Of a stretch of 64,000 bases of DNA, positions 1 to 64,000 are shown in pieces. The DNA is taken from positions 1,232,490-1,296,489 of the forward strand of contig NZ_RAPQ01000008.1 of NCBI RefSeq assembly GCF_003610555.1, written 5' to 3'. Source of the DNA: Marinifilum flexuosum (GTDB lineage Bacteria; Bacteroidota; Bacteroidia; Bacteroidales; Marinifilaceae). The stretch's first letter is position 1. Each line of letters opens with the position of its first letter. The position numbers and the translations under genes are program-made. Under the pieces are notes generated by a model. The model did no database searches. It was not told the origin of the DNA and was given only the letters and a program-made list of their open reading frames with translations.

Positions 1-1
1 G

Positions 2-154
2 CTTCACCGCCCGTTTGAGCCAGAATTTCGCGCGGTGAAAGCCACCAAACGTGCGGTAAAAGTGCTCCACCGCGCGAATGAGCGTAACAAACGCACGAGA
101 AATGGCTTAAAACGATCGAATAAAACACTTAGCAAACAGATTATAGTAAAATGA
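2..154 (+). pseudogene. Possible 3' end or remnant of a gene entering from the left
   Basis: An open frame runs from the window edge to a TGA at 152-154 and encodes about 50 residues, strongly basic and rich in Lys, Arg and Asn, ending in KQIIVK. The first 100 bases are clearly more GC-rich than the DNA that follows, which suggests an origin different from the island. I recognise no domain. A second short open stretch in the same frame (about 211-301, ending in AVPVE and a TAG) lies between this stop and the terminator at 341, so the two may be parts of one decayed gene. It could equally be a chance reading frame. Confidence 0.25.
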
Positions 155-340
155 ACAATAAGTGAGAGTGTGTAGATGTTAGGAGTGGTGCGAACAAATG
201 GCACATATTAATAAACGGTATTGATTGTTCCTGATCAGACTGCCACTTTAGATGTGGTACTGAAATACATAGAAATAGAAGAAGCAGTGCCGGTAGAATA
301 GCCTGCTCTTAACTCTCTGTTGTTTTGCCTAAACTTTATA

Positions 341-370
341 GCCGCCAAGTGATTGGTGGCTTTTTGTTTT
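341..370 (+). terminator. Rho-independent terminator at left island edge
   Basis: An 8-bp stem, GCCGCCAA/TTGGTGGC, with a GTGA loop is followed by TTTTTGTTTT. It would end transcription coming from the left of the window. The same hairpin in diverged form lies at 5492-5516, as part of the longer direct repeat. Confidence 0.7.
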
Positions 371-482
371 GGAATGAAAATAGAATAACCAATATAGGAT
401 AGAAGTATACTTTGGTAATTATTATTTAAAGTGAATCTATGTGTGATAGGATTTATAGATTGATAATTAATGGTTAAATTCG

Positions 483-524
483 TTGTTGCTTGTTGCTTGT
501 TGCTTGTTGCTTGTTGCTTGTTGT
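483..524 (+). repeat. Heptamer tandem repeat TTGTTGC
   Basis: Five perfect head-to-tail copies of TTGTTGC (483-517) are followed by one variant, TTGTTGT. It lies inside the left long direct repeat; the right copy has only a single TTGTTTATTGC-like stretch here, so the heptamer expanded after the duplication. This is a slippage-prone tract in the upstream region of the TIR gene at 666. Confidence 0.85.
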
Positions 525-665
525 TTGTGAGAGGCATTATAGTTTTACAAGAGTAAGAAATGTATAGATGAGAATATAAGCGATAAGTGAATAAAAAATA
601 TGAGTGATATAAGATCAATGTGATGTTATTCACAATTATAAAGAGCCAAATAAAGAACCGAATTA

Positions 666-2024
666 ATGCAATACGATGTATTCATATGCCATGCTAGCGA
701 AGATAAAGATGACTTTGTTAGACCCTTAGCGGAGAAGTTAAGACAACAACATCTTGAAGTGTGGTATGACGAATTTTCTCTTAAAATTGGAGATAGTTTA
801 ACTCAAAAAATTGACGAGGGTTTGGCAGTCTCAAATTATGGGATTGTTGTGTTAAGTCCTAATTTCTTCAAAAAACCTTGGGCTAAAAGAGAGTTGAAGG
901 GTTTAACATTAAGAGAGATGACGGAGGAAAGGGATTTAATATTACCAATTTGGCACAGAGTTGGCGTAAAAGAAATTCTAGAATATTCACCACCCTTAGC
1001 AGATAAAAAAGCAGGTTCCTCCGCAGATGGTATAAATTCTTTAATTCGAGAATTAAAAAACAAAATTAAACCAGAAGAAAGTCCACTAAAAGTAGCGCGT
1101 GATTATCTTTCTAAACTTAATGTTGATTCACCTCCAATATCAGACGAATGGTGGCTTGATATCGTTGAGTATAAAGAATTTCTTAAATATCCAGATTTGA
1201 ATTCAGGAAAACGTTGGATATTTCCATTACCTTATGGTAATGATGACCATGGAGGAAAGAAGGGACAAAACATTGCATCAACAGCTTTACAACTTGATTG
1301 GTCATTTGAGGGAGAAGAATTAAATATTTCTCCAACGACACATCCAGATATAGTGCATGAATATATTCATCGTTGGCCTGGATTATATGATTGTGCAAGA
1401 GCAAATCCACACATATTGGCAATGTATGTTCCTCAATTGACAATACCTGGTTTCGACGAGGGATTTGAGGATGTATTTGATGAACTTCTTCTTCCTGAGA
1501 ATAAACGTGCAGACATAATTTTTTCCTATGGTAAGCATGCTACTATTGACGATAAAGTTCCACTGTGTGGAGATGTTATCGCATACAGACATCCATCATT
1601 TGGGAACTATATTGTCGAAGAACTTGCACATTGGTATTTTGACGCACATGACACCAGTTATATTCGTTCAACTTGGGATATATTTGAAGGTTTAGTATGG
1701 TTACTGAGTTCTGACTCAGATTGGTTGCCAAAAAGACATAGAGAGACATTCTTAAAAGGAATTTTCAAACGTGATAGGTGGATTAATCGCGATTATTCAA
1801 GTTGGCATAATCTATTCGCACGAGACTTAATGCGAAAAAATCGGAAACAATTTAAGTATACAAAAGGAGTACTAAATGGACTAGAGGAGTTAGTAACAAC
1901 AGCAATTAATAAATTAGGAATTGTAGAAAAACCGAATATAATTATTGAGAAAATAATCGATTTGAAATTAGTAGATCATTATTATGATTACATTGAATGG
2001 TTTGACTCAAAAAGAAGAAAATAG
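666..2024 (+). CDS. TIR-domain protein with C-terminal domain of unknown function
   Basis: 452 residues. Residues 1-110 form a TIR domain: YDVFICHASED strand A and box 1, YDEFSLKIGDSL as the BB-loop region, and VVLSPNFFKKPW followed by KRE. Glu76 sits where the catalytic Glu of TIR NAD hydrolases lies (compare DWVHKE in SARM1). The remaining 340 residues, rich in Trp, Tyr and His, match no family I recognise; I see no membrane segment or nucleotide-binding motif. Bacterial TIR proteins commonly consume NAD+ or make cyclic ADP-ribose signals in anti-phage defence. The gene stands alone: a long imperfect hairpin separates it from the next operon. The start ATG is the first in frame. An NADase or defence effector role is inference. 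Confidence 0.85.
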   Translation: MQYDVFICHASEDKDDFVRPLAEKLRQQHLEVWYDEFSLKIGDSLTQKIDEGLAVSNYGIVVLSPNFFKKPWAKRELKGLTLREMTEERDLILPIWHRVGVKEILEYSPPLADKKAGSSADGINSLIRELKNKIKPEESPLKVARDYLSKLNVDSPPISDEWWLDIVEYKEFLKYPDLNSGKRWIFPLPYGNDDHGGKKGQNIASTALQLDWSFEGEELNISPTTHPDIVHEYIHRWPGLYDCARANPHILAMYVPQLTIPGFDEGFEDVFDELLLPENKRADIIFSYGKHATIDDKVPLCGDVIAYRHPSFGNYIVEELAHWYFDAHDTSYIRSTWDIFEGLVWLLSSDSDWLPKRHRETFLKGIFKRDRWINRDYSSWHNLFARDLMRKNRKQFKYTKGVLNGLEELVTTAINKLGIVEKPNIIIEKIIDLKLVDHYYDYIEWFDSKRRK

Positions 2025-2027
2025 CAG

Positions 2028-2205
2028 TGTATAACAAAAAATATATGTAATGTGGGGTTTAGCGATTAGTTCCACCGCAGTTTTTCGTAGCAACAATGGC
2101 AATTCGTCTTTGATGATTTGGCTTTTAGAAAAAATATGAATAAACGAATTGGCTCGGTGGAAGCCTAACAGGAAAACATTTCAATGTCCCGCACTACACA
2201 TAACT
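2028..2205 (+). repeat. Long imperfect nested inverted repeat between TIR genes
   Basis: Three nested arm pairs can be matched: an outer ATATGTAATGTGGGG/CCCGCACTACACATA pair, a middle GTTCCACCGCAG/CTCGGTGGAAGC pair, and an inner GGCAATTCGTC/ACGAATTGGCT pair. The transcript could fold into a hairpin of about 170 nt. It begins right after the stop of the first TIR gene, with TATAACAAAAA. The layout recalls cassette-associated elements, but the right end lacks an integron GTTRRRY box. Confidence 0.5.
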
Positions 2206-2242
2206 AAACCGATGTGATTAATTAAAACGAACACCTACATTT

Positions 2243-2824
2243 ATGACAAAAGGATATAATAAAGCTAATGTTTTTGACAAATTATCTTGGATACTAGAAA
2301 AGGAAGAGATAAAGAAGCGAGCTTGTGTGTTTTTAAGTCATAAAAAAGAAGATAAACCTGCTTGTAGAAAAATTGCAGAATATTTATCTAAAGCAGAAAT
2401 AGATTACTATTTAGATGAAGAGGATAGTTCTCTTCAACAGGCGGTTGGTTCTGATGATGCTCATAAAATAACTGAAAGCATTAAAAAAGGTATTACAGAA
2501 AGTAGCCATATGCTTGTTGTAGTTTCAGAAAAAACATATGAATCTCAATGGGTTCCCTTTGAAGTAGGTTATGGTCATTCTTCACTAGTTGATGGTACAA
2601 ATGACAAACTCAAACTTTCAATATTGACATTAAAAGACCTTTCTGAAAAAGAATTACCAATATTTATGCAAGTCGGAAATATTCTAAGAGGAACAAAATC
2701 TTTGAATCAATATATTTCGGAAGTTTCTAATAAGCTTGAAAAATCAATGATTAACGAAACGAGATTATTTTCACACTCAACAAGTAATCATCCTTTAGAT
2801 AATGTTTTAAATTGGCAACTATAA
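2243..2824 (+). CDS. Small TIR-domain protein, first gene of putative defence operon
   Basis: 193 residues. A 25-residue helical N-terminus is followed by a TIR-like fold: ACVFLSHKKEDK (strand A/box 1, about 27-38), YYLDEED (about 55-61), MLVVVSEKTYESQW, then FEVGYG with Glu107 where the TIR catalytic glutamate is expected. It lacks extra domains, so it is probably a signal-producing or sensing component rather than a fused effector. Its stop overlaps the start of the next gene (TAATG), so the two are translationally coupled. I infer NAD+-based signalling in defence from family knowledge. Substrate and trigger cannot be read from the sequence. Confidence 0.85.
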   Translation: MTKGYNKANVFDKLSWILEKEEIKKRACVFLSHKKEDKPACRKIAEYLSKAEIDYYLDEEDSSLQQAVGSDDAHKITESIKKGITESSHMLVVVSEKTYESQWVPFEVGYGHSSLVDGTNDKLKLSILTLKDLSEKELPIFMQVGNILRGTKSLNQYISEVSNKLEKSMINETRLFSHSTSNHPLDNVLNWQL

Positions 2825-3435
2825 TGAATATGACAAAACACAAAGTATTTATCAGTTATCATCACGATAATGACCAATGGTATAAAAATGAATTGTTAAG
2901 ATTAAATGAATTGCATAATATTTTCATAGATGGTTCTGTAGATACAGGAGACATTGATGATAGATTAGATAATGAAACTATAAGGCAAATAATTAGAGAT
3001 AATTACTTGAAAGATACAACAGTTACCATTTTACTTGTTGGAACTGAAACTAAGAATAGAAAACACATTGATTGGGAACTAAAATCTAGTATGATAAATG
3101 GTGCTGTGAATAAAAAATCTGGTATTCTTGTTATTAATTTACCTAGTACTGGATGTACTTATTATACAGCAACTCATTCAGGTGAAAAAGAAAAGGTTCA
3201 TCCAGAAAATAATTCTTGGATGTCAATTGATACTAGAGCAGAATATGAAAGGAGATACCCATATTTACCTGCAAGGATAATAGATAATTTATTAAAATCA
3301 GAAGCTAAAATCTCAGTTGTTAACTGGAGTGAAATTAATATTGAAAAACTCAGATTTTTAATTCACGCAACTTTTGAAGATAAAGAAAGTTGTGAATATG
3401 ATTTAAGCAGAACTATGAGAAGAATAAACGCCTAA
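2824..3435 (+). CDS. ThsB-like TIR protein (MTH538/DUF1863-type), second gene of operon
   Basis: 203 residues from the ATG at 2824, which overlaps the previous stop by one base; an in-frame ATG at 2812 lies inside the upstream gene and is less likely. The N-terminus (KHKVFISYHHDNDQWYKNEL), the central TILLVGTETKNRKHIDWEL and the later NSW and Y-rich part match the layout of the ThsB/MTH538 TIR-like family, in which TIR proteins make a cyclic ADP-ribose isomer on phage infection (Thoeris). Glu85 in DWEL is the expected catalytic residue. Between a second TIR protein and a membrane protein, it is probably the signal synthase of a Thoeris-like module. No ThsA homologue is next to it. Confidence 0.85.
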   Translation: MNMTKHKVFISYHHDNDQWYKNELLRLNELHNIFIDGSVDTGDIDDRLDNETIRQIIRDNYLKDTTVTILLVGTETKNRKHIDWELKSSMINGAVNKKSGILVINLPSTGCTYYTATHSGEKEKVHPENNSWMSIDTRAEYERRYPYLPARIIDNLLKSEAKISVVNWSEINIEKLRFLIHATFEDKESCEYDLSRTMRRINA

Positions 3436-3452
3436 TAACTAATTGAGAAAAA

Positions 3453-4112
3453 ATGGAAGATACTAAATTGAAAATAATTGATTTCTATTTTGATATAGAG
3501 AAAGGAGTCTTTTCCTTTACTTTAAATTTATGGGTTTTACTTATTGTTATTATTTTAATTTTTATAGTTACATATTTAATAAAGAGATATCGAAATAATT
3601 CAGTAATTGAAAAAAATCTTAAACCAGTAAAGTTAAAGTATTCACTTGGAGGAACGGAAGTTGAATATGAGATAACTCGCAACTATAAAAATATTGAAAT
3701 AGCCCATAGGATTTATATCGAGTTAATTACACGAAAAGCTGCCCTTGAAATAGAAGAGGATAAGGATGTTATTGTTGAGGTTTATAATTCTTGGTATTCA
3801 TTATTTAATATTACAAGAGATGAACTAAAATCTATTGATGGAGTGTTGATTAAAGATAATAACAAATCTAATGAACTAGTTGGATTGCTTACAGATATAC
3901 TTAATAAAGGGTTACGTCCACATTTGACAGAGTATCAAGCTAAATTTAGAAAGTGGTATAATGAGCAAATTGAAATTGATAATTCTTCAAGCCCACAAGA
4001 AATCCAAGCTAACTATGAAGACTTTACACCCTTAATGAATTCGATGAAACAGGTTAACACTAATTTAATGGATTACTCAAAACAATTAAAGAAGATAATT
4101 GACGGAGAATAA
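3453..4112 (+). CDS. Membrane-anchored protein, putative effector of the TIR operon
   Basis: 219 residues. One strong transmembrane helix (about 24-44, LWVLLIVIILIFIVTYLI) is followed by KRYRN, which fits a cytoplasmic C-terminal part. The soluble domain (about 60-219) is mainly helical and charged, with an IAHRIYIELITRKAALEIE segment near residues 85-105. I cannot name the family. It starts 17 bases after the ThsB-like gene and ends the operon, the place of an effector in Thoeris and CBASS operons. A membrane-disrupting or sensor role triggered by a TIR-made nucleotide is inference. No macro, SLOG or SIR2 domain is visible. Confidence 0.75.
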   Translation: MEDTKLKIIDFYFDIEKGVFSFTLNLWVLLIVIILIFIVTYLIKRYRNNSVIEKNLKPVKLKYSLGGTEVEYEITRNYKNIEIAHRIYIELITRKAALEIEEDKDVIVEVYNSWYSLFNITRDELKSIDGVLIKDNNKSNELVGLLTDILNKGLRPHLTEYQAKFRKWYNEQIEIDNSSSPQEIQANYEDFTPLMNSMKQVNTNLMDYSKQLKKIIDGE

Positions 4113-4124
4113 ATAATAGCTAAG

Positions 4125-4260
4125 CCCCCGCTAGCGAGAGCTTTGCAGCTCGTGCTTTGCGAATGCAAAAGGTATCACATGAAAGCATCTAAACCAAGAA
4201 TAGAAAAGTTCTAATTTCTGCCAAGGCAGAGTACGAGTTACAAACTCGCACTAGCAAGAG
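4125..4260. repeat. REP-type palindrome doublet, family A, copy 1
   Basis: 136 bp. Two palindromes face each other: GCTAGCG..AGCT..AGCTCGTGC at the left and GTACGAGTTACAAACTCGCAC..AGC at the right, the right one being close to the reverse complement of the left. The spacer between them is nearly identical in copy 2 (4760-4894). Inverted REP pairs of this sort (REPIN/BIME) are known to be moved by Y1 (TnpA-REP) transposases. No such gene is in the window. A decayed third trace follows at about 4275-4315. Confidence 0.75.
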
Positions 4261-4342
4261 ATGTTTTGAATGGGGCAAGTTCAGAATTGCAAACTAGAAC
4301 CAGCTATGAGAGCATATAAAAACAAATACTAAACCTGATTGA

Positions 4343-4696
4343 ATGACTAAAATAAAAACCATGAAATTAATCTCATTGATATTAATTGCCTTTATTCTTT
4401 TTTCTTTTACTCAAAACAAGGAGGAAAAACTAGAAATCAACGTTAAAAATCTTTGTGGTGCTTATGGTGGAGACGAAGAAACAGAAAATGCACATTTTGG
4501 AATTTATGAAGATGTGATTTACTATCCTGATGCAGATCTGGAATTGAAATATGAATTAAGAAAGGATACTATAATCACAATTGACAGTGAGAAAAATATG
4601 GGAAAGTGGTTAATTTTAAAATTAACAACAGATTCATTGGTATTCTACGATATCAATTATGACCTAAAAACATCATTAAATAGAAGAAAAAAATAG
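4343..4696 (+). CDS. Small secreted protein of unknown function
   Basis: 117 residues, or 111 if the start is the second ATG at 4361. A hydrophobic signal sequence (LISLILIAFILFSFTQ) lacks a lipobox Cys, so it is probably cleaved and exported. The mature part is short and acidic, with a GAYGGDEE segment and predicted beta strands (DAIYYPD- and LILKLTTDSLVFYD-like). I recognise no family. It lies alone between two copies of repeat family A, with a family B hairpin directly after its stop, so it has the look of a mobile or shuffled single-gene cassette. Confidence 0.6.
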   Translation: MTKIKTMKLISLILIAFILFSFTQNKEEKLEINVKNLCGAYGGDEETENAHFGIYEDVIYYPDADLELKYELRKDTIITIDSEKNMGKWLILKLTTDSLVFYDINYDLKTSLNRRKK

Positions 4697-4702
4697 AAAA
4701 AT

Positions 4703-4760
4703 CCCGTTAGTTCACGATTCTATTGTGTTCTATTTTTAACATAGAAGCACACGAGAGGAC
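4703..4760. repeat. Family B hairpin repeat, copy 1
   Basis: An imperfect palindrome centred on ATTCTATTGTGTTCTATTTT and its inverse ATAGAAGCACACGAGAG. Related copies lie at 13999-14070 and 15185-15260. Here it runs directly into copy 2 of repeat family A, giving a composite element. Confidence 0.6.
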
Positions 4761-4894
4761 CCCCGCTAGCGCGAGCTTGTAGCTCGTGCTTTGCGAATGC
4801 AAAAGGTATCACATGTAAGCAGCTAAACCAAGAATAGAAAAGTTTTAATTTCTGCCAAGGCAGAGTACGAGTTGCAAACTCGCACTAGCAAGAG
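4760..4894. repeat. REP-type palindrome doublet, family A, copy 2
   Basis: 135 bp, nearly the same as 4125-4260 throughout, including the shared AAGGTATCACATG and CTGCCAAGGCAGAG stretches between the two palindromes. It ends 11 bases before the start codon of the following gene, so that gene's promoter must lie within or before the repeat. Confidence 0.75.
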
Positions 4895-4905
4895 TAGATA
4901 CTAGA

Positions 4906-5415
4906 ATGACAGAACAAGAAATAAAAGATAAAATATTAGAGATTTTTAAGTCTCAAAGGAAAAATCCGACAGTAGACTTTGATGAGTCACACTTCATGGA
5001 CTATTTGACGTATCCTGCACACCCTAAAAACACGATAAAAAATTCATTCAAGGGAGTAAGGAGATATTACAGGTTTATGGATGAGCTGGAATTAGAATTT
5101 AGTATTTGTTTTTCGCTCCAAGATTTAGACAAATATTACACCGTTGATAAGTTGAGTAAAAAGGTTCTTGACAGAATCAAGAAAGGAAAAGGGAATCATA
5201 TGATTCTCAAACGGAGACTCGAACAGAAAGAGAAGTATTATTTTGAGATTGCTCTAATATTGATTCTTGCGGCTTTGTATTATTGGCATGGTATTAATTG
5301 GATTTCAATTTTGATTACTATAGGATTCGGGATTATAATATATTGGATTTTAAGTAGTAAATTACATAGTAAGAGACATAATAAGAGGCTTGCTGAAAGG
5401 ATGAAACCACAATAA
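4906..5415 (+). CDS. Hypothetical membrane protein
   Basis: 169 residues. The N-terminal half (1-105) is soluble, charged and probably helical (EQEIKDKILEIFKS; a YYRFMDELELEFSICFS segment). The C-terminal part has two adjacent membrane helices (about 112-127 FEIALILILAALYYW and 132-149 ISILITIGFGIIIYWIL) and a basic tail, fitting a tail-anchored protein with its N-terminus in the cytoplasm. I recognise no family. It follows a REP doublet and is the last gene of the island before the right direct repeat. Confidence 0.6.
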   Translation: MTEQEIKDKILEIFKSQRKNPTVDFDESHFMDYLTYPAHPKNTIKNSFKGVRRYYRFMDELELEFSICFSLQDLDKYYTVDKLSKKVLDRIKKGKGNHMILKRRLEQKEKYYFEIALILILAALYYWHGINWISILITIGFGIIIYWILSSKLHSKRHNKRLAERMKPQ

Positions 5416-5491
5416 TGGATATAACTTCAGATAAAGTAAGCTTTGTAGTTCGTACTTTTCAAAATCAAAAGCTATTATTTGTAAAATATAT

Positions 5492-5516
5492 AAGCTGCCA
5501 GGCAATTGGCAGCTTT
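5492..5516 (+). terminator. Rho-independent terminator at right island edge
   Basis: AAGCTGCCA..GGCAATTGGCAGCTTTTCTTTT: a stem GCTGCCA/TGGCAGC with a T-rich tail. It is the diverged twin of the terminator at 341-370. Confidence 0.7.
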
Positions 5517-5690
5517 TCTTTTGGTATGAACATAGGTATGAAAAGATGGTTCGATAAATAGTATACAAACGTATTAATTATTTATAACGAATCTATGTAT
5601 TATTAGGATAGATAGATTGGTGGGGAATGGTTAAATTCGTATTTGTTTATTGCTGAGAGAGATTTATGTTTTTTTTGCAAAAGAAATCAG
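5494..5690 (+). repeat. Right copy of the long direct repeat; also upstream region of the beta-helix gene
   Basis: Colinear with 341-575 (shared AGTATAC, GAATCTATG, ATGGTTAAATTCG and GAGAG blocks in the same order and spacing). The rest of the 5416-5852 gap holds no gene. I see no good TAnnTTTG promoter for the gene at 5853, although transcription of that gene must start here. Confidence 0.65.
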
Positions 5691-5852
5691 TAATAAACAA
5701 GAGGATGAGGATTTGTAAAGCAATGTATGTTTACAGTAAGGTACAGGTTTTCAGAAGTGCCAATTACAAACTCATTCTGCAAAAATAAAGAGTACTTTAC
5801 TAAAATTTGATAACCAATAATAATACACCTTATTAACTACCTGTTCCAAAAA

Positions 5853-8800
5853 ATGAAATACCGCGAATTAATTAAAACCATTTTAGTAAGCACCCTATTA
5901 TCGATCTCATGGGTGTTGAATGCTCAAACAAATATATCTGGAGAAGTAAATGGTGTTTGGACAAAAGAGAAATCTCCCTATCTGATTGATGGAGACATAT
6001 CAGTACCTCAGGATAATAAATTAACGATTGAACCAGGAGTAAAAGTTAAATTTACAGGATATTACAAAGTAGATATTAAAGGAACTTTATTGGCAATTGG
6101 AACAGCAAATGAAATGATTCATTTTACAGTTGCAGATGCATCTGGCTGGAATAACCGAGATACTAATGACGGTGGTTGGGGTGGCATAAGGTTCGATAGA
6201 ACGCAGGCAAGTGATACTTCCAAGATTGAGTTTTGTAAGTTTGAATATGGTAAGGCCATGGGAAGTGGTTGGGAAGAAGATAATGCCGGAGGAGCTATTT
6301 TTATAGATGGTTTTTCAAGATTGCGAATCCAAAATTCGATATTTACCAATAACTGGGCACGATGGAATGGAGGTGCCATTTATTGTGACGGTGCAAACCC
6401 GGTTTTCGAAAATCTTCTGATATATAATAACAAGGCAGAAAGAAGTGGGGGAGGAATTTGTATAGAAAGTAATAGTTCGGCCAAACCAGAACTTATCAAC
6501 CTAACCATTACGAAGAATGTATCGGAAAAAGGGGGAGGAATTTCATGCGATTGGGGATGTAGTCCAAATGTTATTAATACTATTATATGGGATAATGATG
6601 CATCAAGTGGATCTCAAATTTATCTAAGTGAAGAAAATGCAGATCCGAATTTTATCAATTGTATTGTTGAGGGTGGAACAAGTTTTTTTGGAGGAAACGG
6701 ATCTTATTTGAACTTTAATGGGAAATTTGAGAATTGCATGAAAGTGAATCCTCAATTTGTAAATCCAGAAGCGTTTAACTTTCAGTTGAAAAATAACTCT
6801 CATGCGATTAATACGGGGAAATTATTCGATCCGAAACTAGCTGATCATACCGATATAAATGGAAAGAAAAGATTGTATGGAAGCGATATTGACATGGGAG
6901 CTTATGAATGCCAGTCAGCCCCTGTCAACAGAATACCAATTCTTAAAGATCTGCCAAATTTACAAACGAAGGTAGATACTCCTGTAGAATTTGAGGTTTC
7001 GTTTTTTGATCCAGATTCGAACGATAATCATAAGGTGACTGTTTCAACCAATGTTTCGGGTACTGAAGTTGTAAAGTTGGGTAGTGAAGCTAATCCGGCA
7101 AAATATAAGGTTGTTCAACCATCTGGGTGGAGAGGAACCATGACCGTTAGCGTGCAAGTTGTTGATGATTCGAAACAGACCTATAATTTGAATACAAAGT
7201 CGTTTAACATTAAGGTCGCGAATAATTTGAATGCAGGAGGAGATATTACTGAAAATACAGTTTGGGATGCTGATACCATTTCTGTTATTTCAAATATTAA
7301 AATTCATGATGATGTTTTGTTGGAAATATCTGCAGGAACGATCGTTGAATTTCAGGGAAAATATGGCATAAATGTGTTCGGTACAATAGCTGCAATTGGA
7401 AATAAGACAGACTCTATTGTATTTAGGGGAAAAGATAATTCTACAAAATGGTCAGGTATCCAATTCGTAAATGATTGGGCAGGAGCAGGTGGTGTAATGA
7501 ATGATAATGATTCCACGAAGTTTGTGAATTGTGTTTTTACCGGAGTTAGCAATTATAATGAGATTAAAGGCGCAATATACATGCGCTCCTATTCAAAAGT
7601 ATTGATAAAGGGGTGCAGGATATCGAATAATGTGTCTGGATATGGTGCAATTACTTGTTATTCAGGTTCACATCCAAGAATCGACGGCAATTTAATCTCC
7701 TACAATGAAGCCAATCAACATGGAGGAGGAATATGGTGTGATCAATCCAGTCCTGTCATTGTAAACAATACCATTATTCACAACGGACATGTTCATGTTC
7801 CTCAATTGGGAGGAGGAATTGCTCTGCAAAATTCAAATGCCTACATTGCCAATAATGTAATTGCTCACAACCTGGCACATTCATCGGGAGGAGGAATTTC
7901 TTGTTATTACTCTTCCAATCCAAAAATTATTAACAATACCATAAGTAACAATAGTGCATATAGCGAGGGCTATTCGGGAGGTTATGGGGGAGGAATCGCT
8001 TGTGACGATAATTCTAAGCCTGAAATCATAAATTGTATTTTATGGAACAATACCAACAAGGAAGGAAATGATCAATTGCATTTGTTTACAAAGGACAATT
8101 TTCCATCCATTCAACATTGTGTAATTCAGGGAGGCCTGGAAGGCATTTCGGATTTAAGTGTTGATGCATTGAATGAGCTTAAAAAATTAAGCAAGAACAA
8201 CCTAACGCAAGATCCGGAATATAGAAATGCAGAATCGTTGGATTTTAACCTTCAAAGTAACTCACCATGTATTGATAGGGGAACAGCAGATACAACAGGG
8301 TTGAGTTTACCTAAAATGGATTATTTGGGAAAGCCACGAATTGCAAATGAATCTATTGATATAGGAGCAATAGAATATCAAGGCAAATCAACCAATAAAA
8401 AGCCACTTTTAGAAAGACATGATGCAGTTAGTAGTTTGGTGAATGCTCCTATAGAGATGTATGTAATTTTTGAAGATCTGGATGATGGCGACACACATAC
8501 AATTTCTGTTGTTTCTGATCATCCCGATGTAAAAATTGAGCGTATCAATGGAAACACTTCGGGATCTACTTATAATATTGTACCAACTGAAAATTGGACT
8601 GGCTCTGCCAATATCACTGTGAAAGTAACCGATAATAGTGGAGAAAGCAATGCTTCGGATTCATACTCCTATCCGCTAACCATAATGGAAACAGCATGTG
8701 GTGATATTTTAGGAAACACCATATGGAGTCAGGATACAGTTAAGGTAACATGTGATGTTACGGTAAGTGAGAATGCTACTCTTCAAATCAAAGCGGGAAC

Positions 8801-11800
8801 GGTAATAGAGTTTCAAAATCATGACAGACTAAATGTATATGGAAAATTGATGGCTTTGGGTACTTTAAATGACAGTATCCGATTTACAGTAAAAGATACC
8901 AGCAAATATTCCCAATATTATAGCCATACAGGATGGAATGGTGTGCGATTTTATAACAATCAAAAAGATACCTCTGTACTAGAATATACCAGGTTCGAAT
9001 ATGGAAAAGCGAAAAAGGAAGGAGATTATTATCATGAAGACAATAGTGGAGGTGCAGTTTATATTAGTGATTACAAAAATATAAACATTTCCAATTGTTA
9101 TTTTTATCGAAACTATTCCGATCAAGGAGGTTCAGCTATTTATTCTAAGAATGGTTCACCTGTTATTTCACAATGTAAGTTTCATAAAAATAAAGCCAGA
9201 ACTGGGACCATAGTCGTTAACCGTAAAGCACAGCTGATTGACAATTTAATTTCAAATAATACAAGTAGCGAAATGGCTGCCGGTATTATATGTGCTGATT
9301 CTACCTTGATAAAAGGGAATAGAATTGTGAATAATGAAGGTAGTGGAATGAGAATTACGGGTAGTCCAATCATTCTAAATACCATAATTTGTAACAATTC
9401 GGGTGTTGGTATTAGTACTTATGATTGTAACTCCAAAAAAATCAGTAACATTATTGTTTACAACAATGGTTCTGATGAGCATGGCTTTGCTCTCAATATG
9501 TGGACCTCATATCTAGATATATACAACTCGGTGATAAAAGGGGGTATTGATGCAGGATGGGGATATCCAACATTTTACAATTGTAGTTTAGATGTGAACG
9601 GAGATTACAGTAAAGATCATAATGATGTGAACTGTATTTATTCTGAACCTGGTTTTGTTTCACCAAGTGCAGGCTCGGGTAAGGAATACGATGCAATTAA
9701 AGCCGATTGGTCTTTGCTAGCAACATCTACCTGTATTAATTCAGGAATAGATCCTAATATTGAGGAGTTTGATACGGATATTGTTGGAAATCCAAGAGTT
9801 ATGCATGGTACTATTGATATTGGACCGTTTGAATATCAGTTAAAACCAGCAAACCGTCGACCATTGATTGAGAAGATGGATGATAAGAAGATTCCGCCAT
9901 TTTCTGAAATGGAACTCGCAGTTTATTTTTCAGATCAAGATGAAGAGGATTTACATTCAATAAGCATAAAGTCTAATACCCCACATGTTAAAATAACGGA
10001 ATTAAGCGGTGATACCATTGGTTCAACATTTAATGTGGTTTCACCAGACGAATGGTATGGTACGGCACAAATTACAATAGAAGTAAAAGATAATTCTGAA
10101 AGTGAAAACTCAATAGCATTGGATACGGTAAATGTTACTGTTACGAACCGTCTTTGTGGTCACATCACCAATAATTCAAAATGGTTTGGCGATAAGGTAA
10201 AAATAAGTTGTCCGCTTACAATAGACGATGAGGTGACGCTTAGAATTATGCCAGGCATTAATGTTGAGTTTGAAAAAGATGCATCGCTTGAAGTGATTGG
10301 TGCACTTTTAGCTGAAGGAAATAAAACTGATAGTATTGTATTTACAGCGGAAAATCGTGAAAATGGTTGGATGGGGATCAATTTTAAGAATGGTTTTTAC
10401 GCTTATGGACATCCAAGTGGAGTAATGGATGATACATGTAAACTCTCTTATTGCAAATTTGAATACTGTAAAAGTCAAGTTTTATTTGTTGATGATTTTG
10501 ATAAGTTATTGGTATCTAATTCCAGGTTTGTAAACAACCAGGGATCATGCATAAAAATTTATGAGGCAAGCCCTACTATAATAGATAATGTATTTGAATT
10601 GAATAGTACCACCTATTATGAGTCGGGAACCATATGGATTGAGCGATACTCTAATCCTATCATTAGAAGAAATATTATTAGAAACAATAGCGCATTGTTA
10701 GGGGGTGGAATTAATTGCGATTATCATTCTAATCCTTTAATTGCCAATAATCTAATATATGGGAATAGTGCCAATTCGGGAGGAGGTATTTATTGTACGC
10801 AATCATCGCCAACAATTGTGAACAATACGATTGTAAACAATACGGCTAATAATGGTGCTGGTATTTATTGTTCTTATTCAGAACCAGGTCTATACAATTC
10901 CATTGTTTGGGGAAATGAAGCTACAGAGGATACCTACCAGATTTACAGACATAAAAATGCAGGTAAGATTTCGAACTGTATGATTCCAGAGGATGGTCTT
11001 TATTTGGATGGTGATAACAAGAAAACAGGCTTAATTATTTCCAAATCGCCGAATTTTGTAAATGAGTCAGCGCATGATTATCATCTTGCAAGCAATTCGT
11101 ACTGTATCAACACGGGATCAAATGATTATTGTGAACAGAACAACATTACGCTTGATCTCTTTGGTAATAGCAGGTTTAATGAAGAGAGATCAGATATGGG
11201 GGCCTATGAATTTCAAGGAGTGCCAGATGAAATGAATCCAATTGTAGTGGCATTGTCAAGTGAACAAATCTACGAAAATAAACCAATCAGGACATTGGTT
11301 GGCCTGTTGTCGACACTAGATCCTAATGTTAAGGATACTCATGCTTATTCAATTGAAAAAGAAGAGGGGGAAGATTCTGAATTTATGATTGTGGGAGATT
11401 CTTTGTTCTCTGCCATGGAATTTGATTATGAAACTCAAAATAATTATTCCATTTCAATTGTTTCAACAGATCAAACCGGGAGAAGTGTTTCACACGAATT
11501 TACCATTGCCATACGAAATGCGAATGATTTTCCAATATTATTAAATCCTATTCCAGATGTTATAGGAAGTGATGAGGAGGAATTCTATTTTAAAATTCCT
11601 GAGAATACTTTTTATAAGGATGAATACGAAACTTTGAAATATACGGCCAAGCTTGTTGATTCAAACTTTCTGCCATCATGGTTAAGTTTTGATCAGTATC
11701 GGGGTATTTTTACAAGTAGTAATCCTGAAGCGGGAACCTATAATATTGAAGTTACCGCTAATGATTGGCAATATACGAGTGAACCGGATACTTTTTTACT

Positions 11801-12083
11801 TACCATTACGGGAATTCCAACTTCAGTAGATGAGATACCAGAAATAAATCAAATCGTTGTATATCCAAATCCATCAAGTAGATATTTCTATGTAAAAGGT
11901 ATTTCTTCCGATATCACCAGATATAAAGTAATCAACATGTATGGGAGAGTTATTCTTGAGAAAGATATTATTGACCAGAATAGCATACTGAAGATTAATT
12001 TATCAAATTATCCAGATGGTCTTTACTTGCTACAATTAATTGGTAAGTCTAAAAGTAAAACCTATAAACTTATAAAAGGATAA
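5853..12083 (+). CDS. Giant secreted parallel beta-helix protein with type IX sorting domain
   Basis: 2076 residues. Signal peptide 1-24 (cleavage after VLNA). Four modules each open with a strand-rich block of the form GTxIEF..LNVYGxLxAxGTxxDSIxFT (about residues 27, 462, 948 and 1434, so roughly 486 residues apart for the last three). Each then has right-handed beta-helix repeats (many NNTI, GGGI and N-rich rungs), a DIGAYEYQ-type close and a linker that resembles a cadherin/Ig-like domain (DxDxxDxHTISV). After the fourth module come two cadherin-like domains (about 1790-1985) and a C-terminal domain with VYPNPSSRYFYV and NYPDGLYLLQL, typical of T9SS type A sorting signals. It is therefore probably exported and anchored at or released from the cell surface. 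Beta-helix proteins of this kind bind or cleave polysaccharides; no catalytic site can be assigned. Confidence 0.9.
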   Translation: MKYRELIKTILVSTLLSISWVLNAQTNISGEVNGVWTKEKSPYLIDGDISVPQDNKLTIEPGVKVKFTGYYKVDIKGTLLAIGTANEMIHFTVADASGWNNRDTNDGGWGGIRFDRTQASDTSKIEFCKFEYGKAMGSGWEEDNAGGAIFIDGFSRLRIQNSIFTNNWARWNGGAIYCDGANPVFENLLIYNNKAERSGGGICIESNSSAKPELINLTITKNVSEKGGGISCDWGCSPNVINTIIWDNDASSGSQIYLSEENADPNFINCIVEGGTSFFGGNGSYLNFNGKFENCMKVNPQFVNPEAFNFQLKNNSHAINTGKLFDPKLADHTDINGKKRLYGSDIDMGAYECQSAPVNRIPILKDLPNLQTKVDTPVEFEVSFFDPDSNDNHKVTVSTNVSGTEVVKLGSEANPAKYKVVQPSGWRGTMTVSVQVVDDSKQTYNLNTKSFNIKVANNLNAGGDITENTVWDADTISVISNIKIHDDVLLEISAGTIVEFQGKYGINVFGTIAAIGNKTDSIVFRGKDNSTKWSGIQFVNDWAGAGGVMNDNDSTKFVNCVFTGVSNYNEIKGAIYMRSYSKVLIKGCRISNNVSGYGAITCYSGSHPRIDGNLISYNEANQHGGGIWCDQSSPVIVNNTIIHNGHVHVPQLGGGIALQNSNAYIANNVIAHNLAHSSGGGISCYYSSNPKIINNTISNNSAYSEGYSGGYGGGIACDDNSKPEIINCILWNNTNKEGNDQLHLFTKDNFPSIQHCVIQGGLEGISDLSVDALNELKKLSKNNLTQDPEYRNAESLDFNLQSNSPCIDRGTADTTGLSLPKMDYLGKPRIANESIDIGAIEYQGKSTNKKPLLERHDAVSSLVNAPIEMYVIFEDLDDGDTHTISVVSDHPDVKIERINGNTSGSTYNIVPTENWTGSANITVKVTDNSGESNASDSYSYPLTIMETACGDILGNTIWSQDTVKVTCDVTVSENATLQIKAGTVIEFQNHDRLNVYGKLMALGTLNDSIRFTVKDTSKYSQYYSHTGWNGVRFYNNQKDTSVLEYTRFEYGKAKKEGDYYHEDNSGGAVYISDYKNINISNCYFYRNYSDQGGSAIYSKNGSPVISQCKFHKNKARTGTIVVNRKAQLIDNLISNNTSSEMAAGIICADSTLIKGNRIVNNEGSGMRITGSPIILNTIICNNSGVGISTYDCNSKKISNIIVYNNGSDEHGFALNMWTSYLDIYNSVIKGGIDAGWGYPTFYNCSLDVNGDYSKDHNDVNCIYSEPGFVSPSAGSGKEYDAIKADWSLLATSTCINSGIDPNIEEFDTDIVGNPRVMHGTIDIGPFEYQLKPANRRPLIEKMDDKKIPPFSEMELAVYFSDQDEEDLHSISIKSNTPHVKITELSGDTIGSTFNVVSPDEWYGTAQITIEVKDNSESENSIALDTVNVTVTNRLCGHITNNSKWFGDKVKISCPLTIDDEVTLRIMPGINVEFEKDASLEVIGALLAEGNKTDSIVFTAENRENGWMGINFKNGFYAYGHPSGVMDDTCKLSYCKFEYCKSQVLFVDDFDKLLVSNSRFVNNQGSCIKIYEASPTIIDNVFELNSTTYYESGTIWIERYSNPIIRRNIIRNNSALLGGGINCDYHSNPLIANNLIYGNSANSGGGIYCTQSSPTIVNNTIVNNTANNGAGIYCSYSEPGLYNSIVWGNEATEDTYQIYRHKNAGKISNCMIPEDGLYLDGDNKKTGLIISKSPNFVNESAHDYHLASNSYCINTGSNDYCEQNNITLDLFGNSRFNEERSDMGAYEFQGVPDEMNPIVVALSSEQIYENKPIRTLVGLLSTLDPNVKDTHAYSIEKEEGEDSEFMIVGDSLFSAMEFDYETQNNYSISIVSTDQTGRSVSHEFTIAIRNANDFPILLNPIPDVIGSDEEEFYFKIPENTFYKDEYETLKYTAKLVDSNFLPSWLSFDQYRGIFTSSNPEAGTYNIEVTANDWQYTSEPDTFLLTITGIPTSVDEIPEINQIVVYPNPSSRYFYVKGISSDITRYKVINMYGRVILEKDIIDQNSILKINLSNYPDGLYLLQLIGKSKSKTYKLIKG

Positions 12084-12199
12084 TGTAGAAGATATAATTA
12101 CAACACATATAAATTAGAATAAAAAGTGCCCAGGTAGCAACGCTTGCCGCCCAAAACAAAGTGAGGTGAAATGAATAAAATTTAAATAATCAGTATACA

Positions 12200-13639
12200 A
12201 TGAAAGAGAAGATATTCTTAGCATTTATTGGAATCATTTTATCATTTACAGGCATCAGGGCGCAGAGCTCTGCTGATTTGTATAGCAAAGACATTAAGGC
12301 AAAAAACTTGAAAGAGCATGTTTACATTTTAGCATCGGATTCGTGTGCTGGTAGAGATGTTGGAACCTTGGGAATTAAAATTGCTCGAGACTATATTGTT
12401 TCTCAGTGGGAAGAAAATGCCGTGCTTCAAAGCTATTTTGAAAATACTTGGTTCCAAGCTTTCTCCTTGCTCACTATTGAAGAGAGAACGCCCCATTTAC
12501 AAAGCAAGAATACAGAGCTTTTCTCTGATAAAGACTTTATGTACTCAGGTATATTTGATAGTTTCAACAAAGAACTTCCACTTGTTTTTGCTGGATATGG
12601 AAGAGAGGAAGACTACAAAAATCTGAACGTAAAAGGAAAAGCGGTATTGACATTGCATCATAATCTAAGGGCAGCAGTTAGAAATGCCAGAATAGCTAAA
12701 GAATATGGTGCTGAACTAACAATAGTAGCCAATCCGAAAAGCAGCAATCAATTTGAAAGCATTGTCTTGCAATTCGAAGATTTTAGCAAATTTAAGAAAT
12801 GCAGGTTGCCTAATAATGTTGCAATGGATAGTTTCATGGTAGACATGCCAAGTTACAGGTATATGACCATTAGCTCAAAAAGTGTAAAGAAATTAACAGG
12901 CAAAAGTATACAGCATTGGAAAAATGAAGCGATAGAAGGAAATGAGCCTATAGGAGAAATAAAATTTTCGGTTGAACCTTTGAAGGTGGATACCATTATT
13001 GAAAACAATGTTGTGGCTTATATACCGGGAAGCAATGCAAATGAATCCATTGTTGTTGGTGCTCATTACGATCATTTGGGCACGGTAGATGGTAAAATAT
13101 ACAATGGTGCTGATGATAATGCTTCGGGTGTATCAGCATTGATAGAACTTTCCAAAGCATTCGCGAAAGCTTATCAGGATGGATACAAACCTGAGAAGAA
13201 CATTATATTTGCTGCTTTCTCGGCAGAAGAAGGTGGGATATGGGGCTCGAAGTATTTCGCGGATCATCTTGAAAACAAAGAGCAAGTGAAGCTGATGATT
13301 AATATCGATATGATCGGACGTGCGGATTATCATCATGAGAATGATCCGGGCTACTTCTATTTTATTGGGAAGCATTTGGCAGACTCTCTTTATACTCAAG
13401 AGAAGCAACTTAGTAAAAAGTACAAGCTAACCTCTAATTACTCAGCAATTACCGATTATTCGGATAATAAATCGTTCTCGGATATCGGAATCCCAAGCAT
13501 TTTCTTCTTCGATGGTAAAAATCATGACTTGCACAAGCCAACGGATACAGCCAATAAGGTCAATTACAAAAGAATGGAGAAAATAAGCCGGATGATTTTT
13601 GAAACAATTTGGAGAAATGCGGCTGTTGGAAAGAACTAA
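12200..13639 (+). CDS. Secreted M28 family zinc aminopeptidase
   Basis: 479 residues. Signal peptide 1-21 (GIRA before QSS). A PA-like insert (about 110-200) precedes the catalytic domain. Two-zinc ligands typical of M28 are visible: His289 in GAHYDH, bridging Asp305 in GADDNASG, Glu344 with general base Glu343 in SAEEGG, Asp370 in NIDMIG, and His442 or His445 in HDLHKPTD. It probably trims N-terminal residues from peptides in the periplasm or outside the cell. It stands alone, 116 bases after the beta-helix gene with no terminator in between, so read-through is possible. Confidence 0.9.
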   Translation: MKEKIFLAFIGIILSFTGIRAQSSADLYSKDIKAKNLKEHVYILASDSCAGRDVGTLGIKIARDYIVSQWEENAVLQSYFENTWFQAFSLLTIEERTPHLQSKNTELFSDKDFMYSGIFDSFNKELPLVFAGYGREEDYKNLNVKGKAVLTLHHNLRAAVRNARIAKEYGAELTIVANPKSSNQFESIVLQFEDFSKFKKCRLPNNVAMDSFMVDMPSYRYMTISSKSVKKLTGKSIQHWKNEAIEGNEPIGEIKFSVEPLKVDTIIENNVVAYIPGSNANESIVVGAHYDHLGTVDGKIYNGADDNASGVSALIELSKAFAKAYQDGYKPEKNIIFAAFSAEEGGIWGSKYFADHLENKEQVKLMINIDMIGRADYHHENDPGYFYFIGKHLADSLYTQEKQLSKKYKLTSNYSAITDYSDNKSFSDIGIPSIFFFDGKNHDLHKPTDTANKVNYKRMEKISRMIFETIWRNAAVGKN

Positions 13640-13998
13640 TGAATAATAATACTTTGATGCTCTTAATTAGGGTGAGGGTATCAATATAAGATAAATGGGA
13701 GTTTCACCCGCTGGTGCGCGATCAATGTCATTAAGTTAGTAGATTTCGCCTCGCGCTCACCCTTTTATTATTCCTTTTAGTCATGAGACGCTTCGCTTTG
13801 TACCTTAAAGGGAACAGCGCACAGGACAAAGCCCCTTTAGGGGTTTGGGGTAATTTTGGCAATGTTTATCAAAAGGGATACACCCTTCTCCCTGTCGGGA
13901 TCTCCCCTAAGAGGGGAGAACTTATAAATTAGACGATTGTATATCTAATTGTTTGTAGGATCATATTTAAGAAAATAAATAAGAATAAAGAATTTCAT
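13640..13998. other. Gene-free stretch with repeat fragments
   Basis: No reading frame here looks coding. It contains a half-copy of family B (CCGCTGGTGCGCGAT at about 13708-13722), GCCCCTTTAGGGG (about 13839) and a TCTCCC..TAAGAGGGGAGA palindrome (about 13900-13920) reminiscent of repeat family C. It reads as a graveyard of short palindromic repeats. Confidence 0.5.
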
Positions 13999-14070
13999 CC
14001 GCTGGTGCGCGATTCTATCGCGTTCCATTTTTAAATAGAACCATACGATAGGACTCGTGCGGTAGCAAGG
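13999..14070. repeat. Family B hairpin repeat, copy 2
   Basis: The whole 72 bp is an imperfect palindrome: CCGCTGGTGCGCGA pairs with CTCGTGCGGTAGC, and TTCTATCGCGTTC with the ATAGAACCATACGATAGGA side. Near-identical core ATTCTATCGCGTTCCATTT at 15202. It sits 18 bases before the next start codon. Confidence 0.65.
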
Positions 14071-14088
14071 GATCTAAAAAAATAAGCT

Positions 14089-15168
14089 ATGTATAAAAAT
14101 ATAATTATTGTTCTTACTCTTTTTTTAATGATTATGAGTAACGCTAATGCACAAGGTGATAAATTATTTTATGACAGTATTTGGCGAATTACAAATGAAA
14201 AAAATGCTGAATATTATCGTGTAGGTACTGTAAGTTCAGGTTGTTTTACAGGGAAAATAAAGGATTGTTTTATTACGGGTGAACAACAAATGACAGGTAA
14301 CTATAACAATGGCAAAAAAGAAGGAGAATTTAAGTTCTACTTTAAAAATGGGAAGCTGAGAAAGCAAGGATCTTTTGAAAACAATGAAAGAATAGGGGTT
14401 TGGAATTACTATAATTCTAATGGAACTCTAAGACAAAAACTTCAGTTTAGCAGTAATCATGAATTTAAACTTTTAGAATATAATGACAGTTTAGGCAATG
14501 AAATTGAAAGAGAAGGCAATAAGCTTGTTTGGAAAAATAGATATGTAGATTACTATACCGATGGATATTCCAGGTTTGGGAAATTCCATATTGAAGGGGC
14601 ATTTGAAAATAATGTAAAAAGCGGAGAGTGGATTTGTACGGATGGGAATGGAAATATTTTATATGTAGAGAAATTTTCCAAAGGTAATTTTAAGAAACGA
14701 ACTTCAAGATCCGATCAATTTTCATATAGATATCCAGATAGTCCTATGAAAGTGCCATTCAAAAAAAACGAAGAAATATACAATAAATTACCGGTTGAGA
14801 ATAAATTTTATAGAACTGAGAATTTTATATACTCACCAAATGTTATAATTAAAGGGTTTAAGCCACAAATGTTCATTGTTTCTGAAGTAATGCCTTCTGC
14901 ATTATTCACAAAGGATATTTTAAAATCGGTAACGAATCAGATTAAAGAAGTAGTTTCAGAAACACATCCTGATGATAAGAAATTAGAAATTAAATACCTT
15001 ATTCAAAAGGATGGAACCATATCAAATATTTCTATGGAGAAAATTGAGGATCAAGTGGTTTCCAAGAAAATTAGAAATATTATGAGTGAAAATATTTTCT
15101 GGACACCAGGATACCAGAGACAAGAACCAGTTTACATTTCGAAATCTTTGGTTATTGAATTAGAATAA
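14089..15168 (+). CDS. Secreted MORN-repeat protein with TonB C-terminal-like domain
   Basis: 359 residues. Signal peptide 1-21 (MSNANA before QGD). Residues 60-215 hold MORN/YwqK-type repeats (GNYNNGKKEGEFKFYFKNGKL; GSFENNERIGVWNYYNSNG; GAFENNVKSGEW). The last 110 residues end in a TonB C-terminal-like fold (LEIKYLIQKDGTISNISMEK; FWTPGYQRQEPVYISKSLVIELE). This combination is common in Bacteroidota, where the function is mostly unknown; it is probably a periplasmic envelope protein. A family B repeat lies on each side of the gene, so it may have moved as a unit. Confidence 0.75.
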   Translation: MYKNIIIVLTLFLMIMSNANAQGDKLFYDSIWRITNEKNAEYYRVGTVSSGCFTGKIKDCFITGEQQMTGNYNNGKKEGEFKFYFKNGKLRKQGSFENNERIGVWNYYNSNGTLRQKLQFSSNHEFKLLEYNDSLGNEIEREGNKLVWKNRYVDYYTDGYSRFGKFHIEGAFENNVKSGEWICTDGNGNILYVEKFSKGNFKKRTSRSDQFSYRYPDSPMKVPFKKNEEIYNKLPVENKFYRTENFIYSPNVIIKGFKPQMFIVSEVMPSALFTKDILKSVTNQIKEVVSETHPDDKKLEIKYLIQKDGTISNISMEKIEDQVVSKKIRNIMSENIFWTPGYQRQEPVYISKSLVIELE

Positions 15169-15184
15169 TAGCAGTAATCAATAC

Positions 15185-15260
15185 CCCCACGTTGCTTCAC
15201 TATTCTATCGCGTTCCATTTCTAAAATAGAACCACAATAGAGGACTCGTGCGGTAGCGAT
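15185..15260. repeat. Family B hairpin repeat, copy 3
   Basis: Shares ATTCTATCGCGTTCCATTT and GGACTCGTGCGGTAGC with the copy at 13999-14070; the arms fold back on each other. It ends 6 bases before the next start codon. Confidence 0.65.
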
Positions 15261-15266
15261 GACAAA

Positions 15267-15848
15267 ATGAATGAAGTTATGAATAGCGAAAAAATAGCCT
15301 TATTTGATATGGACGGAACCATTTGTGACTATGTTGGTTCGATGAAATTGGAGTTGGAAAAATTAAGAGCACCCAATGAGCCAATTGTAGATCCGTTTAT
15401 GGTGGGTGATGCACCCGAATATCAGTATTTATGGGACAGGATGGAGTTGATCAAATCGGATGAGAAGTGGTGGGCCAATCTACCGAAATACCAATTGGGC
15501 TTTGATATTTTTAAGCTGACCAAAGAGTTGGGCTATCACAATGAGATTTTAACCCAGGCACCAAAGAAGAATCCGGCAGCTTTGGCGGGTAAGCTACAAT
15601 GGATCATCAATAACCTAGATGGAGAAATAGAGTTTACCATGACCCGAAATAAAAGCAGGCATTATGGAAAAATATTAGTAGATGACTATCCTGGTTACAT
15701 CATACCATGGCTAAAGCACCGCCCAAGAGGTTTGGTTGTAATGCCTTTGAATGAATACAACAAGGGATTTACTCATGAGAATGTGGTGGTGTATGATGGC
15801 AGCAACATTGATGAGGTGAAGAAGATCATCATGGAGCGAATTGGGTGA
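15267..15848 (+). CDS. HAD-family 5'(3')-deoxyribonucleotidase-like protein
   Basis: 193 residues; the true start may be the second ATG at 15279 (MNSEKIALFDMDGT). The HAD motif I, DMDGT, has nucleophile Asp14 and acid/base Asp16. Motif III/IV is probably KILVDDYPGYI with the DD pair. Length and the cap segment (WDRMELIKSDEKWWANLP) fit the small NT5C/dNT-1 type, which removes phosphate from pyrimidine nucleotides in the cytoplasm. The exact substrate is not readable. No operon partner is evident; the next gene starts 30 bases later but encodes an unrelated exported protein. Confidence 0.75.
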   Translation: MNEVMNSEKIALFDMDGTICDYVGSMKLELEKLRAPNEPIVDPFMVGDAPEYQYLWDRMELIKSDEKWWANLPKYQLGFDIFKLTKELGYHNEILTQAPKKNPAALAGKLQWIINNLDGEIEFTMTRNKSRHYGKILVDDYPGYIIPWLKHRPRGLVVMPLNEYNKGFTHENVVVYDGSNIDEVKKIIMERIG

Positions 15849-15878
15849 TTAATACCTGGAAATGAATAAAAACTACAT

Positions 15879-16616
15879 ATGAGAAGAATTATTGCGTTTA
15901 GCATTTTACTGCTTACATCTTGTTTTGTGAAAGCACAGCATGTTGATGTACCTGCATCGTTCAAATACCTAAAATACATAGAGGTTGATGATAGAATGGA
16001 AATCTGTGCCTGGGATCATAACCCAATGTTGTTCTACAATGAGAACATTACCAATTTGATACAAAAACAAGTATTGAAAGGGCATCCTTTGTACTTCGAA
16101 AATGCTGAATATTTTTTCATAACCGATGTAGCAAGAAGCAAGATTGATTACAAGAAGGATGAGTATTATAGGATAATCTTTAGTTCGGCAGAAAGTTGTG
16201 ATCCAATGTATTCCATCTATAAGGAAACGGGTGATAGTTTGATTAGCATGGGAACTATTGAATGTTTGGATTTATTTGTTCCTGGCAATGGGTATCTGTA
16301 TTGCAGAGGTCATGCCAATACAACCTATAACAAGCGAAAGAAATACAAGCTGGTAGGCGATCAACTGGTAGAGGTAAAACAGCCCTATTATCATGTGGGG
16401 ATTCGCAGTGAGATCATAGAAAGTATTGTTTTGTATACGGATAAAACACTAAAGGAAGAATTGGCAAAATTGCCAAAAGGAGCAGAGGTTGAGGTGCTAT
16501 TGAATGAGGATGAAATGTTCCTGGTGAAAACTTCATTTGGTTTGGTTGGCTGGTGGAAACCTGAATCGCTTTATCCTAAAAGTCCGGTGCCTGATTTGTA
16601 TTTTCGTGGGGATTAG
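15879..16616 (+). CDS. Secreted protein with C-terminal SH3-like domain
   Basis: 245 residues. Signal peptide 1-19 (FVKA before QHV). The middle part has no family I know. The last 70 residues (YHVGIRSEIIESIVLYTDKTL..LPKGAEVEVLLNEDEMFLVKTSFGLVGWWKPESL) have the layout of a bacterial SH3 domain, which often binds cell wall peptides. Probably a periplasmic protein. It may be co-transcribed with the genes on both sides, 30 and 56 bases away. Confidence 0.6.
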   Translation: MRRIIAFSILLLTSCFVKAQHVDVPASFKYLKYIEVDDRMEICAWDHNPMLFYNENITNLIQKQVLKGHPLYFENAEYFFITDVARSKIDYKKDEYYRIIFSSAESCDPMYSIYKETGDSLISMGTIECLDLFVPGNGYLYCRGHANTTYNKRKKYKLVGDQLVEVKQPYYHVGIRSEIIESIVLYTDKTLKEELAKLPKGAEVEVLLNEDEMFLVKTSFGLVGWWKPESLYPKSPVPDLYFRGD

Positions 16617-16672
16617 GAATCTGGCAAATTAAAATCGGCAAAGCGGAATAAAAATTCAAGAGTAATTACTGA

Positions 16673-17248
16673 ATGAGTAGAAGTTTAGAAAATATATTAA
16701 GGAAGAATCTGGTTAAAGGAAGAGTTTCGAAGGGGAATAAAAAGCTTGATAACATTATTGTATTCCTATTTATTCTGGGGATAGCTCTGCTGACTTGTGA
16801 AATATACATTTACAGAAAGACATTGATTGAATTGAAAATTCCTTTGATGATTTGGTTAACGCCTGGAATTGTTCTAACACCTATTTTTTACAACAAGCTG
16901 AATGATATCGATGGGATGAAGGCACATTGGAGTCTTCACTACATTTTACATAGCTGCATGACAGGTGCGTTTGTATTATTTAGCTTTATGGCAGTGAACT
17001 ATTTTTTTGCCGATAATGAAGTTGTAAGCAAAGAGTTTAAGGTGCAAGAAACAGGGAGCTTGGCTGGTGGAAAAAGAAGCAGAAACAAAAGATCGCCTTA
17101 TGTGGTTATAAATTATGAAGGAATGGAAAAACAACTTGTTTTTTCAAATTCGCAGATGGATAAGGTAATGAACTCAAAGTGGGCAGTGCTGAAAGTAAGG
17201 AAAGGAAGATTAGGATTTGACGTGTTGGAAAACTACACGGTGAAATAG
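16673..17248 (+). CDS. Hypothetical inner-membrane protein with three helices
   Basis: 191 residues. Three hydrophobic segments (about 28-47 IIVFLFILGIALLTCEIYIY; 59-76; 91-112 ILHSCMTGAFVLFSFMAVNYFF) are followed by a soluble 75-residue domain with a basic GGKRSRNKRSPYVVINYEG loop. Family unknown. The C-terminal domain probably lies outside the membrane core and could bind a ligand or partner. The neighbouring genes give no functional clue. Confidence 0.55.
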   Translation: MSRSLENILRKNLVKGRVSKGNKKLDNIIVFLFILGIALLTCEIYIYRKTLIELKIPLMIWLTPGIVLTPIFYNKLNDIDGMKAHWSLHYILHSCMTGAFVLFSFMAVNYFFADNEVVSKEFKVQETGSLAGGKRSRNKRSPYVVINYEGMEKQLVFSNSQMDKVMNSKWAVLKVRKGRLGFDVLENYTVK

Positions 17249-17454
17249 GCTTATCCAGAATGTGTAACTCACACGGAGTACCAAGTAGGCGGTTTAAAAC
17301 TGTCTCACATGAAGGCATTATAAATAGATTTGCACATTTAATAACTCATAACATAGATTTTTAAGAGGTCCTTTTGCATCCCATAAACTTAAAGCAGACT
17401 TCATACTAAGCAAACATTGCAGTAGAAAAGAAAAACGATATTTGCATTGTACTT

Positions 17455-17532
17455 ATGTCTGATAAAACAGATAAATCATTAGTTCGGTTATTGTTGTTAT
17501 GTGAGCTCTCAAGCGAGAGCTCTTTTTTATGA
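17455..17532 (+). ncRNA. Candidate small RNA or Leu-rich micropeptide with built-in terminator
   Basis: A degenerate promoter (TTG at 17417, GATATTTG at 17437) precedes a 25-codon ORF from the ATG at 17455 that includes SLVRLLLLCELSS. The final codons overlap a perfect 8-bp terminator stem, GAGCTCTC/GAGAGCTC, plus T6 (17503-17528). The nearest downstream gene starts almost 500 bases later. It may be a small RNA, an orphan attenuator or a chance ORF. Confidence 0.35.
17503..17528 (+). terminator. Strong Rho-independent terminator
   Basis: Perfect stem GAGCTCTC-AAGC-GAGAGCTC followed by TTTTTT. Confidence 0.8.
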
Positions 17533-18016
17533 AAATTACCAATGCCTGAATAAAACAGATAACGGTACTCTGTACCTTTATTATTTGTTAAATTGAAGAA
17601 TCTACAAATATTACGGTGCCCTGCACCTAGGCATTATACAATTCATAATCACTAGAAAAGCAGCAGAGCTGCGCAAGATTTGTAGTTTAATTATTAACAA
17701 GTCAAGCTAGGTGCACCGTAACTTTCATTTGTATAGTATCTACCTTATTATTATGAATGTTTTAATATAAAGTCCAATAGTAGAAAAATAAAAAAGTAGA
17801 ATGGTCTAAATAGAGGAATGATTGAAGAGTTTGGAAGGGAGTGTAAGAGCATGTGTTAAAATGTCAAGAGTGCTGAAAACCGTACAGTGTAGTGTTCGAT
17901 GGCGAACAAGTTATGAGCAGAAATTTGAAGGCTGTGTTTTACAATTTGTTGATATTTAATGCTAAGTGAATGCTGGTGTGGTATTTGATACGGTTTACAG
18001 ATCAAAACCCAAACTT

Positions 18017-20422
18017 ATGATACGAAACTATTTCCTGATTGCATGGCGCAATTTGTTAAAGAACCGTGTGTTTACTTTGGTAAATATACTTGGACTTGCC
18101 ATTGGTATAGCCGCATGTTTGTTCATTTCCATGTATGTGAATTATCACAACAGTTACGACAGTTTTTATGATGATGTGGATGATATCTACCGCGTTAGAT
18201 GGGAACGACACTCTCAAAAAGGAGATGAGATTCGTTTTGCATCCGCTTGTCCTGCTGTAGGGGAAACTTTTCAAGAAGCATTTCCAGAGGTTGAAGCCGT
18301 TGCGCATTGTTACAATGCCCATGGTATTTTTAGCTATAAGGATAAAGTATTTCAGGAAGAAAGGGCTTATTGGGTAGACAATGAATATTTAAACCTATTT
18401 TCCTTCGAGTTTGTAAAAGGAGATCGATCGAAAGCATTGATTGCAGAAAATTCAGTAGTGATTTCGGAAAGTACAGCCCAAAAGTATTTCCAAGCTGAAG
18501 ATCCTGTTGGTAAACTTCTGAAGATGAATAAGGATTTGGCTTTGGAAGTGACAGGGGTTTTTAAGGATAGACCTTCGAATGTACATTGTAAAACCGATGT
18601 GTTGATTTCTTACAAAACTTTGGCTCGTCATTATGGACCAAGGGTAATGAAATCGTGGTTGTACAGTGGCTTCTATACTTACGTAAGGTTAAAAAAAGGA
18701 AGCGATCCCAAACTGATCGAGGAAAAGGTTCCTGCTTTGCTGGAGAATAAAATCAGTGAAGTGCTGAAGAAATTCCAGTTGGAAATGTTTTTCTATTTGC
18801 AACCTGTTAAGGACATCCACCTGACCTCTCATTATATGCAGGAATTGGAAACCAATGGCGATAAAAAAACTGTAAGTTTCCTATATATCATTGCCTATTT
18901 TATCATACTGATAGCCTGGGTGAACTTTCTAAACTTGTCAACCATATCATACATCGGAAGAGCCAAGGAGGTAGGACTTAGAAAAGTAGTAGGCGCTTCA
19001 AGAGCCAAAGTGATATTGCAGTTTTTAATGGAGTCTTTGTTTATCAATCTGATCGCTGTAGGTTTAGCCGTGATCTTCATTGAGCTGTTCATGTCTGGAT
19101 TTAAAAACCTAACTGCCATTTCATTGGAATATAGTATTTGGCATCAAACCTGGTTTTACTGGAATTTACTTGCCATGCTCTTTGTTGGGGTATTCATATC
19201 AGGAATGTATCCGGTTTGGGGATTGAACTTTACGGATATGAATAAAATGCTGAAAGGAGAATACCTGGGAAGTAAGTCTGGATTGGTACTTCGAAAAGGA
19301 TTGGTTTTGTTACAATTTTTGATTTCGATTGTATTGATTGCAGGTACCTTGAGTGTGATGATGCAGTTGAATCATATGCACAAGTTAGATCCGGGTTTTA
19401 ACAAGAATGATATCGTAGTATTGAGCACGCCTATGGTTGGTGATTCTACCTTAATTCACCGAAGAGATGCCTTTAGGGAAGAGTTGAGTCGTCATCCGCA
19501 AATCAAAGCCGTTTCCTATTCTTCTTATGTGCCGGGAGAGGATATAAAATCAAATTTGGGAAGCATTTACCGCGAAGGGGATGAACCTACAGCCAGTAAA
19601 AACTACAGGTTGATCCAGGTAAACGAGGAGTTCTTGGATTTGTACGAAATGAAAATGCTAAAGGGAAGAAATTTCTCGAAGCTTCATCTTTCGGATAGTA
19701 AGGCAGTAGTAATAAATGAAAAAGCAGCTTACCATTTGGGATACAAAAATCCAGCGGATGCCGTTGGGGATAATATATTTTTGAGTAGGGACAAGAGAAA
19801 AGTGATTGGTGTGATCAAGGACTATGCACATCAGACTCCTAAAGAAGAGCATGAACCCATTATTTTCCATACCCGACCTGGTGTCTTGGGAAGCTTGTCT
19901 GTAAAGCTAGAAAGCCCGGTTTCCAAGAAGTTGATCCATTTTATTGAGGGTAGGTATCAGGATTTATTTGATGGAAATCCGTTTAACTACTATGTATTGA
20001 ATGAAGCTTACGAAGCACAATACCAGGATGATATTCGATTTGGAAAAGTGTTTGGAATATTTGCCTTACTCGGGATTATTATCACCACTCTTGGCTTGTT
20101 GAGCTTGTCTGCTTTTACAGCCAATCAGCGTAAAAAAGAGATCGGAGTTCGTAAGGTTTTAGGCGCAAGTGTTAAAACCATATTGCTGATGCTATCGAAG
20201 GAATACTTTAGACTCTTGATTATTGCAACAGTAGTAATGTTGCCATTGTTCTACTTTGGTATCAGTTATTGGTTGAATGGCTTTGCTTCACAAATGGAAA
20301 TATCGGTATTGCTGTTTATTGTGCCTGTATTTGTAGTGGGAATTGTTGCGATTTTAACGGTAAGCTACCAGTCTTACAGAACGGCCAACTTAAATCCTAT
20401 TGATTCGATAAAATATGAATAA
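18017..20422 (+). CDS. MacB/FtsX-type ABC transporter permease
   Basis: 801 residues from the ATG at 18017; this choice places MIRNYFLIAWRNLLKNR, the usual start of the family, at the N-terminus, and an in-frame ATG at 17966 only adds 17 atypical residues. It has a periplasmic MacB-PCD domain after the first membrane helix (about 21-42), an FtsX domain with three helices (about 290-410), then a second MacB-PCD plus FtsX unit ending in three helices, each with the EVGLRKVVGAS / EIGVRKVLGAS coupling motif. Such duplicated 800-residue permeases in Bacteroidota work with a separate ATPase in lipoprotein or antimicrobial export. No ATPase is adjacent here. Confidence 0.9.
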   Translation: MIRNYFLIAWRNLLKNRVFTLVNILGLAIGIAACLFISMYVNYHNSYDSFYDDVDDIYRVRWERHSQKGDEIRFASACPAVGETFQEAFPEVEAVAHCYNAHGIFSYKDKVFQEERAYWVDNEYLNLFSFEFVKGDRSKALIAENSVVISESTAQKYFQAEDPVGKLLKMNKDLALEVTGVFKDRPSNVHCKTDVLISYKTLARHYGPRVMKSWLYSGFYTYVRLKKGSDPKLIEEKVPALLENKISEVLKKFQLEMFFYLQPVKDIHLTSHYMQELETNGDKKTVSFLYIIAYFIILIAWVNFLNLSTISYIGRAKEVGLRKVVGASRAKVILQFLMESLFINLIAVGLAVIFIELFMSGFKNLTAISLEYSIWHQTWFYWNLLAMLFVGVFISGMYPVWGLNFTDMNKMLKGEYLGSKSGLVLRKGLVLLQFLISIVLIAGTLSVMMQLNHMHKLDPGFNKNDIVVLSTPMVGDSTLIHRRDAFREELSRHPQIKAVSYSSYVPGEDIKSNLGSIYREGDEPTASKNYRLIQVNEEFLDLYEMKMLKGRNFSKLHLSDSKAVVINEKAAYHLGYKNPADAVGDNIFLSRDKRKVIGVIKDYAHQTPKEEHEPIIFHTRPGVLGSLSVKLESPVSKKLIHFIEGRYQDLFDGNPFNYYVLNEAYEAQYQDDIRFGKVFGIFALLGIIITTLGLLSLSAFTANQRKKEIGVRKVLGASVKTILLMLSKEYFRLLIIATVVMLPLFYFGISYWLNGFASQMEISVLLFIVPVFVVGIVAILTVSYQSYRTANLNPIDSIKYE

Positions 20423-20522
20423 GGATTGAATAGTTAAACAGTCGAAAAGACGAATAGTCAAAAGGTAATGTGGTGCAGAAAGCTATTCTCAATCCGTAAA
20501 ACACAAATAGAAAGCACAGAAG

Positions 20523-20553
20523 TTTGCACGCTTATTATTGTTTTGTACTTTTG
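20523..20553 (+). promoter_or_regulatory. Bacteroidota-type promoter of the NifX-like gene
   Basis: TTTG at 20523-20526, a 19-bp spacer, then TACTTTTG (TAnnTTTG) at 20546-20553. This is a full match to the Bacteroidota -33/-7 consensus. The start point would be near 20560. Confidence 0.75.
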
Positions 20554-20560
20554 AAGCCTG

Positions 20561-20580
20561 AAATGAGTATATTCTCATTT
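20561..20580. promoter_or_regulatory. Palindrome at the predicted transcription start, possible operator
   Basis: AAATGAG-TATATT-CTCATTT: perfect 7-bp arms around a 6-bp centre, just after the -7 box. A dimeric repressor bound here would block transcription. The regulator is unknown. Confidence 0.45.
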
Positions 20581-20610
20581 AATAATAGTTAATCAAAAGA
20601 AAATAAACGA

Positions 20611-20985
20611 ATGAAGATTGCAGTACCAGTTACCAGTAGCAAACAAGTTGATGGCCATTTTGGACATTGTGAATTTTATAATATCTATACAATTTCAGAG
20701 CAGAACGAGATTGTAGGAAGTGAAATCATGGATTCGCCGCAAGGTTGTGGTTGTAAGTCGAACATTGCTCCATTATTGGCAGAAGCTGGCGTAAAGGTAA
20801 TGCTTGCTGGAGGAATTGGTCAAGGTGCCATTAATGTACTTTACAACAATGGTATTGAGGTGGTTCGCGGATGTTCTGGTAGTGCTGATGAATTGGTTCA
20901 ACAATTTATTTCAGGAATGGTAGAAGATAGCGGAGAAACATGTAACCATCATCATGGAGCTGATGGACATTCATGTAATCACTAA
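20611..20985 (+). CDS. NifX/NifB C-terminal-type iron-molybdenum cluster-binding protein
   Basis: 124 residues. The start (MKIAVPVTSSKQVDGHFGHCE) and the core (ADELVQQF preceded by GVKVMLAGGIGQGAINVLYNNGIEVV) match the dinitrogenase iron-molybdenum cofactor family. A CGCKSN motif lies near residue 48, and the C-terminus is rich in His and Cys (CNHHHGADGHSCNH), fitting metal or Fe-S binding. Stand-alone members are common in organisms without nitrogenase, and no nif gene is near, so a role in Fe-S or metal handling is more likely than nitrogen fixation. It is preceded by a consensus promoter and a palindrome that may be an operator. Confidence 0.85.
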   Translation: MKIAVPVTSSKQVDGHFGHCEFYNIYTISEQNEIVGSEIMDSPQGCGCKSNIAPLLAEAGVKVMLAGGIGQGAINVLYNNGIEVVRGCSGSADELVQQFISGMVEDSGETCNHHHGADGHSCNH

Positions 20986-21258
20986 AATAGGAAATAGCGA
21001 AAATTTGAAGTGTTAATTTGTTCGAATTGAACATTGAATACATGAAGAAAAATGTTGTGTGATTCTCTTTTTTATTCATGTTGGATGGAAAAATATTAGC
21101 GCAAAGCTTTGCGAAAAATAAGTTTTGGGCTATAAAATTGAATTGAAGCTTACATTTTCAGAAAAAACCTATTTAAATAATAGTGTCAGAAAATCAAGTT
21201 GTTGCGAAAGTTATTTAGAATTTAAATTTCGTAAAAACAGGAATTGGGAATCGTAGGA

Positions 21259-21291
21259 TTTGGAAAAAAAAGATTTTTTCACATACATTTG
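21259..21291 (+). promoter_or_regulatory. Promoter of the ilv operon
   Basis: TTTG at 21259-21262, a 21-bp spacer and TACATTTG at 21284-21291 match the Bacteroidota consensus. The predicted start near 21299 gives an RNA leader of about 475 nt before ilvD, containing two leader ORFs and two terminators. Confidence 0.7.
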
Positions 21292-21379
21292 TCGCATAGA
21301 TTTGTCAGCGTAATCAGATCGAAAGAAAGATTGTAAATGTTCGTTGACAAAATTAAAAACAAACAAAAAAAATTACAAC

Positions 21380-21463
21380 ATGCGTTTAAGCACAGTCATT
21401 ATTATTAACGTCATTATTCTTGTCCTTCTAGGACACAGAACGGGGCTTTGCATGTTTAAGTAA
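21380..21463 (+). CDS. ilv leader peptide 1 (Ile/Val/Leu-rich)
   Basis: 27 residues, MRLSTVIIINVIILVLLGHRTGLCMFK. Eleven of the twelve residues from Val6 to Leu17 are Ile, Val or Leu (5 Ile, 3 Val, 3 Leu). Ribosomes starved for any of these would stall there. The later codons contain GGGGCTTT (21442-21449), which can pair with AAAGCCTC of the terminator at 21490-21521. A stalled ribosome leaves this segment free to disrupt the terminator; a ribosome reaching the stop codon masks it and allows termination. It is too short for ordinary gene finders. Confidence 0.8.
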   Translation: MRLSTVIIINVIILVLLGHRTGLCMFK

Positions 21464-21489
21464 ACGAATTTAATTGTTACAAAATATCT

Positions 21490-21521
21490 AAAGCCTCTTC
21501 AAAACGAAGGGGCTTTTTTTT
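21490..21521 (+). terminator. Attenuator 1 terminator of the ilv operon
   Basis: AAGCCTCTTC-AAAAC-GAAGGGGCTT followed by a run of T. Its 5' arm can instead pair with the end of leader ORF 1. Confidence 0.8.
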
Positions 21522-21535
21522 GATCAGGTTATTGT

Positions 21536-21625
21536 ATGTTATCATTTAACGTAGTCATTATCGTCATTATTATTTCTATCGTCATTATTGGAATGAGGAT
21601 CAGGGAAGACGTGCACACACAATAA
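21536..21625 (+). CDS. ilv leader peptide 2 (Val/Ile-rich)
   Basis: 29 residues starting MLSFNVVIIVIIISIVII; the block contains 4 Val and 8 Ile and no Leu, so it should sense Ile and Val only. The codons for Arg-Glu-Asp contain GGGAAGA (21603-21609), which is complementary to TCTTCCC (21653-21659) in the next terminator. It has the same architecture as leader 1, directly downstream of attenuator 1's terminator. I see no separate promoter between the two, so they act in series on one transcript. Confidence 0.8.
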   Translation: MLSFNVVIIVIIISIVIIGMRIREDVHTQ

Positions 21626-21649
21626 CTTCGAAGCAAACGAATTTATGAG

Positions 21650-21680
21650 CGCTCTTCCCAAAAGGAAGGGCGTTTTTTTT
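21650..21680 (+). terminator. Attenuator 2 terminator of the ilv operon
   Basis: CGCTCTTCC-CAAAA-GGAAGGGCG followed by T8, 94 bases before ilvD. Confidence 0.8.
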
Positions 21681-21773
21681 GCTTCGACTGCGCTCAGCAC
21701 AAGTTTGAAAGCGCTACAAGCAAGAGATTAAGTGAGAACAAACACAAGATAAACGATTTAACTATTAAGCGAA

Positions 21774-23609
21774 ATGTATAAGAAACCGTTACGAAGTAAT
21801 CAAACCACACAGGGCCGAAGAATGGCAGGAGCCAGAAGCCTTTGGCGTGCCAACGGAATGAAAGAAGAGATGTTTGGCAAACCTGTTATTGCTGTAGTAA
21901 ACTCTTTTACACAATTTGTTCCCGGACACGTTCATTTAAAGGATGTTGGGCAAATGGTAAAGCAGGAGATTGAGAAGTCGGGCTGCTTTGCTGCTGAGTT
22001 TAACACCATAGCCATCGACGATGGGATTGCCATGGGACATGACGGCATGTTGTATTCACTTCCATCAAGAGAAGTTATTGCTGATAGTGTGGAGTATGTG
22101 TGTAATGCGCACAAGGTAGATGCCATGATTTGTATCTCGAATTGTGATAAAATTACGCCAGGAATGATGATGGCCGCAATGAGGCTGAACATTCCAACTG
22201 TGTTTGTATCAGGAGGTCCAATGGAGGCTGGTGAATCGAAAGGTGAAAAGCTGGATTTGGTTGATGCCATGGTAAAAGCCGGAGATGAAAGCGTAAGCGA
22301 TGAGAGATTGCAAGAGATTGAAGAGTCTGCTTGTCCAACTTGCGGTTCGTGTTCGGGAATGTTCACAGCCAATTCGATGAACTGTTTGAACGAAGCACTG
22401 GGATTGGCATTGCCAGGAAATGGTACTGTTTTGGCCACTCATGCAAATCGCAAGCGCTTGTTTATGGATGCTGCAAATTGCATTGTTGAGATTACCAATG
22501 CCTACTACAAGGATGGCGACGAGAGTGTTTTGCCTAGATCAATTGCAACATTCGAAGCCTTTAAAAATGCAATGACTTTGGATATTGCAATGGGTGGATC
22601 AACCAATACAGTGCTGCATTTGTTGGCAATTGCAAGTGAGGCAGAAGTTGATTTTACCATGAAGCACATGGATGAGCTTTCGCGCAAGACACCAAACCTT
22701 TGTAAGGTAGCACCAAACTCGGATAAATATTACATCGAAGATGTGAATCGTGCTGGTGGAATCATGAGTATTCTTGGAGAGTTGGCAGCTGGTGGATTGT
22801 TGAACACCAATGTTGGTAGAGTGGACTATTCAAGCTTGCAGGAAGCCTTGAACGAGTACAATCTAAACTCTACGACGGTAAGCGATAAAGCTTTGTCTAC
22901 TTACCATTCAAGTCCAGGCAGAAAGGGAAGAAACTTGAGTTTTGCATCTCAGAATGAAGTATATGCTGATTTGGATGCAGATCGTGAAAAGGGATGTATC
23001 CGAAGCATGGAAAATGCTTACACCAAGGATGGTGGACTGGCTGTACTGTTTGGAAATATTGCACCAGATGGTTGTGTTGTAAAAACAGCAGGTGTTGCCG
23101 AAGAGGCATTCAATTTTACAGGAACGGCAAAAGTTTTTCAATCGCAAAGAGATGCTTGTGAAGCAATTCTAACCAAAAAAATAGAAGCAGGTGATGTGGT
23201 GGTGATCCGTTACGAAGGACCATCGGGAGGACCGGGCATGCAAGAGATGTTGTACCCAACTTCCTATCTGAAATCCATGGGACTGGGAGCAAAATGTGCA
23301 CTCATTACCGATGGAAGATTTTCAGGAGGAACTTCAGGCTTATCCATTGGTCATGTTTCTCCGGAAGCAGCAGCAGGAGGAGCTATCGCACTCATTGAAG
23401 ATGGAGATCAAATTGAAATCAGTATCCCAAGCAGAAGTATCAATGTTTGTATTTCGGATGAGGAACTGCAAGGAAGAAGAGCTGAAGAGGAAGCATTCGG
23501 AAATGAGGCTTATCAGCCAAGAGGCAGAGGACGAGTCGTTTCGAAAGCTCTACAAGCTTATTCGAAACTAGTCTCCTCGGCAGACAAAGGAGCGATACGA
23601 CAATTGTAA
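21774..23609 (+). CDS. ilvD: Dihydroxy-acid dehydratase
   Basis: 611 residues. It dehydrates 2,3-dihydroxy-isovalerate and 2,3-dihydroxy-3-methylvalerate to the keto acids, the third step of Val/Ile synthesis, in the cytoplasm. Fe-S ligand motifs are [12 protein letters not shown] (about residues 122-133) and [19 protein letters not shown] (about 188-206); GGSTNT and the C-terminal [14 protein letters not shown] are also present. It is full length and first in the operon after the double attenuator. Its stop overlaps the ilvB start (TAATG), so the two are coupled. Confidence 0.97.
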
Positions 23610-25369
23610 TGGAACAGCAAAAAACGAACAAAATGGAAACAGCAGCAAAAGCAGAAAATATCAAGGAGATGAATAATACAGGTGAAACCTTATCTGGGGC
23701 AGAAATATTGGTTCGTAGTTTAATACAAGAAGGTGTTGATACCATGTTTGGATACATTGGTGGTGCTATCATGCCTGTTTACGATGCTTTATATGATTAT
23801 CAGAAAGAACTAAAACATTATATGTCGCGCCATGAGCAAGGAGCAACTCATAGTGCTCAGGCTTATGCCAGATTGACAAAAAAACCAGGTGTTTGCTTTA
23901 CGACTTCGGGACCGGGAGCAACAAACCTATTGACTGGTTTGGCTGATGCTTATTTGGATTCGACTCCAATGGTTGTAATAACCGGACAGGTTCCTAGTGG
24001 TTTATTGGGATCAGATGCATTCCAGGAAACCAATATGGTTGGACTTTCGATGCCAGTTACCAAATGGAATTTCCAAATCACGAAAGTGGAAGAGATTGCA
24101 GAGGTAATGGCAAAGGCATTTTACATTGCACGCACAGGACGTCCAGGACCAGTATTGATTGATATCACCAAGGATGCACAGGTACAGAAAGCTGAATACA
24201 AGTATGAAAGATGTAAAGGAATTCGTTCGTACCAGCCGGTACCAAAGCTAAATATGGATGAGATATTGGCGGCAGCTGAACTGATTAATTCTGCCAAGAA
24301 ACCAATGATACTTGCAGGGCAGGGAATTTTATTGTCGGGAGCAGAGCAGGAGTTGATGGAGTTTGCTGAAAAGATACAAACACCAGTTGCTTGTACTTTA
24401 TTGGGCTTGTCTTCATTTCCTACTGATCATCCATTGTATGTTGGAATGTTGGGAATGCACGGGAACTACGGTCCTAATATGAATACCAATCAATGTGATG
24501 TTTTGATCGCGATTGGAATGCGCTTCGATGATCGTGTAACTGGAGATACATCGAAATATGCCAAGCAAGCAAAAATTGTTCATATCGATATTGATAGATC
24601 TGAGCACAACAAAAATATAAGTGTTGATGTTCCGGTATTGGCAGACGCCAAGCAGGCATTAACAGAACTGAATAAAGTGGTAAGTGGTTCTGAGCGTGAG
24701 GAATGGATGCAGTCTTTCAAAGATTATTACCAATTGGAGTATGAAAAGGTAATTGAAAAGCAAACGCACTCATCTCGCGAGAGAATTAATATGGCTGAGG
24801 TAATTGATTGTTTGTCGGAAAAAACAAATGGTGAGGCAGTACTTTGTACAGATGTAGGACAGCACCAAATGACAAGCGCAAGGTATTACAAGTTCAAGAA
24901 CCCGAATACACAGGTTACCTCTGGTGGATTGGGAACCATGGGCTTTGGTATGCCGGCAGCAATTGGAGCTCAAATTGCAGATCCAAATGCAACCGTTGTT
25001 TCGGTTTCGGGCGATGGTGGTTTCCAGATGACCATTCAGGAATTGGCAGTAATTCGCCAGTACAAATTGCCGGTTAAGTCGATTGTATTGAACAATTCAT
25101 TCCTTGGAATGGTACGCCAGTGGCAGGATTTATTCTTTGAGCAACGATTCTCATACACAGAGATGGACAATCCTGATTTTGTGAAAATTGTAGAAGGATA
25201 CGGCATTAAGGCAAAAAGGGTAAGCAAGCGTGAAGAATTGCAGGATGCGATTCAGGAGATGATTGATTTTCCAGGAGCTTTCTTCCTTGAAGTGGTTGTA
25301 GAAACAGAAAGCAATGTATTGCCAATGATCGCTCCAGGAGCTGCTGTATCTGAAATGAGACTGGAATAA
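23609..25369 (+). CDS. ilvB: Acetolactate synthase large subunit
   Basis: 586 residues. It condenses two pyruvates, or pyruvate plus 2-ketobutyrate, using thiamine diphosphate. After a 30-residue polar extension come the N-terminal TPP domain with the catalytic Glu in SRHEQGATH, the central FAD-binding domain (MILAGQGIL onward; RFDDRVTG) and the C-terminal TPP domain with the GDGGFQMTIQELA metal-binding motif and NNSFLGMVRQWQ. An in-frame ATG at 23633 is an alternative start. Paired with ilvN downstream. Confidence 0.97.
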   Translation: MEQQKTNKMETAAKAENIKEMNNTGETLSGAEILVRSLIQEGVDTMFGYIGGAIMPVYDALYDYQKELKHYMSRHEQGATHSAQAYARLTKKPGVCFTTSGPGATNLLTGLADAYLDSTPMVVITGQVPSGLLGSDAFQETNMVGLSMPVTKWNFQITKVEEIAEVMAKAFYIARTGRPGPVLIDITKDAQVQKAEYKYERCKGIRSYQPVPKLNMDEILAAAELINSAKKPMILAGQGILLSGAEQELMEFAEKIQTPVACTLLGLSSFPTDHPLYVGMLGMHGNYGPNMNTNQCDVLIAIGMRFDDRVTGDTSKYAKQAKIVHIDIDRSEHNKNISVDVPVLADAKQALTELNKVVSGSEREEWMQSFKDYYQLEYEKVIEKQTHSSRERINMAEVIDCLSEKTNGEAVLCTDVGQHQMTSARYYKFKNPNTQVTSGGLGTMGFGMPAAIGAQIADPNATVVSVSGDGGFQMTIQELAVIRQYKLPVKSIVLNNSFLGMVRQWQDLFFEQRFSYTEMDNPDFVKIVEGYGIKAKRVSKREELQDAIQEMIDFPGAFFLEVVVETESNVLPMIAPGAAVSEMRLE

Positions 25370-25465
25370 TTAGTAATTAAGAATTAATAATGAGTAATAA
25401 AAGAGTGATTATAAGATCTGTAAATAATCTAACTACTTAATACTAGTTACTAAATACTAAAGAAA

Positions 25466-25981
25466 ATGAAAGAATATACAATAACGGTTTTTTCCGAAAA
25501 TAATATAGGATTGTTGAATGAGGTAACAATAGTTTTTTCTCGTCGAAAAATAAATATTGAAAGTCTTACTGTTTCAGAATCTGAAGTAAAGGGAGTATCG
25601 CGCTATACCATCGTAGTTTTTTCTGATGAAAAGAAAATTGAGAATGTGGTTCGACAACTGGAAAAAATCATAGGCGTATTTAAGGCGCTTTATTTTAAAG
25701 CAGAAGAAATCGTTCATCAGGAGGTGGCGCTATTCAAGATTGCCAACTCTCCGAAACTGAATGGGAATCTTGAAGCCTTGATTCGTAGACAGAATGCCAA
25801 GATATTAACTGTAAATCCGGACTTTTTGGTGATTGAGCGAGTAGGATACAAAGCAGAGAATCAAGAGTTGTTCAATGAGTTGGAACAATATGGTGTACTG
25901 CAGTTTGCAAGATCAGGAAGAGTAGCAGTCTCTTGTCAGAAAAAAGAGTTTACAAGTTATCTAAAAGAGTTATCGCACTAA
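25466..25981 (+). CDS. ilvN: Acetolactate synthase regulatory small subunit
   Basis: 171 residues. An N-terminal ACT domain (about 3-75, YTITVFSENNIGLLNEVTIV; INIESLTVS) binds valine for feedback control of IlvB, and a C-terminal ACT-like domain (about 85-160) is also present. Length is usual for the family. It follows ilvB by 96 bases without a terminator, so it belongs to the same transcript. Confidence 0.95.
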   Translation: MKEYTITVFSENNIGLLNEVTIVFSRRKINIESLTVSESEVKGVSRYTIVVFSDEKKIENVVRQLEKIIGVFKALYFKAEEIVHQEVALFKIANSPKLNGNLEALIRRQNAKILTVNPDFLVIERVGYKAENQELFNELEQYGVLQFARSGRVAVSCQKKEFTSYLKELSH

Positions 25982-26058
25982 CTAAATTAAAGCAGACATA
26001 AAAATCTGCAACATACAGAATATCTAATATTATTTAACCAGAATAAAAAATTTAAAAA

Positions 26059-27105
26059 ATGGCAACAATTAATTTTGGCGGCACAGAAGAACAAGTAGTA
26101 ACTCGTGAAGAATTTCCATTGGAAAAAGCTCGCGAAGTATTAAAAGAGGAAACCATTGCAATTATTGGTTATGGTGTACAAGGGCCAGGTCAGTCATTAA
26201 ACCTAAAAGATAACGGCTTTAATGTAATCATTGGTCAGCGTAAAGAATCAAAAACTTGGGATAAGGCCGTAGCCGACGGTTGGGTTCCGGGAGAAACTCT
26301 TTTCGAAATTGAGGAAGCTTTAGAGAAGGCAACTATCATTCAATATTTGCTTTCGGATGCTGGACAGATTGCTGTTTGGCCAACCGTTAAGAAATATTTG
26401 ACTCCAGGGAAAGCATTGTATTTCTCACACGGATTTGGAATCACATATAAAGAACGTACAGGTATCGTTCCACCAGAAGATGTTGATGTAATCCTGGTTG
26501 CACCTAAAGGATCAGGAACCAGTTTGAGAAGAATGTTCCTGGAAGGTAGAGGTTTGAATTCATCTTATGCAATTTTCCAGGATGCAACAGGAAAAGCTTT
26601 CGATAGAGTGGTTGCATTGGGTATTGGTGTTGGTTCAGGTTACCTTTTCGAGACTACATTCAAGAGAGAAGTATACTCAGACCTAACAGGTGAGCGTGGT
26701 ACATTGATGGGATGTATTCAAGGTATTTTTGCAGCCCAGTATGAAGTTCTTCGTGCCAATGGTCACTCTCCATCAGAAGCTTTCAATGAAACGGTTGAGG
26801 AATTGACTCAAAGTTTGATGCCATTGGTTGCTGAGAACGGTATGGACTGGATGTATGCAAATACTTCAACCACTGCACAACGTGGAGCTTTGGATTGGTG
26901 GAAGCCTTTCCGCGATGCAACCAAGCCTGTTTTCGAAAAACTATACAAAGAAGTTGCTGCTGGTAATGAAGCTCAACGTTCTATCGACTCAAATAGTGAA
27001 GAGAACTACCGTGTGAAGTTGGAAGAAGAATTGAAGGAATTACGTGAAAGCGAAATGTGGCAAGCAGGAACAGCTGTTCGTAAGCTTCGTCCAGAAAATA
27101 ATTAG
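26059..27105 (+). CDS. ilvC: Ketol-acid reductoisomerase
   Basis: 348 residues, class I length. It isomerises and reduces acetolactate and acetohydroxybutyrate with NAD(P)H and Mg2+. The nucleotide-binding motif IIGYGVQGPGQSLNLKDNG lies near residues 35-53, followed by IGQRKESKTW, whose Arg and Ser residues favour NADPH. The C-terminal knotted domain has the metal-binding acidic motifs (YSDLTGERGTLMG; EVLRANGHSPSEAFNE). It is last in the ilv transcript; a gap of 557 bases with a new leader precedes leuA. Confidence 0.97.
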   Translation: MATINFGGTEEQVVTREEFPLEKAREVLKEETIAIIGYGVQGPGQSLNLKDNGFNVIIGQRKESKTWDKAVADGWVPGETLFEIEEALEKATIIQYLLSDAGQIAVWPTVKKYLTPGKALYFSHGFGITYKERTGIVPPEDVDVILVAPKGSGTSLRRMFLEGRGLNSSYAIFQDATGKAFDRVVALGIGVGSGYLFETTFKREVYSDLTGERGTLMGCIQGIFAAQYEVLRANGHSPSEAFNETVEELTQSLMPLVAENGMDWMYANTSTTAQRGALDWWKPFRDATKPVFEKLYKEVAAGNEAQRSIDSNSEENYRVKLEEELKELRESEMWQAGTAVRKLRPENN

Positions 27106-27363
27106 TGTAGTTAGGTAAAGTAGTTATTGTGTGAATGGAAGGGTGAATTGATTGCATTTTTACTTTTTCCATTTACATGATCACTCAAAATTCACTCTTT
27201 AAAACAGCTTGAAGATCCCATATTTAGACTTGTTGAAACGAGGCTTAATTGAAAGTAAATGAGTTAAGTATGAGTGAGGGTTCAGCAAGAAAAATAAAAT
27301 TGGATCGCTTTGAATATCGTAGCTTGTTGAGATAAATTGTTTTCTCTCATTCTTATAAGTTCT

Positions 27364-27371
27364 TAGGTTTG
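27364..27371 (+). promoter_or_regulatory. Probable -7 element of the leuA operon promoter
   Basis: TAGGTTTG matches TAnnTTTG. The only -33 candidate, TTG at 27337-27339, is spaced 24 bp, longer than the ideal. The start would be near 27379, about 40 bases before the leader ORF. Confidence 0.45.
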
Positions 27372-27418
27372 TTGCAGAATAAAAACAACAACAAAAACAT
27401 TAACACAGAAACAAAAAG

Positions 27419-27508
27419 ATGATGTACGCAAGTTCATTAATTATTGGTTTAATTCTCATTCTTGATCTCATTATTATTAAAAGATCGAGTAGGAAGACTG
27501 TGTTATAA
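27419..27508 (+). CDS. leu leader peptide (Leu/Ile-rich)
   Basis: 29 residues, or 28 from the second ATG. The block LIIGLILILDLIII contains 5 Leu and 7 Ile and no Val. Downstream codons carry GGAAGA (27492-27497), which is complementary to TCTTCC in the 5' arm of the terminator at 27537-27570. This repeats the design of both ilv leaders. It separates control of leuA-leuC-leuD-leuB-ilvA from that of the ilv genes and tunes it toward Leu plus Ile. Confidence 0.8.
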   Translation: MMYASSLIIGLILILDLIIIKRSSRKTVL

Positions 27509-27536
27509 TCTGAGAAAGATAAAATGATCATAATGC

Positions 27537-27570
27537 AAAGTTCTTCCAAGATGGAGGAACTTTTTTTTTT
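27537..27570 (+). terminator. Attenuator terminator of the leu operon
   Basis: AAAGTTCTTCC-AAGAT-GGAGGAACTTT followed by T-rich DNA, 93 bases before leuA. Confidence 0.8.
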
Positions 27571-27662
27571 ACAACAAAAACTAACGAAACGGGTGAAAGA
27601 TTATTGATAGAATAATTTTTTAACAGTTTCACTATTAACCAAGTTATCAAAACACGAAAGAA

Positions 27663-29159
27663 ATGAGTGACAAGTTATTTATTTTCGACACAACATTGCG
27701 CGATGGTGAGCAAGTGCCGGGTTGCCAATTGAATACTATTGAAAAGATTGAAGTGGCAAAAACACTTGAGGCATTAGGTGTTGATGTAATCGAAGCTGGC
27801 TTTCCGGTTTCAAGTCCAGGGGATTTTCAGTCGGTCGTCGAGATCGCTAAAGCAGTAAGCAATCCAACCATTTGTGCGTTAACACGTGCAGTTGAAAAAG
27901 ATATAGACGTTGCTGCTGAGGCGCTCAAGTTTGCAAAACGAGGAAGAATCCACACAGGAATAGGAACTTCACCATATCATATCAAATCGAAATTAAATTC
28001 GAATCCCGATGAAATTCTTGAACGTGCAGTTCGTGCCGTAAAATACGCAAAGCGATATGTTGAGGATGTTGAGTTTTATGCAGAAGATGCAGGTAGATCG
28101 GACAATGAGTATTTGGCCAGAGTAGTTGAGGCGGTAATTGCTGCAGGTGCTACGGTAATTAATATTCCTGATACTACAGGTTACTGTTTGCCCGCTGAAT
28201 ATGGTGCTAAAATCAAATACTTGATGGAGAATGTGTCTAACGTTCACAAGGCGATTCTATCTACTCACTGTCACAACGACTTGGGAATGGCAACAGCCAA
28301 CTCATTAAGTGGTGTGATCAACGGAGCTCGCCAGGTCGAGGTAACCATCAATGGGATAGGGGAACGTGCTGGAAATACTTCTCTGGAAGAAGTTGTGATG
28401 GCTGTTAAAACGCATCATGATTTGCCATTGCATACCGATATCAATACCAAGGAAATTTATGGAGCAAGTCGTTTGGTATCCTCATTAATGAACATGCCGG
28501 TACAGGCCAACAAGGCAATTGTAGGTAGAAATGCATTCGCTCACTCTTCAGGAATCCACCAGGATGGAGTTTTGAAAAACAGAGAGAACTATGAAATTAT
28601 TGATCCGGTTGAAGTTGGTATTCAGGAATCAGCAATTGTATTGACAGCTCGTAGTGGTCGTGCAGCTTTAAATCACCACTTGGAACAAATGGGTTACAAT
28701 TTGACGAAGGAAGAATTGGATGAAGCCTATTCTAATTTCTTGGTGATGGCCGATCAGCGTAAGAATTTGAGCGAGAAAGACCTTGCTGAATTGATGGGTG
28801 AAAAAGAGAATTTGGACAAAACGGTAGAATTGGAATTGTTGCAGGTTGTTTCCGGTAAATCAACCATTCCAATGGCAACGGTTCACCTTAAAATTAAAGG
28901 AGAAAGTTGTGCGGCAACTGCCGAAGGTAATGGCCCAATCGATGCTTGTTTCAATGCAGTGAAGAAGTTGATCAAACAAAAATTCACCTTGGGAGAATTC
29001 TTGGTGCAGGCCTTAACCCGGGGAAGTGATGACCTTGGAAAGGTACACGTTCAATTAGAGCACAATGGTAAGGTAGTATACGGCTTTGGTGCCAATGTAG
29101 ATATCATTACCGCTTCGGTTGAAGCCTTGGTAGATGCGCTTTCGAAAGTAGTTTACTAA
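27663..29159 (+). CDS. leuA: 2-isopropylmalate synthase
   Basis: 498 residues. First step of leucine synthesis: acetyl-CoA plus 2-ketoisovalerate. DTTLRDGEQ lies at residues 9-17, the metal ligands in [13 protein letters not shown] (about 200-212), the second signature [14 protein letters not shown], and a C-terminal allosteric domain (about 375-498) for leucine feedback. First gene after the leu attenuator. Two hairpins follow its stop (29168-29197 and 29233-29245) and may modulate read-through to leuC. Confidence 0.93.
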
Positions 29160-29167
29160 ATTAAATT

Positions 29168-29245
29168 TCCATGAGATTCTCACTTTCAGTGAGGCTCTCA
29201 TTAAAATCAATACTGAATAATTGGTAATCTCACATGAAGTGAGAA
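29168..29245 (+). promoter_or_regulatory. Two small hairpins between leuA and leuC
   Basis: ATGAGATTCTCAC..GTGAGGCTCTCAT forms one stem and CTCACATGAAGTGAG a second; both share CTCAC/GTGAG, so the arms could also pair with each other. There is no T-run, so they are not terminators. They may stabilise the mRNA or affect leuC expression. Confidence 0.4.
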
Positions 29246-29316
29246 TACCAAACCCAGAATGAAAAAATAACAAATGAGCCAATAGCGATATGCTAAAGGT
29301 TAAGAACTAAAAAGAA

Positions 29317-30717
29317 ATGGAACCAAAAACATTATTTGATAAAGTTTGGGATGCTCACGTGGTTGAGAAGATCGAAGGAGGTCCTAGTGTATTGTATATC
29401 GATAAACACCTGATACACGAGGTAACAAGCCCACAGGCATTTGCTGGTCTTGAATCTAGAGGATTAAAAGTTTTTCGACCAGAGAAAACCGTTGCCACTC
29501 CTGATCACAATATCCCAACGGTAAATCAGCATCTGAAAATTGAGGATGAATTGTCAAGAAATCAGATAGAAACTTTAACTGCAAATTGCAAGAAGAATGA
29601 TATTACCCTTTACGGATTGAATCATCCAAAGAATGGTATTGTTCACGTGGTTGGACCAGAATTGGGACACACGCAGCCGGGTATGACTATGGTTTGTGGA
29701 GATAGCCATACCTCTACACATGGTGCTTTTGGAGCTGTTGCTTTTGGTATTGGTACTTCGGAAGTTGAAATGGTATTGGCTACCCAGTGTATTCTTCAGC
29801 CTAAGCCTAAGAGAATGCGCATTACCATTGATGGTGAATTGCAAAAAGGCGTTACAGCTAAAGATCTTACCCTATATGTGATTGCTCAATTGGGAACAGG
29901 TGGAGCAACCGGATATTTTGTGGAGTATGCAGGATCTGCAGTTCGTAACTTGACCATGGAAGGCAGAATGACGGTTTGTAACATGAGTATTGAAATGGGT
30001 GCTCGTGGTGGAATGATAGCACCAGACGAAACCACTTTCGAATATGTAAAAGGTCGGGAGTTTGCCCCTAAAGGTGAAGATTGGGACAAAGCCGTTGCCA
30101 AATGGAAGGAATTAAAAACCGATGATGGAGCAGTATTCGATAAGGAATACACATATAAAGCAGAAGACATTGAACCAATGTTGACTTACGGTACAAATCC
30201 AGGAATGGGAACAGGAATTTCCGGCAACATTCCAACGGCTGAGGAAGTTGAAGCTTCCGAATTGCCTACCTTCAAAAAATCATTGGAATACATGGGCTTT
30301 GGTTTGGGTGATAAGCTGCTAGGCAAAAAGGTAGACTACGTATTTGTTGGAAGCTGTACCAATGGAAGAATCGAAGACTTAAGAATGTTGGCATCTCTTG
30401 TTAAAGGCAAGAAGAAAGCTGATTCGGTAACCGCATGGATTGTTCCAGGTTCCAAGCAAGTGGAAAAACAAGCTCAGGAAGAAGGATTGGTTGAAGTATT
30501 GGAAGAAGCCGGATTTGAATTGCGTCAGCCAGGATGTTCGGCATGTTTGGCCATGAACGACGATAAGATTCCTGCAGGAAAATATAGTGTTTCTACATCG
30601 AACAGAAATTTTGAGGGAAGACAAGGTCCTGGATCAAGAACTCTTTTGGCTAGTCCGCTAACAGCGGCAGCAGCTGCAGTTACTGGTGTAATTACCGATC
30701 CTAGAGAATTGTTTTAA
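29317..30717 (+). CDS. leuC: 3-isopropylmalate dehydratase large subunit
   Basis: 466 residues, usual length. Aconitase family; isomerises 2- to 3-isopropylmalate with LeuD. The [4Fe-4S] ligands are Cys in [13 protein letters not shown] (about 343-355) and the pair in [11 protein letters not shown] (about 405-415). The substrate motif [12 protein letters not shown] is near 128-139. leuD follows after 69 bases in the same transcript. Confidence 0.97.
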
Positions 30718-30786
30718 TAAAATATTTACAAATATTTTTTAGCTGAAGGCTTGTGGCTGGAAGCTAATCGCTTAAAAGATAAAAAA

Positions 30787-31368
30787 ATGCCAATAGATAA
30801 ATTTACCGTATTAGAGTCGAGTTATGTACCTCTTCCAATTGAGAATGTAGATACGGATCAGATTATTCCTGCACGATTTCTTAAAGCAACCAGTCGTGAA
30901 GGTTTTGGAGAAAACTTGTTTAGAGACTGGAGATTTGCTGCTGATGGATCAGAAAACAAAGACTTTGTATTAAATAACCCAAAATATTCAGGACAAATTC
31001 TAGTTGCAGGTAAAAACTTTGGAAGTGGTTCTTCAAGGGAACACGCAGCATGGGCTGTTCACGATTATGGATTCAAGGTAGTAGTTAGCAGTTTCTTTGC
31101 TGACATTTTCAGAAACAATGCACTAAACAATGGAGTGTTGCCAGTAATTGTATCTCCTGAATTTTTGAGCAAAGTATTTGCTGCAATTGAAGAAGATAGC
31201 AGTCAGAAACTGGTTGTGGATCTTGAAGAACAAAGTATATCACTAAATGGTGAGAAAGAGGAGTTTGAAATTAATCCTTACAAGAAGAACTGCTTGTTGA
31301 ATGGATTCGATGATATCGATTATCTCCTGGATAAAAAAGAAAATATAGTAGAATTTGAGAAGGAGTAA
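30787..31368 (+). CDS. leuD: 3-isopropylmalate dehydratase small subunit
   Basis: 193 residues from the ATG at 30787; the ATG at 30751 only adds 12 residues from an untranslated-looking stretch. [13 protein letters not shown], the swivelling domain and [12 protein letters not shown] are diagnostic. Forms the active isomerase with LeuC. Confidence 0.95.
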
Positions 31369-31421
31369 TTATAGATTATTCTTATTGCCACTCAAATTAA
31401 AAATACACAATCACAAATAAA

Positions 31422-32981
31422 ATGAACGAACTGCGTAGCTTAGAGATAATGGATACCACCCTTAGGGATGGTGAGCAGACTTCGGGAGTTAGTTTTAATG
31501 CCGATGAAAAATTGGGTGTTGCTAAGCTCTTGTTGAAATCCGTTAAAGTAGATCGATTGGAAGTTGCTTCCGCGAGAGTATCAGAAGGAGAATTTCAGAC
31601 GGTAAAACGAATTACTAAATGGGCCGAAGAAAATGGTATGATTGATAAAATCGAGGTACTTGGATTTATTGATGGGAAAGCTTCGTTGGATTGGATTTAC
31701 AAAAGTGGTGCACGTGTAGTAAACTTGCTGTCGAAAGGTTCCTTAAAGCATTTACAGGGACAGTTGCGGAAAACTCCCGGGCAGCATGTTCAGGATGTAA
31801 AGGATGCGGTTGCTTACGCAGAAGAATTAGGCATAAAAGTGAACCTTTATTTGGAGGATTGGTCGAATGGAATGCTGACTTCGAGAGATTACGTTTGGTA
31901 CCTTTTGGATGAATTGCAAAATGAAAACATTCAAAGATTCATGTTGCCTGATACTTTGGGAGTGATGAATCAGGTTCAGGCATTCGATTTTTGCTATGCT
32001 TGTCGCGAAAGATATCCAAAACTTCATTTCGATTTTCATGCCCATAACGATTACGATTTGGCTCTGGCCAATGTGTATTCATCGGTGTTGGCAGGTGTAA
32101 ACGGAATTCATACCACGGTAAACGGATTGGGCGAAAGAGCAGGAAATGCACCTTTGGCCTCTGTTGTTGGAGTAATAAAAGATCACCTGTCACGACAAAT
32201 CAATGTAAACGAGGAAAAGATCAATACGGTGAGTCGTATTGTTGAAACTTTTTCAGGTGTAAGAATTCCGGCCAACAAACCATTGGTAGGTGAGAATGTA
32301 TTTACCCAAACTTGTGGAGTGCATGCTGATGGTGACTCCAAAGACGACTTGTACTTTAATCGATTAATGCCAGAGCGCTTTGGTCGTGAACGAAAGTATG
32401 CTTTGGGGAAAACATCCGGTAAGGCAAATATCAAGAAAAACTTGGAAGAGCTGGGAATGACACTGGAAGAGGAAACCATGAAAAAGGTGACTCAGAAAGT
32501 AATTGAACTTGGCGATAAAAAGGAAAGCGTTACCACTGAGGATCTTCCTTACATTGTTTCTGATGTTTTGAATCAGAGCATGGAAGAGATGCCAATTGTA
32601 ATAAAGCATTATTCCTTGTCTTTATCGAAAGGGATGAGGCCTTTTGCATCGGTTAATTTGGAAATTAACGGACAGATGCACGAGGGAACCGCATCTGGCG
32701 ATGGACAGTACGATGCTTTCATGAATGCAATTTGGTCGGTGTATGAGCAGCTGGGAAAAGATCGACCTGTGCTGAAGGATTATTTCGTAAGGATTCCTCC
32801 CGGAGGTAAAACCGACGCACTGGTAGAAACCTTAATTACCTGGGATTTTAATGGAAGAGAGTTTAAAACTCGTGGATTGGATCCCGATCAGGTGGAAGCA
32901 GCAATTAAAGCAACAGCTCGAATGTTGAACCTTTTGGAGCAACAAAACAATGTAGAATACAAAAAAATAAAAACAGAATAA
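31422..32981 (+). CDS. Second isopropylmalate/citramalate synthase-like protein
   Basis: 519 residues. It is of the LeuA/homocitrate family: [16 protein letters not shown] at residues 10-25, metal ligands in [24 protein letters not shown], and a C-terminal LeuA-dimer (regulatory) domain (about 390-505). It diverges clearly from the leuA product: TSGVSF instead of VPGCQL after the first motif, and a longer regulatory part. It lies between leuD and leuB, where Bacteroidota often have a second synthase. It could be (R)-citramalate synthase (pyruvate plus acetyl-CoA, feeding LeuCDB to 2-ketobutyrate for Ile) or a second isopropylmalate synthase. The sequence alone does not decide. Confidence 0.85.
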
Positions 32982-32991
32982 CTTAAAAACA

Positions 32992-34062
32992 ATGGCTTAC
33001 AAAATAGCAGTATTACCCGGAGATGGAATTGGTCCTGAAATTGTAGCGCAGGCAAAGAAAGTGTGCGATGCAATCACAAAGAAATTTGGTCACGAATTTG
33101 AATATACCGAGGCTTTGGTAGGAGCTACGGCAATCGATCAGGTAGGAGATCCTTACCCTGCCGATACGCATGAATTGTGTATGAATTCCGATGCAGTACT
33201 TTTTGGTGCAATTGGTCATCCAAAGTTCGATAATGATCCTTCGGCTAAGGTTCGTCCTGAGCAGGGGCTTTTGAGAATGAGAAAGACCTTGGGCTTGTAT
33301 GCGAACCTTCGTCCGGTGAATACTTTTAAATCATTAATTCACAAATCACCATTGAAAACCGAGCTGGTTGATGGTGCTGATTTTATGTGCATACGTGAGT
33401 TGACAGGAGGGATTTACTTTGGTCGTCCGCAGGGAAGAAGCGAAGATGGACAAACGGCCTACGATTCTTGTGTTTATACAGCCGAAGAAATCGAGAGAAT
33501 CATTCGATTGGGCTTTGAATATGCCGGAAAAAGAAGAAAAAAACTGACCATTGTTGATAAGGCAAATGTATTGGCCACTTCAAGATTGTGGAGAGAGATA
33601 GGACAGAAGGTTGCTCCTGATTATCCGGATATCGAAGTGGAATACATGTTTGTTGATAATGCTGCCATGCAGATTATTACCTGGCCAAAGCGTTTTGATG
33701 TAATGGTTACCGAAAATATGTTTGGAGATATTCTTACCGATGAGGCAAGTGTGATCTCAGGTTCTATGGGAATGTTGCCATCAGCATCGATTGGGGTTCA
33801 TACATCTGTATTCGAACCAATTCACGGATCGTATCCACAGGCAGCAGGCAAGAACATTGCCAATCCTTGCGCAACCGTACTTTCTGCAGCCATGATGTTC
33901 GAATATGCATTTGGCATGATGAAGGAAGGAGCCTTGATTCGCGAAGCTGTGGATCAGTCGTTAGAAGCAGGTGTAGTTACCGAAGATATTGCCGATGGTA
34001 AGAAAGCTTACTCAACATCAGAAGTAGGTGATTGGTTGGCAGAATATATAGAAAAAGCGTAA
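32992..34062 (+). CDS. leuB: 3-isopropylmalate dehydrogenase
   Basis: 356 residues. Oxidative decarboxylation of 3-isopropylmalate with NAD+. [10 protein letters not shown] at the N-terminus, [10 protein letters not shown] (about 135-144), the catalytic Lys in [12 protein letters not shown], and [27 protein letters not shown] are all family signatures. It starts 10 bases after the preceding synthase gene. Confidence 0.97.
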
Positions 34063-34072
34063 AGAAAAAAAG

Positions 34073-34141
34073 CGAACAGCTAACAGCAGTCAGCGATCAG
34101 CCAAAAGAATGTGCTGAAAGCTGTTGGCTGACAGCTGTATG
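34073..34141. repeat. Imperfect inverted repeat between leuB and ilvA
   Basis: CAGCTAACAGCAGTCAGC at the left and GCTGTTGGCTGACAGCTG at the right are near reverse complements around an about 25-bp loop. It is a REP-like intergenic palindrome. An open frame reads through it, but it does not look coding. Confidence 0.5.
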
Positions 34142-34196
34142 CTCTTTAATCAAAGGGGGAAAAGTGACAACAATAACAAAACATTATTATCCAAAA

Positions 34197-35429
34197 ATGG
34201 CAGATATTGTGAAGGCCGGTCGAACGGTACAGGAAGTCGTGGAAAGCACTCCTGTATTGAAAAACATGAACCTGTCTGTAAAGTATGATGCCAATATCCG
34301 TTTAAAGCGTGAAGATCTTCAGATGGTAAGATCTTATAAAATAAGAGGAGCTTACAATAAGATTGCAGGCTTGAGCAAGGAACAACTCCAGAAAGGAATT
34401 GTTTGTGCCAGTGCTGGCAATCACGCACAAGGCGTGGCTTATTCTTGCAAGAAATTGGGCTGTTCAGGTGTAATTTACATGCCTGAAACAACGCCACGAC
34501 AAAAGATCAAGCAAGTAAAAATGTTTGGTGGTGAGTTTGTTGAGGTAATTTTAACAGGAGATACTTTCGATGATGCTTCAAACAAAGCTTTGGCTGATGC
34601 GGAAGAACATGGCAAAACCTTTATTCATCCTTTCGATGATCCAAAAATTATTGAAGGACAGGGAACCATCGGTCTTGAAATCCTGCAAGATTGTCCTGAT
34701 CCTATTGATTACATTATAGTGCCAATAGGTGGAGGAGGTTTGGCTTCCGGACTTGGGGCATGGATAAAGGAATTTAGTCCACAAACAAAAATTATAGGTG
34801 TTGAGCCTGAAGGAGCTCCATCGATGAAAACGGCATTCGAGAAAAAGGAAAATGTATCCCTGGAAAGTATCGATCGATTTGTGGATGGCGCTGCAGTGCA
34901 AAAAGTGGGAGACTTAACCTGGCGCATTTGCGAAAAGGTATTGGATGATGTTGTTGTGATTCCTGAAGGATTGATTTGTTCTACAATTTTAAGGTTGTAT
35001 AACGAAGATGCGATAGTTGCGGAACCGGCGGGAGCATTATCGATTGCTGCTTTGGAATTGATATCCGATCAGATAAAGGGAAAGAATGTGGTTTGCATAC
35101 TTAGTGGTAGCAATAATGATATCACAAGAATGGAGGAAATCAAGGAACGTAGTTTATTATACGAAGGTTTAAAGCACTACTTCATTGTTCGTTTCCCTCA
35201 ACGATCAGGAGCATTAAAAGAGTTTGTAAATGATGTATTAGATCAAGGTGATGATATTACGCACTTTGAGTATTACAAAAAGCACAGTAGAGAAAAGGGA
35301 CCGGCTGTAATTGGCATAGAAGTCCGTCAACCAGAAGATTTAAAGCGATTACAAGAGCGAATGGCGGAAAGAAACTTTGTGTTTGAGTACCTGAATGATA
35401 AGACTGATTTGTTTCAGTTCATAGTTTAA
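34197..35429 (+). CDS. ilvA: Threonine deaminase (threonine ammonia-lyase)
   Basis: 410 residues from the ATG at 34197, where conserved similarity begins. A GTG at 34164 with AAAGGGGGA just upstream would add 11 residues; the open frame back to 34032 overlaps leuB and an intergenic palindrome and is unlikely. The PLP lysine is in RSYKIRGAYNKI (about residue 50); SAGNHAQGVA and the GGGGL phosphate loop follow. The last about 85 residues form an ACT-like regulatory domain (HYFIVRFPQRSGALKEFV). It makes 2-ketobutyrate for isoleucine. It ends the leu transcript and is followed by a terminator. Confidence 0.93.
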   Translation: MADIVKAGRTVQEVVESTPVLKNMNLSVKYDANIRLKREDLQMVRSYKIRGAYNKIAGLSKEQLQKGIVCASAGNHAQGVAYSCKKLGCSGVIYMPETTPRQKIKQVKMFGGEFVEVILTGDTFDDASNKALADAEEHGKTFIHPFDDPKIIEGQGTIGLEILQDCPDPIDYIIVPIGGGGLASGLGAWIKEFSPQTKIIGVEPEGAPSMKTAFEKKENVSLESIDRFVDGAAVQKVGDLTWRICEKVLDDVVVIPEGLICSTILRLYNEDAIVAEPAGALSIAALELISDQIKGKNVVCILSGSNNDITRMEEIKERSLLYEGLKHYFIVRFPQRSGALKEFVNDVLDQGDDITHFEYYKKHSREKGPAVIGIEVRQPEDLKRLQERMAERNFVFEYLNDKTDLFQFIV

Positions 35430-35452
35430 TATTCAATGTTTATAACGATTAA

Positions 35453-35486
35453 TAAGCGATACCTGTAAGTCAGATATCGCTTTTTT
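35453..35486 (+). terminator. Terminator after ilvA
   Basis: AAGCGATA-CCTGTAAGTCAGA-TATCGCTT followed by TTTT. Marks the end of the branched-chain locus. The convergent S9 peptidase gene ends 15 bases further on. Confidence 0.8.
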
Positions 35487-35500
35487 AATGTATAGTAAAA

Positions 35501-37588
35501 CTACTGATTTAGTATCTTTAAAATAAACCCGTACATATCAGCTTTTTTTCTTAAGTGTCCATTTTTATTCATTGCACCATTGTGTCCTGCATCTTGTTCT
35601 ACACGTAGCAATATTGGATTTGTTTGTGCTATACGATTCTGAAGCCTGGCAACAAATTTATAAGAATGAAAAGGAGGAACTCTGTCGTCGTTTTCTGATG
35701 TCATAACAAGCATCGAAGGGTAATTTACATCTTCTTTGATGTTGTGTAGTGGAGAATAGGATTTTAAATTTACAAAATCCAAAGAGTTTTGTACTGAACC
35801 AAATTCATCAATGTGAAAATTGCCTACCGAGAAATTTTCAAATCGTAACATATCCATTACACCTACTACAGGAACTACAGCTTTGTATAAATCCGGACGT
35901 TGTATAGCAGCTGCAGCAACCAATAATCCACCGTGAGAACTACCTTTAGCCGCTAATTTCTCAGAGCTGGTATATTTTTCTTTAATTAGGAATTCTGCAG
36001 CAGCATTAAAATCATCAATAGCATTTTGTTTATTTAGTCTGCGACCCGCCAAAGTCCACTTTTTCCCTAAATCACCACCACCTCTAACATTAGCATAGGC
36101 AAATACACCTCCTTTTTCAATAAAATAAACGATACCGGGGTCAAATTTTGGTTTGAATATTCTACCAAAACCACCATAAGCGCACAACATGCAGGGGTTA
36201 TTACCATCTAACTTCAATCCTTTTTTATAAACCAAGGTTAATGGTACTTTTATACTGTCATTTACTGTATAATTTATTGATTTGGTTTCATAATTCTTAA
36301 AAGCAAAAGTTACGTTTACCGGATCACCATACTTTCTCTCAAATGTGCGGGTGTTAAAATGAAATGTTATGGCAGGTTTAGTTAGTTCTTGCAGTGTAAA
36401 AGTAATATCCTCTTCACCTTTTTCGCCATAAAATCCATTTACAGAACTTGATTGTGGCAATTCTAAACTATACAGTTGTTCTCCCGAGTATTTAAAAATT
36501 TTTAGAAGTGGAGTTTGGTTTCGTTGAAAAATAGTGATTAAGCGATCAGCTTTTGGTATGCATCTAAGCAATACACCATTCTTTATTGCAGGTACAATTT
36601 CTCTCCATTGATATGGATTGTATGGATCTATTTCAACAATAGAGCCCCCATTTGATCCTTTTGTTATTTTAGCAATGATTTTACCATTTTGACTATCCAA
36701 TATATGTATGAAATTCTTTTGTTTCATTAATAATGGACGCAAGTAAGGTTGATCAGAGTTAAAATCAATGAAGAAATAATTACAATGAGTTTTGGTTTCT
36801 TCATATAAAAAGAAAAACCTTTCATTTGAACTTGTCATGAATCCAAAATGAACAGATGGATCTTTTCTTTTAAAAATTAGTTTGTCTTTATCTTGAGGAT
36901 CACCCAGCTTGTGATAATAAATTTCCTCTCCGATGCTGGAATAAAACTCCCCTTTATTTGGGTATTTTTTGTAATAAAAACCATCTCCTTTCCATTCAGT
37001 AGATGAAAATTTCACTCCTTTAATGTGGTCAGAAAGTTTTTTTCCAGAAGGTAATGAAACAACTTTTATTTCTCTCCAATCGGTTCCATTTCTATTGATT
37101 GTGTATGCTAAAAGCTTTGAATCTTTAGAAGGGTGATAGCTGGTAATGGAAACTTTGTCACCTTTATTGTTATAATTAGGATCGATTAAGATTTGATCAA
37201 CTTCATTGTATTTTTCGCCAATGTATAAACTTGCTGATGCCATACTGTTTCTTATAACTTTACGATAGAAGTATTTCCTTTTTTTAACTGCTTTCTTGCT
37301 TCTAACGTAACTGAATTTATCTAGTAGGCTTTTACAATTGTATTTTGCCGATGCTTTCGATAAAAACTTTCGTGATAATTTATTCTCTGCTTCAATCCAT
37401 TTAACAGCACTATCACTTCTTACATTTTCCAGCCATCGGTAATTTTCAGTTACTATATATTTATTAAAAAAAGTATCTGCAACAGTATGTTTTGGGCAGA
37501 ACGGATATTCTAAATTTTGAGCTTTTGTTGCCGAAAAGCTAAGTATTAGGGCAAGAACAGTCAAAACTTTTGTAATGGATTTAATCAT
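35501..37588 (-). CDS. Secreted S9 prolyl oligopeptidase
   Basis: 695 residues. Signal peptide 1-23 (ATKA before QNL). An N-terminal seven-bladed propeller domain (about 80-430) precedes the alpha/beta hydrolase with Ser in GSSHGG (about residue 551), Asp in ENDDRVPP (about 633) and His in DAGHNGA (about 669). The GGG-type oxyanion loop YGGFGRIF and RGGGDLGKKW are as in S9A. It probably cleaves after proline in short peptides in the periplasm. It is divergent from the TldD gene, with about 140 bp of shared upstream DNA. Confidence 0.93.
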   Translation of the reverse strand: MIKSITKVLTVLALILSFSATKAQNLEYPFCPKHTVADTFFNKYIVTENYRWLENVRSDSAVKWIEAENKLSRKFLSKASAKYNCKSLLDKFSYVRSKKAVKKRKYFYRKVIRNSMASASLYIGEKYNEVDQILIDPNYNNKGDKVSITSYHPSKDSKLLAYTINRNGTDWREIKVVSLPSGKKLSDHIKGVKFSSTEWKGDGFYYKKYPNKGEFYSSIGEEIYYHKLGDPQDKDKLIFKRKDPSVHFGFMTSSNERFFFLYEETKTHCNYFFIDFNSDQPYLRPLLMKQKNFIHILDSQNGKIIAKITKGSNGGSIVEIDPYNPYQWREIVPAIKNGVLLRCIPKADRLITIFQRNQTPLLKIFKYSGEQLYSLELPQSSSVNGFYGEKGEEDITFTLQELTKPAITFHFNTRTFERKYGDPVNVTFAFKNYETKSINYTVNDSIKVPLTLVYKKGLKLDGNNPCMLCAYGGFGRIFKPKFDPGIVYFIEKGGVFAYANVRGGGDLGKKWTLAGRRLNKQNAIDDFNAAAEFLIKEKYTSSEKLAAKGSSHGGLLVAAAAIQRPDLYKAVVPVVGVMDMLRFENFSVGNFHIDEFGSVQNSLDFVNLKSYSPLHNIKEDVNYPSMLVMTSENDDRVPPFHSYKFVARLQNRIAQTNPILLRVEQDAGHNGAMNKNGHLRKKADMYGFILKILNQ

Positions 37589-37726
37589 TGTATAAAAGTT
37601 AATGTAAGTGTTTGTATTGTTAAGGAGCGACGAATTTAGGAAAAATCATTTTATTATGACAATAAAAATTATTAACTTTTGTCTGCCAATAAAATCAAAG
37701 AAAACCCTAACCTTAAACACATTTGT

Positions 37727-39262
37727 ATGAATAATGAAGTTTCAAGAAGAGAGTTCATCCGAACAGGATCTGTCTCTCTTGCAGGAATGGCGATTCTTCC
37801 TTCCTTTCTAAGTTTTGGATGCAATCGATTAACAGAACAATCAGGACTAAATGAGTATCTGGAACATTTCGGAGTGAGCAAGGAAATGTTGCAAAAAGTA
37901 ATGGCTGAAGCCTTATCGAGAGGTGGAGATTATTGTGATTTGTATTTTGAACACACCCTTTCGAACAATGTTGGCCTGATGGATAACGAAGTAAATCGTG
38001 CAGGTTCGAATATTGCTTATGGAGTTGGTGTAAGGGTATTAAAAGGTGACCAAACAGGATATGCTTTTTCTGAAGAAGTAAGTTTGGAAGCAATGCTTAA
38101 AGTTGCTAAAACTGCTGCAAGTATAGCAAATGAAAGCAAAGATTTCCCTTCTATCAATTTAAGTGAAAAAGTTAATCCAGATTACTACAAATTTAAAACT
38201 GCTTGGGAAGATGTATCCATCAAACAGAAAATCCCTTATCTACAAAAATTGAACGACAAGATTTTTGCTTTAGATGAAAAGGTGGATAAGGTTCAAGTTT
38301 ACCTGAATGATGAATCTAGCTACGTATTGTTTGCCAACTCAGAAGGTATTATGAGTTGTGATTACAGACCAATGTTTAGTTTGTATGCTAGCGTAGTAAT
38401 GATTGATGGAGACAAGAAAGAAGATTTTGGTTCATCTAGATCAATGAGAGTTGGTTTTGAATATCTAACTGAAAACTTACTGGATGAAGTTGCCAAAGAA
38501 GCTGTAGATGGAGCAAAAAGACAATTCTTGGCAGGAAAGCCTAAAGCTGGTGAAATGCCTGTTGTTTTAGCTGCTGGTAGTTCAGGTATTTTATTACACG
38601 AAGCTATTGGTCATGCATTCGAAGCGGATTTCAATCGCAAGGAAACTTCAATTTTCTCTGATAAAATGGGTAAGAAGATTGGTAAAGATTTCGTTACCAT
38701 CGTTGATGATGGAACCAATCCAAATATTCGTGGTTCGGTGAATATCGATGATGAAGGAATTGATACACAAAAAACCAACTTGGTTACAGATGGAGTATTG
38801 ACAAGTTATATTCATGATAGAATTAGTGCCAAGCATTATGGTGTAGATCCTACTGGAAATGGTAGAAGAGAATCTTTCAGATATGCACCTCTTCCTCGTA
38901 TGAGAAATACTTATATGGAAAATGGTCCTCATACACAAGAGGAAATCATTGCTAGTGTAAAAGAAGGTGTATTTGTTGATTCATTCACCAATGGAGAGGT
39001 AAAAATTGGAGCTGGAGATTTTACATTCTATGTGAAATCAGGCTATTTAATTGAAAATGGAAAACTGACTCAGCCAATTAAGGATATCAACCTGATTGGT
39101 AATGGTCCGGAATCATTGGCTGAAATTGAAATGGTAGCCAACGATTTTAAAATGGACTGCAGTACCTGGACATGTGGTAAAAGCGGACAAGGCGTTCCTG
39201 TATCACTAGGATTACCAACAATAAAAGTATCGAAACTTACTGTTGGAGGAGTGAATGCATAG
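37727..39262 (+). CDS. tldD: TldD-type metalloprotease with Tat signal
   Basis: 511 residues from the ATG at 37727, which puts a Tat-like signal SRREFIRTGSVSLAGMAILPSF at the N-terminus. The zinc motif HEAIGH is at residues 291-296 (HExxxH of the TldD family). Cytoplasmic E. coli TldD works with TldE on microcin and CcdA; here the twin-arginine signal implies export, as in many Bacteroidota homologues. The TldE partner follows after 40 bases. A ProSite-type lipobox is not evident, although FGCN follows the hydrophobic part, so a lipoprotein cannot be excluded. Confidence 0.93.
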   Translation: MNNEVSRREFIRTGSVSLAGMAILPSFLSFGCNRLTEQSGLNEYLEHFGVSKEMLQKVMAEALSRGGDYCDLYFEHTLSNNVGLMDNEVNRAGSNIAYGVGVRVLKGDQTGYAFSEEVSLEAMLKVAKTAASIANESKDFPSINLSEKVNPDYYKFKTAWEDVSIKQKIPYLQKLNDKIFALDEKVDKVQVYLNDESSYVLFANSEGIMSCDYRPMFSLYASVVMIDGDKKEDFGSSRSMRVGFEYLTENLLDEVAKEAVDGAKRQFLAGKPKAGEMPVVLAAGSSGILLHEAIGHAFEADFNRKETSIFSDKMGKKIGKDFVTIVDDGTNPNIRGSVNIDDEGIDTQKTNLVTDGVLTSYIHDRISAKHYGVDPTGNGRRESFRYAPLPRMRNTYMENGPHTQEEIIASVKEGVFVDSFTNGEVKIGAGDFTFYVKSGYLIENGKLTQPIKDINLIGNGPESLAEIEMVANDFKMDCSTWTCGKSGQGVPVSLGLPTIKVSKLTVGGVNA

Positions 39263-39302
39263 TTGTATTCTAGTATCATTTATCAATTAAAAAGAAGAAT
39301 CA

Positions 39303-40619
39303 ATGAAAGACAATAAAAAAATGGAATTGGCCCATTGGGCTTCCAAATATGCAAAGGAAAATGGAGCAAATGAAGTTTCAGTTTCTGTATACGACTCTAA
39401 ACAATCTGATGTTGAGATTAGAGAACAAAAAATCGATAAAATTCAGGAATCAATCGAAAGTGGATTAAGTATTAAACTTTATGTGAATGGCAGATATTCA
39501 ACGCATTCTACTAACCGATTGAACAAGCCTGAATTGGAAAGATTTATTAAAGAAGCTATTTTAGCAACCAATTATCTTGCTGAAGATAAATACAGATCTT
39601 TACCAGATCGTGATCTTTGCTACAATGGTGAAGAGCGTGATTTGAAACTCTCTGACTCAACCTACGATGCAGTTGATCCTCGTGAAAAGATTGAAGCTGC
39701 TATGAAAGTTGAAGCCGAAACCATTGGAATGGATGATAGAATTATTACTGTTTCTGGTTCCTATGGCGATGGATCATCACGAGGCTATATGGTGATGAGC
39801 AATGGAGTTGAGGGATTCAATGAGTCTACTTCTTTCTACGTAAGTGCCAGTGCTTCCATCAATGGAGGCGATAGCAGACCTTCAGCAGGTCATTATATGG
39901 CAACTCGTTTTTGGGATAAATTAAATCCTGAAGGAGTTGGAAAGTATGCTGTTGAGAGAGCTTTGCAGAAAATTGGAGCGAAAAAAATCAAATCAGGTAA
40001 AATGGATATGCTGATTGAAAATCGTTCTGTTGGTAGAGTATTCAGCTCTTTACTTCAACCACTGTATGGTTACAATTTGCAGCAAAAACGTTCCTTTATG
40101 GAAGGTAAAATTGGACAGAAGGTGGCTTCGGACGCCTTAACTATTATTGATAACCCATTTGTTGAATCGGGGCGTAATTCTCGCCTTTTCGACAGAGATG
40201 GATTGGCAGCTAAGGAAATGACTGTGATTGAAAATGGAATTCTCAAGACCTATTATATTGGTAATTATTACGGAAAAAAATTAGAGATGCAACCAACTAG
40301 TGGTTCACCGTCTAATTTAATTTTCGAAAAAGGAAGCAAAGATTTAAATGGCTTAACCAGAGAAATGAAAGAAGGTATTTTGGTTACTGGTTTTAACGGT
40401 GGTAACTCTAATCCTGCTACTGGTGATTTCTCTGTGGGAGTTGAAGGTTTCTATGTGAAAAATGGCGAGGTAATTCATCCAATTGCTGGAATGAACATTA
40501 CAGGTAATCACAAAGAGATTTGGAATCAACTGGCAGCTGTAGGAAATGATCCATTAACCGATCGCTCATGGCAAACACCAAGTATGCTATTTGAAGGAAT
40601 TGATTTTAGTGGATTGTAA
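39303..40619 (+). CDS. pmbA: TldE/PmbA-family protein, partner of TldD
   Basis: 438 residues. Same fold as TldD but without the HExxxH motif, as expected for the non-catalytic subunit. The C-terminal signature (GSPSNLIFEKGSKD; GFNGGNSNPATGDFSVGVEGF) is typical. It has no recognisable signal sequence although its partner has a Tat signal, so it may ride with TldD as a folded complex, something the Tat route allows. Ends in the terminator at 40648-40684. Confidence 0.92.
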   Translation: MKDNKKMELAHWASKYAKENGANEVSVSVYDSKQSDVEIREQKIDKIQESIESGLSIKLYVNGRYSTHSTNRLNKPELERFIKEAILATNYLAEDKYRSLPDRDLCYNGEERDLKLSDSTYDAVDPREKIEAAMKVEAETIGMDDRIITVSGSYGDGSSRGYMVMSNGVEGFNESTSFYVSASASINGGDSRPSAGHYMATRFWDKLNPEGVGKYAVERALQKIGAKKIKSGKMDMLIENRSVGRVFSSLLQPLYGYNLQQKRSFMEGKIGQKVASDALTIIDNPFVESGRNSRLFDRDGLAAKEMTVIENGILKTYYIGNYYGKKLEMQPTSGSPSNLIFEKGSKDLNGLTREMKEGILVTGFNGGNSNPATGDFSVGVEGFYVKNGEVIHPIAGMNITGNHKEIWNQLAAVGNDPLTDRSWQTPSMLFEGIDFSGL

Positions 40620-40647
40620 AATATTGTTCTAAAAATTTAAATAGTAG

Positions 40648-40685
40648 GGTCTGTTGGGATTTTGTTCCGAACAGACCTATTTTTG
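40648..40685 (+). promoter_or_regulatory. Terminator of tldD-pmbA overlapping a promoter for the next gene
   Basis: GGTCTGTT-GGGATTTTGTTCCG-AACAGACC is a stem followed by TATTTTTG. That tail is also a TAnnTTTG -7 box (40678-40685), with TTG at 40654-40656 placed 21 bp upstream. The end of one unit and the start of the next thus appear to share the same DNA. Confidence 0.5.
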
Positions 40686-40722
40686 TAATGCGAAATGATC
40701 AAACTGATTTTAATTTAAAAAT

Positions 40723-42333
40723 ATGTACTCAAAGCAATTCATCTTACTATTTCTGATTCTCTTATCATTTACATCTTATTCAAATTCTATATTTCAAACT
40801 AGTAAAGAAAAGAATGTAAATTATTATCTGAATTTAAAGGATAGTATTGATGATGCAAAATGGAGGAAAATAAACTCAATTACTGCTTCTGTAAATCGAT
40901 TAAACAAGAAAGTAAACTTAGAAGATCAATACCATTTATTTTCAAGTTTAAGCAAAGAGTATGAATATTTCGTTTATGACTCTGCTTTTCATTATGGGAA
41001 TAAGTCTTTACAAATGGCTTATCAGTTAAAAGACGCAGAGAAAATTGCAGAATCTAAATCGAATTTGGCACTGGTTTTACTGTTAAAAGGTTTATACAAA
41101 GAAACCATTGATACCATACAAACCATAAGAGGGCAAGATTTGCCTAATGAAAAAAGAATTGAATTTTATGCCGTAGCATATCGTGCATATTATGATTTGG
41201 CAAATTCTCGGTGGGGATATTATTCACCAAAGTATAGGAAATTAGGAGATCAGTATGTTGACAAAATTGAGAAGGAGGGAAAAAACAACTTTTTTCATTA
41301 TAATTTGGCTCTTGCATTAAAAAATCTAAACAATCAAAAGGATGAGCAGGCAGTAAAATATTACACTAAAGTAATGAAAGGCTTAAAACTCGATCCTCAC
41401 CAAATGGCAATATGTCAGAGTGGTATGGGAGTTGCTTTAGCGAGATTAGGAAAAGCAGATGAGGCAAAAAAAGCCATCGAAAAAGCGGTAATTGGAGATG
41501 TGTTATCGGCTACTAAAGAAACATTAGCTTCCAAAATTTTGGCTGAGATTTTGTTTTACGAAGGAGATCTTGAAAAGGCTAATAAACTAATTGAGCAGGC
41601 AAGAAAAGATGCTGAATTTTATGGTAGTGATGTACGCAGGTTGGAAATATCTTTCATACAACCTGATATTGATGCAGCTGTTGTTGGAGAGTTGGAGAAA
41701 GAAAAAAAGCAGGTTGTAATCATTGGTATTGTTATTTCGGTGCTGCTAATTGTAATTATTATACTGGCAATTGTATTCTTTAAACAGCTACAAGAGTTAA
41801 AAAAGGTTAGAAAGGAAATTGGAGAGCGCAACGAAAACCTTAGAATAGTAAACGAAAGTTTAAGAGAGGTAAGTAGAATTAAAGAGGAGTATGTTGGGTA
41901 TTATTTTAATTTCAGTTCTCAGTTTATTGAGAGAATGGAAGGTATGAAAAAGGCCATATCCCGACAGTTAATGACAAAGCAATACGATGCGATTGAATCG
42001 GAATTAAAAAATTACAATCCCAAAAAAGAACGGCAATTGCTATTCGAAGATTTTGACAGAATTTTCTTAAAACTGTTTCCTGATTTTGTGAAGCGATTCA
42101 ATTTGTTGTTTGAAGAATCCGAAAGGATAATTTTAAAAGATTCTCATTGTCTAAATACAGATTTAAGAATATTCGCTTTAATAAGATTGGGTGTTAACGA
42201 TAATGAAAAAATAGCAAGTATTTTAAACTTCTCCGTAAATACAATTTATACCTACAAAACGAAAATTAAGAACAGATCACTCATTTCAAATGATGAATTC
42301 GAGGCGAAAATCATGGAAATTAAGTCGGTTTAA
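40723..42333 (+). CDS. TPR-containing transmembrane regulator, DUF6377-type
   Basis: 536 residues. Signal sequence 1-22, TPR-like helices (about 60-310), one membrane helix (about 330-352, VVIIGIVISVLLIVIIILAIVFF), a coiled coil (ELKKVRKEIGERNENL) and a C-terminal domain ending in an HTH-like segment (ALIRLGVNDNEKIASILNFSVNTIYTYKTKIKNRS), like LuxR/AraC-type DNA-binding parts. This layout matches the DUF6377 family that controls polysaccharide utilisation genes in Bacteroidota. The periplasmic TPR part would sense a sugar or protein, and the cytoplasmic part would act on DNA. The GH97 gene directly downstream is the likely target. Confidence 0.8.
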   Translation: MYSKQFILLFLILLSFTSYSNSIFQTSKEKNVNYYLNLKDSIDDAKWRKINSITASVNRLNKKVNLEDQYHLFSSLSKEYEYFVYDSAFHYGNKSLQMAYQLKDAEKIAESKSNLALVLLLKGLYKETIDTIQTIRGQDLPNEKRIEFYAVAYRAYYDLANSRWGYYSPKYRKLGDQYVDKIEKEGKNNFFHYNLALALKNLNNQKDEQAVKYYTKVMKGLKLDPHQMAICQSGMGVALARLGKADEAKKAIEKAVIGDVLSATKETLASKILAEILFYEGDLEKANKLIEQARKDAEFYGSDVRRLEISFIQPDIDAAVVGELEKEKKQVVIIGIVISVLLIVIIILAIVFFKQLQELKKVRKEIGERNENLRIVNESLREVSRIKEEYVGYYFNFSSQFIERMEGMKKAISRQLMTKQYDAIESELKNYNPKKERQLLFEDFDRIFLKLFPDFVKRFNLLFEESERIILKDSHCLNTDLRIFALIRLGVNDNEKIASILNFSVNTIYTYKTKIKNRSLISNDEFEAKIMEIKSV

Positions 42334-42410
42334 ACGGATATTTGATCTATATGCCATCTATATTTTGCAGTGTCTTGTTTTGGTGTAAGTGTTATATTAT
42401 CAGGCTTTAG

Positions 42411-42418
42411 TATTTTTG
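42411..42418 (+). promoter_or_regulatory. Probable -7 element of the GH97 gene
   Basis: TATTTTTG matches TAnnTTTG; no good -33 element is at the usual distance, which fits a gene that needs an activator. Confidence 0.4.
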
Positions 42419-42526
42419 TTGCTGTGTTTGGTTTCTATATTTTGGGTTTGTTTTTAGATATTGATTAACTTCTACTGTTATTTTGAAGTCGAAGAAAACA
42501 GATTAACTAAATCAATAAACTCAGCA

Positions 42527-44605
42527 ATGAAAATTAAATCAATTCAAAGTTTGTTAATTGGTTGTTTGATGATTTTTGCATCATGTACCAATGGGAAAAT
42601 GACAACCAAGGTATCATCGCCAGATGGTAAAATTGGTGTTGAAGTGAGTATGGTAGAAGGTCAGGCTACTTACCAGGTTTCGTTTAATGGTAAGCCAGTA
42701 ATTGAGCCTTCATCAATGGGATTTGACTTGAAGAACATGCCAGCCATTGAAAAAGGTTGGAAAATTGTAGATTCTGAAAGTTCATCTAGCGATTCAAGCT
42801 GGGAAATGCAATGGGGAGAGAAACGAGTTGTAATTGATCAGTTTAATCAATTAAAACTGAGTTTGGAGGAACAACAAGCTCCAAACAGAAAAATGAACAT
42901 CGTATTTAAAGTGTATAACGATGGTTTAGGTTTTCGTTATGAATTCCCTGAGCAAGATGCGATGAAGGAAGTATTGATTACTGAGGAAAATACTCAATTT
43001 AATTTGACTGGAGATCATAAAACATGGTGGATTCCTGGTGATTGGGATATTTATGAGCATTTGTACCATACCACAATGTTCTCGGAAATTGATGCTACAA
43101 AATTGAGAAATCATGCAAGTTTAGCGCAAACATCAATTCCTAATAATGCGGTAAATACTCCTGTTTCAATGAAAACAGATGATGGTGTTTACTTAAGTTT
43201 TCACGAAGCAAACTTGACAGATTATTCTGGAATGACCTTGAAAGTGAACAAAGATGAATTGATGTGGGAATCCTGCTTGGTTGGTTCATTAAATAACGAT
43301 TACAAAGTAAAACGTAGCGTTCCGTTTAATACCCCTTGGAGAACCATTCAAATTGCTGATAAAGCAGGGGATTTAATTGAATCAGATCTGATTGTAAATT
43401 TGAACGAACCAAATAAAATTGGTAAGGTAGACTACTTTAAGCCAATGAAGTATGTAGGTATCTGGTGGGACATGCACTTGGGAACCAAAACCTGGGATAA
43501 AGCAAGTGGACGCCATGGTGCTACTACCAAATATGCAAAAGAATTAATTGATTTCGCATCAGAAAATAATCTTGGAGGTATTTTGGTTGAAGGTTGGAAT
43601 ACCGGATGGGAACATTGGATTGGTTTTGAGGATCGTGAAGGTGTTTTTGATTTCGTAACACCTTATCCTGATTACGATTTAGCCGAAGTGGTTCGTTATG
43701 GAAAATCAAAAGGTGTTGAGTTAATTATGCACCACGAAACATCGGCTGCTCCACGTACTTACGACCAGCAAATGGATACAGCATACCATTTAATGAACTC
43801 ACTGGGAATTCATTCAGTGAAAACTGGTTATGTGGGTAAATTAATTCCTAAAGGAGAATTCCATCACGGACAATGGATGGTGAACCACTACAGAAGAGCC
43901 TTGGTTAAAGGAGCAGAGAACAAGATTGCTATTAATGCTCACGAACCAATTAAAGCAACAGGTTTACGTCGTACTTACCCAAATGCGATTGCAAGAGAAG
44001 GTCTTCGCGGACAAGAATTTAATGCTTGGTCTTCTGATGGAGGAAATCCGGCAGAACACTTGCCAATCGTTGCGTTTACACGTATGTTATCAGGACCTAT
44101 TGATTACACACCAGGTATTTTTAATATCAAATTGGAACCATATAAAAAAGAGAATCAGGTAAATACAACTTTGGTTCATCAATTGGCTTTGTATGTTGTA
44201 ATTAACAGTCCAATTCAGATGGTGCCTGACTTGATTGAAAGTTATAAAGGAAACGATGCATTCCAATTTATCCGTGATGTTGCTGTAAACTGGGAACAAA
44301 CAAAAGTATTAAATGGTGAGATTGGTGATTTTGTTACCATCGCACGTCAGGACCGTGAATCGAATAATTGGTTTGTAGGTGCTATTACCGACGAAAATGC
44401 TCGTGATATGAAAGTTGCTCTGGATTTCTTGCCAGCAGGTAAAAAATATATGGCTACTCTATATACGGATGGTGACAATGCACATTGGGATAAAAACCCT
44501 ACTGAATACAAGATTGAAAAGATGGAAGTTGATAACACTTCTGAATTGAACCTAAAATTAGCTGCAGGTGGTGGAGCTGCAATTAGTCTGATTGAAATGA
44601 AGTAG
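42527..44605 (+). CDS. GH97 alpha-glucosidase-type lipoprotein (SusB-like)
   Basis: 692 residues from the ATG at 42527. A lipobox IFASC places the lipidated Cys at 20; the longer frame from 42461 would bury it. It has an N-terminal beta-sandwich, a central TIM barrel and a C-terminal sandwich. Catalytic-region motifs INAHEPIKATGLRRTYPN and EGLRGQEFNAW contain the glutamates that SusB-type inverting GH97 enzymes use (the retaining alpha-galactosidases have Asp instead). It probably removes glucose from alpha-glucans in the periplasm. It sits next to a DUF6377-type regulator, but no SusC/D pair is in the window. Confidence 0.9.
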   Translation: MKIKSIQSLLIGCLMIFASCTNGKMTTKVSSPDGKIGVEVSMVEGQATYQVSFNGKPVIEPSSMGFDLKNMPAIEKGWKIVDSESSSSDSSWEMQWGEKRVVIDQFNQLKLSLEEQQAPNRKMNIVFKVYNDGLGFRYEFPEQDAMKEVLITEENTQFNLTGDHKTWWIPGDWDIYEHLYHTTMFSEIDATKLRNHASLAQTSIPNNAVNTPVSMKTDDGVYLSFHEANLTDYSGMTLKVNKDELMWESCLVGSLNNDYKVKRSVPFNTPWRTIQIADKAGDLIESDLIVNLNEPNKIGKVDYFKPMKYVGIWWDMHLGTKTWDKASGRHGATTKYAKELIDFASENNLGGILVEGWNTGWEHWIGFEDREGVFDFVTPYPDYDLAEVVRYGKSKGVELIMHHETSAAPRTYDQQMDTAYHLMNSLGIHSVKTGYVGKLIPKGEFHHGQWMVNHYRRALVKGAENKIAINAHEPIKATGLRRTYPNAIAREGLRGQEFNAWSSDGGNPAEHLPIVAFTRMLSGPIDYTPGIFNIKLEPYKKENQVNTTLVHQLALYVVINSPIQMVPDLIESYKGNDAFQFIRDVAVNWEQTKVLNGEIGDFVTIARQDRESNNWFVGAITDENARDMKVALDFLPAGKKYMATLYTDGDNAHWDKNPTEYKIEKMEVDNTSELNLKLAAGGGAAISLIEMK

Positions 44606-44707
44606 TTTTTAATACTCTTTTTATTAAAAATATTATTTCGAGTATTATGCCGATAGACATTTGATATTGAGTATAAAGCTTTACGCAAATCGGAAATAAA
44701 TCATTTT

Positions 44708-44742
44708 AAGTGGTATTCTTCTCGGAGGATGCCACTTTTTTT
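44708..44742 (+). terminator. Terminator after the GH97 gene
   Basis: AAGTGGTATTC-TTCTCG-GAGGATGCCACTT followed by TTTTT. About 100 bases after the stop codon. Confidence 0.7.
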
Positions 44743-44799
44743 GTAGCTTCACTACATCAATTTTTTAATTGAGATCCTTAATTCACAAATACTAGTAAC

Positions 44800-47700
44800 A
44801 TGCTAAAAATCAGATTGAGAATTGGTGTATTGTTCATCGTTCTTATGAGCATTATTGGAAGTGCTCATGCAAAAGAGGATGTTCGTTTATTACGATATCC
44901 TGACATTAATAACAATTTAATCGCATTCGTGTATGCTGGCGATATTTGGACTGTAGATTCAAAAGGTGGCGATGCAACACGTTTAACTTCTCATATGGGA
45001 ATGGAATTGTTCCCTAAAATTTCTCCAGATGGAAAATGGATTGCCTTTTCAGGAGAATACTCAGGAAGTCGTCAGGTGTATGTAATGCCTGCAACAGGAG
45101 GTACTCCAAAACAGTTAACTTATTACAATTCGGTGGGTTTAATGCCACCACGTGGAGGTTTTGATAATGTTGTTTTGGACTGGACACCAGATAGTAAATC
45201 TATCCTGGTACGTATGAATCGTACTGCTTTTGGTGAAAGAAATGGTAAATACTTTAAAGTTGGTATTGATGGAGGAATGGAAGAAGAACTTCAAATTCCA
45301 GAAGGTGGATTTGGTGTATTTTCGCCTGATGCCACTAAAATGTGTTTTGCCCCAATTAGCCGTGAATTTCGTACTTGGAAGAGATACAAGGGAGGACGAG
45401 CAGCAGATCTTTGGATTTACGATTTAGAGAAGGATCAATCGGAAAGAATTACGAAGTTTGTTGGTTCCGATCAAATTCCTTCATGGTACAAGAATGCCAT
45501 TTATTTTGCTTCTGATCGTGATTTGAAACTGAATATTTACAAGTATGATGTAAATAGTAAGAATTTGACTCAAATGACACATCACAAGAATTTTGATGTG
45601 ATGTGGCCATCGGGAGAGAATGGACAAATTGCCTATGAAAATGGAGGGCAACTATACAAATTAAATCTTGAAACAGGTAAGGAAGAACGCGTAGTTGTAA
45701 ATATCAATTTTGATAATCCAAACACATTGCCATTCTACAAAAATGTGAAAGGATTCATTGAGAATTGGGCTGTTTCCCCTTCTGGAAAACGTGCTTTATT
45801 CGATGCTCGTGGTGATATTTTCTCTGTTCCGGCTAAAAATGGATCTACAATTAATTTAACGCAAACACAAGGCGTTAGAGAAATGTCGCCAAGCTGGTCA
45901 CCAAATGGGAAATACATTTCATATTACTCTGATGCTACAGGTGAGTATGAAATCTATTTATTGGAAAATAAGAAAGGAGCCAAGGCAAAACAAATTACCA
46001 AAGGATCTTCTTCTTGGATGTATCAACCAAAGTGGACTCCGGATAGCAAGCATATGGTTTTCTTCGATCGCAGTTTAAAATTGAAGTTGGTTAATGTTGA
46101 AACTGGAGAATTAAAAGTAATTGATAAAGCAGAGAGAAATGAAATTAGAGATTTCTCGCTTTCACCAGATTCAGACTGGATTGCCTACGTAAAAGATAGC
46201 TCGAATGGGCAAGGTGCAATTTGGGTTTATCATGTTTCGACAGGGAAGAAACATGCTTTAACCAATGATACCTTTGGCGATTCTTCTCCTGTATTCTCTA
46301 AAGATGGAAACTTTATGTATTTCCTATCGAATAGAGATTTTAACCTTGATTTTTCAAGCTTTGAGTTCAATTACTTGTATAACAATGCAACTCGCATTTA
46401 TGCAATGGCTTTAAAAGCTGATGGACCAAAATTATTCCCTCTAAAAAATGATGTAGAGGAGTACAAGGAGGAGGTGAAAGAAGAATCATCGAAGTCAAGG
46501 AAAAAAGCCAAAGGTGATGCTGCAAAAGAGCAGAAACTGAAGGTGAAAATTGATTTGGATGGCATTAACAATCGCATCGTTGCATTCCCAGTATCATCAG
46601 GAAACTACAGTGGGTTACAGGCTGTGGAAGATGGAATTTTGTACAGAACCAATGGTAGTTTGCACCACTACATGGTAAAGAAAGAAAAAGATGAGGTGAT
46701 TTTGAAGTCTGTTTCTTCTTATGAATTGACAGCAGATGGAAACAAGATCATGTACCGTTCTGGAGCAACTTATGGCATTACAGATTTATCAAAAGCTCAG
46801 GCACCAAAGGCTGGAGCATTGGATCTTGATGATATGGAAATGAAGATTGATCCTGTTAAAGAATGGAATCAGATCTATACTGACGGTTGGAGAATCTTCA
46901 GGGATTATTTCTATGTAGAAAACATTCATGGTGTTGATTGGGCGAAAATTAAGGCTGATTATGAGCCGATGGTGAAAGACCTGGGACACCGTGCGGATTT
47001 GGATTACATTTTAGGTGAGATCATTTCGGAAACGAATACAGGTCATGCCTACGTGAACTATGGAGATTTTGAAAAAGTAAAATCAGTTCAAACTGGCTTA
47101 TTGGGTGCAAAACTAAAAGCTGATTTGAAAAATGGTAGATATATCATTTCAAAAATTTACGATGGTGAAAACTGGAATTCATCTCGTCGTTCCCCTTTAA
47201 CTGAGCAAGGTGTTAATGTGAAAGAAGGTCAGTACTTAATTAGCATTAATGGACATGATGTTACTACCAAGGTAAATCCATACTTGTATCTTGAGAATAT
47301 GGTTGGTAAGAGCGTTGAGATTACTGTTAATTCTACTCCAAGTGCTGCGGGGGCTAAGACTTATACCATTAAACCAATTGCTAGCGAATTGGAGTTAATT
47401 TACCTGGACTGGGTGAATGAACGTCGAGCAATGGTTGAGAAATTATCAGGTGGAAAAATAGGATACATTCATGTTCCAAACACGGCTGTTGAAGGTAACC
47501 GTGAATTGCACAGAGGAATGTATGCATATCACGATAAAGAAGCATTGATTATTGATGACCGTTACAATGGTGGTGGATTTATTCCTGATCATATGGCAGA
47601 TTTATTGGATCGAGATGTACTTTCATACTGGCACTTACGTGGATTGGAACCTTGGAAAACACCTGGTGTAGCTCACGATGGACCTAAAGCGATGTTGATT

Positions 47701-48081
47701 AACCATTACTCTTCATCAGGTGGAGATGCATTCCCATATTTCTTCCGCAAAAAAGGTTTGGGTAAACTAATTGGTACTCGTACCTGGGGAGGATTAGTAG
47801 GTATGTCAGGTAACGCAGGATTGGTTGATGGAGGTTATATTGCCGTTCCTCGTTTCGGTATTTTCGATGAAAACCAAAATTGGATTATCGAAGGAGTGGG
47901 TGTTTATCCTGATTTCGAGGTGTACGATGAACCGCATTTGATTGCGAAAGGAATTGATCCTTGTATTAAAAAAGCTGTAGAAGAGTTGTTAAAAGAACTG
48001 GAAAGTCAGCCAGCTAAGAAAAAAGTTACTCCACCTGCTGATCCTAACCGATCGGAGTGGATTGAAGAAGATATCAAATAG
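44800..48081 (+). CDS. Tricorn-like S41 protease
   Basis: 1093 residues. Signal peptide 1-24 (GSAHA before KED). Beta-propeller (WD40/PD40-like) repeats fill about 30-540 (SPDGKWIAFSGEYSG; SPNGKYISYYSDATGEYEIY). A low-complexity Lys/Glu linker (about 550-585), a C1-like helical domain, a PDZ domain (about 770-860) and the tail-specific protease domain follow, with the catalytic Ser in NHYSSSGGDAFP (about 970) and GTRTWGG. Exported tricorn relatives probably degrade peptides in the periplasm. Monocistronic, with its own terminator. Confidence 0.9.
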   Translation: MLKIRLRIGVLFIVLMSIIGSAHAKEDVRLLRYPDINNNLIAFVYAGDIWTVDSKGGDATRLTSHMGMELFPKISPDGKWIAFSGEYSGSRQVYVMPATGGTPKQLTYYNSVGLMPPRGGFDNVVLDWTPDSKSILVRMNRTAFGERNGKYFKVGIDGGMEEELQIPEGGFGVFSPDATKMCFAPISREFRTWKRYKGGRAADLWIYDLEKDQSERITKFVGSDQIPSWYKNAIYFASDRDLKLNIYKYDVNSKNLTQMTHHKNFDVMWPSGENGQIAYENGGQLYKLNLETGKEERVVVNINFDNPNTLPFYKNVKGFIENWAVSPSGKRALFDARGDIFSVPAKNGSTINLTQTQGVREMSPSWSPNGKYISYYSDATGEYEIYLLENKKGAKAKQITKGSSSWMYQPKWTPDSKHMVFFDRSLKLKLVNVETGELKVIDKAERNEIRDFSLSPDSDWIAYVKDSSNGQGAIWVYHVSTGKKHALTNDTFGDSSPVFSKDGNFMYFLSNRDFNLDFSSFEFNYLYNNATRIYAMALKADGPKLFPLKNDVEEYKEEVKEESSKSRKKAKGDAAKEQKLKVKIDLDGINNRIVAFPVSSGNYSGLQAVEDGILYRTNGSLHHYMVKKEKDEVILKSVSSYELTADGNKIMYRSGATYGITDLSKAQAPKAGALDLDDMEMKIDPVKEWNQIYTDGWRIFRDYFYVENIHGVDWAKIKADYEPMVKDLGHRADLDYILGEIISETNTGHAYVNYGDFEKVKSVQTGLLGAKLKADLKNGRYIISKIYDGENWNSSRRSPLTEQGVNVKEGQYLISINGHDVTTKVNPYLYLENMVGKSVEITVNSTPSAAGAKTYTIKPIASELELIYLDWVNERRAMVEKLSGGKIGYIHVPNTAVEGNRELHRGMYAYHDKEALIIDDRYNGGGFIPDHMADLLDRDVLSYWHLRGLEPWKTPGVAHDGPKAMLINHYSSSGGDAFPYFFRKKGLGKLIGTRTWGGLVGMSGNAGLVDGGYIAVPRFGIFDENQNWIIEGVGVYPDFEVYDEPHLIAKGIDPCIKKAVEELLKELESQPAKKKVTPPADPNRSEWIEEDIK

Positions 48082-48102
48082 TAAGTATATCAATATTAGT
48101 AG

Positions 48103-48132
48103 AAGGAGCATCAAATCTGATGCTCCTTTTTT
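48103..48132 (+). terminator. Terminator with GGAGCATC stem, copy 1
   Basis: AAGGAGCATCA-AATC-TGATGCTCCTT plus Ts. The same stem recurs at 51264 and 53492. Confidence 0.85.
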
Positions 48133-48419
48133 ATAATCAAAATTAGGGATTGATGTATAGTTTAGATTAGATCTATATTGAAGGTTAACAGAAGTGATAA
48201 GTTTATGAAAATAAATGCGACTTTATTTGAAGAAAAGTGAATGTTCTAGAAGCTTTTGCGAGGAATTTACATTTGGATTTATATTGTAAAGATTAAGTCA
48301 TCTAATTGTTAAAAAATGCAAATAGAATTGTTAAATAACTATTTCTTTCGTTAATTTATAATGTATTTACATTTATGTTGGATAAGTATATATAATCAAA
48401 TCACCAAAACAGATATCAA
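48133..48419 (+). other. Gene-free upstream region of the M16 peptidase
   Basis: About 290 bp of AT-rich DNA without a coding frame. It contains TACATTTG at 48268-48275, a -7-like sequence, but without a well-placed -33 partner. Confidence 0.4.
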
Positions 48420-51242
48420 ATGATTAAAAATTTTATTGGTAAAGTTAGCCTTTGTGGGACTTTACTATTGGCTGGAACAGGAATGTTAACAGCCCAAAAT
48501 AAAATGGATTCTAAACTTCCTATGGATCCAAATGTAAGAACTGGAAAGCTAAAAAATGGATTAACTTATTACGTGCGACACAATGAGGAACCTAAGGATC
48601 GTGCCAGTTTCTATATTGTTCAGAATGTAGGGGCAATTCTAGAAAATGACAACCAGAATGGCTTGGCTCACTTCTTGGAGCATATGGCTTTCAATGGAAC
48701 CGAACATTTTCCTGGTAAAGGAGTTCTAAATTACCTTGAGAAATATGGTGTTGCATTTGGACGAAACATTAATGCCTATACCAATGTTGATGAAACGGTT
48801 TACAATTTGAGTAATATACCTACCTCAAACGAAAACCTATTGGATTCAGCTTTATTGGTTTTACATGATTGGTCGAATTACCTAAGTCTTGAAGGTAAAG
48901 AAATAGACAACGAACGCGGAGTGATTCACGAAGAGTGGAGAACCAGAAGATCAGGTGGCATGAGAGCTTACTTGGAAAAGAGTAAAGTAATCTACAAAGG
49001 ATCTAAGTATGCTGAACGTGATGTTATTGGGAGCTTGGATGTAATTGACAATTTTGACCATAAAGTTATCCGCGATTTTTATCATGATTGGTACCGCACA
49101 GACCTACAGGCTATTGTAGTTGTAGGTGATATTGATGCAGAAAAGTTTGAAAATAAGATTAAGGAAATGTTCGCTCATATTCCTGCTGTTAAAAACCCTA
49201 AGGAAAGAATTTATTATGATGTTCCAGGTAATAAAGAACCAATTGTTGGCATTATTACCGATCCTGAGGTAAGCAATTACTCGTTTGAGGTTTTTTACAA
49301 GCATAAGGCAACTCCTTTTAACGAAAAGAATATGAAATACTATCGTAATTCTATTATTGAGAGTTTACACTCTAGTATTTTAGGAAATCGTTTAAATGAA
49401 TTGCTTCAGAAAGGTAATGCTCCTTTTATTAATGCATGGGCTGCTTATTACAATAAAGCTCGTAAAATGGATGTTTATCACAACAGTGTAACATTGAAGG
49501 AAGACAATTTGCTTGGAGGAGCTGAAACCTTCTTAAAAGAAATTGAAAGAGCAAACAGACATGGTGTTGTTGCAACAGAATTAGAAAGAGCAAAAACTGA
49601 AATGTTGAGCAGTATTGAAAAGCAATACAAAGATCGTAACAAGCAACATAACGATAGATTGGTAAGAGGTTACCAAAGACACTTTTTGGTAAATGAACCT
49701 GTTCCAGGAATTGAATTTGAATTCGAAGCAATTAAGAAACTATTACCTGGTATTTCAGCTGAAGAGGTAAATGCATTTTCGAAGAAATGGATGACTCAGG
49801 AAAATGTAATCATCACATTTACAGCTCCTGAGAAAGAAAATGTTGAATTACCAACAGAACAGCAACTTTTAGCTTTACTTGAGAAGGTTAGAAATGCAGA
49901 TTTAAAACCATATGTAGACAAGGTAATTACCGAACCTTTAATTTCAGAAATGCCAAAAGCAGGAGAGGTAAAGAAAGAGGCAGAACTTAATGGTTTTGGT
50001 GCTACAGAATGGACTTTAGCTAATGGAGCAAAAGTAGTAGTGAAGAAGACTGATTTCAAAGAAAATGAAATTCGTTTACAAGCATTTAGTAAAGGTGGAA
50101 ATTCATTATACGGTGTAGAAGATTTAGCTTCAGCTGAGATGGCAGGTGGATTTATTGCTAATTTCGGTTTAGGTAAGTTTGATCAGACTAGCTTGCAAAA
50201 ATTATTAACAGGAAAATCAGTTCGCGTTTCACCATACATTAGTGAATTGTCTGAAGGTTTTAGTGGAAATTCGTCTGTTAAGGATTTTGAAACCATGTTG
50301 CAATTGGTACACATGTATTTTGTTGCTCCACGTTTCGATGAAGAAGCATTTACAGCATTAAAAGGTAGATATATGGCTTATGTAGCCAATATGGGTGCTG
50401 ATGTTAACAAGGCTTTCAGAGATTCTGTTTCGGTAACAACAACCGATCACAACCCTAGAACAATCTTGTTCAACACAGATATGATTGCAAGCTTGAATCT
50501 TGAAACAATGAAGCGAGTGTATCAAGAAAGATTTGTGGATGCAAGTGATTTTACTTTCGTATTTGTTGGTAATATCGATGTTGAAAAAGCGAAACCATTG
50601 ATCGAAACATATTTGGGAAGTATCAAGGATATCGATCGTGAGGAAACTTGGAAAGATAATGGTGTAGACTATCCTAAAAAAGATACTTACAACCATTTTG
50701 CAAGAGAAATGGAAACTCCAAAAACAACCATTCATATCGATTTGCATGGTGATATCAAATATTCAAGAGAGAATAAGCTTATGATGAGCTTTGTGTCTAG
50801 TCTGTTGAATAAGAGATATCTTGAAGTGATTCGTGAAAAAGAAGGTGGATCATATGGTGTTGGAGTTAGAGGATATGTATCTAAATTCCCACGTGAAGAG
50901 TACAACTTAGTTATTCGCTTTGATACTGACCCAGCTAAGGCTGACAAGTTGAAAGGTATTGTTTACGATGAAATTCAAGGCTTATTTAAAAACGGAGTAA
51001 AAGAAGTTGATTTGGTTGAAACGAAGAAAAACTTCATTAAAGAATATCAGGAAAATCTTCGTAAGAACGGTTATTGGATTAATGCAATTAATCGTTACTA
51101 TACATATGGTGAAAGTGTTAAATCATTTGAAGATTATGAGAAAATGATTAATTCGATTACCAAAGAAAATGTAGAGAAATTTGCGAAGAAATACTTTGCC
51201 AAAACAGGAAAAGTAGAAGTTGTAATGTCTCCAAAAGAATAA
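48420..51242 (+). CDS. Secreted M16 zinc peptidase (two-domain)
   Basis: 940 residues. Signal peptide 1-25 (GMLTA before QNK). The inverted zinc motif HFLEH is at 84-88 with base Glu87 and the third ligand Glu165 in NERGVIHEE, exactly 76 residues on, as in pitrilysin. Two M16 halves: the N-terminal active one and a C-terminal one (about 520-940) without the zinc motif. Probably degrades peptides in the periplasm. Together with the tricorn-like gene upstream and the S9 and M28 genes it gives the region a strong peptide-degrading character. Confidence 0.94.
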   Translation: MIKNFIGKVSLCGTLLLAGTGMLTAQNKMDSKLPMDPNVRTGKLKNGLTYYVRHNEEPKDRASFYIVQNVGAILENDNQNGLAHFLEHMAFNGTEHFPGKGVLNYLEKYGVAFGRNINAYTNVDETVYNLSNIPTSNENLLDSALLVLHDWSNYLSLEGKEIDNERGVIHEEWRTRRSGGMRAYLEKSKVIYKGSKYAERDVIGSLDVIDNFDHKVIRDFYHDWYRTDLQAIVVVGDIDAEKFENKIKEMFAHIPAVKNPKERIYYDVPGNKEPIVGIITDPEVSNYSFEVFYKHKATPFNEKNMKYYRNSIIESLHSSILGNRLNELLQKGNAPFINAWAAYYNKARKMDVYHNSVTLKEDNLLGGAETFLKEIERANRHGVVATELERAKTEMLSSIEKQYKDRNKQHNDRLVRGYQRHFLVNEPVPGIEFEFEAIKKLLPGISAEEVNAFSKKWMTQENVIITFTAPEKENVELPTEQQLLALLEKVRNADLKPYVDKVITEPLISEMPKAGEVKKEAELNGFGATEWTLANGAKVVVKKTDFKENEIRLQAFSKGGNSLYGVEDLASAEMAGGFIANFGLGKFDQTSLQKLLTGKSVRVSPYISELSEGFSGNSSVKDFETMLQLVHMYFVAPRFDEEAFTALKGRYMAYVANMGADVNKAFRDSVSVTTTDHNPRTILFNTDMIASLNLETMKRVYQERFVDASDFTFVFVGNIDVEKAKPLIETYLGSIKDIDREETWKDNGVDYPKKDTYNHFAREMETPKTTIHIDLHGDIKYSRENKLMMSFVSSLLNKRYLEVIREKEGGSYGVGVRGYVSKFPREEYNLVIRFDTDPAKADKLKGIVYDEIQGLFKNGVKEVDLVETKKNFIKEYQENLRKNGYWINAINRYYTYGESVKSFEDYEKMINSITKENVEKFAKKYFAKTGKVEVVMSPKE

Positions 51243-51263
51243 TAATTCATACCAATAATACCA

Positions 51264-51296
51264 TAAGGAGCATCAGGTTTGATGCTCCTTTTTTTA
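51264..51296 (+). terminator. Terminator with GGAGCATC stem, copy 2
   Basis: AAGGAGCATCA-GGTT-TGATGCTCCTT followed by T's. Nearly the same as copy 1. Confidence 0.85.
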
Positions 51297-51421
51297 TCTG
51301 ATAAAAATCAGTCAAAAACATGTGAAATATAGAATACAACTAAAAAGCAAAAAACAGCTAAGCATAATCACTGTTAGGTCAAGAATTCTTACTATTTTAG
51401 ATCAAATCAAAATCAATAATT

Positions 51422-52006
51422 ATGATACTACAAATTTCTGATTGGTGGAGTACCATGGATATGGTTGAAAAAATATTCTGGGGAATCTCCGTGCCATTCT
51501 CAGTTCTGTTTCTCATTCAAATGGTAATGACTTTTCTTGGAGGAGATGTGGATGATGTTGCTGCTGACGGTGATGCGGATGTTTCTGGAGATACAGGAAT
51601 CGATTTTCAATTCCTTACCCTGAAAAATCTGATTGCATTCTTTACCATTTTTGGATGGACAGGAATCATTTGTGTTCACATTGGATTTGGACCGTTCATA
51701 TCTACTTTTATTGCTACAATTGCAGGTTTAATCATGATGGTAATAATGGCTTCCATCCTGTATTTTATGGGCAAACTGACCGAAGAAGGTACTTTAAATC
51801 TGAATAATGCAATTGGAAAAATTGGTAATGTATACCTAACAATTCCAGCTAGCAGAAAAGGCATGGGGAAAGTTCAAATTCAAGTTCAGGGATTACAAAC
51901 CCTTGATGCCATTACCGATGCTGAAAAAGACATTAAAACTGGCGCTGTCGTTGAAGTGATCGAGATTCTTAACGATCAAATTCTTGTTGTATACCCAATA
52001 GGTTAA
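51422..52006 (+). CDS. NfeD-like membrane protein paired with flotillin
   Basis: 194 residues. Membrane helices at about 18-39, 68-88 and 90-114, separated by an acidic loop (GGDVDDVAADGDADVSGD). A C-terminal OB-fold-like domain follows (about 125-194, NAIGKIGNVYLTIPASRKGMGKVQIQ; GAVVEVIEILNDQILVV). NfeD-type proteins are regularly encoded beside flotillins and act with them in membrane domains. The flotillin gene starts 41 bases later. Confidence 0.8.
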   Translation: MILQISDWWSTMDMVEKIFWGISVPFSVLFLIQMVMTFLGGDVDDVAADGDADVSGDTGIDFQFLTLKNLIAFFTIFGWTGIICVHIGFGPFISTFIATIAGLIMMVIMASILYFMGKLTEEGTLNLNNAIGKIGNVYLTIPASRKGMGKVQIQVQGLQTLDAITDAEKDIKTGAVVEVIEILNDQILVVYPIG

Positions 52007-52047
52007 TCAATTAATAATCATTAAAACCATTTAAATAACAAAACATT

Positions 52048-53469
52048 ATGGGAGAATATATTGTTCTTTTAATTACTGCTGCAGTAATATTCGTTTTCGT
52101 ACTTATTGTATCCTTCTTTAAAAGGTACAAGCGTTGTCCATCCGACCGAGTTTTGGTTGTGTATGGTAAGGTAGGAAAAGGTAGTGGAGCCGAATCGCGC
52201 TCAGCCAAGTGTATTCATGGTGGTGCCGCATTTGTTTGGCCTATCATTCAAGATTATGCATTTCTTGATCTTACACCAATTTCAATTGAAATTAACTTAA
52301 CCAATGCTTTAAGTAAGCAGAACATTCGTGTTGACGTGCCTTCTCGATTTACAGTTGGGGTTTCAACCGAAGCAGGTGTGATGACCAATGCTGCTGAGCG
52401 TCTTCTGGGATTATCGCAGGTAGATGTTAGCAATTTGGCAAAGGATATCATCTTTGGTCAGTTGCGTTTGGTAGTTGCTACCATGGATATTGAGGAGATC
52501 AATAGCAACCGTGATAAGTTCCTTGCTGCTGTATCATCAAACGTTGAGGCGGAATTGAAAAAAATTGGTTTGAAACTGATCAACGTGAACGTTACGGATA
52601 TCAACGATGAATCGGGTTATATCGATGCATTGGGTAAGGAAGCAGCTGCGAAAGCGATAAATGATGCGAAGAAGAGTGTAGCTGAGAAGAATCGTGATGG
52701 TTCTATTGGTGAGGCCAACGCAATGCAGGAACAACGTGTTCAGGTTGCTGCGGCAGATGCAACAGCTGTTGAAGGGGAGAATACGGCGAAAATTACTGTT
52801 GCCAATTCGGATGCGGATAGACGTGAAAAAGAAGCGGAAGCAGAACGTTTGGCTACGGCTGCAGAGAAAGTTGCTACAGCACGTGCATTAGAGGAAGCAT
52901 ATTCAGCAGAGCAGAAAGCAGAAGCTGCCCGTGCGGTTCGTGATAAAGCATCGCAGACTGCAGATATTGTTGTACCTGCACAAATTGACAAGGAAAAGAT
53001 TGAGATTGCTGCAGAAGCGATTGCAGAGCAAACCCGTCGTCATGCGAAAGGGGAAGCAGATGCGATTTACATGAAGATGGAAGCGGAAGCGAAAGGGATC
53101 TACGAGATATTAAGTAAGCAAGCTGATGGTTTCGATAAGATTGTAAATGCTGCTGGTAGCGACGCTAAGGATGCTGTAATGTTAATGATTGCAGATAAGT
53201 TGCCAGAATTGGTATCTACGCAAGTTGAAGCTATTAAGAATATCAAGATTGATAAAGTTACCGTTTGGGAAAATGGAAATGGCAAGGATGGCAAAACATC
53301 TACTGCTAACTTTATGCAAGGTATGATGGGATCTATTCCTCCAATGGAAGAGTTATTCAAAATGGCTGGAATGGAGTTACCAACTTATCTAGGCAAAAAA
53401 GTAGAGGAAAATAATGAGACTGTAGACTTCGAAGATGTTTCTGAACAAGAAAACAAAGAAGAGGAATAG
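52048..53469 (+). CDS. Flotillin-like SPFH protein
   Basis: 473 residues. A short N-terminal membrane anchor (about 5-24), an SPFH/band-7 domain (about 30-200, with VDVPSRFTVGVSTEAG and VNVTDINDESGYIDALG), then a long Ala/Glu-rich coiled-coil region (about 205-345) with EAEAERLATAAE- and AEAKGIYEI-type repeats, and a flexible acidic tail. It assembles large oligomers that organise membrane microdomains (YuaG/FloT/YqiK group). Operon with the NfeD-like gene, ended by the third GGAGCATC terminator. Confidence 0.92.
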   Translation: MGEYIVLLITAAVIFVFVLIVSFFKRYKRCPSDRVLVVYGKVGKGSGAESRSAKCIHGGAAFVWPIIQDYAFLDLTPISIEINLTNALSKQNIRVDVPSRFTVGVSTEAGVMTNAAERLLGLSQVDVSNLAKDIIFGQLRLVVATMDIEEINSNRDKFLAAVSSNVEAELKKIGLKLINVNVTDINDESGYIDALGKEAAAKAINDAKKSVAEKNRDGSIGEANAMQEQRVQVAAADATAVEGENTAKITVANSDADRREKEAEAERLATAAEKVATARALEEAYSAEQKAEAARAVRDKASQTADIVVPAQIDKEKIEIAAEAIAEQTRRHAKGEADAIYMKMEAEAKGIYEILSKQADGFDKIVNAAGSDAKDAVMLMIADKLPELVSTQVEAIKNIKIDKVTVWENGNGKDGKTSTANFMQGMMGSIPPMEELFKMAGMELPTYLGKKVEENNETVDFEDVSEQENKEEE

Positions 53470-53491
53470 CAGTTGATCGGATAGAAGTGAA

Positions 53492-53519
53492 AAGGAGCAT
53501 CGTTTGGTGCTCCTTTTTT
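53492..53519 (+). terminator. Terminator with GGAGCATC-like stem, copy 3
   Basis: AAAGGAGCATC-GTTT-GGTGCTCCTTT followed by T's; one G-T pair differs from copies 1 and 2. Confidence 0.85.
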
Positions 53520-53528
53520 ATGCTTTAA

Positions 53529-53618
53529 CATCCCCCTGTATCCCCCTTGAAAGGGGGAATATAACTGTCAAGTTTTGCAGTTATCAATTCCCCTCATGAG
53601 AGGGGATAAAGGGGAGTG
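53529..53618. repeat. Family C REP doublet, copy 1
   Basis: 90 bp. CATCCCCCTGTATCCCCCTT..GGGGGA at the left is mirrored by TCCCC..GAGAGGGGATAAAGGGGAGTG at the right; a small CTG..TTTTGCAG palindrome sits between. It ends on the base before the stop codon of the DUF559 gene. Confidence 0.85.
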
Positions 53619-54011
53619 TTATTGATTTTGTTCGATCCAATTTATAATCTCATCAATAACACTTGCCATATTCTGTTTTACTTGCAAATCATCAAAACGA
53701 AGAAATATAACACCTTCAACTTCTAGGCGAACTTGTCGACTTTCATCATTTAACCCAACTTCAATAAAATCATGTGTACTGCCATCAATTTCTATTACAA
53801 GCTGTAATTCATGGCAGTAAAAGTCTACAATATAATCCAATATTGGAACTTGCCTGTGAAATTGAAATCCTAGAATTTGCTTATTTTTTAATTCACTCCA
53901 CAGAAGGATTTCTGCGATAGTACTGTTTTTTCTCAATTTTCTGGCTAACTGCTTAAGATCTTTTCGATATGGAATGATTTTGTTTCTACTCATTTTTTGT
54001 TGTATTGACAT
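53619..54011 (-). CDS. DUF559 endonuclease-domain protein
   Basis: 130 residues. Vsr-like/restriction-endonuclease-like fold: a basic N-terminus (NKIIPYRKDLKQLARKLRKNST), then LWSELKNKQILGFQFHRQ, then the probable active site VDFYC..LVIEIDGSTHD with Asp, Glu-x-Asp spacing. The family is believed to cut or nick DNA, and its role in the cell is not known. The gene lies between family C copies 1 and 2 and abuts copy 1 without a spare base. The flanks of copies 1 and 3 are also duplicated (53508-53618 and 54184-54294), which points to insertion as a cassette. I infer a link between the nuclease and movement of the repeat; this is unproven. Confidence 0.8.
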   Translation of the reverse strand: MSIQQKMSRNKIIPYRKDLKQLARKLRKNSTIAEILLWSELKNKQILGFQFHRQVPILDYIVDFYCHELQLVIEIDGSTHDFIEVGLNDESRQVRLEVEGVIFLRFDDLQVKQNMASVIDEIINWIEQNQ

Positions 54012-54083
54012 TTCCTTGTATTCCCCCTCTGAGAGGTGGTAAAGACAAAGGTTATTTTTATCTGCTCATTTAAACAGTATTGA

Positions 54084-54174
54084 CATCCCCCTTAATCCCC
54101 CTTGAAAGGGGGACTTGGAACTGCCAATTTTTGCAGTTTCAATTCTCCTTTTGAAAGGGTGTAAAGAGGGGAGT
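54084..54174. repeat. Family C REP doublet, copy 2
   Basis: Same layout as copy 1 with more differences (right arm CTCCTTTTGAAAGGGTGTAAAG). Lies upstream of the DUF559 gene. Confidence 0.75.
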
Positions 54175-54205
54175 CTTTTGTTTCCGCTCCTTTTTTATGC
54201 TTTAA

Positions 54206-54294
54206 CATCCCCCTGTATCCCCCTTGAAAGGGGGACTAGAACTGCCAAGCTTTGCAGCTCCAATTCCCCTCTTGAGAGGGGACAAAGGGGAGTG
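54206..54294. repeat. Family C REP doublet, copy 3
   Basis: Nearly identical to copy 1. The 22 bases before it, CTCCTTTTTTATGCTTTAA included, also match the sequence before copy 1, which belongs to the flotillin terminator tail; thus an about 110-bp segment is duplicated on each side of the DUF559 cassette. Confidence 0.85.
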
Positions 54295-54343
54295 TTTTTA
54301 TTAATGAGAGTTACTAGTATCATTCTCATGTTTTTTGGGTTTA

Positions 54344-54596
54344 CCCCCTTCGGGGGATGGTTTTATATTAGTGCTTTCCCACCCATTTTATGGGTGGTTA
54401 TTCATGGTTTAGTCACTTCGTGACAATAAGACGAAAATTAATGATAGAGTTATATCATAATCGTATACCCTGAAAGGGTTTAACCATAAATAACTGTCCG
54501 TGCAACGGACGGATTAAGAGTAAGTTTATCTAATTCTCCGAAGGAGGTAAACTCATTAGTATAATCAGAACATCCCAACCTCTCGATTGGGATGTT
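54344..54596. repeat. Run of seven short perfect hairpins
   Basis: Stems at 54344-54356 (CCCCC/GGGGG), 54379-54397 (CCACCCA/TGGGTGG), 54412-54424 (GTCAC/GTGAC), 54467-54479 (ACCC/GGGT), 54494-54512 (GTCCG/CGGAC), 54536-54546 (CTCC/GGAG) and 54569-54596 (AACATCCCAA/TTGGGATGTT). Most have loops with TTCG, GAA or GAAA character, known to be very stable in RNA. There is no coding frame. Confidence 0.7.
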
Positions 54597-54635
54597 CATA
54601 TCGGTATTATTTAGTTGTATGTAGTAATTATTGAA

Positions 54636-54783
54636 TTCTCCGCTTGAATGAGACCTTTCTCCGGTTTTTTAAGCCTTTCTCCAGCCAATTGAGTGAATTC
54701 TCCAGCAGATTGAGGTGTTCTCCAGCTATTTCACCCAATTCTCCAGCTTTCAGACCCGTTCTCCAGATAAAAATCCGTTCTCC
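54636..54783. repeat. Phased array of eight TTCTCC motifs
   Basis: TTCTCC begins at 54636, 54657, 54677, 54698, 54718, 54739, 54759 and 54778, so the spacing is 21, 20, 21, 20, 21, 20 and 19 bases. Five copies continue as TTCTCCAG. The 13-15 bases between are all different. On the minus strand each unit reads (GCT)GGAGAA. The array starts 18 bases after the stop of the 245-residue gene and would be in its 3' untranslated region. Confidence 0.85.
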
Positions 54784-54800
54784 ATGTGGGTTTTAGCGAT

Positions 54801-55538
54801 TTATACTTCGGGAGTTGCCTCTTGTTTTTCGCGTTTTTTCCTGTGGTATTCACTGGTATATAATTTCATTTTGGCTTCATCTTCCCAGAAAGTATACTTT
54901 CCAAAATCACGAATTTCGTCCACAATATTCTTCAAATAGGTATAGGCTCTATCTCTCATCTCTTTTTCCTCCTTATCACTATTTTTTCGGATACCATTAA
55001 CTTTTCCCAATAGCGTTCTAAGACTATGTGAGTATTCATCGGCCTTATCCAGTTTGGTTAAGTCGAATTTCACAAGGTTTAGAGGTTCAGGATTGGCTTT
55101 TCCTATTACCGCATAATCGCTCAAGTCTTGCACCATATCAGCATGTCCGCTGCCATCGGCAATTCGATTAACCTGAGTAAGGATTTTTGCATCTTTGCGA
55201 TAGGCAAATTTGAACACATGTTGCAATTCTCGTTGTAGATTGTAACCATCTTGCGAGGCAATAGCCCATTCTTCCAGAGTGATACTTTTTCCATTAAAAA
55301 CTTGCATCCATTCCGACTGCTTATCTTGCAAAAAGGCAATGGCAGGCGGAAGTTCATCAATTAAGCTTGCATCTAAACCATTTGCCACCAATTTACCTTT
55401 ATCCTTCGTGGCATAATTGAATAGGTTTTCAACTTCAATAACATAAGAGTCTACTGGCATAGGAGGGTGAGTGATTTGATCCTCTAATAATTCAGCTACT
55501 TTTTCTTCAATGGTTTTAGGGGTTGTTGTTTCAGTCAT
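54801..55538 (-). CDS. Uncharacterised helical protein linked to a TTCTCC array
   Basis: 245 residues; no signal peptide or membrane helix. Predicted all-helical: an N-terminal part with PVDSYVIEVENLFNYATKDKGKLVANGLDASLIDELP, a middle amphipathic region (about 85-180), and a very basic C-terminus (FWEDEAKMKLYTSEYHRKKREKQ) that could bind nucleic acid. I cannot name a family; proteins with this layout (LPVD-type start, YxRKxR-type end) occur in other Bacteroidota as hypothetical proteins. It is monocistronic. Its most striking feature is the phased motif array directly after its stop codon. A function cannot be assigned. Confidence 0.75.
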   Translation of the reverse strand: MTETTTPKTIEEKVAELLEDQITHPPMPVDSYVIEVENLFNYATKDKGKLVANGLDASLIDELPPAIAFLQDKQSEWMQVFNGKSITLEEWAIASQDGYNLQRELQHVFKFAYRKDAKILTQVNRIADGSGHADMVQDLSDYAVIGKANPEPLNLVKFDLTKLDKADEYSHSLRTLLGKVNGIRKNSDKEEKEMRDRAYTYLKNIVDEIRDFGKYTFWEDEAKMKLYTSEYHRKKREKQEATPEV

Positions 55539-55863
55539 GGTATTTTTTGATTTGGTTAGAAATAATAAAATAGTTTTGATTGTTATTAATGATAATCAAG
55601 TTGAGAAATGTATGTTAAGCGACAAAATATTTTTAGTTAATTTGTTGAAGTTGTTTTAATATGATAGTGATCTGTGGCTGTGATTTAAAGATCAGAAAAT
55701 AAGCTCTAAGAGGCTGTATTGGCTTATATTTTAGTGTTAGGTAGCTATGTGTTAATATAGGTTTGGCTTGTGTATTAGTGTTTATTGTTTTGTAGTTTTA
55801 GGTTGAATATAAAATATGTGTCAATGAATAATATTAAAGCGGTTTAAGTGGAAATGCGACATA
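55539..55863. other. Gene-free AT-rich stretch upstream of the 245-residue gene
   Basis: No coding frame. On the minus strand TACATTTC near 55605 resembles a -7 element for the 245-residue gene but lacks a well-placed -33. Nothing else visible. Confidence 0.35.
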
Positions 55864-55865
55864 CA

Positions 55866-55903
55866 AAAACACCTCAACCTCCCATAGGGAAGTCAAGGTG
55901 TTC
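55866..55903 (-). terminator. Terminator of the minus-strand glycosidase unit
   Basis: Read on the minus strand: AACACCTTGACTTCCC..GGGAGGTTGAGGTGTT followed by TTTTG. It would end transcripts coming from the gene at 56116-58149. Confidence 0.65.
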
Positions 55904-56067
55904 AACTATTAACTAATGAAAAACTAGATGTGCTCAATAAAATTGAGCGGTGTTTGTTGTTGTTGTGTTTTACCCAGAAAATTCAAAAGAATTTTCTCTT
56001 CCGCAGGCAGCGATTAAATTTCGCAACCAATTTTGCTTCACAAAATTCGGCTCAGCTATATCGGGGT

Positions 56068-56115
56068 AACCTGCATTTTGTATTCATCGCGACAAATTTT
56101 GATGAATAATGCAGG

Positions 56116-56116
<1 letters not shown>
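56068..56116. repeat. Inverted repeat fused to a stop codon
   Basis: AACCTGCAT..TATTCATC and GATGAATAATGCAGGTT are reverse complements with one 4-5 base bulge, around a 12-base loop. The right arm runs into the TAA of the minus-strand gene. Could protect the mRNA 3' end or be a small inserted palindrome. Confidence 0.6.
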
Positions 56117-58161
<2,045 letters not shown>

Positions 58162-58194
58162 TTATCTCTTTTCGGTGATTAAGTTTTTTATTAA

Positions 58195-58284
58195 CATCCC
58201 CCTGTATCCCCCTTGAAAGGGGGACTTGTGACTACTAAATATTGTTGTCCAAATTCCCCTCTCAAGAGGGGATAAAGGGGAGTG
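58195..58284. repeat. Family C REP doublet, copy 4
   Basis: CATCCCCCTGTATCCCCCTT..AGGGGGAC and CCCCTCTCAAGAGGGGATAAAGGGGAGTG as in copies 1 and 3; the centre is CTACTAAATATTGTTG. Ends 4 bases before the stop codon of the GH2 gene. Confidence 0.85.
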
Positions 58285-58288
58285 TAAT

Positions 58289-61480
<3,192 letters not shown>

Positions 61481-61512
61481 TTAGTTTAAATGTTCTTGTT
61501 TGTGTTTTGGTT

Positions 61513-61564
61513 GAAAAGAGAGTCCGGCAAACAATCACCACAACCCTGCCGGATTTCTCTTTTC
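61513..61564. terminator. Long-loop inverted repeat, probable terminator of the C69 gene
   Basis: AAAAGAGAGTCCGGCA and TGCCGGATTTCTCTTTT pair with a 19-base loop; on the minus strand the stem ends in CTCTTTT after the C69 stop. Symmetrical, so it might work in both directions. Confidence 0.55.
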
Positions 61565-61579
61565 TTCCTGTTTGGATCT

Positions 61580-63208
61580 TTACGATCCTTGTTTGTTGTT
61601 TGTGTATTTAGTAATTAATGTATTCCTGATTTCATTGTATACATCCAACACTTTTTGCATGTTTTCATGACACTTTTTAGTCAGGAATTCCTTCGCCTTT
61701 TTAGGGCTTTTATCGTATAGTTTTTGTGCTTGTTTGTCGTTTTCTTCAATCTGATTGAAAAAATCAGCTTGCAAAGGTTCTCTCATTGTAAACAGATCTT
61801 CAACCGCATCCTGCCATCTTAAATAAAGCAGGTTGTCTACAAAATCAATTGCCCAACGTGCCGATCTTGGATCATATTGATTTGGATCATAAATTTTGTA
61901 AGATTCGTGAATCTCTTGTGTTCCGCAGTAGATTGGCACATAAGGTGAAGTGTACTGGTTATCCTGAAATACCCAGTAAATTCCACCAATTGGATCTGGC
62001 AACCAGGATCTCAACTGACAAATCATACCATAATTCCCTTTCGATACATTTCTACGATTGGTAATATCCAGTAGTTCACGCATTGCCTTGGTTGGGAAAG
62101 GTGTTGTTAATGGACTTTTAATCAACTTGCCATCCTTGCTTGGAACATACCAATCAGGATCAGATGTTTTATCGTAAATGGTTCCCTCAAAAGTTGAACG
62201 TTGAAATTCCATGATATCCTGAACAGAAACCTTTTTCTCCGGTTTAACCGAAAAAGGATACATGGAAATGTCTTCTACATATTGGTGGTAAGCATCTTGC
62301 CCTTTAAAAGGATCACTTAACTTTCTGTTTGGCCATTCTTTAAAATTTGGAGCATATTTAGAGTAGAACAACCAAAATCTTCCGCTCGACCATTCACGAA
62401 GGGTAGGGCTGTATGCCTCTTGCCAAATAAATGGTTTGCCCGATTTTGGATTGTACCAAGCATGATCGATAGCAACTTGCTTGTAATTCTTTGAAGCCAT
62501 AAACCATTCAGGTTTGCTTAAATCGATCTCTTTAATGATACTCCAGTTAGGAACAATGGCAATGTGATCATCCGGAACTCTTTGCGCAGCCCAAATTGCT
62601 CCTGATTTACCTGAGTTTGGTTCCCAATCTTTACCTACAGCCACAATTTCAAGTACCCAAACTTCATTCGGGTCTGCTATGCATAATGCTTCTGATTCAG
62701 GTCCACATGATGGCAAGAATCCATATTCCTCCATTAGTGAAGTGATTAGTTTGATGGCTTCACGTGCAGTTTTACATCTTTGCAGGGCAAAAATCTGAGC
62801 CTGCTCAACAGTCATAATTTGCTTACCGGATTCTCTGTCGACCTGCAACTCTTTCTTCTGACTTAAAGTACTTTCCGCAATAGCCAGCTGAAACTCATTC
62901 ATGTGAGAGTAAGCAGAATGAAAGTAAGTATAAGTTTGTCGAACTTGTGGGATATAGCCAAGTATTTCACCATATTCTTCCAACCCACCGTTGATTTCCT
63001 GTAATCCATAATAAACAGGAGTTTTTGATCCTGTAGGAAACTTTCGCCCATGAACTACTCTAATTCTGGTATCATTTCCTCCATAGGTGTGAGATGTAAT
63101 TACAGAACCATCAACTGTAGCTTTTTTGCCCGCTACAATATCGGTGCAAGCATGACTCTTTGGTAAAGTCAGGCAAGCTAAGATTGTAAGCAAAACTAGT
63201 TTTTTCAT
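61580..63208 (-). CDS. C69 family dipeptidase, exported
   Basis: 542 residues. Signal peptide 1-20 (LPKSHA) ends directly before Cys21 of CTDIVAGKKATVDGSV. In this Ntn-hydrolase family the Cys exposed by processing is the nucleophile, so signal cleavage and activation would be the same event. Other family motifs: ESTLS; CGPESEALCIADPNEVWVLEIV; DWYVPSKDGKL. It releases dipeptides in the periplasm. It may be co-transcribed with the partial peptidase gene upstream, with a family C repeat between. Confidence 0.92.
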   Translation of the reverse strand: MKKLVLLTILACLTLPKSHACTDIVAGKKATVDGSVITSHTYGGNDTRIRVVHGRKFPTGSKTPVYYGLQEINGGLEEYGEILGYIPQVRQTYTYFHSAYSHMNEFQLAIAESTLSQKKELQVDRESGKQIMTVEQAQIFALQRCKTAREAIKLITSLMEEYGFLPSCGPESEALCIADPNEVWVLEIVAVGKDWEPNSGKSGAIWAAQRVPDDHIAIVPNWSIIKEIDLSKPEWFMASKNYKQVAIDHAWYNPKSGKPFIWQEAYSPTLREWSSGRFWLFYSKYAPNFKEWPNRKLSDPFKGQDAYHQYVEDISMYPFSVKPEKKVSVQDIMEFQRSTFEGTIYDKTSDPDWYVPSKDGKLIKSPLTTPFPTKAMRELLDITNRRNVSKGNYGMICQLRSWLPDPIGGIYWVFQDNQYTSPYVPIYCGTQEIHESYKIYDPNQYDPRSARWAIDFVDNLLYLRWQDAVEDLFTMREPLQADFFNQIEENDKQAQKLYDKSPKKAKEFLTKKCHENMQKVLDVYNEIRNTLITKYTNNKQGS

Positions 63209-63231
63209 AAGAATTGAGTTTTTGTTTTTTA

Positions 63232-63321
63232 CATCCCCAGTTGCCCACCTTGAATATAGGACTTGTGACTACTAAATTTTGTAGTTCCAACTCCCCTCTT
63301 GAGAGGGGATAAAGGGGAGTG
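63232..63321. repeat. Family C REP doublet, copy 5
   Basis: The left arm is degraded (CATCCCCAGTTGCCCACCTTG), the right arm intact (CCCCTCTTGAGAGGGGATAAAGGGGAGTG), the centre CTACTAAATTTTGTAG shared with copy 4. Confidence 0.75.
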
Positions 63322-63351
63322 TTTTAATTACTCATTACTAATTATTCATTA

Positions 63352-63999
63352 TTAATTCTCGATTGGCATTTCCAACCACTCTTCCAAGGTTCTGATAATT
63401 TCAGTTTTCATCTCAGCAGGGAAATTACGGATTCGAGTTCCATGAGATCCTTCCGGGTTTACAAACTTTTTACACTTTGTATTGTCTTTTAGATCAACTG
63501 CCGTAGCCGACCATGTATCCCATTCACCATAAATGAAAAGCATTTTTTCAGCATCAGTTTGTAACCATTTATTCACTTGAATCATCGATTCTGGATTGAA
63601 TTTCCTGATTGGTTCATTAGGAAATACATGATCGAATGTTAAGTCCTTCTCATAGTTAATGTATGGTTTAAATGGAGCTACTTCATAACTGTACATTCCA
63701 ATTTCGGTAAGTGCCTGGTGGTAGAAAGCCAAACTTGGTTTCAAGCTAATCTCATCGAAGAAATCCATGCCTGAAACACGAACCAAATGCTTAAATAAAT
63801 CCTGAGCTTTTGCATCAGGAGATGGAATATCTTCACTCTTCGTACCTCCCCATTGCCAGAAAGCAAAAGAGTATTCCAAAATGGCAAGGTCAAGAGCCTT
63901 TTTCAATCCCATTGAAAATGAATATCCTTTCTTTTCAGCATGAGTTTTTGCTAGAGGAAGAAGCTCTTTCTTGTTTTTAAAACAAGCCAATTGGAACTG
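63352..63999 (-). CDS. C-terminal part of an S37/S28-like serine peptidase
   Basis: The frame is open to the window edge (three codons, Gln-Phe-Gln, precede the first Met), so this is the 3' part of a longer gene. 215 residues are visible. FIYGEWDTWSAT carries the probable catalytic Asp and NPEGSHGTRI the His; the Ser would lie outside the window. The pattern fits the PS-10/S37 tripeptidyl aminopeptidase-like family in Bacteroidota, with S28 as alternative. Minus strand, upstream of the C69 dipeptidase gene, which suggests a shared peptide-degradation role. Confidence 0.75.
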   Translation of the reverse strand, partial: QFQLACFKNKKELLPLAKTHAEKKGYSFSMGLKKALDLAILEYSFAFWQWGGTKSEDIPSPDAKAQDLFKHLVRVSGMDFFDEISLKPSLAFYHQALTEIGMYSYEVAPFKPYINYEKDLTFDHVFPNEPIRKFNPESMIQVNKWLQTDAEKMLFIYGEWDTWSATAVDLKDNTKCKKFVNPEGSHGTRIRNFPAEMKTEIIRTLEEWLEMPIEN

Positions 64000-64000
64000 G

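Follow-up and report, generated by a model that had tools for sequence, protein, structure and literature searches.

Gene cluster and leader ORFs

Two short leader ORFs, each followed by an intrinsic terminator, are located upstream of ilvD in the window (the whole stretch of 64,000 nucleotides that was analysed; Table 1). Leader 1 (MRLSTVIIINVIILVLLGHRTGLCMFK) contains 5 Ile, 3 Val and 5 Leu residues, three of the Leu in its core, and leader 2 (MLSFNVVIIVIIISIVIIGMRIREDVHTQ) comprises 9 Ile, 5 Val and a single Leu (residue 2), of which 8 Ile and 4 Val belong to the core. The stem of terminator 1 consists of 11 pairs (21490–21516), that of terminator 2 of 12 pairs (21647–21675), and both are followed by a T-run. 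Each terminator has an alternative partner: GAA[C]GGGGCTTTG[C]ATGTTT pairs with AAATAT[C]TAAAGCCTCTTC in antiterminator 1, and GGGAAGA[C]GTGC with GCGCTCTTCCC in antiterminator 2. The initial annotation had described both leaders, both terminators and the complementary segments, and all of them are present where it had placed them. The complementary segments are both longer than reported there, and its residue counts hold for the cores, not for the whole peptides with their five Leu (leader 1) and one Leu (leader 2).

A detector accepting ATG-started ORFs of 8 to 60 codons that are rich in Ile, Leu and Val and have a terminator at most 90 nt behind them gave no match when 109 real upstream regions were dinucleotide-shuffled into 545 copies, and a chance meeting of hydrophobic ORF and terminator was rejected on this ground. 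Run over both strands of the full 64-kb window in 410 tiles, it returned exactly three ORFs, namely leaders 1 and 2 and a third one upstream of leuA. Leader 3 (MMYASSLIIGLILILDLIIIKRSSRKTVL) is preceded by a promoter motif of its own: TAGGTTTG, 24 nt behind a TTG, a combination found with unchanged spacing in 19 of 19 leuA upstream regions. The leader is present in 18 of 20 family genomes; the remaining two (L135 and L136), whose downstream regions gave no leuA match, are left out of the leader-3 counts. Up to the last control codon, 5 to 7 Ile, 3 to 5 Leu and no Val are encoded (19 loci). The antiterminator of this unit is paired in 92.3% of the alignment cells, with no compensatory change and with 389 of 500 shuffles pairing as well. 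Leader 3 appears to be a third conserved attenuator in the cluster and is new relative to the initial annotation. LeuACD serves leucine, and the citramalate synthase route serves isoleucine. Judged by gene annotation and this general pathway knowledge, the Ile/Leu content of leader 3 would fit leuACD and the citramalate-synthase-like gene downstream of it; the codon content of the leaders agrees with the annotated products of the genes behind them.

The spacers between regions 2 and 3 share a short element: AAACGAATTTA occurs once behind leader 1 (21462–21472) and once behind leader 2 (21635–21645). The leader-3 spacers of L127 and L128 contain AAACGATCATAATAC.

Table 1. Features of the branched-chain amino acid cluster, with positions in the window.
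Feature	Position	Strand	Basis
Putative promoter motif, Bacteroidota type, TTTG - 21 nt - TACATTTG	21259..21291	+	kept in 22/22 family loci
Conserved 5'-UTR hairpin, TTTGTCAGCG / CGTTGACAAA	21301..21351	+	99.4% of cells paired, 18 distinct rows
Leader peptide 1 (Ile/Val control codons)	21380..21463	+	ORF, conservation, detector
Local hairpin over leader 1 control codons, possible pause-type region 1	21417..21440	+	kept, no covariation
Putative attenuator 1, region 2 (5' strand of antiterminator 1)	21438..21457	+	folding, alignment
Putative attenuator 1, region 3 (3' strand of antiterminator 1, includes terminator 5' arm)	21482..21500	+	folding, alignment
Intrinsic terminator 1 with T-run	21490..21521	+	stem, alignment
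Leader peptide 2 (Ile/Val control codons)	21536..21625	+	ORF, conservation, detector
Local hairpin over the final control codons in leader 2, possible pause-type region 1	21578..21600	+	compensatory changes
Putative attenuator 2, region 2	21603..21614	+	folding, covariation
Putative attenuator 2, region 3 (part of the 5' arm of terminator 2)	21649..21659	+	folding, covariation
Intrinsic terminator 2 with T-run	21647..21680	+	covariation
ilvD, dihydroxy-acid dehydratase	21774..23609	+	
Acetolactate synthase large subunit	23609..25369	+	
Acetolactate synthase small subunit	25466..25981	+	
ilvC, ketol-acid reductoisomerase	26059..27105	+	
Putative promoter -7 motif before leader 3, TAGGTTTG, TTG 24 nt upstream	27364..27371	+	conserved motif and spacing
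Leader peptide 3 (Ile/Leu, no Val)	27419..27508	+	ORF, conservation, detector
Intrinsic terminator 3 with T-run	27537..27570	+	
leuA, 2-isopropylmalate synthase	27663..29159	+	
leuC, 3-isopropylmalate dehydratase large subunit	29317..30717	+	
leuD, 3-isopropylmalate dehydratase small subunit	30751..31368	+	
Citramalate-synthase-like gene	31422..32981	+	best NCBIfam model CimA, 656.9 bits, below cut-off 950

Distribution among relatives and promoter motifs

From 123 ilvD loci fetched, 13 duplicates and L108, whose contig starts inside ilvD, were removed, leaving 109 that were counted. Two leader-terminator pairs were detected in 26 of these, one in 52 and none in 31, the last group including eight loci named as other phyla (L070, L075, L079, L080, L095, L096, L104 and L110). 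The Marinifilum/Ancylomarina/Labilibaculum clade, which also holds Marinifilaceae MAGs, has the tandem pair in each of its 22 distinct loci. The ilvD of the window is 99% identical to that of Marinifilum sp. D737, which points to a Marinifilum-type genome, and over the divergence seen here ilvD identity goes down to 84%. The other four tandem loci are L062, L065 and L074 (Prolixibacteraceae; L065 Bacteroidota) and L120 (same GTDB family, other genus). L021 and L121, also from the same GTDB family and another genus, have a long hairpin with no clear T-run behind the second leader, perhaps the remnant of a terminator or a switch of another kind; both were left out of the 26. Among the 52 single-leader loci, 40 peptides contain two or more residues each of Ile, of Leu and of Val, and five lack Val. 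In a FastTree protein tree with several forks open, the tandem label needs five changes, by either gain or loss, and six when L021 and L121 are counted as tandem and the loci with no pair are left out. The ilvD of L070, on a contig named Spirochaetaceae bacterium 4572_59, groups beside the Marinifilum clade in this tree, the result of either gene transfer or a mis-binned contig.

Upstream of leader 1, TTG-N21-TA[CT]ATTTG is present in all 22 family loci and follows the promoter consensus of Bacteroidota. A second TAnnTTTG of the window (21297–21304) has no TTG at -33. From the ATG of leader 1 to ilvD, the motif scan gave no TAnnTTTG in any of the 22 family loci. The absence of a promoter in between, on which the series order of the initial annotation depends, is thereby borne out at motif level, at which a promoter between the leaders was rejected. 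The motifs point to one promoter upstream of both leaders and none between them, i.e. to an arrangement in series. Were leader 2 mostly transcribed from a promoter of its own, the two units would lie in parallel; a 9-of-12 site from a generic sigma-70 scan (21546–21573, inside leader 2) might be taken for such a promoter, but eight sites of this quality are present in the region against a shuffle mean of 5.8 (sd 2.3), and both the site upstream of leader 1 and the lack of TAnnTTTG behind its ATG are constant in the 22 loci, which makes the parallel arrangement very improbable.

A stem formed by TTTGTCARCG and CGTTGACAAA is conserved in the 5'-UTR upstream of leader 1, with one-sided, wobble-type changes only. 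It sits near the expected 5' end of the RNA, and it could serve RNA protection or the binding of something. In L062, L065, L074, L120, L021 and L121, TAnnTTTG is located 28 to 31 nt before the ATG of the first leader (in L120 with no TTG at -33), so that the leader mRNA would be almost leaderless; the 5'-UTR of the Marinifilum clade is longer. Between the leaders of these six loci, TAnnTTTG occurs in L074 only, again with no TTG at -33.

Alternative base pairing and folding

The alignments contain distinct rows only (A1 14, A2 18, A3 15, A4 17, A5 10 and A6 18). Both sides of terminator 2 are changed in 8 cells, a number reached by none of 500 shuffles, and two of its pairs show compensatory changes, a count matched by 131 of 500 shuffles; these controls, like all covariation controls given here, span related loci and are uncorrected for kinship. 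Antiterminator 2 has three compensatory pairs (20 of 500 shuffles) in four cells (4 of 500 shuffles). Changes in the 5' arm of terminator 2 (columns 64 and 65 of A2) come with changes in the 3' arm, and region 2 co-changes in L006, L010 and L040 or otherwise retains G-U pairing. In attenuator 1 (14 rows), 99.3% of the terminator cells and 79.7% of the antiterminator cells are paired; all changes are one-sided, and compensatory changes were found in neither structure. Hence covariation in both hairpins, proposed as a check in the initial annotation, is seen for terminator and antiterminator 2 and not for attenuator 1. The second helix of antiterminator 1 (ATATTT/AAATAT) keeps five of its six pairs in all 14 distinct rows. 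Outside Marinifilum, several outer and inner pairs are lost and this helix is largely kept, which suggests that antiterminator 1 is present but weaker there. A plain duplex of region 2 and the terminator arm scored no better than shuffles in any of the seven loci covered outside Marinifilum (23 to 86 of 300 as good). In each of 29 folds from 15 of the 22 loci, the antiterminator segments were more stable than dinucleotide shuffles (z from -2.0 to -5.4, 0 to 4 of 100 shuffles as low). Complementarity of region 2 reached p < 0.05 against shuffles in 43 of 60 leader-terminator pairs outside the clade and in only 23 of 44 leaders within the family. Codon runs and complementary segments are thus retained by relatives across the 22 loci, as the initial annotation had predicted, with antiterminator 1 kept only in part.

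The uneven record of the two units is what would be expected if only one attenuator worked, most probably the second, and the first were a weak or decaying copy that lowers basal transcription: the second covaries, and the first has no compensatory changes and a weaker antiterminator outside Marinifilum. An inert copy should have decayed over the divergence seen here (ilvD identity down to 84%), but the Ile/Val core and the terminator of leader 1 are present in 22 of 22 loci, its Val codons are GTC in 55 of 61 cases, and the ATATTT/AAATAT helix persists in every distinct row. A single working attenuator is therefore unlikely in our view. Still less can be said for a reading without any attenuators, in which ordinary terminators of upstream genes lie next to hydrophobic small proteins. 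Small Ile/Val-rich ORFs could indeed encode membrane peptides, but the C-termini of leader 1 differ through a frameshifting 1-nt indel just behind the control codons, the leaders are biased towards rare codons, regions 2, 3 and 4 of attenuator 2 change together, and the arrangement recurs before ilvD in 78 of 109 loci. This reading is largely refuted and hardly tenable.

A local hairpin forms over the last control codons in each leader when folded, TTCTTGTCCT/AGGACACAGAA in the first and ATCGTCATT/AATGAGGAT in the second (four loci folded), contrary to the initial annotation, which had seen no separate region 1. In the leader 2 hairpin, two of nine pairs are compensatory (28 of 500 shuffles), in three cells (1 of 500 shuffles). 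The core of the leader 1 hairpin, GTCC...GGAC, is kept in 21 of 22 loci, with GTCA in the remaining one and no covariation, and the hairpin is maintained across the 1-nt indel that shifts the frame behind it. Both hairpins adjoin region 2 with little overlap and so resemble pause hairpins more than full 1:2 sequestrators; in that role, they could let the first ribosome catch up.

Folding was also run with a ribosome in place, its edge assumed to lie 12 nt past the first base of the A-site codon; in this model, region 2 is free on stalling and covered at the stop. In all 43 leaders, 5 to 12 bases of the terminator arm are tied up by region 2 and the sequence around it while the ribosome sits on the last control codons. 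Once it has moved to the stop codon, none of the arm is held in 42 of 43, leader 1 of L012 being the exception. When the whole terminator is included, it is itself the structure of lowest energy in 40 of 43 leaders, even for a stalled ribosome. The terminator wins at equilibrium, so the switch would have to be kinetic.

Control codons, signal logic and related systems

GTC accounts for 1.9% of 1083 Val codons in the 28 window ORFs of at least 200 aa. In the related loci it makes up 55 of 61 Val codons of leader 1 and 60 of 80 of leader 2, counts that are not independent of each other; it is the main Val control codon of both leaders. CTC is similarly rare (1.6% of 1291 Leu codons in window ORFs) and provides 28 of 72 Leu codons in leader 3 and none of 55 in leader 1. 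Attenuation is expected to gain sensitivity from regulatory codons that are rare (PMC1183508), and with GTC and CTC such codons are present here. Among the tRNA genes found in the genome (tRNA loci L174–L207; 150 of 500 candidates were scored in the first round), tRNA-Val was seen only with the anticodon UAC (three genes) and no tRNA-Val(GAC) with G34 was found, where a missed gene is possible; one tRNA-Leu(GAG) is among them.

The first 17 residues of leader 1 contain 4 to 8 Ile, 2 to 3 Val and 1 to 4 Leu including N-terminal ones (22 loci). Up to its last control codon, leader 2 has 8 to 9 Ile, 3 to 5 Val and 1 to 2 Leu (21 loci; L012, with one Ile changed to Phe, falls outside the pattern and is included in alignment A4). 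The initial annotation had understood the pair as an AND gate for different amino acids, leader 1 sensing Ile, Val and Leu and leader 2 Ile and Val, with the operon integrating separate signals. The LVLL that closes the core of leader 1 in the window speaks for such a gate, as does the presence of at least one Leu in the first 17 residues of every leader 1. Yet Leu amounts to just one or two residues in 14 of 22 loci even when N-terminal ones are counted, the rare Leu codon used in leader 3 is absent from leader 1, and every leader 1 keeps at least four Ile and at least two Val while Leu varies from 1 to 4. With GTC as the predominant Val codon in each, the two leaders read the same amino acids, Ile and Val. 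Moreover, if the core of leader 2 is without Leu, Leu in leader 1 adds nothing logically: (Ile or Val or weak Leu) AND (Ile or Val) equals Ile or Val, which would fit the pair better than an AND gate. The gate for separate signals is accordingly a doubtful proposition, with rather little probability in our estimate.

In our judgement, the probable arrangement upstream of ilvD is a series of two complete ribosome-mediated attenuators of transcription that share one transcript and one promoter and together multiply the response to one signal. A freely moving ribosome would pass the Ile/Val codons, reach the stop codon and cover region 2, and the terminator would form. A ribosome held at Ile or Val codons, mainly at the rare GTC, would leave region 2 free to pair with the 5' arm of the terminator, and RNA polymerase would continue. 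Each leader would thus act as an OR over its own amino acids, and the series pair would multiply read-through. As the two leaders are read for the same amino acids, a shortage of Ile or of Val should open both attenuators, and Leu shortage alone should leave the second one closed. Overall read-through would be the product of two probabilities, with lower leak and a steeper and wider response to one signal. We infer from the features described that the leaders are translated, that transcription ends at the terminators and responds to starvation, and that the two effects multiply. A third attenuator of the same build, tuned to Ile and Leu without Val, would act from its own promoter motif on leuA-leuC-leuD and the citramalate-synthase-like gene.

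Attenuation by leader peptides is textbook knowledge. In the ilvD leaders, codons for the product amino acids stand in a run, an intrinsic terminator precedes the structural gene, and an antiterminator is indicated by covariation in attenuator 2 and by folding and partial conservation only in attenuator 1. By these sequence tests the pair would belong to the ribosome-mediated leader-peptide attenuators. No Rfam family reached the gathering score in the window, and a known riboswitch or T-box was rejected accordingly; the best hit below threshold in 21200–21800 was Phe_leader (22.8 bits vs 55, E 0.22). Elsewhere in the genome, five consecutive His codons were matched 15 times (control pattern 4); the matches in short frames, judged by eye with the 140 bases behind them, showed no leader-plus-terminator, and the rest lie in longer frames.

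Branched-chain operons of E. coli have leader-peptide attenuators (PMC3783181). As in the enteric ilvGMEDA (ilvL), ilvB (ivbL) and leuABCD (leuL) operons, a short ORF with regulatory codons and antitermination on stalling is placed before a branched-chain operon. Unlike in the enteric systems, two units with the same amino acids are arranged in series here, a third lies within the cluster, and the pause-type hairpin adjoins region 2 with no clear sequestering. To our knowledge, enteric branched-chain operons carry one attenuator each.

Tandem arrangements are known from other leaders. In the mgtCBR leader of Salmonella, the tandem ORFs mgtM and mgtP sense ATP and proline additively, and the stem-loops are unlike intrinsic terminators (PMC3641672). 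Two leader ORFs in tandem on one leader mRNA before an operon are common to mgtCBR and the ilvD locus, but here both units are Ile/Val by codon content and both have intrinsic terminators; among the titles seen on tandem leader peptides, mgtCBR was the only one with tandem attenuators. The rimP-leader of some Gammaproteobacteria has a second tandem terminator upstream of the first and a potential antiterminator (PMC2965389). It differs in the gene concerned, and the passage on it mentions no amino-acid leader peptide; 'Bacteroid' is absent from the main text of that paper. Upstream of Bacillus clausii metE, two switches with intrinsic terminators lie in series in one 5' leader (PMC3641672); in contrast to such tandem riboswitches, where RNA binds two ligands, the sensor here would be the translating ribosome. 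Leader-peptide-like sORFs are mentioned in general terms in a transcriptome paper on B. thetaiotaomicron (PMC7366714). The initial annotation speaks of earlier reports of branched-chain attenuators in Bacteroidota; no description of one was found in the titles and abstract openings of the literature searched, outside of which many subscription papers lie, so that this absence carries little weight. Further counterparts are the single ilvD attenuators of other Bacteroidota, which share the gene, the anatomy and similar terminator arms; in distinction to most of these (40 of 52 peptides with two or more residues each of Ile, of Leu and of Val), the cores of the Marinifilum clade are Ile/Val.

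Taken further, the locus may represent a natural cascade, in which the same amino acids are read twice on one transcript for dynamic range, a third and differently tuned unit is matched to the downstream pathway, GTC without a G34 tRNA is the sensor codon, and the whole is one form of a widespread, uncatalogued attenuator class of Bacteroidota; we give this wider reading about even chances. The existence of such a class would mean that transcription and translation are tightly coupled in Bacteroidota, and attenuators before ilvD in many members of the phylum make ribosome-polymerase coupling testable there. Placing two units for identical amino acids one behind the other poses a design question of leak, range and steepness, and comparing the single and double versions among relatives can answer it. 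If codon content indeed tracks the pathway from one point of the cluster to the next, the locus would offer a clear example of product-tuned attenuators.
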